Shown here piece by piece: positions 1 to 40,210 of a DNA stretch of 40,210 nucleotides (position 1 is the stretch's first letter; the number at the start of each line of letters is the position of its first letter). Where the stretch lies: positions 1-40,210 of the forward strand of contig JAUHYH010000003.1 in assembly GCA_030426585.1 (NCBI GenBank). Direction: 5' to 3'. The stretch comes from Bacteriovoracia bacterium (lineage in GTDB: Bacteria; Bdellovibrionota; Bacteriovoracia; Bacteriovoracales; Bacteriovoracaceae). The notes below the pieces were generated by a model that did no database searches, had not been told where the DNA came from, and saw nothing but the letters and a program-made list of their open reading frames with translations. Made by a program: the position numbers and the translations under genes.

Positions 1-1
1 T

Positions 2-145
2 TATAGAGGAGATATGACAGGTGGGTTTAGGGCCAAGATGCTCGACTTTCAAAGCATTACCACTTCAACTAACTTTACTTTCCTCCTCATTCCAAAAGAG
101 GGAGAGACTGGACAAACTCCAGTTTTGGCAGATTATGCTGCTTAA
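2..145 (+). CDS. C-terminal fragment of a CDS truncated by the window start (hypothetical)
   Basis: Open frame from base 2 to TAA at 143-145 (YRGDMTGGFRAKMLDFQSITTSTNFTFLLIPKEGETGQTPVLADYAA*). Confidence 0.5.
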   Translation, partial: YRGDMTGGFRAKMLDFQSITTSTNFTFLLIPKEGETGQTPVLADYAA

Positions 146-174
146 TAATTACAAAAGGTCATAAGTTAGCTTAC

Positions 175-1194
175 TTATTTAGAATGACAAGCCGAGCACG
201 ACATCAATCGCTGAGTTGTATTAAGATTTAAAGGAGCGAGCTCCGTCCCATCCCTTAAGTTTTTACGAATTTTTTTTACATATCGCTTCACTTGCCTAAA
301 ATCATTTAACCGACTCCAAGCATATCTTTGAAAACCTGTTATAAAAGGAATTTTTGCGAACAAAAGTGCTCTTTTCGCTGACTTCGCAAACTTTGCTTTT
401 AACTCATTCTCATGATGGGGAGTTGTCGCATATTTATTGGCATAGTACTCAGCTAAAAGTACTAAAGACCCTTCTGTCACATGGGGAGCGGTCTTTGAGC
501 CCTCACGAACTTCTTTTTTTGTACCTGGTCCTCTTGAAAGTTTTACCTTCAGCATTTTCTCAGCTGATGTCTCTAATGCTTTTTCAAGCTCGGGAGAAGA
601 GTAATTAATGTGCTTATTCATATTAAGTTCTTTCAATGTAATATAAGTATTGTAGAAACCAAAAGCATTCGCATAGGTTTGCTTAATCATCAGATCTATT
701 TGCTCACGCTCAGGCTCCACTCCTTCAAGAATAGAAAGACTAAATTTTGTAGCTGATAACCAATAGGGTGTCAGTCGCGCTTCTGAGTCCGTCTCCACAG
801 AGGCTTCAAGAAGTTTAGCAACATGTCGATGACGAGCGAGATGTATCTCATTGGGATCATCCGATGAAGTAAACTTTTGAGAAGCTTCTAACCAATCCAG
901 CGACAAATTTTCTGTCAAAAAACCAAGTTTTGCATTGAGAATATAGAGTGCAGTATAGGCTAGAATCTGGGCCTCATCTTTAGATCTTTCTGCTATTGGT
1001 TTTTCTAAGATCAGATCTGAACTTTCTAAAAGCGATCGTTCAAAAGCTGGAATTTCTTTTGCTATCTTAGGATTATAAAAATCCATTTTAGAAAAATACT
1101 GTTTTTTTAATTCTAAAAAATTTTTCCACAATCTATTATTGGCATTGGCATTGGCATTGGTACTTAAAACTAGTAAGCATAATAAAAATTTCAT
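175..1194 (-). CDS. Secreted protein with C-terminal CxxCH (possible mono-heme c-type) motif
   Basis: 339 aa ORF, N-terminal signal peptide, ends ...MSCSACHSK*; CSACH is a heme c attachment motif. Confidence 0.7.
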   Translation of the reverse strand: MKFLLCLLVLSTNANANANNRLWKNFLELKKQYFSKMDFYNPKIAKEIPAFERSLLESSDLILEKPIAERSKDEAQILAYTALYILNAKLGFLTENLSLDWLEASQKFTSSDDPNEIHLARHRHVAKLLEASVETDSEARLTPYWLSATKFSLSILEGVEPEREQIDLMIKQTYANAFGFYNTYITLKELNMNKHINYSSPELEKALETSAEKMLKVKLSRGPGTKKEVREGSKTAPHVTEGSLVLLAEYYANKYATTPHHENELKAKFAKSAKRALLFAKIPFITGFQRYAWSRLNDFRQVKRYVKKIRKNLRDGTELAPLNLNTTQRLMSCSACHSK

Positions 1195-1406
1195 TACTCG
1201 TTCTTCCTTGATCGTTAATGAATGATGTCATTATTGTATCTTTACAAGTTTAAGATTCAAAAGATAAAGCTTTTTACTTAGGTATCTCAACCTGTATCGT
1301 TTATAACAATTGCAATAAATCTCTCTTGTGCAAAAACTGACTAAAAACCTTCTGCTTCAAGCTCTCTATAACTAGAGATTTCATAAAAAATACCGATAAA
1401 AAAACT

Positions 1407-3171
1407 ATGAGAAAGATTATATTAAGTCTGGGAGTTACTCTCTTTTTATACTCCTGTTCGCAAGCTTCTTATCGAGTTCCTAGTAGTCTCAACCAATGCC
1501 TTCCTTATACTCAAGCTGCTCCCTTCTTCAAAGCGATTGCAGATGATTCAAAATATCTCAAGACTAACGCTTTCGTTGGAAAAGTTGAAAATATGAAAGT
1601 TCACACGAATGGTGAATCAGGTTACTTTAAAAAAATTGAGTTGATTGAAAATGCAAAGCCAGGAACAGAACTCAATCTCGCCTATTTTATTTTTGAAGAT
1701 GACTATAGTTCAGCATTTCTGACAAAGAAACTTATCGAGGCTTCTCAAAAAGGAGTGAAGGTTAACTTGTTGATTGATTACTTTATGTCTGTGAAATATA
1801 AAAAATGGCTCGCCTATATCAACTCTCAAAAAGGCATAAAAGTAAAACTTTTCCGGCCGGCTTCAAAAAAATTCAAAAGCTATCTCAAAAAAGATTTGGA
1901 AATGACTGATGCTCATTCTTTTCTCGAAGGATTTGCACTACAAGATCCCGCAATGATCCAAAAGGGACTTTCAAGTTTATCTCGTTCAAAAGCTTCAAAC
2001 CGAAGCGGCAACCTTTAAAACCATAGAGGCGAGTCAAGTGGCTCCCAACGACCTCAAGATGGTTTTACTTCAAAAGCTTTTTTCTGATCCTCGAGTCCTC
2101 AAACAAATTCCAGAGTTGATGAGGATGGAGCGTTTTCTTAAAAACTACTTAAGACGATTGCATCACAAGAAACTCCTTGCAACGACTGATCGAGGTTATG
2201 AGTTTATTATTGGAGGACGGAATATCAGTGATGAATACCACATCGGTCTTGATGAGATTACAGATAAAAGTAGAGGTCTCTTGGAAGGGCGTAACTACCC
2301 TTTCGTTGACTCCGAGGTTTCAGGATCTGTCACTTCAACCGCTCAAGGGAAAGAGTTCAGTGAAAGTTATTCAAGACTTTGGAATGCCTATTCTGACCTT
2401 TATGAAACACCCGGAAGGTTTAATATTAACTCCAAAGAATACCTGACTCAGCAAAAGAATCTACAGGAGAAGTCAAAAGTATTTGAAGAACGAATCGAAG
2501 ATCTAAAGAAACGAGTTGAAGACGGAACTTTAAAGTCAGATGACGTTTTAGATATTCGCTATTCAGAAAATCTTTATCACTCTGCTTATTCAAAAAAGGA
2601 AATCATGCATGACTGGAAAAGAGTCATTGAAGAGATGACTCCCGAAAAAGGGCAAATTGATATGGTTATGGCCTATCTCTATCTTTATCCAGAAATGTTG
2701 AACTCACTTGAAATAGCGATTAAGAAGGGAGTGGATATAAATCTTTATACTAATTCGATGACAACAACTGACTTAAGTATTGTGAATCTAGCGAGTTACC
2801 AAAAAATAAGTGAATGGAAAAAGAAACTTCAAGGTTCAGGAAAGATTAAATTCTTCGAACTCGGCCTTGAAAAGGGATCAGGATCTCTTCATGCAAAAAT
2901 CTTTAAGGCAGGAAATATTGTGGGAGTTGGTTCTGCGAACCTCGATCCAAGAACTTTTCTCATTGATACAAACAATGTCATGTTTTTTGACTTCAGCTCA
3001 AACCCTGAAATGGCAGAAGAAATCTTTGAAAGGTATATTGGCGGTGCTTATCCCTGGGAAGAGCTAACTGAACAAAAAGCACAATTTATCCTTCAAAAAG
3101 CTAAAGAAGATCCTAAAAATGAGCACATTTTAGAACTGATGAACTTTAAATTCTTTGAAGATCAAATTTAG
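1407..3171 (+). pseudogene. Phospholipase D-like (cardiolipin synthase-type) lipoprotein gene interrupted by a frameshift near 1954-2018
   Basis: ORF 1407-2018 (lipobox SCSQ; PLD N-terminal region 'LAYFIFEDDYSSAFLTKKLIEASQKGVKVNLLIDY') continues in the next frame in ORF 2038-3171 (HKD-like motifs 'HHKKLLATTD' and 'LHAKIFKAGNIVGVGSANLDPRTF'). The frame-2 reading upstream of 2038 (LVQKLQTEAATFKTIEASQVAPNDLK) is protein-like. Confidence 0.75.
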
Positions 3172-3824
3172 ATCGAAATGAGAAAAGAAAATTCCACCTG
3201 AGTTCCGACACGTTGATTACCGGCCTTCATATCACTTTTCGCCTCTGCTTCCACTATCGTGTCGTCATTAATATAGAGATAGCTGGTCTCAATTCCAGAA
3301 AAAACATCAACCCCATTAGCACTCACACCGACACAATCTTTGGTATCCCCTAAAACAGTGAAGACATTCTTTTTAATCAGTTCAACTTCAGTAATCCCAA
3401 CCGATGAAATCGTTTGAGATTTAGGTTGGATTTGAACACAAAGCTTCACGACATCACCTGTCGTTTTCGAGATGAATTTCATTTGCGACCAAGGTTGTTC
3501 TGAACCTTTTAAGGTTAGCCCATCAACTCGAGAGAAGTCACTGGCCTCAACCTTCACATAGACTTTGATGTCGTCTTCAGTCATATCAAGAAAGGTTTCT
3601 TTGGGGATTGTCACAGAAGACTTCCCTTCATCATAAGCATAAAGCTCTCTATACCGAAAAGAGTCTAGATAAATTCGGTCATTTTCTCTTCTTGCATTCA
3701 CAAGTTCATAATCAGTTTCAATTGGCGTATCACTTGGAGTTCCAACTTGCGGAGTTAATTCATCATCCCCTCCGCATGAAATAAAAAGTAAAAGAATCGA
3801 AACTTTTAAAGCATTTTGAAACAT
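3168..3824 (-). CDS. Hypothetical lipoprotein
   Basis: 218 aa ORF, signal peptide and lipobox (LLLFISCGGDDE). Confidence 0.7.
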   Translation of the reverse strand: MFQNALKVSILLLFISCGGDDELTPQVGTPSDTPIETDYELVNARRENDRIYLDSFRYRELYAYDEGKSSVTIPKETFLDMTEDDIKVYVKVEASDFSRVDGLTLKGSEQPWSQMKFISKTTGDVVKLCVQIQPKSQTISSVGITEVELIKKNVFTVLGDTKDCVGVSANGVDVFSGIETSYLYINDDTIVEAEAKSDMKAGNQRVGTQVEFSFLISI

Positions 3825-4013
3825 AACAGTCTCCTACTTATAGTTTAGCAAACATCATTCCAAACTGTTAATAAGCAATTTCAACCGGTTATAATGAAGT
3901 TCTAGTATCAGAATGTTTGAATTGGTGTCAGATTTTTTATTTACCCAAAAAACCCTCTTGATTTATTTCCGCCAGAATGGAGAATAAACCTAAACGCCCC
4001 TTAAGGAGTCCCC

Positions 4014-4436
4014 GTGAAAAAAACTAAAGCCGTCCAAGGATCTTGTCTCTGTGGAAAGATCAAAGTCGAAGCCCAAGAAATGCACCAAAACCTCGGAGCT
4101 TGCCACTGTGTCACCTGTCGTAAATGGGTAGCCGGACCTTTTTTAACCGTTGATTGTGGGCTTAATGTAAAAATCACTGGAGAAGAAAATCTAGGCATCT
4201 TCGATTCTTCAGAATGGGCGGATCGTGGGTTTTGTAAAAACTGCGGTACTAGCCTTTTCTATCGTTTCAAACAAAATCAACATTATATTTTTTCTTCTGA
4301 AATTTTCGATGAACCAGAATTAGTTTTTGACCACCAGGTTTTTATTGATCACAAACCTAGTTACTATGCCTTTTCGAACAAAACGAAAGACATGACGGCC
4401 CAGGAAGTTTTCGAAGCTTTTGCTCCTAAAGAATAG
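4014..4436 (+). CDS. GFA (glutathione-dependent formaldehyde-activating-like, Mss4-like fold) family protein
   Basis: GSCLCGKIKVEA...GACHCVTCRKWVAGPF...FCKNCGTSLFYRF: typical GFA cysteine pattern. Confidence 0.9.
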   Translation: MKKTKAVQGSCLCGKIKVEAQEMHQNLGACHCVTCRKWVAGPFLTVDCGLNVKITGEENLGIFDSSEWADRGFCKNCGTSLFYRFKQNQHYIFSSEIFDEPELVFDHQVFIDHKPSYYAFSNKTKDMTAQEVFEAFAPKE

Positions 4437-4559
4437 GCGTATTAGACACATACCTGACCAAAAGAGTCCCATGGTTGGCTTACTGCTCATTGATTAAATC
4501 ACTCTTCAATAGGATAATTTAAGTTAGTGATCGGGAAGGTCACGTCTCTAGGAGACTCG

Positions 4560-5561
4560 ATGATGGAATATCGAAACTTATTATCTCTACTCTTACTCAC
4601 CTTTCTATTATTCAGCTGTGGGAAACAGGATGCTTCTGGGGTTCGAGGTATAACATCAATAGAAGAACCAGACGATCAAGGAGATAACTCCCCTATGGAC
4701 GTTTGCTATGACGGAAGTGATCACGGTGGTAAGGTCTGCCTCCAAGCTTTTCTCAGTCGTGATGTTATTCAAGAAACAGAAGATTATAATTATATTAACC
4801 CGCACCGAGATTCCAGTTTTCCAAGTACTTGGGACCCTAGTTTTTATGAAGCGCCTAAACTACTCGTGGACCTACATCGGGCCGACGCTGATGATTTTAT
4901 TGCACAAAACTTTCAAGTTGGTGAAGTTATGCAAGCGAGGAAAGGTCGTTACGCCTACTTTTCACCTTATGTTGCGAAGAACCTTCAAACGATGAGATCT
5001 TCAAGCAATCGAATTATAAATGTTAATAGTGCCTACAGGTCTCCAGCATACAATGCAACGATCGATGGTTCTGCTAAATGGTCAAGGCATCAGTATGGCG
5101 ATGCGGTTGATCTCAATATCGCTGGGTTAACTGTTGCTCAAATGGGAGATCTTTGTGCCGCTCATAACGCTGATTTTGTTCTAAGGTATAAGACTCATAT
5201 TCATTGTGATTGGCGATGGTCGGCCAAGCTTAACGACTTTCCTAACAATAATCTCTTTGAAAGAGAAAACATTCAATTTAAGGTCGACAAGCATATCGAA
5301 AACCTGAGACAAGAAACCAAAGTCGTCATCGTAAGTGGCGAGCCTGAGTTTCAATCCAATATTAGTTTAACTGTGCTTGCCCATCATCATGAAGACACAG
5401 AAGAATTACTCAATGATTGGATAGTCCATTCGCCAAATGGTGAAAAAATTGAAGTCACCTCGACTCACCTTGAACTTGAAAATCTATCGAGGGGAACTTA
5501 TCAAATTGAAGCGAAAGCTGGGGGTCTCATCCCTGTTTCTTATAGGCTTGAGGTTGAATAA
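4560..5561 (+). CDS. M15-family peptidase-like lipoprotein (D-Ala-D-Ala carboxypeptidase-like)
   Basis: Lipobox LLLFSCGKQ; 'VNSAYRSPAYNATIDGSAKWSRHQYGDAVDLN' and 'HIHCDW' match the M15 zinc-ligand pattern. Start moved from ORF-track 4527 to the ATG at 4560. Confidence 0.8.
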   Translation: MMEYRNLLSLLLLTFLLFSCGKQDASGVRGITSIEEPDDQGDNSPMDVCYDGSDHGGKVCLQAFLSRDVIQETEDYNYINPHRDSSFPSTWDPSFYEAPKLLVDLHRADADDFIAQNFQVGEVMQARKGRYAYFSPYVAKNLQTMRSSSNRIINVNSAYRSPAYNATIDGSAKWSRHQYGDAVDLNIAGLTVAQMGDLCAAHNADFVLRYKTHIHCDWRWSAKLNDFPNNNLFERENIQFKVDKHIENLRQETKVVIVSGEPEFQSNISLTVLAHHHEDTEELLNDWIVHSPNGEKIEVTSTHLELENLSRGTYQIEAKAGGLIPVSYRLEVE

Positions 5562-5582
5562 GCAGTGTACTTAATGATTTTT

Positions 5583-6392
5583 CTACAGAAACTTGCTTCC
5601 ATGCTTTGGTAAAAATCTATAGACTCCATAAATTAAGCCCGAATAAATGATTAAGTACTGCCATTGAGTGGGATAACTTAACCCAAAACCAAGCTCCCAA
5701 ACCAGCGCAAAGCTGACGGTCAGAAACGAAAAGAGGATTGCAGCAAAAAGACCTAGTCGGTGATAAACAATACTAGAAATAAAAGCGTACAAAGGTGGCA
5801 AGAGAAAGAAAATATTCCAACGAATTCCATTAAAAGAAATAAGTGGAATCTCTCCTACAAAGTTCTCAATTGGAAAAAATGTATAAAGTGGAGCAAAGGA
5901 AACACTTCCCAAAAGCTCCAAACCAAGATCCGCTAAAAGGATAAAGAGAAGCAATTTTAACTCTGAATAAGAGTCTTTAAAGGTATCAATGATTCCAAAA
6001 TAATAAAAAGCTAAAATCGGAAGCATTCGCACTCCAGGGATCCCTACTAACATCAAGTCTCCTGCTGGTCCCACAAGAAGATAACCTATGATTTTAGGAA
6101 GAGTGGCCACACCAAGAGCACAACCAACGACCGTGAATAGTATTTTCGAATCTTTTATCGCAGTTAAGTTCAATCTTCTTTTCATCAAAACAACAAAAAG
6201 AGTAAACAGAGCGATCGTAAGAAAATCTCTAAAGTAAGCACTTTGAAATAAGGTAAAATATAGATAATCACTCGCTCCCTCTGGACTCACCAGTTTAGGG
6301 ATACTTCCAAGATATCGAGCAAGGTGATCGAAAAACCAAAGTGGTAAAGAGATAAGAATAAGCGGGAGAAAAATTGATTTAATTCTATTCAT
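5583..6392 (-). CDS. Multi-pass membrane protein, unknown function
   Basis: 269 aa ORF with several hydrophobic segments. Confidence 0.7.
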   Translation of the reverse strand: MNRIKSIFLPLILISLPLWFFDHLARYLGSIPKLVSPEGASDYLYFTLFQSAYFRDFLTIALFTLFVVLMKRRLNLTAIKDSKILFTVVGCALGVATLPKIIGYLLVGPAGDLMLVGIPGVRMLPILAFYYFGIIDTFKDSYSELKLLLFILLADLGLELLGSVSFAPLYTFFPIENFVGEIPLISFNGIRWNIFFLLPPLYAFISSIVYHRLGLFAAILFSFLTVSFALVWELGFGLSYPTQWQYLIIYSGLIYGVYRFLPKHGSKFL

Positions 6393-6428
6393 ACATCTAG
6401 CCTAGCACCAAAAATTTTTATTTAAAAT

Positions 6429-6466
6429 ACTCCGCTACCGAAGTGTTTTCGCGAATATTTATTTAG
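6429..6466 (+). repeat. 38-nt palindrome-plus-tail element, copy A
   Basis: ACTCCGCTACCGAAGTGTTTTCGCGAATATTTATTTAG; aligns without gaps to copies at 10656, 19922 and 21382. Confidence 0.8.
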
Positions 6467-6480
6467 TGTTTATTGAACCT

Positions 6481-7776
6481 CTATCTTCTTTTCCCTTGTT
6501 TCTTTCTATTTACCAGACGCTTCTTACGAACAGAGGATTTTTTATTATTTGGCCTACGATTTCGCGATTGAGCACGCTTATTATTCTGACTGGCCTTTTT
6601 GGGCTTAGGTCGAAAGAGCTCTTCAAGTGTCTGCCTATCCGTGTGATAAGGTTGGTCCTCATCTACATTAAGCTTCTTTTTAATAAACTTTTCGACACTA
6701 GTGAACAGGCTTAGTTCCGATTGGTCACAAAATGAAATCGCCACTCCTTCTCGTCCCGCTCGAGCAGTTCTTCCGATCCGGTGAACATAAACTTCAGGAT
6801 CTTCCGGAAGATCGTAGTTAATCACGTGACTAACATGATCAACATCAATCCCTCTGGAAGCAATATCAGTGGCAATGAGGATCTTAAACTTCCCCGAGCG
6901 AAAACCTTCAAGTGCTTTTTCTCGAGCGTTCTGAGATTTATTCCCGTGGATAACACCTGATCGTATCCCCGCTTCTTCTAAATATTCAAGCGCTTTATTC
7001 GCTCCTCGCTTGGTTCGCGTGAAAATCAAAACACTTTTGATGTTTTTCTCTTTGCTCAAAATATGGAGAAGCAGATTCGGCTTATTTTTCTTTTTCACTA
7101 AATGAATCCGTTGAGCAATCTTCTCTACCGTCATCTTCTCAGGAGTGACTTCAACTTTAACAGGATCTCTCAACAGAGAATTCGCAAGCCCAATAATTCC
7201 CTTAGGCATTGTTGCTGAAAAAAGGAGGGTTTGTTTTTTCTTTGGAAGCTGCTTGATGACCTTTTTCACATCATTCAAAAAACCCATATCAAGCATACGA
7301 TCGGCTTCATCAAGGATGAAAACCTCAAGCTCGTCATAGCGAATATACCCTGAATCCATTAAATCCAAGAGTCGCCCCGGCGTCGCAATCAAAATATCGA
7401 GACCTTTATTCAGCGCTTTGATTTGTTTCGCGTGGGCCACCCCACCAAAGACAACAGCACTCGAAAGTTTTAATCCCTTTGAATAACTTTGAATATTCTC
7501 TTCAATCTGTGAGGCCAACTCACGAGTCGGAGTCAGAATCAAGGCACGAACATTGCGAGACTTCGGTCGGGTTTTCTTGCTCCCCAACCGACTGATCAAG
7601 GGTAATGAAAAGGCCGCCGTTTTCCCGGTCCCCGTTTGAGCGATCCCCAAAAGGTCTTTTCCTTTTAACAAATGAGGGATCGACTGCTCCTGAATGGGAG
7701 TCGGCTTGGTATACCCTTTCTCAGCAATTGCTTTTTTGATCGATGGAAGCAGATCCAGAGCGCTAAAATTAACCAC
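6481..7776 (-). CDS. rhlE: DEAD-box ATP-dependent RNA helicase, RhlE-like
   Basis: Motifs AQTGTGKT, PTRELA, TPGR, DEAD, SAT, HRIGRTAR; basic C-terminal tail. Confidence 0.88.
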   Translation of the reverse strand: MVNFSALDLLPSIKKAIAEKGYTKPTPIQEQSIPHLLKGKDLLGIAQTGTGKTAAFSLPLISRLGSKKTRPKSRNVRALILTPTRELASQIEENIQSYSKGLKLSSAVVFGGVAHAKQIKALNKGLDILIATPGRLLDLMDSGYIRYDELEVFILDEADRMLDMGFLNDVKKVIKQLPKKKQTLLFSATMPKGIIGLANSLLRDPVKVEVTPEKMTVEKIAQRIHLVKKKNKPNLLLHILSKEKNIKSVLIFTRTKRGANKALEYLEEAGIRSGVIHGNKSQNAREKALEGFRSGKFKILIATDIASRGIDVDHVSHVINYDLPEDPEVYVHRIGRTARAGREGVAISFCDQSELSLFTSVEKFIKKKLNVDEDQPYHTDRQTLEELFRPKPKKASQNNKRAQSRNRRPNNKKSSVRKKRLVNRKKQGKRR

Positions 7777-7962
7777 GTTTGCCCCTTCAAGCTCTTTGAC
7801 TAGTTTTATGTTTTAGATGCCCTCTTTTCTCACTTAAATCCCCAAAATTAAAGACTTCTTCCAAACAATGGCATTATTTCACGCTTTTGGGGCCGGCTTT
7901 ACACCTAGAAAGCGTCAGTGCTAGTTTTCATTACTTAGACTGCTTAAAATAAAGGATAGCTC

Positions 7963-9138
7963 ATGAGCTCAAAGCAAAATGGTTTTCAAGAATTTATCAC
8001 CAACTCTGACCTCACGAAGTATCTTAGCGATTCAAAACTAAGCAAACCAACTCAGATTCAAAGCTCTGCTTTCCCAGCGTTGCTTGGCGAAGGTGATTTT
8101 ATCGTTCAAGGGAAAACAGGGAGTGGTAAAACTCTCGCTTACCTACTTCCCGTGATTCAACGATTAAAGGAACTCGAGGCCCTAGGTGGTGAAGAACAAA
8201 CGGCCAGCCCTAAGGCAATTGTTTTAGTTCCTACTCGAGAATTGGCCTTACAGGTTTTCTCTGTCGCTAAAGGAATCTCACACTTTGCAAAACTTAGAAT
8301 TAGAAAACTCATTGGGGGAGATAAGGGAAAATCCCTTGATAACCTTTTTAGATCCCCAATGGATATCCTCATTACCAGTCCAGAAAGATGCTTCAGGGCT
8401 TTTAAAAAGAAGGATCTCTCTACGCAATCATTAAAGTTCTTTGTTCTCGATGAGGCAGATCAACTCTTCGACTCTTCTTTTAAGAAAACGACTCAAGAAA
8501 TCGCTCACCTGACTTTGAATGATCAAGCGCAAGTCTTTTTAGTTGGAGCTTCGAGACCGGCTAACTTTGAAGAAATCATCTCCGAGGCCTTCCCTGATAG
8601 AGCTTTTAAAACCATCGGGAAAGGTGAAGAGAATGTTCTTAACCACCAAGTCAGCACCCATAATATAAGCCTCGAAGAAGATGATAAGTTTGTTTACGTT
8701 AATTCATTTCTAAAAAAGCAAAACAAGCGAAATGGTCTGGTCTTTATGGGGAATAAGGCCCGGGCCCAAAGAGTTTACGAACAAATTAAAAAGCTTAAAA
8801 AAGAAAAAGTTTATCTGGTTCATAAAGATTTAGAAATCAAAGATAGACTCAAGGTGGTTGAAGATTTTAGAAAAACCGGTGGAGTTATGATTTCAACTGA
8901 TATTATGGCCAGAGGAGTTGATATTTCTCACCTTCAATGGGTTCTCAACTTTGACCTTCCTTCTGAAGCCGATTACTACCTCCATCGTTGTGGACGAGTG
9001 GGAAGATCTGCTCGCGCGGGAGATGTCTTTAACTTCATCACCTCACGAGATAATAAGCGCTTAATGAAAATCAATGAGTCTCTTACGGTTCAAGGGCGTG
9101 AGGATATTCAAATCCCTCTTCATTTTAAAAGACGTTAA
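7963..9138 (+). CDS. Divergent DEAD-box RNA helicase
   Basis: GKTGSGKT, LVPTRELA, DEADQLFD, HRCGRVGRSARAG; motif III reads GAS instead of SAT. Confidence 0.85.
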   Translation: MSSKQNGFQEFITNSDLTKYLSDSKLSKPTQIQSSAFPALLGEGDFIVQGKTGSGKTLAYLLPVIQRLKELEALGGEEQTASPKAIVLVPTRELALQVFSVAKGISHFAKLRIRKLIGGDKGKSLDNLFRSPMDILITSPERCFRAFKKKDLSTQSLKFFVLDEADQLFDSSFKKTTQEIAHLTLNDQAQVFLVGASRPANFEEIISEAFPDRAFKTIGKGEENVLNHQVSTHNISLEEDDKFVYVNSFLKKQNKRNGLVFMGNKARAQRVYEQIKKLKKEKVYLVHKDLEIKDRLKVVEDFRKTGGVMISTDIMARGVDISHLQWVLNFDLPSEADYYLHRCGRVGRSARAGDVFNFITSRDNKRLMKINESLTVQGREDIQIPLHFKRR

Positions 9139-9756
9139 ATGGAAGAAGCCAAGGCCCCTGCAACTTTAAGAAATAGAGAACCTATTCTTGAGGTCCTCAA
9201 GCAATATGTAAGAGGCAGGAAAAACCTTTTAGAGATTGGGAGCGGAACGGCTGAGCATGCGGTTTATTTTGCCAAGCATTTTCCTGAACTCAACTGGGTG
9301 ACCTCTGATGTTCAACCCAATCACAAAGTTATTAAAGAAACGCTAACCGAAAATAAAGTTCCTAATGTCGCTGGTCCCCTATTACTTAAAGTTGGTGAGG
9401 ATGATTTCCCAAGAACCAGTTTCCAATATGTTTTTTCGGCAAACTGTCTTCATATCATGTCTTGGAAAGAAGGCAAGACACTCTTCAAACTTTTAGGTAA
9501 ACGTTTAAGAGAAGGCGCACATGTTTTCTTTTATGGTCCCTTTAACTATGATGGCCAATTCACTTCTGAGAGTAATAAAAAGTTTAATGATTGGCTTCAG
9601 GAAAGAAATCCGAAGTCGGCCATTCGAAATTTCGAAGATGTTTTAAAATCAATGGAGAAATTTGGATTCGAACTGATTAAAGATCATGAGATGCCTGCGA
9701 ATAATCGTCTTTTAGTTTTTAGAAGGCTTCCTTTTCAACAAGAGCAGCATTCGTAA
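9139..9756 (+). CDS. DUF938-family SAM-dependent methyltransferase
   Basis: 'LLEIGSGTAEHAVYFAKHFPELNWVTSDVQPN' and 'FSANCLHIMSW' are typical of DUF938; ATG directly follows the upstream TAA. Confidence 0.85.
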   Translation: MEEAKAPATLRNREPILEVLKQYVRGRKNLLEIGSGTAEHAVYFAKHFPELNWVTSDVQPNHKVIKETLTENKVPNVAGPLLLKVGEDDFPRTSFQYVFSANCLHIMSWKEGKTLFKLLGKRLREGAHVFFYGPFNYDGQFTSESNKKFNDWLQERNPKSAIRNFEDVLKSMEKFGFELIKDHEMPANNRLLVFRRLPFQQEQHS

Positions 9757-9760
9757 TTAT

Positions 9761-10180
9761 TTAATCTAAAATTTCAACTACTCGAAACTTTTCACAAACC
9801 ACTTTTGCAGTCTTTGAATCCCATTCCAGACCGATCGTCTTTCCATACTCTGAGAAGAACTTTTCATGGGCCGCACGCCAATATTCATAGGACCGATCCC
9901 CTTCGCCTTCAAGATAAGCGAATTCTTCACTGACATCCAAGAACGGCATCACCTCCACAGAGGTTAATTCAATAATGCATCTGGGGTTATCTTTTGAGTC
10001 CATGATATAAGACCGCTCACCTTTTTGTGGTATCGGAACATTTTCAACCAGGTGGCTTTCGTACCAACTACACGTCGCTGTCTTAATCCCTTTTAAGGTT
10101 AATTCCAGCAATTCGTCTTCAATTCCAGAGCCCTTGCCTCCGTAATGCCAACCTTCTAAATCTTTTAGTTTTTTGTTCAT
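9761..10180 (-). CDS. ASCH domain-containing protein
   Basis: 'ELLELTLKGIKTATCSWY...ERSYIMDSKDNPRCIIELTSVEVMPF...EGEGDRSYEYWRAAHEKFF'. Start shifted to the internal ATG (MNKKLKDLEGW). Confidence 0.8.
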   Translation of the reverse strand: MNKKLKDLEGWHYGGKGSGIEDELLELTLKGIKTATCSWYESHLVENVPIPQKGERSYIMDSKDNPRCIIELTSVEVMPFLDVSEEFAYLEGEGDRSYEYWRAAHEKFFSEYGKTIGLEWDSKTAKVVCEKFRVVEILD

Positions 10181-10184
10181 GAGC

Positions 10185-10634
10185 TTAAGGAAATATATCC
10201 AATCTATAAAAAACGAGTCCGTACTTTTCTCTTCCAGCAATAACCCGCACTTTTTTAAAAGATGGATTTTTCTTGGTGTAGAAATAATATCTCCGCCCTA
10301 GAGCTTTCACCTTTTCAAGACTACTTAAGAATTTATCATCTAATATCAAATCTTTATTAAATGTTTTTTTAACCCATTCAACGAAAAGTTCTTTCGTTCT
10401 CTTATTTAACTTTTCAAGAATTTTTTCATTTTGGGCATCGTGAATGATATCGAGTGATTTATCGTCTCCAACTGATCGAGTTTTTATATAGGTCGAGACT
10501 GTATATGCCCACTGAGAAACCTTCCCTTCAGAGTTTGAAAAGGCTCGCTCGTGCTTACCGATTTCCCCAGGAGTTCCTCCGTCGGAATAGGCTAATTGAG
10601 TTAAAAGTAAAAATGGTATTAATAAGTATTTCAT
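10185..10634 (-). CDS. Small secreted protein, unknown
   Basis: 149 aa ORF with signal peptide. Confidence 0.65.
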   Translation of the reverse strand: MKYLLIPFLLLTQLAYSDGGTPGEIGKHERAFSNSEGKVSQWAYTVSTYIKTRSVGDDKSLDIIHDAQNEKILEKLNKRTKELFVEWVKKTFNKDLILDDKFLSSLEKVKALGRRYYFYTKKNPSFKKVRVIAGREKYGLVFYRLDIFP

Positions 10635-10655
10635 GGACCCAGACTAGCAAAAAAT

Positions 10656-10693
10656 ACTTCGGTACCGAAGTAATTTATTAATTATTTATTTAG
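10656..10693 (+). repeat. 38-nt palindrome-plus-tail element, copy B
   Basis: ACTTCGGTACCGAAGTAATTTATTAATTATTTATTTAG; perfect 16-nt palindrome head; overlaps the stop codon of the ORF6N gene. Confidence 0.85.
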
Positions 10694-11237
10694 AGTTTAA
10701 ACCAATCTTTTTTCTCTTGGTTGGTAAAGCTGGAGCCTCCGCCTCTAAATTATCCAACCTTTCAAAAACTACTTTAAAAATTTGATTCGTCCCTTCTTCA
10801 AATTTTTCAAATCTTTCAGCGAGGTCCTCATCAGACTTAACAATCTTCCTGAGCTTGATAAAGGTACGGATAATAGAAAGGTGGACCTTCACGGCCCTCT
10901 CGCTCCTAAGCACTGAGGAAAGCATGGCGATGCCGTGTTCGGTGAAGACGTAAGGAGTATATCTTCGACCTCCATGACTCAAACTTGAGGTTCCAATTTG
11001 GAACCTCAAGTTTGTGAGCTCGTCCTCATTGAGTCTGAACCTAAAATCCTCAGGAAATCGCTCGATATTCCGACTGACTGCCTTGTTCAGGTTTTTCGTC
11101 TCAACCCCATACAGCTCCGCCAAATCACTATCCAACATGACCTTCTGACCGCGGATGATGTAGATAATCTTTTCAATATCTTTTAAAGTAATTTCTTCCA
11201 CTGGGCTCAGTACATGCAAGAATTTAAAATACTGCAA
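10686..11237 (-). CDS. ORF6N domain-containing (phage antirepressor/KilA-N-like) DNA-binding protein
   Basis: 'IIYIIRGQKVMLDSDLAELYGVETKNLNKAVSRNIERFPEDFRFRL...NLRFQIGTSSLSHGGRRYTPYVFTEHGIAMLSSVL' is characteristic of ORF6N. Confidence 0.9.
   Translation of the reverse strand: MQYFKFLHVLSPVEEITLKDIEKIIYIIRGQKVMLDSDLAELYGVETKNLNKAVSRNIERFPEDFRFRLNEDELTNLRFQIGTSSLSHGGRRYTPYVFTEHGIAMLSSVLRSERAVKVHLSIIRTFIKLRKIVKSDEDLAERFEKFEEGTNQIFKVVFERLDNLEAEAPALPTKRKKIGLNSK
10980..11014. repeat. Perfect inverted repeat, 16-bp arms, 3-nt spacer, inside the ORF6N CDS
   Basis: CAAACTTGAGGTTCCA-att-TGGAACCTCAAGTTTG. Confidence 0.95.
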
Positions 11238-11321
11238 AGTTCTAAGTAACTAAAGATAGACCACTTCATTCACTTGATTCAAAAATTTTTACAAGAATGA
11301 TAAAAATAATTTCTCCGCGAA

Positions 11322-11354
11322 GCTTAAGGATCTTACTACTGGAAACTATCGGAT
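11322..11354 (+). repeat. Dispersed half-element (GCTTAAGGATTTTACTACTGGAA family), copy 1
   Basis: GCTTAAGGATCTTACTACTGGAAACTATCGGAT. Confidence 0.7.
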
Positions 11355-11917
11355 TACGGTAGCTCAGCTTTAAGCATTTCCATTAATCTTGAATAGTCTT
11401 TTTCAAGTAGATTATCACCTGCAATGACTAAAACAGTTTGCTCGAAAGTTAACTTTGGAGCAAAAATATCATCCGAAGCAAACACTCCTTCTTTGGTAAG
11501 ACTGTAATTATACTCTTTTTCAAAGTGAGAAAAGACGACCCGATTATCTACCTGGAATGACTTCCCATTTGGAAATGTCACTTTCGCAGTAAAAGGATAC
11601 CCTCCTTCTTTAGTAGATCGGAGTTTTTTCGTCTCACCCTGTTCATACTTTGTTCTCTCCCAGCCATTGCTTGGATTGAAGCATTCATAAAGATGCGATG
11701 TCGACTGAAAAGTTGCAACAACAGAGTTGAAAACTTCAATTTTGATTTTCCCCATTTGAGTTACTTTTTCTTGGGAACTAAAGATGTTTTCACTTGGGAT
11801 ATGTCTTTTATATTCCTCGACTTTATCTTGATAAGGGACATGGGTACATTCTTCTTGAGCAAAGCTACTATTGCTCAAGCTTAATAAAAGAAAAGTCACG
11901 ACTAGAATTATTCTCAT
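11354..11917 (-). CDS. Secreted protein, unknown
   Basis: 187 aa ORF, signal peptide (LLLSLSNSSFAQEE). Confidence 0.65.
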   Translation of the reverse strand: MRIILVVTFLLLSLSNSSFAQEECTHVPYQDKVEEYKRHIPSENIFSSQEKVTQMGKIKIEVFNSVVATFQSTSHLYECFNPSNGWERTKYEQGETKKLRSTKEGGYPFTAKVTFPNGKSFQVDNRVVFSHFEKEYNYSLTKEGVFASDDIFAPKLTFEQTVLVIAGDNLLEKDYSRLMEMLKAELP

Positions 11918-12049
11918 AATATACTCCTTTAAGTAAATTCTGATTTAAACAGATAAAGTACTCATGAGAGTCTGTCTAGAGGTGCTTTTTGGCACTATAG
12001 AAGCGGTGTTTAAAGAAAGTTATAAACGCAGAACTTACTCTGAATCGTC

Positions 12050-13678
12050 TTAACGATAAATCAGTAGCTTCACGGGACTTAATATATGACCTTTGTCATT
12101 CATCCTGTAATGATCTCCATAATGCCCAAACCCATAGTTTGCTTCTACTAAAAGAAGGTTACCTGTCGGCCTTACTTTCCATGCGTAGTAATCTGGCAAA
12201 CTTCTAGATTCGATACCTAAAAGTTTTAAATCATTGGAAAATTTGTATAACTTACCTTCATGAAACAGAAGAAGTTTATCATCAAGGGAATAAACTTTAT
12301 TAACAGTGTAACCACGCCAATCTCTATGGGAAAAGACTGATTTGAAATCTCCAGGCAAATTAGAATATATAAGTTCATCTTCACCTGTTCGGATATTTAC
12401 CTTTCTATATTCCTGTTTTCTCACATGAATATAATAGAGAATATCATTCTCAATTCGTAAAACTTCTCGTGAACTGAAAAGCTCAGCAAACTTTTCTCCA
12501 TTAAAGTAATCATAAACAGCCCCTTGGAAGATTGTTCGTTGATAACCATCAAGGACTTTGTAACCTAATAAAATATCAGAGCTAAGAACTCGCTCGCTAT
12601 TAAATTTGGATTTCATAAGATTTAGTTGTTCATCTAAAACCATATAATTAACACAACCATCCTGATAATGATTACAAGAGAGATTCACTGCAATAAATTG
12701 ATTACGATCCCCATCAAAGAGCACTTCGGATATAACCTGTTTCTCAAAAATATCAGCCGTTTCTCCTGGTAATGAATACTCTGTCACTGACTGACCATTA
12801 AGCGAGATCTTATAAACTAGATCCTTCCTCTCTTCAGGAGAATTACCGGTATATTTTATAAAATTAACGATGAGATAGAAAAAACCATTCACTTCAAAAG
12901 TTAATAAATCGGTATTAGAAGGAATATGATTAAAATTGATTTTTATCTCACCATCATTTCCAAAGGAGTCATCAAGTGATTTCGAATTTTTTAACTTTCG
13001 AATTCGAACACTCTTACCAAACCCATTATTAGCCACCTGAGCAAGATAAAGATCCTCGCCAACTGGAGCCCAAGAATCTGCGGAATTGTTATAGGAGGAA
13101 CTAAAGAATTCTGGACCTGGAGAAGTATCCCCTAAGTCTTTCACTTCATTGTAAAACTTTATCGTTGCACGACAATCTGCTGATCCACTATTAAAACTCG
13201 TTTTTTCAGCACATTTCTTAAGTTTATCAAGTAGGTTTCCTCTATCATACTGAAGATTATAGAGGTGAAAGCTTTCAATGCTATCTACTCTCGACATTGC
13301 GAGCTCAATAGGATCTCCAGGAGGCGAGTTATAATAACTTTTCTGAGCGTATGCAATATACTGTTTAAAGTCATACCAACCATTATGAAGGGCCCTTAGC
13401 ATAAAGTAATGTTGACATGGTATATAGGGAGTAAAACTATCAAAGCTTGTATCTTTACCAAAACTATAGCTCTGAAGGTACTCAAAAGCCTTCCTTTTTT
13501 GTTTCTTAATGAAAAAACTCTCAAAAACATCTATTTTTTCTTGGAGCTTATCAACTTCATAGAATTCTCTTGGAGAAGGATAAGGATAACCTAATGGGTA
13601 CTTGGTCACTTCACAATAGTCTGATCCAAAGACAGGCGATAAAGATAAAGCAATAAACACTAATAATATTTTTTTCAT
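12050..13678 (-). CDS. Secreted protein, unknown; possible beta-propeller-like repeats
   Basis: Long ORF; start shifted to MKKILLVFIALSLSPVFGSDYC signal peptide. Confidence 0.7.
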   Translation of the reverse strand: MKKILLVFIALSLSPVFGSDYCEVTKYPLGYPYPSPREFYEVDKLQEKIDVFESFFIKKQKRKAFEYLQSYSFGKDTSFDSFTPYIPCQHYFMLRALHNGWYDFKQYIAYAQKSYYNSPPGDPIELAMSRVDSIESFHLYNLQYDRGNLLDKLKKCAEKTSFNSGSADCRATIKFYNEVKDLGDTSPGPEFFSSSYNNSADSWAPVGEDLYLAQVANNGFGKSVRIRKLKNSKSLDDSFGNDGEIKINFNHIPSNTDLLTFEVNGFFYLIVNFIKYTGNSPEERKDLVYKISLNGQSVTEYSLPGETADIFEKQVISEVLFDGDRNQFIAVNLSCNHYQDGCVNYMVLDEQLNLMKSKFNSERVLSSDILLGYKVLDGYQRTIFQGAVYDYFNGEKFAELFSSREVLRIENDILYYIHVRKQEYRKVNIRTGEDELIYSNLPGDFKSVFSHRDWRGYTVNKVYSLDDKLLLFHEGKLYKFSNDLKLLGIESRSLPDYYAWKVRPTGNLLLVEANYGFGHYGDHYRMNDKGHILSPVKLLIYR

Positions 13679-13688
13679 TTTTAATTTC

Positions 13689-15131
13689 CTATTGTTCACA
13701 AGAGTTTTCTTTCGCAATTTTTTGCAAGTAGCGCAAACGACTCCTTAAAATAGATCGAAACTTTCTATCGTTCTTGGAACGTTTAATACCTAACAATCGA
13801 TTGGTTCGTTTTATTGCTCGAGTAACCCTTTCAATCTTACTTTCATATTCCTTAACAATCTCCGAATGCTTTATACAGGGGTTAGCCCCTTTCTTTAGAA
13901 GAAACTCAACCATGTTTAAACTATAAGCATACTCCTCATCGTCAGAATAACTTGAGTAAAAATCATCTTCTGCTACAACAAGTGCCCAGTTGGAATAAGC
14001 AGAAACTTGCTTCCAATTTTCATCATCAATTTGAGCTCCCTTTTCAAGAAGAAAGGACAAAAACTCTCGATCAGCACTCTTCGTCGTCGCCAGATGAAAA
14101 AATATCGACTCTCCCCTTTTAGTCATCTGATTAATCTCGGCACCACTATTGAGGAGTTCTCGAACTAAACTCAACATCTGCTTATCAACATATGCTTTAT
14201 AGATTTTATAACGACCGTTTCTCAAAATAAGATGAAGGATATTTAATCCAGCCTCATTTTGTACCTTAAGATCAACTCCCCTAGCTAAGACTTTATAAAG
14301 AAGATTGATATATTTGTTACGTGTTCCCTGGGCCCGATTGAAATGTCTTCTACTGTCATAGGTCCAATTCGCACTCATTTCTCCTGTGGAGTGTGCAATA
14401 TGCTCCGCAATTAGCATCGCCACATTTTGACCGTACTTTGTAAGAGCATTAACATCAGCGCCTTTCTGAATTAGATATTTAGCGACTTCGGTATGCGAAG
14501 ATTTAACAGCATACAGCAGTGCTGTATATCCACTCCCATCTTTTAGCTCGTAATTAATTCCTTCCTCTATAAACTCGATAATCTGTTTAGAATCACCCCC
14601 ATAAATATCCATGTACATATGAATAGGAAGTTTTCCTCCCCCCATTTGCTCACGGTTAGTGCTTAAACGAAAATATTTATGAAAGTCTTCTCGTTTACTG
14701 TGATACCCCACGTGATAATCAAACTTATGAATATAAGAAAGAATGGTGTGCCCATCTTCAAAGACTTGATCAACACTTGGAAGATAATCCAACATCAATG
14801 GTTGATAGGCTCTTTTCTTTACCAAGACGTTTCTTACAAAATGTCCTGTAATCTTTGCTCCTTGAGAAAGTAAAAACTTTGCGATATCAAACTTTTTTCG
14901 GGCGTACTCAAATTCGCTGATATCCGTTGGAACCAGGCTTCGGATATCATGGGTCGTGGACTCTAAAGCTGTTATATCATACAGACTATGTTCGTGGTTG
15001 ATATCAGCACCCGATTCGAGCAGAACTTTAACTTCTTCAATATCTCCTTTGTGAACCGCCTCGACTAATTGGTCACTGGCAAATGACAAAGATAATTGAA
15101 AGAAAAAACCTAAAATTAGAGCTGACTTCAC
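13689..15131 (-). CDS. Secreted ankyrin-repeat protein
   Basis: Signal peptide, then ankyrin repeats: 'LVEAVHKGDIEEVKVLLESGADIN', 'SGYTALLYAVKSSHTEVAKYLIQKGADVNALTKYGQN', 'FLLEKGAQID'. Confidence 0.88.
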   Translation of the reverse strand: MKSALILGFFFQLSLSFASDQLVEAVHKGDIEEVKVLLESGADINHEHSLYDITALESTTHDIRSLVPTDISEFEYARKKFDIAKFLLSQGAKITGHFVRNVLVKKRAYQPLMLDYLPSVDQVFEDGHTILSYIHKFDYHVGYHSKREDFHKYFRLSTNREQMGGGKLPIHMYMDIYGGDSKQIIEFIEEGINYELKDGSGYTALLYAVKSSHTEVAKYLIQKGADVNALTKYGQNVAMLIAEHIAHSTGEMSANWTYDSRRHFNRAQGTRNKYINLLYKVLARGVDLKVQNEAGLNILHLILRNGRYKIYKAYVDKQMLSLVRELLNSGAEINQMTKRGESIFFHLATTKSADREFLSFLLEKGAQIDDENWKQVSAYSNWALVVAEDDFYSSYSDDEEYAYSLNMVEFLLKKGANPCIKHSEIVKEYESKIERVTRAIKRTNRLLGIKRSKNDRKFRSILRSRLRYLQKIAKENSCEQ

Positions 15132-15262
15132 AGACCCTCCTCATAAATAAATATTTGAGAAAAATGATAGCCTAAATAAAACAGTAATTCTAAAGATCTT
15201 TAGTTGAAGTGGTTCAATGAAAAAAGTTTAGCTCGGAATCCCTTGATTTATTTGGAGTAGTA

Positions 15263-15327
15263 GTTCCAGTACCTTTTTCCTTAAGCGGAACAGTAAACGC
15301 AGGGCTTAAGGATTTTACTACTGGAAC
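15263..15327. repeat. Inverted-repeat element of the GCTTAAGGATTTTACTACTGGAA family, copy 2
   Basis: Arms GTTCCAGTAccttttTCCTTAAGC (15263-15286) and GCTTAAGGattttacTACTGGAAC (15304-15327); 17 of 24 positions pair, with one internal symmetric mismatch block. Confidence 0.85.
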
Positions 15328-15445
15328 CTATTTCGAGAATTCGTTCATTAATCTTCCAGTACCACATCACAACCTCTCTCATTATTAAAAAAACAACTAA
15401 TGTTACAACAATGTAAATTAATAGCTCCATAATCATCCTCTCGAT

Positions 15446-16132
15446 TTATTTTATTTCCACGTAGTTCAAGTTGCCTTGATCAAAATGACAGAAAGAACCA
15501 AGATCGCCGATCTTTGGTACATCAGGTTGAGTTAACCTAGCTCGATCATGATAATCCTTATCAAGCTTGATTAGACTTTTAAAAACATTTTCTGGGTCAC
15601 TGTATATATTGAGATTTAAAGGGATTGTCTCCAAGGGACTTGTTCTATTTTTCGCCATTGCATGAAGATTAATAACATCCTCCTTCAATATAGACCGCTT
15701 TGTTTTTTTTGAATCAAATTTGTCTAGAGGGTATAATCCCTTTATCTCAAGTTTGAATAAATCAAAAATTTTTAGATCAAACACAATAACAGTAGAATCG
15801 AAACCTGAAGGCTTAGAAAGTAATGCTTTCACTTCTGTAGTATTGCTGTGTTTTTGAATCTGGCATTCCGTATATTGCTTCGTCCATTCTCCAATATCGT
15901 CCATGAACTCATTCACATCCGGCCAACCTTCATCAACCTGCTGGTCCGTTAAATCTTTGGAACCCATATCAAATGCATGGATCGGATTATCACAACCTGT
16001 TACACAGATAACATAACGGTTCCTAATGGTTCTTATTTTTGAAACTTTTCTACCGGTCTTTCCTTCGAGATCATCTGCTCCAATAACGAACTTCTTATCC
16101 TTTTTTGAGTATGCTGAATACGCAACGGTCAT
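15446..16132 (-). CDS. Putative Ntn-hydrolase (20S proteasome/HslV-like) protein
   Basis: 'M-TVAYSAYSKKDKKFVIGADDLEGKTGRKVSKIRTIRNRYVICVTG' resembles the HslV/proteasome beta N-terminus (Thr1 after Met, Asp and Lys in corresponding places). Confidence 0.6.
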   Translation of the reverse strand: MTVAYSAYSKKDKKFVIGADDLEGKTGRKVSKIRTIRNRYVICVTGCDNPIHAFDMGSKDLTDQQVDEGWPDVNEFMDDIGEWTKQYTECQIQKHSNTTEVKALLSKPSGFDSTVIVFDLKIFDLFKLEIKGLYPLDKFDSKKTKRSILKEDVINLHAMAKNRTSPLETIPLNLNIYSDPENVFKSLIKLDKDYHDRARLTQPDVPKIGDLGSFCHFDQGNLNYVEIK

Positions 16133-16137
16133 AATAC

Positions 16138-16671
16138 CTACTCCCCACTCGCCTTCTTAAAGTCTTCCTTTCTATATTCCCAAGGAGGAATAGGATTCTC
16201 TAATTGCCAAAGACCAACCCTCTTTTTCTTGGCCCAGCTTTCAAGTTTATTCAGTCTCATTTGACGTGGCTTCGAAAGATGTTCATAGAACAATCGCATC
16301 ACCCAAGCATGGCCACGCTTCACCATACACTCATTCACATTAATCAATTCATGCTTTTGCATCACATAGATTGTCGCCAAATTTCGCCCATAACGATCAA
16401 GACCATAAGGCTCGAGGTAGACTTCCTTACCTCCAATCAATTTCACAAGTCCAGCTGTCGCAAGATTCCCCCAAAGTTGATTCCCTTCAGGACAATCAAT
16501 CGCATCTAAGCGAATTCGTACCAACTCCTCTCCAGAGATCACATCGACTGTATCTCCATCAATGACTTTAAAAACCTTAACCTTAATCAAGTCACCAGGA
16601 GGAAGTTCAAAAACTGGTTCAATTTGTTGGATCGATTTTATTCGAAAGAAAAGAAAACGAAATATTCTCAC
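16138..16671 (-). CDS. Thermonuclease (SNase-like) family protein
   Basis: 'VKVFKVIDGDTVDV...VRIRLDAIDCPEGNQLWG...VYLEPYGLDRYGRNLATIYV...GHAWVMRLFY'. Confidence 0.88.
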   Translation of the reverse strand: MRIFRFLFFRIKSIQQIEPVFELPPGDLIKVKVFKVIDGDTVDVISGEELVRIRLDAIDCPEGNQLWGNLATAGLVKLIGGKEVYLEPYGLDRYGRNLATIYVMQKHELINVNECMVKRGHAWVMRLFYEHLSKPRQMRLNKLESWAKKKRVGLWQLENPIPPWEYRKEDFKKASGE

Positions 16672-16695
16672 TGGAACTCCAAATTTGATGATTAT

Positions 16696-16858
16696 ATTCT
16701 TATCGGAATTTAGAGAGTTAAATCCAGTACTTGACCATTGAACTTCGGCTAAGTGAGGGGACGTTTATTTTGAAGAATGGGTTTTGTTAAGATTGGTTGA
16801 ATCTATGCAGAGCTTAAAGATTTTACTACTGGAATTTCGTTTAAATTCCGATAGGAAT
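16696..16858. repeat. 163-bp MITE-like element with 17-bp terminal inverted repeats, copy 3 of the dispersed family
   Basis: TIRs ATTCTTATCGGAATTTA (16696-16712) and TAAATTCCGATAGGAAT (16842-16858), 16/17 complementary; inner CCAGTA ... CTTAAAGATTTTACTACTGGAA. Confidence 0.75.
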
Positions 16859-16887
16859 TAATAAAGAACTACCCCCAAGGATTTATT

Positions 16888-17784
16888 TTGCCAGAATTAA
16901 AATTGGTAAATTCTATTTCAGAAGTTTCTGATTCTATTATTGCTTTTAGTAGCAAGCGTGAAGAATTATTGATTCCCAAAGAGCAGCCTTTTCGAGGAGG
17001 CCTAATCTCATCCATTTCTATTTTTAAAAGCCTTTTGAGTAAGTATGAAAAATCTAATTTAAAACAAGGAAGAAGTAAGAATAAAAACTATGACAAAGAA
17101 ATCAGTTCTATTTGCAATATTAGCCAATTAGTCTGCGATCATATTAAGAAACATGAATTTTCGATCGAAGAAATCAATCACCAACCATCAATCCTGAAGT
17201 TTATAGATCGTGGATCAGATGAAAACCTTCATTCAGACTTTCTTATAACGTTATTTGATGATTATAAAATGGGCGATTTCTCTCAAAACCTCTTAAACAA
17301 TCTACTTAGTAATATCTATAGCGACTACGCTACTTCAGAACGGGGATATATAAACGTATACCGTGAACGAAGACTCGACGAAATAGATAATAACTTATCT
17401 GGTAGCGACATTGGAGCAAGAAGAATCGATCTTCTCATTGAGTTCAACTCACAGATTTTGGTAATAGAGAATAAAGTAGACACATTTGAATCTACAAATC
17501 AAACACGAGATTACTTTCAAGTAGTTGAGCAAGGATATTCAAAAAGTAAAAGACGATATTACCTATTTCTTTCTCCAACAGGGGCAAGAGCCGAGGAGAA
17601 ACACTTCAAGGGCATTAGCTACTTTGAACTATACTCTATTATCAAGAAAACCCAAGAGGAATCTCAGTTAGAAGAACAACAAAGCATCTTTGTTGATTTT
17701 TACCGAAATGAGCTTAGAAAAACTATACTTAGAAAAATGCGACAAATAATACTTAATTCTGAAATGTATTTAAGGAGAAAATAA
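16888..17784 (+). CDS. PD-(D/E)XK nuclease superfamily protein (PDDEXK_4-like)
   Basis: 'NLHSDFLITLFDD...ARRIDLLIEFNSQILVIENKVD...GYSKSKRRYYLFLSPTGARAEEKHFKGISYFEL'; D-x(n)-E-x-K core and downstream context fit PDDEXK_4. Start codon uncertain (possible TTG at 16888). Confidence 0.78.
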   Translation: MPELKLVNSISEVSDSIIAFSSKREELLIPKEQPFRGGLISSISIFKSLLSKYEKSNLKQGRSKNKNYDKEISSICNISQLVCDHIKKHEFSIEEINHQPSILKFIDRGSDENLHSDFLITLFDDYKMGDFSQNLLNNLLSNIYSDYATSERGYINVYRERRLDEIDNNLSGSDIGARRIDLLIEFNSQILVIENKVDTFESTNQTRDYFQVVEQGYSKSKRRYYLFLSPTGARAEEKHFKGISYFELYSIIKKTQEESQLEEQQSIFVDFYRNELRKTILRKMRQIILNSEMYLRRK

Positions 17785-17786
17785 AA

Positions 17787-18413
17787 GTGAGTAAAGAAAA
17801 GAAAAGATTTTCAGAGGTTAGTCTGGCGTACAATGCAAACATTCTAAATCTAGATGAAGCAAGAGGTATCTTTCAAAAAGAGCTCAATGATTTAAATTCA
17901 TTTATTTGGGATCACTTGACAGAAGCTAGTAGAAGAACATCAGATAGTTCAGATGTTAAAAAATGGCGTTGGGCCAATCCTGAAGATTGGTCAACTGTCA
18001 AAGATGGCCCATGGCAGAACTATATTACTGCAACGTACTTACCCCTAGATATTTGCCCTCCAGGATATAACCGATTTAAAAGAGGTGTTAGCACACTTTA
18101 CTTTGAAATTAGGCTTGATAAAGAATTTGGACGCTTTATGTTTCGAGCCAGATTTGAAAATGCAAATATTGTCGATAAGAATCTTGATGAAAAAATTATT
18201 GAAATTCTTAATCGAGACAAACCTGAGGAATGCTTAAATATGGATCAGATCAAATCTAATACGGCTATAATTTTTAGACATGAGTTAAAGGATGAGTTAT
18301 TTGATAATCTCCATGACTATATCGACAAAGCACTGGAGATTTGTGAGAGAGCCGTTGATGAGATGTTTCCTGATCACTTATACGTGAATAGTCATATTGA
18401 GGAATCTGCGTAA
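17787..18413 (+). CDS. Unknown protein, probably co-transcribed with the upstream PD-(D/E)XK gene
   Basis: 208 aa ORF starting (GTG) 3 nt after the stop of the preceding ORF; no recognised domain. Confidence 0.7.
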   Translation: MSKEKKRFSEVSLAYNANILNLDEARGIFQKELNDLNSFIWDHLTEASRRTSDSSDVKKWRWANPEDWSTVKDGPWQNYITATYLPLDICPPGYNRFKRGVSTLYFEIRLDKEFGRFMFRARFENANIVDKNLDEKIIEILNRDKPEECLNMDQIKSNTAIIFRHELKDELFDNLHDYIDKALEICERAVDEMFPDHLYVNSHIEESA

Positions 18414-18442
18414 TCCTCTTTTACTTTTAAATTTAGCAAGAA

Positions 18443-18486
18443 GCACTTAGTTTAAGAATTTTACTACTACAATCTATTTTCGAATT
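18443..18486 (+). repeat. Dispersed half-element, copy 4
   Basis: GCACTTAGTTTAAGAATTTTACTACTACAATCTATTTTCGAAT resembles the right arm of copy 2. Confidence 0.65.
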
Positions 18487-18491
18487 ATCAA

Positions 18492-19331
18492 ATGAGCTTT
18501 CCAATGGAACATAAGTGGATTATTGAGCAAGTAATTGAATTATTTTCACCTGCACTAGCTGCTGGAGTGGCAATTTGGGTTGCGTACAAAGGATATAAAC
18601 ATGGTCTGCTCCAATTGGCTGAAAATCATAAACAAGATTTCAAAATTAAGATGTTTGAGACCCTTGTTAATGAAATAGATAAAGCAACAACTATAACCAG
18701 TAAATATAATGCTACCCTGGGGTCACTTCTCTCAAATATTGAGATGGATTTTTTCGCTCAATTAAAAGGAGAGAATAAAATAGCATGGAAGTTACGAGTA
18801 GATAAAATTAACAAAGACCATTTTGATTCACTCAAAGCAATTACAAAACTCACCACAATTTTAGAATCTAATATAATTATAGAGCCTAAAATCCTTATCT
18901 TTCAAAAAGCTTTTGGTTCAGTCCATTATGACTTAATGGATTTTTACTCTAAAAATTCTCAAAACTTTTATGATTATACTAATAAAGATATCGTTTTATC
19001 TGGAAATGAAGTTCAAACAATTCCACCGTCTTTTATTGATGAAAAGGAATTTTCAAAGCTAAAATTAAATATCAAGAATGCAACTGAAATTTTGATGGAT
19101 TTTATGTGCTATATGATTGATCTAAGAATAGAGGCTCAACATTTGCTATTAGGCGACATATTTTCTAACCGTATTACTCACCGTAAACCATTAGACCCAT
19201 CTAAAAAGGTTATTTCGATAGAAAACTATGACGAACTTTTTATGTATTTTGAAAACGAGACAGCAAGTGGAAAAAATCAAAGAATTATAGAAAAAGAAGT
19301 ATTAGAAAATTTGAAAAATAATCAAAGTTAA
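18492..19331 (+). CDS. Protein with one N-terminal TM segment and a large cytosolic region, unknown
   Basis: 'LFSPALAAGVAIWVAYKGYKHGLLQLAENHKQDFKIKMFETLVNEI'. Confidence 0.65.
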   Translation: MSFPMEHKWIIEQVIELFSPALAAGVAIWVAYKGYKHGLLQLAENHKQDFKIKMFETLVNEIDKATTITSKYNATLGSLLSNIEMDFFAQLKGENKIAWKLRVDKINKDHFDSLKAITKLTTILESNIIIEPKILIFQKAFGSVHYDLMDFYSKNSQNFYDYTNKDIVLSGNEVQTIPPSFIDEKEFSKLKLNIKNATEILMDFMCYMIDLRIEAQHLLLGDIFSNRITHRKPLDPSKKVISIENYDELFMYFENETASGKNQRIIEKEVLENLKNNQS

Positions 19332-19378
19332 AGCACTCTCACGTTCGCGAAAAATGCCTTCAGGCTCTAGGAACATTT

Positions 19379-19404
19379 AAGGTTCCAACACCTTTCTCCT
19401 TAAG
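19379..19404 (-). repeat. Dispersed half-element, copy 5 (left-arm type)
   Basis: AAGGTTCCAACACCTTTCTCCTTAAG resembles GTTCCAGTACCTTTTTCCTTAAG of copy 2. Confidence 0.55.
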
Positions 19405-19411
19405 ATCAGTG

Positions 19412-19900
19412 TTACTCCGGCTCCCCATCATGCGGCTCCAACTCCCTCTCAGGATAATCCTCCCACAACCAACCCTTCTCGCGCACTTCTTCATTGCACT
19501 TGGGATGAAGCGGATAAAAGATTTTATTCTCTTTCTTGGTAGACTCTCCCCCCACTAACAACAAAGCATTCTCACTCGAATTATTTAAAAACGTATGAGC
19601 GATTCCGGTTCCGGCGGGAAAGGCCACAAAATCTCCGGGGTTTAATTCATAAAGGTGTCCATCAATCCAAACGTGCGGAGCCTCAACCCCATAAGGTAAC
19701 TCATCCTCCCTACTATTGGCGTGCGGCCATGAGGTTCTTCGCCCCGGCGGCAAAGTTTCGATGTGAACCCCAATCTTCTTGAGACCGAGCGCTCTGCCCA
19801 CCTGGGCACCAATGCTCAGCAGTTCGTCACTGTTTGGGTAAGTGCAGTTGTCTTCGCTTATAACTTCTTTGTAGTTCTTGATAAAATCTGGTCTTTTCAT
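19412..19900 (-). CDS. Cupin domain-containing protein
   Basis: 'IGVHIETLPPGRRTSWPHANSREDE...HVWIDGHLYELNPGDFVAFPAGTGIAHTFLNNSSENALLLVGG'. Confidence 0.85.
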   Translation of the reverse strand: MKRPDFIKNYKEVISEDNCTYPNSDELLSIGAQVGRALGLKKIGVHIETLPPGRRTSWPHANSREDELPYGVEAPHVWIDGHLYELNPGDFVAFPAGTGIAHTFLNNSSENALLLVGGESTKKENKIFYPLHPKCNEEVREKGWLWEDYPERELEPHDGEPE

Positions 19901-19921
19901 GGAGAAAGGGTAACAGAAATC

Positions 19922-19959
19922 ACTTCGGTACCGAAGTATTTTCGTAGATATTTATTTAG
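19922..19959 (+). repeat. 38-nt palindrome-plus-tail element, copy C
   Basis: ACTTCGGTACCGAAGTATTTTCGTAGATATTTATTTAG. Confidence 0.85.
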
Positions 19960-19992
19960 TGGAATTTAAATGAGTAAGGTACGCGTGACCTT

Positions 19993-20253
19993 TTAAGCCG
20001 CCTCAGGATAATCCGAGAACATAATAGAAGCTGGGTGTACATTGAGAGCTTCTGCAAGCAGGATCGCTCGATGTTTACCAATCTCGATTCGATTATTTTC
20101 AATGGCACTAATATTCGCTTGCGAAATACCGGTCGCCTCAGCAAGTTCGACCTGAGTCCACTCCTTCAGTTCGCGAAGCCCCCTCACCATCTCGCCTGGA
20201 GACATGAGAATCGTTTTCCCAGCTTTTACAAAATTCTTTTTATTCTTTCTCAT
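19993..20253 (-). CDS. XRE/HTH antitoxin of type II TA module (TA1)
   Basis: 'MVRGLRELKEWTQVELAEATGISQANISAIENNRIEIGKHRAILLAEALNVHP' HTH_3; immediately downstream of toxin ORF. Confidence 0.85.
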   Translation of the reverse strand: MRKNKKNFVKAGKTILMSPGEMVRGLRELKEWTQVELAEATGISQANISAIENNRIEIGKHRAILLAEALNVHPASIMFSDYPEAA

Positions 20254-20544
20254 TTAAACCTCTTCATATTTATGAGGGGTAATTTTCAATACATAAATCT
20301 CTTTGAGTTGTCTCTCCTCGGCGTAGATCACTCGGTATTGAAGATTCAATCTGGAAGCTCGGTATTCGCTTAAATTCCCTTTGAGCTTCTCATCCTTAAA
20401 ACCAGGATAGTTCTTGAGATTTTGAGGACCACCGAATCTCACAATTTCAATCCACAGCTTATACTTTTCTCGAATCCGCTGAGGGATCTTTCTCAGACTC
20501 TTTGTAACTTCCTTGGCTTCAAGGACTTCCCATTCTTCGCTCAT
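20254..20544 (-). CDS. RelE/HigB-like type II toxin (TA1)
   Basis: 'SLRKIPQRIREKYKLWIEIVRFGGPQNLKNYPGFKDEKLKGNLSEYRASRLNLQYRVIYAEERQLKEIYVLKITPHKYEEV'. Confidence 0.82.
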   Translation of the reverse strand: MSEEWEVLEAKEVTKSLRKIPQRIREKYKLWIEIVRFGGPQNLKNYPGFKDEKLKGNLSEYRASRLNLQYRVIYAEERQLKEIYVLKITPHKYEEV

Positions 20545-20710
20545 TATATATCTTTTTTAATATATATCAATAGTAATATATTAATTTCAGAGTTATTCAT
20601 TTGAGAGTTGAATGCAAATAAAGAGACAAGAAACTAAAAACTAAGTTCTTGAAATTACTTTAGGAGCAGTTAGGCTCTAAAAAAAATTAGAATTTAAATG
20701 ATTTCTTTTA

Positions 20711-20728
20711 ATGGAGGTGGCGGAATCG
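20711..20728 (-). repeat. Partial copy of the tmRNA 3'-terminal sequence
   Basis: TGGAGGTGGCGGAATCGA versus TGGAGGTGGTCGGAATCGA in ssrA (one base deleted). Confidence 0.6.
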
Positions 20729-20826
20729 ATATGTTCCCTCCGCATCCTGCTACGGGACCCTTCGGGCAACAAGTTGACCGCCTCGGCTCCTGCCTCGTCG
20801 TCGACTAGGCCGGTCCGATTACCAAA

Positions 20827-20958
20827 ACCATCACAACTAAAAATGGTCAATGCTCAAGGAGCTTCGAGCGAGATGCTGAGACGTATGCCCTGATACGTCG
20901 CAAGCGACGAGTCGAAGAATAGCGACGCAGATGATTGACCATTTTTAGCAGTGATGGT
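20827..20958. repeat. Long inverted repeat, 25-nt arms (23/25 complementary) around about 82 nt, abutting and overlapping the ssrA 3' end
   Basis: ACCATCACAACTAAAAATGGTCAAT (20827-20851) and ATTGACCATTTTTAGCAGTGATGGT (20934-20958). Confidence 0.9.
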
Positions 20959-21325
20959 GGAGGTGGTCGGAATCGAACCGACGTCCGGAAACCTTTCAGA
21001 GAGAGAGATCTACGTGTGTAGTTCCAATAAGCCCTGGAACCGGCTTACAACTTTTTGTATAACGTTGCCAAAACTCGGTGTTATGTTACGGAGTCTTCCC
21101 GACAACTCTCCGGAGAATTTTATTTTCCGTCAGACTCACAACTGACTTTGCTTGCTTTTTGTTATTGGTGCAAGCCCCTCAATAGTTGCGGTAGTCTTAG
21201 ACTAGGCAGCCATAGCAAATTGATTTTCACCAATTATAGTTTGGTCTCCTTGATAACGGGGCCAAGAGACCAACCCCGACACGCACTCAATTCGTCGTGA
21301 TCCCCGTCGAAACCAGGGCACCCCC
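20955..21325 (-). ncRNA. ssrA: tmRNA (ssrA), predicted tag (A)GENQFAMAA
   Basis: Reverse strand 5' GGGGGTGCCCTGGTTTCGACGGGGATC ... GGTGAAAATCAATTTGCTATGGCTGCCTAG ... GGACGTCGGTTCGATTCCGACCACCTCCACCA 3'; acceptor stem GGGGGUG/CACCUCC with encoded CCA. Confidence 0.96.
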
Positions 21326-21381
21326 AATTGAATAGAGATTATCTTAGCATAATTTTGAGCTAAATATAAATCCTCTAAATC

Positions 21382-21419
21382 GCTTCGGTAGCGAAGTGTT
21401 TTCGTAATAATTTATTTAC
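21382..21419 (+). repeat. 38-nt palindrome-plus-tail element, copy D
   Basis: GCTTCGGTAGCGAAGTGTTTTCGTAATAATTTATTTAC; overlaps the stop codon of the TA2 antitoxin, about 60 nt upstream of ssrA. Confidence 0.8.
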
Positions 21420-21715
21420 GCCGCCTGATCCAGCGGGATATTGACCATCTTGATGCCAAAAGGCTTCATCATCTTTCTTAAGGTCGAGATCTTAAGATCC
21501 TTCCCGACCTTAAGGTAATTACTGAGATTGGATGGGGCGAGACCAGAAAGCTCCCCGAATTCTTTGAGCCCGATGACGGAAACCATCATTCTGAGAATAA
21601 CAAGATCATTATCAATATCTTTACGAAGCTCGAGAAAGATCCCCTTTCTTCTTTTCTTGCTTTTGATCAGCTCTTTGCTCATTCTTTCTTCCCAGTCACT
21701 AAATCGGTTTGCCAT
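21416..21715 (-). CDS. HTH antitoxin of type II TA module (TA2)
   Basis: 'VILRMMVSVIGLKEFGELSGLAPSNLSNYLKVGKDLKISTLRKMMKPFGIKMV', overlapping the toxin ORF. Confidence 0.78.
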   Translation of the reverse strand: MANRFSDWEERMSKELIKSKKRRKGIFLELRKDIDNDLVILRMMVSVIGLKEFGELSGLAPSNLSNYLKVGKDLKISTLRKMMKPFGIKMVNIPLDQAA

Positions 21716-22043
21716 TGCGATACTCCTGATAAATCTTTTTGGCTAAATTAATATCTCGAGATTGATCACCCTTTGAATTCTTTCCTCCACCATTGAGGAG
21801 AAGAACCAATTCATTTCCTTCCAACGTAAAATAGACTCTTAATCCGACCTTGAACCGAAGCTCAGAAATTTCACCAAGTCGCTTCATATCTCCAAAGTAA
21901 GACATAAATCGGATCTTTAGCAATCTTGCTTCTATACGATCCCTTTGAGTTCGATCAAGCCTCTTGTACCACTTCAAATACTTCTGAGACTCGATAATTC
22001 TCAGTCTAACCTTACCACCATCTCCAAAATTATACAATACCAT
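21699..22043 (-). CDS. RelE/ParE-family (addiction-module killer protein type) toxin (TA2)
   Basis: 'YLKWYKRLDRTQRDRIEARLLKIRFMSYFGDMKRLGEISELRFKVGLRVYFTLEGNELVLLLNGGGKNSKGDQSRDINLAKKIYQEYR'. Confidence 0.85.
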   Translation of the reverse strand: MVLYNFGDGGKVRLRIIESQKYLKWYKRLDRTQRDRIEARLLKIRFMSYFGDMKRLGEISELRFKVGLRVYFTLEGNELVLLLNGGGKNSKGDQSRDINLAKKIYQEYRNGKPI

Positions 22044-22071
22044 AATTATCGAATCCTATAATTTACAGGAT

Positions 22072-22098
22072 TTTGAGGTGCCAAATTGGTACCTCAAA
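22072..22098. promoter_or_regulatory. Palindrome upstream of TA2, near-identical to the palindrome inside the ORF6N gene
   Basis: TTTGAGGTGCCAAATTGGTACCTCAAA; 22/25 identical to TTGAGGTTCCAATTTGGAACCTCAA at 10985. Confidence 0.8.
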
Positions 22099-22163
22099 GA
22101 ATTCGACCTTAGCTGGTATCAGGAAGGTTTTAAATGAGAATAAAGAACTATTTCAGTTGTGAA

Positions 22164-23582
22164 TCAATCGTTGGGTGTAGTTCTTAAATACTTAATAATG
22201 GAATGAGTTTCGTCTTCTGTGAGCTCACCTGAGAGGGGCATTTTTAGATGAGGGTCGGTTGTTTGGATCCTTCTGATAATTTCTGAGCTTAGATATTCGT
22301 CTTGTTTTAAGAGATCGGTATTAAAGAAAGGAATGATAGGTCCTTCGGTTCCATCAACGTGGCATTTCATACATTGCCTTTTAAAGATGGCCTTAGCCTC
22401 TTTATGCTCTGGGTAGGGAGCATTGTCATAATAATCTTTGATTTGGGTCTTAAACTTTTTAAACTCTTCATTCCCCAGTAAATCGTTTGCAAGTGCTTCG
22501 CAATCTTTAAGGCTGACTTCGTCTTTTGGAAAATAAAAGACTTCATGGGGAAAGAAACTTGGAGTCACGAGCCAGTCCCCTTCAAATCCCATCGACCCAA
22601 AAGTCCCAAAGGTCATTGAATGGTCTTCAACAGGTAATCCAAGAGGAGTTAAAAAGTAGTCAAGGATAAGTCCGGTTGTCCCTCCGGTATAATTCGTTTC
22701 TTTTAAATTTGTACGAGGGATGATCTCGGCATACCTTTCAGAAAAAGGAAGTTTTAATCTGTTTCTAAGATCCGAAAAAGACATCCCATTGGGATTCGTC
22801 TTACAACGAGAGAGAAAATGAGCAACTTCAAAAAAGACTTCAGGGACTTTTTTATCAGTTTTTATAATTCTCTTAATTCTTTCAATGTTTCTGAGACCAA
22901 GACTATTTGAAAGTGATTCCTGACTAGCGTTTCTCTTATCGAAAGTGAGAGTCTTATAACGTTTATTTTGAGCCTGCTTTAATTTGAAGTTTTCATACTC
23001 TTTATATTCTTTACGGCCATCAGCTCTCATGATTTCAGTTCTTTGGTAATATTTTAGATCATTAAAAAAACCACCATCTTTCCCATAGACTCCTGGCCAA
23101 TTGCTATAGGGTTCCCAATTGGGACGAGGGTCAATATCGGTTCGATCAGTTGATTGATGACAGATCAGGCATTTCTGAGGGTTTTCTTTGCTATATTTGA
23201 CGCCAAAATTGAAATCAATTTCTCTAAAACTAAATCTTGCTTCATCTCCATGATACTCCATCACTTCAACGGTATTCCCTCCTCTAAACTTGGGATTACC
23301 TGTATAAGCTAAAAAAAGAGAGTTATTTTTGGTGTCAATCACTTTCGAAGAAGAAAGAATAACTCGAGGAGTGTCGAAGCTCGACTGCTGAATACTTTTA
23401 GAGTCGTAGACAAAAACGGGTTTAGACTTCATTTCACTCGGTAACTTCTCAATGAGGTCATCGATCGTCTTTATATCATTTGATTCAATAAAATCCTTCA
23501 GGGCGCTAAAAGTATTTAGGCCCTGAGCATAGGAGCTGCTCATTATCATTAATGACAGGACAATCAAGAGAGTTTTTCTCAT
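22164..23582 (-). CDS. Secreted c-type cytochrome-like protein with two CxxCH motifs
   Basis: Signal peptide; CLICH and CMKCH motifs; C-terminal cytochrome c-like 'MPLSGELTEDETHSIIKYLR'. Confidence 0.82.
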   Translation of the reverse strand: MRKTLLIVLSLMIMSSSYAQGLNTFSALKDFIESNDIKTIDDLIEKLPSEMKSKPVFVYDSKSIQQSSFDTPRVILSSSKVIDTKNNSLFLAYTGNPKFRGGNTVEVMEYHGDEARFSFREIDFNFGVKYSKENPQKCLICHQSTDRTDIDPRPNWEPYSNWPGVYGKDGGFFNDLKYYQRTEIMRADGRKEYKEYENFKLKQAQNKRYKTLTFDKRNASQESLSNSLGLRNIERIKRIIKTDKKVPEVFFEVAHFLSRCKTNPNGMSFSDLRNRLKLPFSERYAEIIPRTNLKETNYTGGTTGLILDYFLTPLGLPVEDHSMTFGTFGSMGFEGDWLVTPSFFPHEVFYFPKDEVSLKDCEALANDLLGNEEFKKFKTQIKDYYDNAPYPEHKEAKAIFKRQCMKCHVDGTEGPIIPFFNTDLLKQDEYLSSEIIRRIQTTDPHLKMPLSGELTEDETHSIIKYLRTTPND

Positions 23583-23753
23583 AGACTCTATAATAATAGA
23601 TTTATCCCTCCTTTACTGACCATTAAGAAGTATTTTCAAAGGGTTAAATCTACTGATCAAAAACTATTCACTTTTTGTAAATAGTCCCCAACTGCTTATA
23701 AAGAGACCTTGAATTGGTAAAATACCTCATTATTTATTTTATTAGGAGAAATT

Positions 23754-24149
23754 ATGAAATCACTTATTCTTATGCTTTCACTACTTTCAAGCTCTGTGAT
23801 GGCCGCTGATTATACACCCGTCAAAGAAAAACTTTGCGATGGAAAGAAGATCGAGATGTTAAAAGATGAGAAAATCATGGTGGACTTTCAAAAAGGTCTT
23901 ATGGTTTTCGTACAAACTTTAGAAGACGACTGCCGAGTGGCCGATGTCGTAATGGGGTTAACTCCGTCAAGATCAGATGATGGCTCAGGAACTTTTCAGA
24001 AGGTCCAAGAAGCGGGAAGAAAGAGTAGCTGTTATAAGGCGATTACTGCTTATGAAGGACCTCAGTTTGAAGTGGCTGATATCCAAACTGATAGAGTGAT
24101 TCTTCAGATGACAGAAGGTCAATGCTCACAAATTGAATACTTATTATAA
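23754..24149 (+). CDS. Small secreted protein, unknown
   Basis: 131 aa with signal peptide and RBS-like AGGAGA upstream. Confidence 0.7.
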   Translation: MKSLILMLSLLSSSVMAADYTPVKEKLCDGKKIEMLKDEKIMVDFQKGLMVFVQTLEDDCRVADVVMGLTPSRSDDGSGTFQKVQEAGRKSSCYKAITAYEGPQFEVADIQTDRVILQMTEGQCSQIEYLL

Positions 24150-24164
24150 TCTAAAGGGAGATTT

Positions 24165-24497
24165 ATGAAATCATTATTAATTACTGCTTTTCTTTTTAGT
24201 GCTTTTTCAGTTCAGGCACATGCTGTTCCAAAAAGAAAAATCTTAAATTCTAAAATCGTTGAAAACGTTATTAAGGGTGTTGAAAAAGATATGGGAGTTA
24301 CTTGTGACAAACCAAAAGTTTCGGATATCGAGTTCTACAAAGAGAAAGTGAACAGACAATATACGCTTCACAAGTTTAAGTTTTCTGTAAGCTGTATCGA
24401 TACCATCAATGAAATCGGTGTTTTTATCAATATTGATGGAACTGACAATGATGATAGCTTTCTTATCGACAATATCAGATTCGGTTACGCAGGATAA
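24165..24497 (+). CDS. Small secreted protein, unknown
   Basis: 110 aa with signal peptide; GGGAG upstream. Confidence 0.7.
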   Translation: MKSLLITAFLFSAFSVQAHAVPKRKILNSKIVENVIKGVEKDMGVTCDKPKVSDIEFYKEKVNRQYTLHKFKFSVSCIDTINEIGVFINIDGTDNDDSFLIDNIRFGYAG

Positions 24498-24511
24498 ACC
24501 ATACTTTTACA

Positions 24512-24808
24512 ATGAAAAAGAAAATCTCTGAGATGAAAAACCTCGGTCCGCAATGTGAAGAAGACTTTAATGCCATTGGGATCTATCATGCGGACCAACT
24601 CAAAAAACTCACTCCGGAAAAAGCCTTTATGAAAATGCTTGAAGGTCGCTTAAGCCGAGGGAAGAGTACGAAGTGTCTGAATGCGATGTACCTCTATGCC
24701 ATCTACGGCGCTCAGAAAAATATTGATTGGCAGGATATTCCAGAAAAGAAAAAAGAGGAATTTAAGGCCTTCACGAAGAAGCTTAGGACCTCTGGCGACT
24801 GGCCATAA
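24512..24808 (+). CDS. TfoX/Sxy C-terminal domain-like protein
   Basis: 'MKNLGPQCEEDFNAIGIYHADQLKKLTPEKAFMKML...NAMYLYAIYGAQKNIDWQDIPEKKKEEFKAF'. Confidence 0.75.
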   Translation: MKKKISEMKNLGPQCEEDFNAIGIYHADQLKKLTPEKAFMKMLEGRLSRGKSTKCLNAMYLYAIYGAQKNIDWQDIPEKKKEEFKAFTKKLRTSGDWP

Positions 24809-24810
24809 TT

Positions 24811-24835
24811 GCCCAGGTCACTCTTCTGACCAGGG
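24811..24835 (+). terminator. Putative intrinsic terminator/hairpin after the TfoX-like gene
   Basis: GCCCAGGTCActcttcTGACCAGGGC followed by CATCTCTTTT. Confidence 0.5.
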
Positions 24836-24978
24836 CCATCTCTTTTATAAAAGATTTGGAATCAACAAAAAATTCCTACGAGGCAATTTCTCGCTAGAGG
24901 TAAAATTGCTCAGACTATCCCGTTAAAAAAATCCGAAAGAAAATTAGGGTTCAACAATTTATCTTGGAGGATAAAAGA

Positions 24979-25260
24979 ATGAAAGTTGCCAAAGTATTTA
25001 TGGCAGCCCTATTGGTATTCACGATGGTTGCATCGGCAACTAGTTTTGGAGCTGAAAAGGGAAGCAAAGGGAAATCGGTCTCGGCTAAAAAAAGCAAGAA
25101 AAAAGCTGCTAAAAAGAAAAGGGCCAAAAAACAAAAGAAAAAGAAAATGAAGAAAAAGGCTGAGAAGAAGGTTGAAAAACCAGCTGAGCCGCCAAAAGAA
25201 GAAATGGACGACGATCTCGGTGATATGGGTGACGAGTCCATTGATTTTTCAGACGAATAA
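24979..25260 (+). CDS. Exported lysine-rich low-complexity protein with acidic C-terminus
   Basis: Signal peptide (MKVAKVFMAALLVFTMVASATSFGA), then K/A-rich region, then acidic tail; RBS AGGA upstream. Confidence 0.7.
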   Translation: MKVAKVFMAALLVFTMVASATSFGAEKGSKGKSVSAKKSKKKAAKKKRAKKQKKKKMKKKAEKKVEKPAEPPKEEMDDDLGDMGDESIDFSDE

Positions 25261-25267
25261 CCACCCA

Positions 25268-25292
25268 GGGGGAGCGCTCGCTCCCCTTTTTT
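25268..25292 (+). terminator. Rho-independent terminator
   Basis: GGGGGAGCGCTCGCTCCCCTTTTTT. Confidence 0.85.
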
Positions 25293-25349
25293 CTCTATTT
25301 CCTTTCATTTTTATCTTCAGTCCTTATACTTTTAGAAAAGGACTTATTA

Positions 25350-25945
25350 TGAAGCTACTCGCACTACTCTTACTTTTGGGATGTTCTCAACTTACAGAAG
25401 AACAATGTGACTCTATGGATTGGTACCAAAAAGGGATCGAAGATGCCGTCACAAGAGACTACGATCAAAAACATCTTGAATATAAGGAAACCTGTGCGGC
25501 CCATGGAATTGAAGTCAATTCTAAGCATTATAAAGATGGTTATAACAAAGGTTTAGAAAAGTACTGTACTGATAAGACCGCTTTTGATCTCGGAATGAGG
25601 GGCGAAGAAATTCATCAAGGCTGTCTCGAGGTGAATAAAAAGTTTCAAGCCAAGTACGATAGTGGTTATAAAGAGTATCTCCACAACCTTGATAAAGAAG
25701 AACTCGAAGATAAACTCAGACAATCCGTGATTGATAAGCATGGTGGGTTTGAATGTTCTGACAGTTCTGAATGCGTAAAAGAGATGCAATGCCTTGAGAA
25801 TAAATGTTCTCATAATGGCAAGGCCTGCGAATATAATAGTGACTGTGAGGTCTCTGGTCGCTGTGAAGATGTGGTGAAATTCACTCGCTATGATGACGAT
25901 ATTCGGGTCAAAGTTTGCACTTATAAAAAGCCCAAAAAAAAGTAG
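25350..25945 (+). CDS. DUF2799-like lipoprotein
   Basis: Lipobox LLLLGCSQ; 'DWYQKGIEDAV...YKETCAAHGIEVNSKHYKDGYNKGLEKYCTDKTAFDLGMRGEEIHQGC'. Start shifted from ORF-track 25172. Confidence 0.75.
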
Positions 25946-26099
25946 CCCTTTTACTCGGTCAAATTTTCGTCAACTCTTTCCAGCTCAAAATTAGCCCTGT
26001 CTTGAGGTAGTTTTTATAGAGATCTTTTTTACTCTGTGTCTTTCCCAGAACTAAAACTGAGCTTATTATCCAGCTTCATTTAGTATTCAAGGGGGAAAC

Positions 26100-26324
26100 A
26101 TGAAACTAATGAACCTATTGGCCGTATTGGCATTGATCTCTAGCTCTTCTTTTGCTGTTTCAACAAAGAAAGTTGAAGAAAAAGTAAAAGTTGAGTCAGC
26201 AGCAGAAGCTACTGAATCAGTTACTGAAGAAGTTGATAACATCGCTAAAGAAGCACAAGGTGTTCCAACTGAAGCTGAAGAAACAGCTGCTGATATCTCA
26301 GAATCTGATACTGAAGAACTTTAA
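26100..26324 (+). CDS. Small secreted Glu/Ala-rich protein
   Basis: 74 aa, signal peptide, GGGGGAAA RBS upstream and terminator downstream. Confidence 0.7.
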   Translation: MKLMNLLAVLALISSSSFAVSTKKVEEKVKVESAAEATESVTEEVDNIAKEAQGVPTEAEETAADISESDTEEL

Positions 26325-26331
26325 AAAAACT

Positions 26332-26358
26332 AAGGCCCTCTTTCGAGGGCCTTTTTTT
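26332..26358 (+). terminator. Rho-independent terminator
   Basis: AAGGCCCTCtttcGAGGGCCTTTTTTTT. Confidence 0.9.
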
Positions 26359-26388
26359 TATCCAAAATTTCAATTTAAATTTTTTTAA

Positions 26389-26775
26389 TTAGTAAGCTTT
26401 GACTGGACCACGGCATCTTACACTTCTTGAAAAGAGTGATGTCGATTTCTTAAGCTTTGAATTGTAGTAGTTGTAGGCCCCAGCGGTCCCACCTAGCGGA
26501 AGCGTGATCCCTGGATCTCGTTTAACCTTATATAGATTTACTAAAACAGTGGTATTAGAAGTTGAGCATTTAAGCGTGCTTGAATTACGCTCACACTCAA
26601 CAGGAACCCCATTCAGTTTTCTTCTCAATCCTTCAGAATCTGTCGACTCAGAAAGAACCGCTTGAGTTTTCGTGTTGAACATAATCCCTTTTGAGATACA
26701 GACCAATTTCCCTGTAAGAAGAGATTGGGCGTAAGTCGCAGGTGAAAGCAGTGCAATTAAAATTAGTGTTCTCAT
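26389..26775 (-). CDS. Small secreted protein, unknown
   Basis: 128 aa with signal peptide. Confidence 0.65.
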   Translation of the reverse strand: MRTLILIALLSPATYAQSLLTGKLVCISKGIMFNTKTQAVLSESTDSEGLRRKLNGVPVECERNSSTLKCSTSNTTVLVNLYKVKRDPGITLPLGGTAGAYNYYNSKLKKSTSLFSRSVRCRGPVKAY

Positions 26776-26912
26776 GCCCTCTATGTAACATAGAAAAGGC
26801 CCTAAGAGTTGGTTTTTAGACGCCTTTGTAATTTTTTCAACAATTCCCCCCCTATCATTTTTACAAGATTCCCCACTCTTTGTCGCAATGTGCTAAAACA
26901 GCTCAGTTCTAA

Positions 26913-27299
26913 ATGGGAGGACTTATGAAATACATCGTTATGGCCATTGTTGTTACGAGTGCAATTATGTTGAAGGCAGATGCCAGCACTAATTGTAGAG
27001 AAGTTGAAAACCTCATTGCGAAGGCCCAAGCTAGAGGCTTTGATCAAGTTGCTAATACTGATTCGAGCTCAGCTTATATTTCACAATTTAAGGCGAACCG
27101 ATTTCAACTGGTTTATTTTGATCAATCAACACCCGTGGCAATGGATTTTTCTCTAAGCCAATCAGGTCATGGATGTACAGCAGTAGATGTTTATCTTCCT
27201 CAGTTTCATGCGAGAGAAGCTGATATTGAAATCGAAGCTTCAGAAACAGGAATGATTTTTCTGATGCCAGGAAATCCTGTGAATTTATTTCTAAGATAA
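26913..27299 (+). CDS. Small secreted protein, unknown
   Basis: 128 aa; start may be 26925 (MKYIVMAIVVTSAIMLKADA). Confidence 0.6.
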   Translation: MGGLMKYIVMAIVVTSAIMLKADASTNCREVENLIAKAQARGFDQVANTDSSSAYISQFKANRFQLVYFDQSTPVAMDFSLSQSGHGCTAVDVYLPQFHAREADIEIEASETGMIFLMPGNPVNLFLR

Positions 27300-27302
27300 G
27301 TC

Positions 27303-27509
27303 ATGGCAAAAACGCTGATCATCTTTGGAATCTTTTTTATAATTGTCGGACTTGCTTGGCATTTTACTGATGGGAACATTCCCATCGGTAAACTTCCGGG
27401 AGACATAAAAATTCGCAGCGGCAACGCTGTTCTTTATCTTCCTATCACGAGTTGTGTGCTTGCAAGTGTTTTGCTTTGGTTGATTGGGTTTCTTTTTCGA
27501 AAATTTTGA
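27303..27509 (+). CDS. DUF2905 family small membrane protein
   Basis: 'LIIFGIFFIIVGLAWHF...IPIGKLPGDIKIRSGNAVLYLPITSCVLASVLLWLI'. Confidence 0.9.
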   Translation: MAKTLIIFGIFFIIVGLAWHFTDGNIPIGKLPGDIKIRSGNAVLYLPITSCVLASVLLWLIGFLFRKF

Positions 27510-27538
27510 GCGACAGTTAAAATCTAAGGAGATTTTTT

Positions 27539-28219
27539 ATGTCACGCACACTACTTGTTACTGGTGGGAATAGAGGAATTGGTCTTGCGATTGTAAAAGG
27601 GCTCGCTCAAACCCAAGAAGATACAATTCTCCTCGGTTGTCGTAACCTCGATCAAGGAAATAAACTCGCGAATGAGATTGGCAGCAATGTCAATGCTGTC
27701 GAGCTTGATCTTTCAAATCAAGAAGTTCTTAAGAAAAATATTGAATCAATTCAGTCTCAATATTCGATTGATGTTTTAGTGAATAATGCGGGAGTTCTCG
27801 ATTCAGGAAACCTTTTAGAAGTTTCATTTGAAGGGATCTTGAATTCAACTCAAATAAATACTCTCGCTCCGATTCAATTAATCCAAGCCTTCGCTCCTAA
27901 AATGATCGAGAAAGGCTACGGACGAATCGTTAATATATCTTCCGGTTGGGGATCTTTTGGTGAAGGGCTTACCGGTCCTTTTGCTTATTCAACATCAAAA
28001 GCTTTTCTTAACGGAGTTACTAAATCTGGAGCGCAATCGCTTCCCGCAAATGTAAAAATGAACTCCATGTGCCCGGGTTGGGTCCGAACCGATATGGGGG
28101 GACCTGACGCGACTCTTTCTCCGGAAGAAGGAGCAGAAACAGCGATCTGGCTTTCTAATCTTCCTGAAGAGGGACCCACCGGAAAATTCTTTAGAGCGAA
28201 AGAGGAAATTAGTTGGTAA
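27539..28219 (+). CDS. SDR family NAD(P)-dependent oxidoreductase
   Basis: TGGNRGIG, NNAG, YSTSKAF motifs. Confidence 0.92.
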   Translation: MSRTLLVTGGNRGIGLAIVKGLAQTQEDTILLGCRNLDQGNKLANEIGSNVNAVELDLSNQEVLKKNIESIQSQYSIDVLVNNAGVLDSGNLLEVSFEGILNSTQINTLAPIQLIQAFAPKMIEKGYGRIVNISSGWGSFGEGLTGPFAYSTSKAFLNGVTKSGAQSLPANVKMNSMCPGWVRTDMGGPDATLSPEEGAETAIWLSNLPEEGPTGKFFRAKEEISW

Positions 28220-29577
28220 TGGAACAAACTCTCCTTATCGCCTTATTGATTTACCTGGCCCTTCTTGTTGCAACAGCACTTTTTGTTTCCAATAAAATGG
28301 AAACCGAAGAAGACTTTTTGGTCGGGGGGAGAAGTTTTAATCTCTGGCTGACAACCTTCTGTTTATTTGCCACTTGGTTTGGAGCAGGAACTTTAATTGC
28401 GGCCACGGATGAAGTTTACGCACAAGGGATTCAAGTAACAGCACTTGAACCTTACGGTGCAGGGATGTGTCTTATCCTAGCGGGACTCTTCATTGCCAAA
28501 CCGCTTTGGGAAATGAAAATTATGACCTATGCCGATTTCTTTAAAGAGAAATTTGGTCTTAAGGTAGAGTTCGTGAGTGTTCTTCTTAACATCCCTATTT
28601 ATGTGGGATGGATTGCGGTTCAAATCGTCTCACTGGCCAATATTCTTCAAGTCTTTTTTCCGGTTCCTTTGTGGTCACTCATTATAGGAATCAGTCTCTT
28701 TGCTTGTTTTCTTACGATTTCAGGGGGAATGTGGTCAGTCAGTATCACTGATAGTTTTCAGTTGTTTGTTATTATTATTGGTCTCTTTTATCTCCTGTTT
28801 AAAATTTCAGGACTTGCTCCTGAAGGTCTTTCCGGTCTGCTGGCTCAAGTTGATCCCGAGAAACTTATTCTTATTCCCACTGAAAAGAAAATTGATCTCT
28901 TTAAGTGGATTGGAACCTTTAGTATTTCGGCCCTTGGAAATATGACAGGACAAGATCTAGGACAGAGAATGTTTTCAGCCAAAGATGCTAAAACTGCTCA
29001 ATGGGGCTGCTATCTGGCGGGTCTGGGATATATTCTCGTTGGAAGTATTCCGGTTTTTCTTGGGCTTACGGCGCAGGGAACGCTTGGAAGTTTTGAAGGT
29101 TCAGTTATTCCAAATCTTATTAAAACTCATCTTGATCCTGTCACAGGAATCATCATGACTTTGACGATTATCTCAGCAGTCATTTCAACGATTACCTCTG
29201 CTCTACTCGCTCCTTCAAGTATGATTTCTCATAACTTTTTAAAGAAACACTTCCCGAATACTTCTGTTCTTTTTCTTTGCAAGTGGGGAGTCGTTTTCGT
29301 CACACTCATTAGTGTTGCCACCGCTTTTGCGGGAGAAGATGTTTATAGCCTGCTTGAAGCAAGTTATGCTGTTGGGTTCGTCGGTTTCTTTGTTCCCGTT
29401 ACAGTAGGACTTATTTCAAATAAACTGGATGAGCGTGCTTGTTTGATTTCTATTTTTGCAGGTGTTCTGATTTGGTCGCCAGAGTTCTTTGGTCACGAAG
29501 ATCTCCCTTACTCTTTAATTGCGGTGGCCTTAGGTTATCCGATTTATTTTTTAAGTTATCGATTTTTAAGAGCGTGA
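28219..29577 (+). CDS. Sodium:solute symporter (SSS) family transporter
   Basis: 'EDFLVGGRSFNLWLTTFCLFATWFGAGTLI', multi-pass; TAATG overlap with the SDR gene. Confidence 0.88.
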   Translation: MEQTLLIALLIYLALLVATALFVSNKMETEEDFLVGGRSFNLWLTTFCLFATWFGAGTLIAATDEVYAQGIQVTALEPYGAGMCLILAGLFIAKPLWEMKIMTYADFFKEKFGLKVEFVSVLLNIPIYVGWIAVQIVSLANILQVFFPVPLWSLIIGISLFACFLTISGGMWSVSITDSFQLFVIIIGLFYLLFKISGLAPEGLSGLLAQVDPEKLILIPTEKKIDLFKWIGTFSISALGNMTGQDLGQRMFSAKDAKTAQWGCYLAGLGYILVGSIPVFLGLTAQGTLGSFEGSVIPNLIKTHLDPVTGIIMTLTIISAVISTITSALLAPSSMISHNFLKKHFPNTSVLFLCKWGVVFVTLISVATAFAGEDVYSLLEASYAVGFVGFFVPVTVGLISNKLDERACLISIFAGVLIWSPEFFGHEDLPYSLIAVALGYPIYFLSYRFLRA

Positions 29578-30801
29578 TTTCGCAATTAAAACAATCGAAG
29601 CCAGTGTTCCAAATAACAAAAGAATCCCTGTAAAATTATAGGAATAAGAATACCCTATAATTCCCGGGTTTGAATCGATCAAATGACCGGTAACGATCCC
29701 ATAGAACATATCAGGAAGATAACCAACGAAAGAAACAATACCAACAGCAGTTCCGACCAGATGATCCTTGATATTGAGATCCCCTAGAACCGCAAAATAG
29801 ATCGCTCTTAAAGCATAAGCAAAGGACGAAGATAACAGGACAACCGTTAAAATAAGCCAGGTCATTGTGCTCATTTCCAGGCCAAGAAAAAATTGAGAAA
29901 AAGCACTCCCTCCAAGCAGTAAAGTTAAAGCATAAAAGCGCCCAAGTTTATTTTTCAGGTGAATCCAGTCCACTAAGAAGCCCGCTATTAAAGCAGAAAA
30001 TGGGCGTAGCCAAAAAATAAGTGAAGTAAACTGAGAGGATTCTTCATTTGAAAAACCAAGCACATCTACGAGATAAATTGAATAATTATCAACACTTTTG
30101 TAACCACAATATGCACTAAGAACAATAATTCCTAATAACCAAATTTTAATGTCTTTCAAAAGTAGTTTGGCTTTATCAATTGACCAAGGCTCGATCTTTC
30201 CCCCTGCTTCAAAGTTTTTTAAGGCCGCCCAGATAAAGAGAGCGACTATAAAGGTAAAACTCACAACAATGGCATAAATAATTTGAATCGCTTCTGCGCT
30301 TTTTACTTGCAGCTCAGCTTCTGTAAAGAAGTACCCCACAACTAAAACGAGAACTGAACTCATCACGGCAGCCGCGAGCCCACGCCCACTATCTAGGATT
30401 CCCATCGCAGTGGCCCTGTGATCCTCTCCTCCCGATAAATGAGTGACCTTAATCAACGCTCCCCACATCAGAAAAATAGTACTTATCCCAAAGAAAAAAT
30501 AAATGGCAATTAAAGTGAACCTTGTCGGAGCCAACATGAGAAGGAGTCCTGCAATCGCCGTGGCCTTCAAAGAAATTGCCATCAGTTTTCGTGGAGCGTA
30601 TTTATCTGCGAAAGGTCCGCCCAAAAGATAGGAGATCATCGCTGAAAACCCATAGGCTCCAAAAGCTGTTCCGAGATCAGTGTTGGTAATCCCCCATGCT
30701 TCTAACATCAGTGGTCGGTAAAGACGCGGGATTAAAAATGGCAACATGAATATAGTCTCGCCGGCAATGATGATGGCGAGACTTGTAAAAAATTTTTTCA
30801 T
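29566..30801 (-). CDS. MFS transporter
   Basis: 12-TM-like hydrophobic profile; 'GGPFADKYAPRKLMAISL' MFS motif A. Confidence 0.87.
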   Translation of the reverse strand: MKKFFTSLAIIIAGETIFMLPFLIPRLYRPLMLEAWGITNTDLGTAFGAYGFSAMISYLLGGPFADKYAPRKLMAISLKATAIAGLLLMLAPTRFTLIAIYFFFGISTIFLMWGALIKVTHLSGGEDHRATAMGILDSGRGLAAAVMSSVLVLVVGYFFTEAELQVKSAEAIQIIYAIVVSFTFIVALFIWAALKNFEAGGKIEPWSIDKAKLLLKDIKIWLLGIIVLSAYCGYKSVDNYSIYLVDVLGFSNEESSQFTSLIFWLRPFSALIAGFLVDWIHLKNKLGRFYALTLLLGGSAFSQFFLGLEMSTMTWLILTVVLLSSSFAYALRAIYFAVLGDLNIKDHLVGTAVGIVSFVGYLPDMFYGIVTGHLIDSNPGIIGYSYSYNFTGILLLFGTLASIVLIAKSRS

Positions 30802-30838
30802 TCTCTTTCATGCTAACAGCATGAAAGAAAGAAGCAAA

Positions 30839-31063
30839 TTACTGAAACTTCCAGTACTTGACGTCAGCACTCTCTAACTTTATTTCGTATTCGATAATCG
30901 CTGGGGTTCTATACTTCGCTTGAGCAACCATCACTTCATCTTCCAGTTCGTCAAAGGCAGGATTTCGGTAAACAGATTTTTCAACTTGAAATTCATCTTC
31001 AGTCGAAAAAACCAGTCCTGAAAAAAACAGTAATGTTAATAGAATTGTTATTACTTTCATCAT
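30839..31063 (-). CDS. Small secreted protein, unknown
   Basis: MMKVITILLTLLFFSGLVFST signal peptide; start shifted from ORF-track 31138. Confidence 0.55.
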   Translation of the reverse strand: MMKVITILLTLLFFSGLVFSTEDEFQVEKSVYRNPAFDELEDEVMVAQAKYRTPAIIEYEIKLESADVKYWKFQ

Positions 31064-31194
31064 CACTCCTTGATGGGGGGAGGCACGAATTCCTTTTCTC
31101 CCCGTGTGAAAACATGATGACATAAGTTGGGATTTCAAAAAAGACTCTTGGTAAAGCTTTTATGGAGACGTTTTGCACCGGCTTCAATATGACA

Positions 31195-31476
31195 CTAGTG
31201 AATGAGCTGAACTAAAACATAGGGCTGAATAATTAAAAATTGAAATTTTTTCTCTTGATATTTTCCAGAGTCATCCATGCTGAGACTGATTAATTGTCTA
31301 TTATTTAGCCAATTTGCAACGGTTTGGGTTTGATCTTCAGCGATCGCCATCCCGGCATCAACGAGATCAATTGTGGAATCCACTAATATAACCGCCCCTC
31401 GTTCGAGATTCTTGTCTAAGAGGTTCCAGTCACACTCCTCTATTTCCGTCTGTAGTTTTTTTCTAAGCTCTGACAT
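31195..31476 (-). CDS. Hypothetical protein
   Basis: 93 aa ORF, coding-like composition. Confidence 0.55.
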   Translation of the reverse strand: MSELRKKLQTEIEECDWNLLDKNLERGAVILVDSTIDLVDAGMAIAEDQTQTVANWLNNRQLISLSMDDSGKYQEKKFQFLIIQPYVLVQLIH

Positions 31477-31488
31477 ACTATCAGTGTA

Positions 31489-31923
31489 ATGAAAATTTTA
31501 ACGATCGTCATTTTGCTCACCTCCATTTCTGCCAAAGCGGAACTTGGTTTCTATTGTAAGAATGCTCTATCACTGGCTTTAAAGGGGTATTCCTATCATA
31601 AGGACTATGCGAGCTCATTGAAGAATATTGAAACCAGGCTTTATAAAATCAAAATGCTGACGGGGAAGATGATTAAAGAAAAAAAACCTTCGGCAAAAGA
31701 TAAAAAAAATGTACTCACTAATTTCGCCTCACTCAATACTCATTTCAAAAAACATAAAGAGACAATCAAACAAATCAGTGACACCACCTCTTGTGCCCAA
31801 GACCTCGTAAAAGATTTGGACCAGCTTCAGCCTATTCTTAAAAAACCCCTGAACAAACCCGAGATTCAAAAACTCCTCAAAGTCTCAACTCGCGCCATTA
31901 ATACCTTGAATTCGATTAAATAG
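31489..31923 (+). CDS. Small secreted protein, unknown
   Basis: 144 aa with signal peptide. Confidence 0.65.
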   Translation: MKILTIVILLTSISAKAELGFYCKNALSLALKGYSYHKDYASSLKNIETRLYKIKMLTGKMIKEKKPSAKDKKNVLTNFASLNTHFKKHKETIKQISDTTSCAQDLVKDLDQLQPILKKPLNKPEIQKLLKVSTRAINTLNSIK

Positions 31924-31961
31924 CATTGGACGATTCTTACTGTTCAACTTATCCTCGAACT

Positions 31962-33215
31962 ATGAATTTTACGAGCTCAGACAACACCTTTGAGGCTGCT
32001 CAAGCCTTTAATGAAAAGGACTCCTTAAAGGAGTTCCGCGATGAATTTCTCTTCCCTCAATTTAAGGGACAGGACTATTTATACTTCACTGGTCACTCAC
32101 TTGGACTTCAGCCTAAGAAGGCACGAGAAGCCATTAATGAGGTCCTCGATTCTTGGTCCTTAAGAGGTGTCGATGCACACTTCACTGGTGATCACCCGTG
32201 GATGACTTACCACGAGTCTCTGATTGAATCCATGTCACGGGTAATGGGGACCAAGCCTGAAGAAACCGTGATAATGAATGCGCTCACCACAAATCTTCAT
32301 CTCATGTTGGTCTCATTCTATCGTCCGACAAAAACTCGTTATAAAATCCTCATTGAACAAAACGCGTTTCCTTCTGATATCTATGCCGTAAAATCACAAG
32401 CGCGTTTTCATGGGTTTGATTGGCGAGAAGCGATCGTTGAATTAACTGCTGATCAAGATCCACTTGAGCAAATCGAAAATTTAAAAGACGAACTCGCCTT
32501 AGTCATGATGGGTAATGTGAACTACCTCTCCGGCCAAGCGTTTGATATGAAAGCGATCAGTGAGAAGGCCCATGAAGTTGGTGCTTTTGTTGGGTTTGAT
32601 CTCGCTCATGGGGCCGGAAATCTTATTTGTGACCTTCATAACGCTGATCCTGACTTTGCGGTTTGGTGTACCTATAAATATATGAACTCAGGACCTGGTT
32701 CTCCGGGAGGAGTTTTTATTAATCAGAAGCACCTGGGAAAAACTGATATCCCTCGTTTTGAAGGATGGATGGGGAATCATAAAGACACCCGCTTTGTCAT
32801 GAGTCCAGAATTTGATCCCGCTCCGGGGGCTAAGGCGTGGCAGCTGAATAATCATCCCATTTTTCAAATGGCCGCACTGAGAGCAAGTCTTGATTTATTT
32901 GATAAAGCGACGATCAAGGCCCTTCGTAAAAAAGGAGATCACCTCACCGGTTATCTTGAATTTCTTTTAAATGAGAATTGCGGTGAGAAAATAGAAATGA
33001 TCACGCCTGCTTACTCTGAAACAAAACAAACGCGTGGGAATATGCTGTGCATGCGTTTTAAAAACGATGCTCGCGCCGTAAGGAAAGCTCTTCAGGACAA
33101 TGGTATCTTAAGTGATTTTAGAGAGCCTGATATTCTTAGGATTGCTCCTGCTCCGCTTTACAATAATTATACCGATGTTTATAAATTGGTAGAAATCATT
33201 GCTAAAGAATCATGA
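31962..33215 (+). CDS. kynU: Kynureninase
   Basis: 'YFTGHSLGLQPKKAREAINEVLDSWSLRGVDAHF...GAFVGFDLAHGAGNLICDLHNADPDFAVWCTYKYMNSGPGSPGGVFINQKH'. Start chosen at internal ATG 31962. Confidence 0.92.
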   Translation: MNFTSSDNTFEAAQAFNEKDSLKEFRDEFLFPQFKGQDYLYFTGHSLGLQPKKAREAINEVLDSWSLRGVDAHFTGDHPWMTYHESLIESMSRVMGTKPEETVIMNALTTNLHLMLVSFYRPTKTRYKILIEQNAFPSDIYAVKSQARFHGFDWREAIVELTADQDPLEQIENLKDELALVMMGNVNYLSGQAFDMKAISEKAHEVGAFVGFDLAHGAGNLICDLHNADPDFAVWCTYKYMNSGPGSPGGVFINQKHLGKTDIPRFEGWMGNHKDTRFVMSPEFDPAPGAKAWQLNNHPIFQMAALRASLDLFDKATIKALRKKGDHLTGYLEFLLNENCGEKIEMITPAYSETKQTRGNMLCMRFKNDARAVRKALQDNGILSDFREPDILRIAPAPLYNNYTDVYKLVEIIAKES

Positions 33216-34426
33216 AAAAAATTATCGTCATTGGTGCTGGGGCCGCAGGTGTCTTTGCAGCGATTCGCTGTGCTGAAGCCAATCCAAAAACAAAAGTTAC
33301 GATTCTCGAATCAGGAAACAAGGTTTTAAGAAAAGTAAAAATTTCTGGTGGCGGTCGTTGTAATGTCACTCATCATCAATTCATGTCAGCAGAATTTGTA
33401 AAGAACTACCCCCGAGGTTCTCGAGAATTGCAATCCCCTTTTACTCAATTCCAAGCTGAAGATACGGTGAAATGGTTTGCCGATCGGGGCGTCAAGATGA
33501 AGGCGGAAGAAGACGGCAGGATGTTTCCCGTCACCGATTCTTCTCAGACCATAATCAATTGTTTTTTAAACGAAGTAAAAAAACTCAATATCCAAATCAT
33601 TACCGGAAAGAAGGTGACTTCCGTTAAGAAAGAAGGGAATCAATTTTCTATTTGGACGGAACAAAAGGATCAATTCAAGGCAGAGGGGCTGATGCTTGCC
33701 ACAGGAAGTATGCCGGAGGGTTATAAACTCGCAAAGCAATTAGGTCACTCCATTACTCCTTTGGCCCCGTCTCTGTTCACTTTTAAAATTAACTCTCGCC
33801 TTCTAAAAGACTTAGCGGGAATTTCTTTTCCAGAAGTTGAGCTGACTTTAAAAACTTCAAAGAAAACTTTTCAACAAGTCGGCCCCCTCTTGATCACACA
33901 TTGGGGACTTAGTGGACCAGCGGTTTTAAAACTTTCTGCTTGGGCCGCGCGCGAGATGAAAGAAGATAACTATCAATCAACTTTAGAGATCAATTGGCTT
34001 AATAAAAAAAGAGCACCACTCTTGGAAGAGCTTTTTAAAAATAAAAATTCTAAAAGTAAACTCACTAACCTTTACCCTCAAGAATTGGCCGGTCGGTTTT
34101 GGGAACAGTTTCTTAAAGTAAATCAGCTGGATGCTGATACTCCCTGGAACCAACTCCCCCACAAGCAATACAATCAATTGGCCGATGCTCTCTATAAAAC
34201 AAGTTTGGAAGTTGAAGGAAAAAGCCGTTTTAAGGAAGAGTTTGTGGAATGTGGCGGAGTGCATCTTAAAGAAATCGATTTCAAAACCATGGAAAGCAAA
34301 CTCACTCCGGGACTTTTCTTCGCTGGTGAATTACTCGATATAGACGGCATTACTGGTGGTTTTAACTTTCAAAATGCGTGGACGGGTGGCTGGATCGCCG
34401 GAACTTCGCTCGCTCATTTGCCATAA
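33212..34426 (+). CDS. NAD(P)/FAD-dependent oxidoreductase (HI0933/BaiN-like)
   Basis: 'VIGAGAAGVFAAIRCAE', 'KVKISGGGRCNVTH', 'CGGVHLKEIDFKTMESKLTPGLFFAGELLDIDGITGGFNFQNAWTGGWIAG'; 4-nt overlap with kynU. Confidence 0.93.
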   Translation: MKKIIVIGAGAAGVFAAIRCAEANPKTKVTILESGNKVLRKVKISGGGRCNVTHHQFMSAEFVKNYPRGSRELQSPFTQFQAEDTVKWFADRGVKMKAEEDGRMFPVTDSSQTIINCFLNEVKKLNIQIITGKKVTSVKKEGNQFSIWTEQKDQFKAEGLMLATGSMPEGYKLAKQLGHSITPLAPSLFTFKINSRLLKDLAGISFPEVELTLKTSKKTFQQVGPLLITHWGLSGPAVLKLSAWAAREMKEDNYQSTLEINWLNKKRAPLLEELFKNKNSKSKLTNLYPQELAGRFWEQFLKVNQLDADTPWNQLPHKQYNQLADALYKTSLEVEGKSRFKEEFVECGGVHLKEIDFKTMESKLTPGLFFAGELLDIDGITGGFNFQNAWTGGWIAGTSLAHLP

Positions 34427-34483
34427 TCTAAACTAATTCAGTAGACTTTTAATATAATCTTAAATTTACCACGGTAGGTTTCT

Positions 34484-35668
34484 ATGAAATTATTAGTAGT
34501 TTTATCTCTTCTCTTTTCCGCTAACCTCTTCGCAGACCAAAACTTCAAAAAATTCCTTAAAAATCTTAAAACTGAAATGATTCAGAATTATGGATTTTCT
34601 CAAGCACTGATTGAAGATGCTTTTAAAGGTGTGGAGCTTAATGAAGATGTCCTTCATGCGGATCGAAACCAACCTGAGCTTAAAAAAAGCTTCGGGAGTT
34701 ATCTTAAAAGAGTTCTAAGTGAAAAAAGAATTGGAAAAGGGAAAGTCTTTATCAATGAGCTTGCTAGCCTCTTTGATGATATTGATGCCATCTACCCTGT
34801 TCAAAGAAGATTCCTTCTTTCTTTCTGGGCAATGGAAACAAACTTTTCTTCTTATACGGGCTACTTTGATGTGATTGAAGCTTTTGCAACTTTAATTTAT
34901 GACGGAAGAAGAGGAAAGTTCTTTAAAGCTGAATTAATTTCAATTTTAAAGGTCCTTCAACTTGGAAACTTCCGCTACCCTGCTGAAAGAATCCAAGGTT
35001 CTTGGGCCGGTGCTATCGGATCAACTCAATTTCTACCAAGTAAAATTCTAAGATACGCTATCGACTTTAATAATGATGGTGTGATCAATATGTGGGAGTC
35101 ACGTCCTGACTTTCTCGCTTCTTCAGCGAAGTTTCTCCAAGGTGAAGGTTGGACTGCTGATGAGCACTGGGGTTACCCAATCGAACTTCCTGAAAACTTT
35201 AATTACTTCGAGTCAGGTTTAAAAACAAAAAGAACCGTTGATTACTGGAGAAAGAAAGGAATCACTCTTCAAAACGGTGAAGCTCTTCCCGATTCAGAAA
35301 ATCTCACGGCGGTTTTTCTTCCTCAAGGTCATAAAGGACCAAAGTTTCTGGTTTATAATAACTTCTTTACGATTTTTCGTTGGAACTACTCAGCGAAATA
35401 CGCTCTGGCCATTGGGATGATGTCGGATCGGATCACGGATCAGGCGACTTATTGGAATGAAATTAATTTCGATGAACAAAGTTTTCTCACCAAAAAAATA
35501 ATTAAAAGAATTCAAAACCAATTAAACCAACTAGGTTTCGGTGCAGGTAAAGCTGATGGGATTTGGGGACAGAATTCGACAAGGGCCTTTCAGAAATATC
35601 AAGTTTCTCGGAACTTAGTTCCTGATGGTTACCTCACTGAAGAAGTGGTGGGTCAGTTACTCAGATGA
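34484..35668 (+). CDS. Lytic murein transglycosylase (MltB/SLT_2-type) with C-terminal peptidoglycan-binding domain
   Basis: 'AIGSTQFLPSKILRYAIDFNNDGVINMW...SSAKFLQGEGW'; C-terminal 'IKRIQNQLNQLGFGAGKADGIWGQNSTRAFQKYQ'. Confidence 0.92.
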   Translation: MKLLVVLSLLFSANLFADQNFKKFLKNLKTEMIQNYGFSQALIEDAFKGVELNEDVLHADRNQPELKKSFGSYLKRVLSEKRIGKGKVFINELASLFDDIDAIYPVQRRFLLSFWAMETNFSSYTGYFDVIEAFATLIYDGRRGKFFKAELISILKVLQLGNFRYPAERIQGSWAGAIGSTQFLPSKILRYAIDFNNDGVINMWESRPDFLASSAKFLQGEGWTADEHWGYPIELPENFNYFESGLKTKRTVDYWRKKGITLQNGEALPDSENLTAVFLPQGHKGPKFLVYNNFFTIFRWNYSAKYALAIGMMSDRITDQATYWNEINFDEQSFLTKKIIKRIQNQLNQLGFGAGKADGIWGQNSTRAFQKYQVSRNLVPDGYLTEEVVGQLLR

Positions 35669-36297
35669 AATACCTTCTCCTTTTTCTTTCACTTAACCTC
35701 TACGCTCAGAAAAAACATTCGGTTGAGGTTTTAGAAATACCTGAGGCCATCCAAAAACAAATGATGGGTTTGAGTATGAAGAAGGGTTGTCCCGTTCCTT
35801 TTAAGGATCTTCGGCTTTTAAAATTTCTTCACTATGATTTCGAAAACTCAGTCACCCAAGGTGAACTTGTGGTTCACAAAAAAGTCGCTGAAGGTCTCAA
35901 AACAATTCTCTTTAATCTTTTTAGGGCCGAATACCCCATTCAAATAGCGAAGCTTGTTGATCATTACAAAGCAGATGATATGACTTCCATGAAAGCAAAT
36001 AACACCTCCGCTTTTAACTGCCGACCGATCACGGGAAAAAAGAATGAATTTTCGTTACACTCGTATGGATTAGCGATTGATATCAATCCGCTCATTAATC
36101 CTTATATTAAAGGCGATAAAGTCCTCCCTCCAGAGGGGGCGAAGTATCAAGATCGTAGCCAAGCGGCCAAAGGGCTTATCAAGGCCAATGATCTCATTGT
36201 CCAAGAATTCAAAAAACAGGGATGGTCTTGGGGGGGCGATTGGAAGCAATACAAGGACTATCAGCACTTTGAGCAGCCAAAAAGCATTCTTCAGTAA
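35665..36297 (+). CDS. M15-family peptidase-like protein
   Basis: 'FSLHSYGLAIDINPLINPYI' and 'WSWGGDWKQYKDYQHFE'; 4-nt overlap with upstream gene. Confidence 0.87.
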   Translation: MKYLLLFLSLNLYAQKKHSVEVLEIPEAIQKQMMGLSMKKGCPVPFKDLRLLKFLHYDFENSVTQGELVVHKKVAEGLKTILFNLFRAEYPIQIAKLVDHYKADDMTSMKANNTSAFNCRPITGKKNEFSLHSYGLAIDINPLINPYIKGDKVLPPEGAKYQDRSQAAKGLIKANDLIVQEFKKQGWSWGGDWKQYKDYQHFEQPKSILQ

Positions 36298-36338
36298 GCT
36301 CGCATGACTTATTGCAACTTCTAATGTAGTATTTTGCA

Positions 36339-37934
36339 ATGATCTCAACAAATAATGTCAGTTTAAGCTTTGGAGGCCAGAAGCTCTTCGAAGACGTCAC
36401 TATTAAATTCTCTCCAGGGAATTGTTATGGGTTAATCGGTGCCAACGGTGCTGGGAAATCGACCTTTATCAAAATCCTCTCTGGAGAACTTGAGCCTCAA
36501 ACTGGACATGTTGAAATGAAACCGGGAGAGAGACTTTCAGTTTTAAAGCAGGATCATTTTGCTTATGACGAGCACACCGTTATGCAAACGGTTCTCATGG
36601 GGAACCCTGAACTTTACAAGGTGATGCAAGAGAAAGACGCGATCTATGCCAAAGGTGAAATGAGTGATGAAGACGGAATGCGGGCTTCAGAACTTGAGGT
36701 CGCTTTTGCCGAGATGAATGGTTGGGAAGCAGAAAGTGAAGCGGCCACGCTCCTTGCTGGTCTTGGGATCGGTACTGATAAGCATGAAGTTCTCATGAAA
36801 AACCTTACTGGTTCTGAAAAAGTTAAGGTTCTTTTGGTTCAAGCACTCTTTGGTGAACCCGACACTCTCCTTCTGGATGAGCCGACCAACAACCTTGATA
36901 TCCAAGCCATTAAATGGCTTGAAGAATTTCTTTTAAACTTCAAAAACACAGTGATCGTGGTTTCCCACGATAGGCATTTTCTTAATAAGGTTTGTACTCA
37001 TATCGCTGATGTGGATTTTGGAAAAATCACAAGCTACGTCGGTAACTATGACTTCTGGAAACAGTCTTCTGAACTTGCGATGCACTTACGTTCCAATCAA
37101 AAGAAGAAGCAAGAAGATAAAGTTAAAGAACTTAAAGAGTTTATCCAACGCTTCAGTGCCAACGCTTCGAAGTCAAAACAAGCCACTTCAAGGGCCAAAC
37201 AACTTGATAAGCTTGAACTGGTTGATCTTCCAAGAACAACTCGAAAATACCCTTACGTGATGTTTGATCAATCCCGGGAAGCCGGAAAAGACATGTTGAT
37301 TGTTGAAGGAATTTCTAAAACTATCGATGGGGTCAAACTTCTCGATAATATTAACCTTTCCATCAACAAAGGTGAGAAAGTTGCTTTTCTTGCTGATAAT
37401 GATCGCTCTATTACCGCCCTTTTTGAAATCTTAATGGGGAATATGAGGCCTGATGAAGGGTCTTATAACTGGGGAGTGACCACGACTCAAGCTTATCTCC
37501 CTGATGATAACTCTCACTATTTTGAATCAGGTGAGCACACCATTGTTGATTGGCTCAGGCAATATTCTCCGGAAGATCAAACAGAAGAATTTATCCGAGG
37601 CTTCCTTGGAAAAATGCTTTTCTCTGGAGATGATGCCCTTAAAAAGACCAATGTTCTTTCAGGGGGAGAGAAAGTTCGGTGTATGATCTCAAAGATGATG
37701 CTCTCAGGCGCCAACGTTCTGGTGATTGATGGACCAACAAACCACTTAGACCTTGAATCAATTTCTGCTTTTAACGATGGACTCGTTCGTTACAAAGGAA
37801 CGATCCTTCTCTCTTCACATGATCACGTCTTTGTTCAGACGGTTGCTGACAGAGTAATTGCCCTTAAAGAAGGGCAAGTTGTTTTTGATAAACTCTGCAC
37901 TTTTGAAGAATATTTAGAAAGTGTTGAGAGTTAA
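36339..37934 (+). CDS. ABC-F family ATPase (YbiT/YkpA-like)
   Basis: 'GLIGANGAGKSTFIKILSGEL', 'LLLDEPTNNLDIQAIKWLEEFL', second NBD 'LSGGEKVRCMISKMMLSGANVLVIDGPTNHLDLESI'. Confidence 0.92.
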   Translation: MISTNNVSLSFGGQKLFEDVTIKFSPGNCYGLIGANGAGKSTFIKILSGELEPQTGHVEMKPGERLSVLKQDHFAYDEHTVMQTVLMGNPELYKVMQEKDAIYAKGEMSDEDGMRASELEVAFAEMNGWEAESEAATLLAGLGIGTDKHEVLMKNLTGSEKVKVLLVQALFGEPDTLLLDEPTNNLDIQAIKWLEEFLLNFKNTVIVVSHDRHFLNKVCTHIADVDFGKITSYVGNYDFWKQSSELAMHLRSNQKKKQEDKVKELKEFIQRFSANASKSKQATSRAKQLDKLELVDLPRTTRKYPYVMFDQSREAGKDMLIVEGISKTIDGVKLLDNINLSINKGEKVAFLADNDRSITALFEILMGNMRPDEGSYNWGVTTTQAYLPDDNSHYFESGEHTIVDWLRQYSPEDQTEEFIRGFLGKMLFSGDDALKKTNVLSGGEKVRCMISKMMLSGANVLVIDGPTNHLDLESISAFNDGLVRYKGTILLSSHDHVFVQTVADRVIALKEGQVVFDKLCTFEEYLESVES

Positions 37935-37935
37935 C

Positions 37936-40005
37936 CTATTCGGTAAATCCCAACTCTCCTAAAACAAATGATTGGTTTCGAACATAATCTTTATCTTTAG
38001 CGTCGTTACCAGAATCCCCGCCATGCCCACCTTTGAAAGTTGTAAAAAACACAATAGGGTTTGAATCTTCAGATTTATTATACTCTCTTAGCTTGGCAAC
38101 CCACTTCATCGGCTGGAAATAGTAAACCGCTGTATCTTCAAATCCTGTTACAACAATCATAGAAGGGTATTTTTGTTTTTTTACATTCGTATAGGGGTCA
38201 TATGCTTTCATATAATAATATTCATTTTCAACCAGACCATCACCCCATTCTTTTTTCTCATATTTTGAAAGAGGGTCATAATAAAGAGTCATCGTATTGA
38301 GAATATCGACAAAGGGGACACCTACATAAGCGACTCTAAAAAGATCTGGGCGCATGTTCATAACTGCCCCCATAAGAAGCCCCCCTGCACTAAGACCATT
38401 TATGGCCAGGTACTCTGGTTTAGTAACTTTCGTTTTAACAAAGTGCTCAGCGACATCAATAAAGTCATTAAAAGTGTTCATCTTATTGAGATAGCGTCCT
38501 TGATCATACCAACGCTCCCCTTTTTCTCTCCCACCACGGATATGAGCAATCGCCCCAATAACACCTCTATTAAGCATCGGAATAAACTCTTTTTCATATC
38601 GAGGTGATTCGAAAGCTCCATATGATCCATAACCATATAAGTGAAGCCTTTGATCTTTCCCTGAGTACATATCCTTACGATAATAAACAGAGACAGGAAT
38701 TAACTCTCCATCTCTCGCTTTTACTTGAATTTTTTTAGTTGCGTATAAACTCGGGTCGATTCCCGGAACATTCGAAGCAATTTTTCTAACAGGCTTACAG
38801 TCTTTTAGATAACAAGAATATGTTTCACTGGGTTGAGTAAAACTTGTTATCTCATAATAAATTTCTTGGCTGTTTGAATTCACAAGAACTTCACCTCGAT
38901 AAGAGACGAGTGGTGTTGGCGAAGGAACTTTTTGAACCTTTCCAGTTTCTATATCGATAACGGTAAGCCTTTCAGCTCCCTCGAAACCTTCTTCAACAAT
39001 AACGTGATCATCACTTAAAAACATATTGGCAATATAGCCTTCTTTGGGTTTATAGAGCTTTACCCATTCATTGTTTTTGAAATGATAAATTCCGTAGGTA
39101 TCCGAAAACTCATTTGTATGCTTAAACCATCCGTGCTTATTCTTGTTAACTTTAATCAAAGATGGCTTATCCGTATCAAGTAGTGGACTAAGCTGATTTC
39201 TTGTCCGTGAAAAAACAAAATGTTTACTGCTTTTACTCTTTCCTAAACGAATAAGGATTTCGGTTCCATCAAATGTTTTCGTTATTCTTTTTCCGGCTTC
39301 TTTGTCCTTAAAACTGGCCACAAGGTGAGACTTTTGATCACTCACAACATAATCATAAATTTGGTAAAGCCCCATTTCCTCTGTGGCACCAACAAAAAGA
39401 AGACGTGTGTTATCAACCCACGTAAACCCATTATAAACATGCCAATGAAGATCTATTTTTAACTGAGAAACTTTATTGGTTTCAAGATCAATTAAGAAAG
39501 GAGTTCCATGACCTCTTCCCTTTAAATCTGCGATAAAAAGAATTTTCTTTTGATCAGGACTCAGCTCCATTCCAAAGATGGCGAAATAAGAAAAAGACTT
39601 TGCAATCTCATTCCCATCAAGAATAAGTGTCTCTTTCCCTGTACCATGATCGACTGTATACCAGCGCCAATAGGACTCCTTTTGATCTCTCTTTCGGATA
39701 AGCGAAAAATTTTCAAAAATTTTATAATACCGTTTCGCTGAAGTTTCTCTTAGCTGTTTGTACTCTTCGGCTAAATTTTCTTGAAGAACTTTGTACTTCT
39801 TATTGTAATTTTTGGCATAAGCTGTTTCAGCCTCTAGGTGCTTTTTTACTTCTGGATCTTCGTTATCATGCATCCAGCGGTAATTATCGACTCGGGGATC
39901 ATTATGAAAACTATCAATGTGAGGTATTTTCTTAGCGACAGGAGGTTCTTCTGAATAACAACTCCAGCTTAGAAAAAATAAAAAACTTAGTGATAATAAT
40001 TTCAT
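37936..40005 (-). CDS. Prolyl oligopeptidase family serine peptidase (S9A), exported/lipoprotein
   Basis: 'DPRVDNYRWMHDNEDPEVKKHLEAET...LAINGLSAGGLLMGAVMNMRPDLFRVAYVGVPFVDILNTM...GFEDTAVYYFQPMKWVAKLRE...GGHGGDSG'. Start shifted to MKLLSLSFLFFLSWSCYS. Confidence 0.93.
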   Translation of the reverse strand: MKLLSLSFLFFLSWSCYSEEPPVAKKIPHIDSFHNDPRVDNYRWMHDNEDPEVKKHLEAETAYAKNYNKKYKVLQENLAEEYKQLRETSAKRYYKIFENFSLIRKRDQKESYWRWYTVDHGTGKETLILDGNEIAKSFSYFAIFGMELSPDQKKILFIADLKGRGHGTPFLIDLETNKVSQLKIDLHWHVYNGFTWVDNTRLLFVGATEEMGLYQIYDYVVSDQKSHLVASFKDKEAGKRITKTFDGTEILIRLGKSKSSKHFVFSRTRNQLSPLLDTDKPSLIKVNKNKHGWFKHTNEFSDTYGIYHFKNNEWVKLYKPKEGYIANMFLSDDHVIVEEGFEGAERLTVIDIETGKVQKVPSPTPLVSYRGEVLVNSNSQEIYYEITSFTQPSETYSCYLKDCKPVRKIASNVPGIDPSLYATKKIQVKARDGELIPVSVYYRKDMYSGKDQRLHLYGYGSYGAFESPRYEKEFIPMLNRGVIGAIAHIRGGREKGERWYDQGRYLNKMNTFNDFIDVAEHFVKTKVTKPEYLAINGLSAGGLLMGAVMNMRPDLFRVAYVGVPFVDILNTMTLYYDPLSKYEKKEWGDGLVENEYYYMKAYDPYTNVKKQKYPSMIVVTGFEDTAVYYFQPMKWVAKLREYNKSEDSNPIVFFTTFKGGHGGDSGNDAKDKDYVRNQSFVLGELGFTE

Positions 40006-40104
40006 CTTGATCCACCTCAATATTGTTTGCATTCATCTTGAGATTGGACCAAGAGAAAGTCAAAGGTGCTTTTTGCCCCTTTTAAAAGTATATTTATTTA
40101 CAAG

Positions 40105-40210
40105 CTAGTCCTCATCTTCATCATCCTCTTCACTAGAAGGTGAGATTTCTCCATTATAGACCTTCACATGCGCCTGAGCCGCCCCCTGTTTGTAAACAAG
40201 TTCACCGCCG
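40105..40210 (-). CDS. C-terminal fragment of a CDS truncated by the window end; acidic tail
   Basis: Reverse frame reads GGELVYKQGAAQAHVKVYNGEISPSSEEDDEDED* with TAG at 40105-40107. Confidence 0.55.
   Translation of the reverse strand, partial: GGELVYKQGAAQAHVKVYNGEISPSSEEDDEDED

Follow-up and report, generated by a model that had tools for sequence, protein, structure and literature searches.

A small family of short intergenic palindromic repeats, probably REP-like, in a Bacteriovoracaceae genome

The element at positions 10,656 to 10,693 of the window, i.e. the whole stretch of 40,210 nt that was analysed (contig C30 of a 2.65-Mb genome in 287 contigs), is one copy of a dispersed repeat family. 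This family has defined boundaries, is placed in intergenic DNA at gene 3' ends, is locally clustered, includes one tandem copy with a double palindrome and is absent from the other genera that were sampled. The best explanation, to which we assign a probability of about 0.55, is that the element belongs to a small lineage-specific REP-like family of short interspersed palindromic repeats of about 44 nt with about 18 copies. The four copies of the window and their neighbours, which were checked against the list of open reading frames and the tmRNA call, are the following (scores from the covariance model):

6406..6428, minus strand: second stretch resembling the tail, beyond copy 1 (ATTTTAAATAAAAATTTTTGG); it repeats the tail in direct orientation at a distance of about 41 nt and is also present in the C150 and C212 copies
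6424..6466, minus strand: copy 1, with tail 6466-6445, palindrome 6444-6429 (ACTTCGGTAGCGGAGT), then TATTTT; rhlE-like gene (stop at 6481) on one side, ORF 5583-6392 on the other; 67.2 bits, E 1.4e-9
10651..10693, minus strand: copy 2, with tail 10693-10672 and palindrome 10671-10656 (ACTTCGGTACCGAAGT); stop codon of the ORF6N gene within the tail, next gene start at 10634; 62.7 bits, E 1.1e-8
10686..11237, minus strand: ORF6N-domain gene upstream of copy 2 (PF10543, E 4e-36)
19917..19959, minus strand: copy 3, tail and palindrome between the HTH antitoxin gene (stop at 19993) and a cupin gene (19412-19900); 69.2 bits, E 5.8e-10
19993-20253, minus strand: HTH antitoxin upstream of copy 3 (PF01381, E 2.6e-14)
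20254-20544, minus strand: HigB/RelE-like toxin upstream of copy 3 (PF05015, E 1.7e-4, below cut-off)
20955..21325, minus strand: tmRNA (ssrA) downstream of copy 4, tag GENQFAMAA
21377..21419, minus strand: copy 4, palindrome ACTTCGCTACCGAAGC, upstream of the tmRNA; the tail gives the TAA (21416-21418) of a 99-aa ORF in antitoxin position; 62.1 bits, E 1.4e-8
21416-21715, minus strand: 99-aa ORF of a second TA-like pair upstream of copy 4, without Pfam match
21699-22043, minus strand: Gp49-like toxin candidate upstream of copy 4 (PF05973, E 1.4e-4, just below cut-off)

The tmRNA gene is closely flanked both upstream and downstream by TA-like pairs on the same strand (19993-20544 and 21416-22043). 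An Rfam scan found the tmRNA only and no family at the element. The original prediction had located four 38-nt sites at 6429, 10656, 19922 and 21382, whose sequences and positions proved to be exact; they align without gaps as described, but the conserved unit is somewhat longer. All four indeed have minus-strand genes on both sides, or such a gene on one side and ssrA on the other. Their supposed antisense orientation reflects only the reading of the plus strand; along the direction of the flanking genes, the tail of the element comes first. The two tails that contain a stop codon are those of 10656 and 21382, whereas the stop codon precedes the tail by 14 nt at 6429 and by about 33 nt at 19922.

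On the tail-first strand (minus in the window), the shared motif of about 44 nt reads CTAAATAAAT-N5-CGAAAACA, followed by the palindrome ACTTCGGTACCGAAGT and RWTTT; the bases after the palindrome are G/A, A/T and TTT, and the conserved unit extends about 5 nt beyond it. The invariant or nearly invariant blocks in the alignment of the 18 copies are TAAA(T)AAA, CGAA, the palindrome and TTT, and the spacer between the tail and CGAA has a nearly free sequence of constant length. The stem is adjoined by AAAAC/T on one side and by RWTTT on the other. Beyond columns -22 to +19 (palindrome core numbered from 0) the boundaries are sharp and the sequences unrelated. Beyond the palindrome, seven copies, including the one at 6429, have a second tail-like stretch (TATTTTAAATAAA or a very similar sequence) that repeats the tail in direct orientation at a distance of about 41 nt, and the C50 copy comprises two palindromes joined by a single tail in tandem, non-inverted arrangement. 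The imperfect palindrome of C212 (L034) is the exact reverse complement of the one at 6429 and in C150 (L031) with an unchanged order of the flanks, as if the 16-bp core had been flipped between them. In C74 (L005), the rpmE terminator is followed by a perfect 24-nt palindrome (TTAATTTAGAGATCTCTAAATTAA) and then by the element, whose tail end overlaps it; this additional palindrome is situated about 14-38 nt ahead of the element's own.

In the genome, the full motif with up to three mismatches occurs ten times, compared with zero occurrences of the reversed-pattern control, and the bare palindrome with up to two mismatches was found at 27 sites compared with eight in the control. The covariance model together with inspection resulted in 18 distinct loci. 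Of these, 14 have a full tail (E 6e-10 to 3e-8), and the flanks are partial in the remaining ones, which are found in C225, C3 (two copies) and C69. The genome-wide profile search proposed in the original prediction documents a family whose occurrence greatly exceeds chance. Four of the 18 copies are clustered within 15 kb (P about 0.002), and the two C3 copies lie within 3.1 kb of each other.

All 18 copies are intergenic. The adjacent genes have the same direction in 12 cases, are convergent in four (C149, C3a, C286 and C50) and divergent in two (C150 and C3b); the gene 3' end is usually found on the tail side, and the tail region contains the stop codon at 10656, 21382, C107 and C138. The flanking genes encode ribosomal protein L31 (rpmE), RsgA, IF-3 (infC) and L35 (rpmI), MiaA, GltX, Fpg, tRNA-Leu, tRNA-Cys, a subtilase, PhoX and a CYTH protein. 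Copies follow rpmE, rsgA, the tRNAs, the subtilase gene and infC, and precede gltX and rpmI, with distances of 22 to about 280 nt to the downstream start. The infC-rpmI gap comprises 267 nt in this genome versus 63-193 nt in five relatives of the same family with a parsable gap, which is weakly consistent with an insertion. The Fpg frame at C150 (L031:746-1560) lacks the first ~60 residues and a 58-aa open frame is located just upstream on the same strand; a frameshift, a pseudogene or an assembly error could account for this truncation.

Outside this genome, the search of 128 other genomes of the bacterial family (a sample of 48 genera that includes its own) gave no match at E 0.01 under stricter filters, and the search of 38 relatives gave a single weak match (G021, E 0.05) without the palindrome. 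Exact-pattern scans of GTDB species contigs and viral contigs found none; the window's own genome and very close ones may not be represented in them. Matches to plasmids and phages stayed at chance level (E 0.6). Judged from these searches, the repeat family is restricted to the genus or lineage.

The proposal that the element is a recombination site of an integron-like system for the acquisition of gene cassettes or TA modules was based on the TA or ORF6N genes that precede three of the four window copies, and integron attC sites are likewise imperfect palindromes just past stop codons. The tabulated upstream gene classes revealed that this cargo pattern is not typical of the genome but an accident of the window. 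Elsewhere the copies lie beside rpmE, rsgA, tRNAs, subtilase, infC, gltX and rpmI, and most of the genes upstream of them have housekeeping functions or are otherwise unrelated (L31, RsgA, IF-3, MiaA, tRNA-Leu, tRNA-Cys). The core-gene neighbourhood is the reason why the cassette reading fails; repeated cassette arrays are absent, neither of the attC core sites R'' and R' (RYYYAAC, GTTRRRY) is present in the conserved columns, and we regard this proposal as highly improbable. The cassette-like look of the four-copy pattern can arise from a REP-like placement bias. A promoter operator, which had also been considered, is unlikely because convergent genes flank four of the 18 copies and the spacing to the start of the downstream gene is so variable. 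Alternatively, the copies might be intrinsic terminators of transcription whose sequence is unusually uniform. Their location beyond stop codons, the presence in some of them of a hairpin (-6 to -12 kcal/mol) with T-rich sequence behind it and the canonical terminator of the relative L080 in the infC-rpmI gap, a place occupied by the element in this genome, are in favor of this explanation. However, when the copies were scanned for terminators in the tail-first direction, which is that of the upstream gene, only four of the 18 passed. At rpmE (C74) and tRNA-Leu (C149) the element is adjoined by canonical terminators with energies of -18 to -21 kcal/mol, two copies lie between divergent genes, and termination does not account for an invariant tail that precedes the stem by 8-22 nt. 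Stem pair 2/11 on the tail-first strand is T-A in seven copies, T-G in two and C.A in nine of the 18, and the double change to C-G is absent; pairs -2/15 and -3/16 are often broken, too. No strand thus maintains a paired hairpin by compensation, and an RNA element was rejected for either direction on these grounds. The weak terminator potential and the uncompensated mismatches support the original argument that a plain terminator is insufficient to account for the conserved tail. As an explanation of the whole family we consider termination improbable, but single sites such as 10656 may possibly function as terminators. A coding function was rejected as well: the variable palindrome positions -1, 2, 5, 8, 11 and 14 resemble codon third positions, a spacing that partly follows from the symmetry of the palindrome, but TAG is in frame in two copies.

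The distribution of changes over the alignment deserves separate consideration. It is uneven (variance/mean 2.9, or 1.8 with P 0.03 for the 15 columns that were not fixed by the first search pattern), and the variable columns are unlinked (P 0.54). Recently copied units should show subfamilies, and the observed picture would be produced by an old burst with subsequent constraint or by a protein-binding motif; this combination is more easily reconciled with a site under constraint than with units that were copied recently. It is mainly for this reason that our confidence in the REP-like interpretation is only moderate. The copies might accordingly represent dispersed sites of a lineage-specific DNA-binding protein, e.g. 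for nucleoid organization or cell division like the sites of Noc or SlmA, with a dimer on the palindrome and an additional contact to the A/T tail. This possibility is the main rival, but clearly less probable than the REP-like interpretation. Apart from the linkage equilibrium, it agrees with the invariant columns of tail (TAAA) and palindrome, between which the sequence varies freely while its length is constant. It also agrees with the retention of at least one perfect half-site CTTCGGTA in nearly all copies while changes in the stem are not compensated, a pattern that half-sites would be expected to produce but a hairpin would not. A copy number of about 18 is also typical of dispersed protein-binding sites. 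The sites of the Noc, SlmA and MatP type are bare palindromes that are not confined to intergenic DNA and, unlike the element, are not known to have a conserved one-sided tail of 22 nt. Common to both are about 20 scattered imperfect palindromes and the tolerance for half-sites (PMC4331003, PMC3116907). Arguments against protein binding are the strictly intergenic and mostly 3'-terminal location of the copies, the cluster of four within 15 kb and the lack of retention in any other genus of the family, which distinguishes them from conserved chromosome-organizing sites. Moreover, the chromosome of a complete relative has the orthologues of the neighbouring genes scattered between 0.45 and 2.75 Mb, which, if rough synteny is assumed, gives no sign of one macrodomain. 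Clustering in a macrodomain was rejected based on this scatter, which was obtained with several proteins of the window's genome joined end to end as the query. That the 18 copies are the functional sites of an undescribed genus-specific system, which would read the AT tail and the palindrome at a fixed distance at gene 3' ends and might insulate neighbouring transcription units or organize the nucleoid, for example, appears rather unlikely.

Among the three roles originally offered, i.e. cassette site, operator and REP-like element, the last one fits best with location, size and dispersal. The REP-like interpretation is based on the 18 loci in one genome compared with none in the 128 others of its bacterial family or, by exact pattern, in the species contigs, on their exclusively intergenic position, the local clustering and the unrelated flanks beyond sharp boundaries, and also on the double palindrome of C50 and the seven copies with a second tail-like stretch. 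Published REPs are mainly located between unidirectional and convergent genes near the 3' end of the upstream ORF, and their ends may supply its stop codon (PMC3733652), a placement that they have in common with the element. Like the REPs of the GTAG/CGTC super-families (20-45 nt; PMC3733652), it is centred on a palindrome, asymmetric, dispersed, intergenic and species-specific. It differs from them in the lack of a GTAG/CGTC tag adjoining the stem and of inverted dimers (BIME/REPIN), in the low number of about 18 copies, in the AT tail conserved at a distance of 8-22 nt from the stem and in a stem that is not maintained by compensation, and no cognate RAYT (REP-associated transposase) was found. 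In the assembled contigs, the element is absent from the readable flanks of both Y1_Tnp genes (C71, C133). The RAYT-like gene of C71 (G000:C71:2175-2938; L068:1377-2140) is flanked on both sides by GTAG-tagged palindromes (GGTGCCAGG..CCTG), which conform to GTAG-type REPs (GTAGGTGCCAGG..CCTG, GTAG-GGTGCC type); only these two copies match in the genome, and the gene and its palindromes apparently form a near-solitary RAYT-REP unit. The second RAYT-like gene (L067; G000:C133:1-517) runs off the contig end, and its flanks are partly readable. The few copies, the absence of tag and inverted dimers, the RAYT-like genes without the element, the uneven and unlinked columns and the uncompensated pair 2/11 were all counted against the REP-like interpretation. 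Since the tag, the high copy number, the inverted pairs and the cognate RAYT are missing, we name the repeats REP-like and not REPs of a RAYT system. Genome-specific families of stem-loop repeats are common in bacteria (Cozzuto et al. 2008, PMC2267715). The element resembles these short repeats of intergenic DNA, but its stem is weak and the conservation extends past the stem into the AT-rich tail. In the broad sense of REP-like or stem-loop repeats, its copies are genome-specific similar sequences found mostly at gene 3' ends.

The REP-like interpretation implies past mobility, which we infer for the repeat family as a whole. The repeats may have spread when some enzyme copied a single-strand hairpin or a similar intermediate into non-coding DNA. 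Copies would survive mainly where they are harmless, i.e. past gene ends, where the TAA-rich tail can act as a stop codon. A narrow literature search retrieved no paper on such repeats for this bacterial family. The finding is modest and largely ordinary, but the repeat family itself is real and adds a small genus-restricted repeat family to its bacterial family; if the sites were bound by a protein, their uneven conservation would indicate a new dispersed DNA-binding system.
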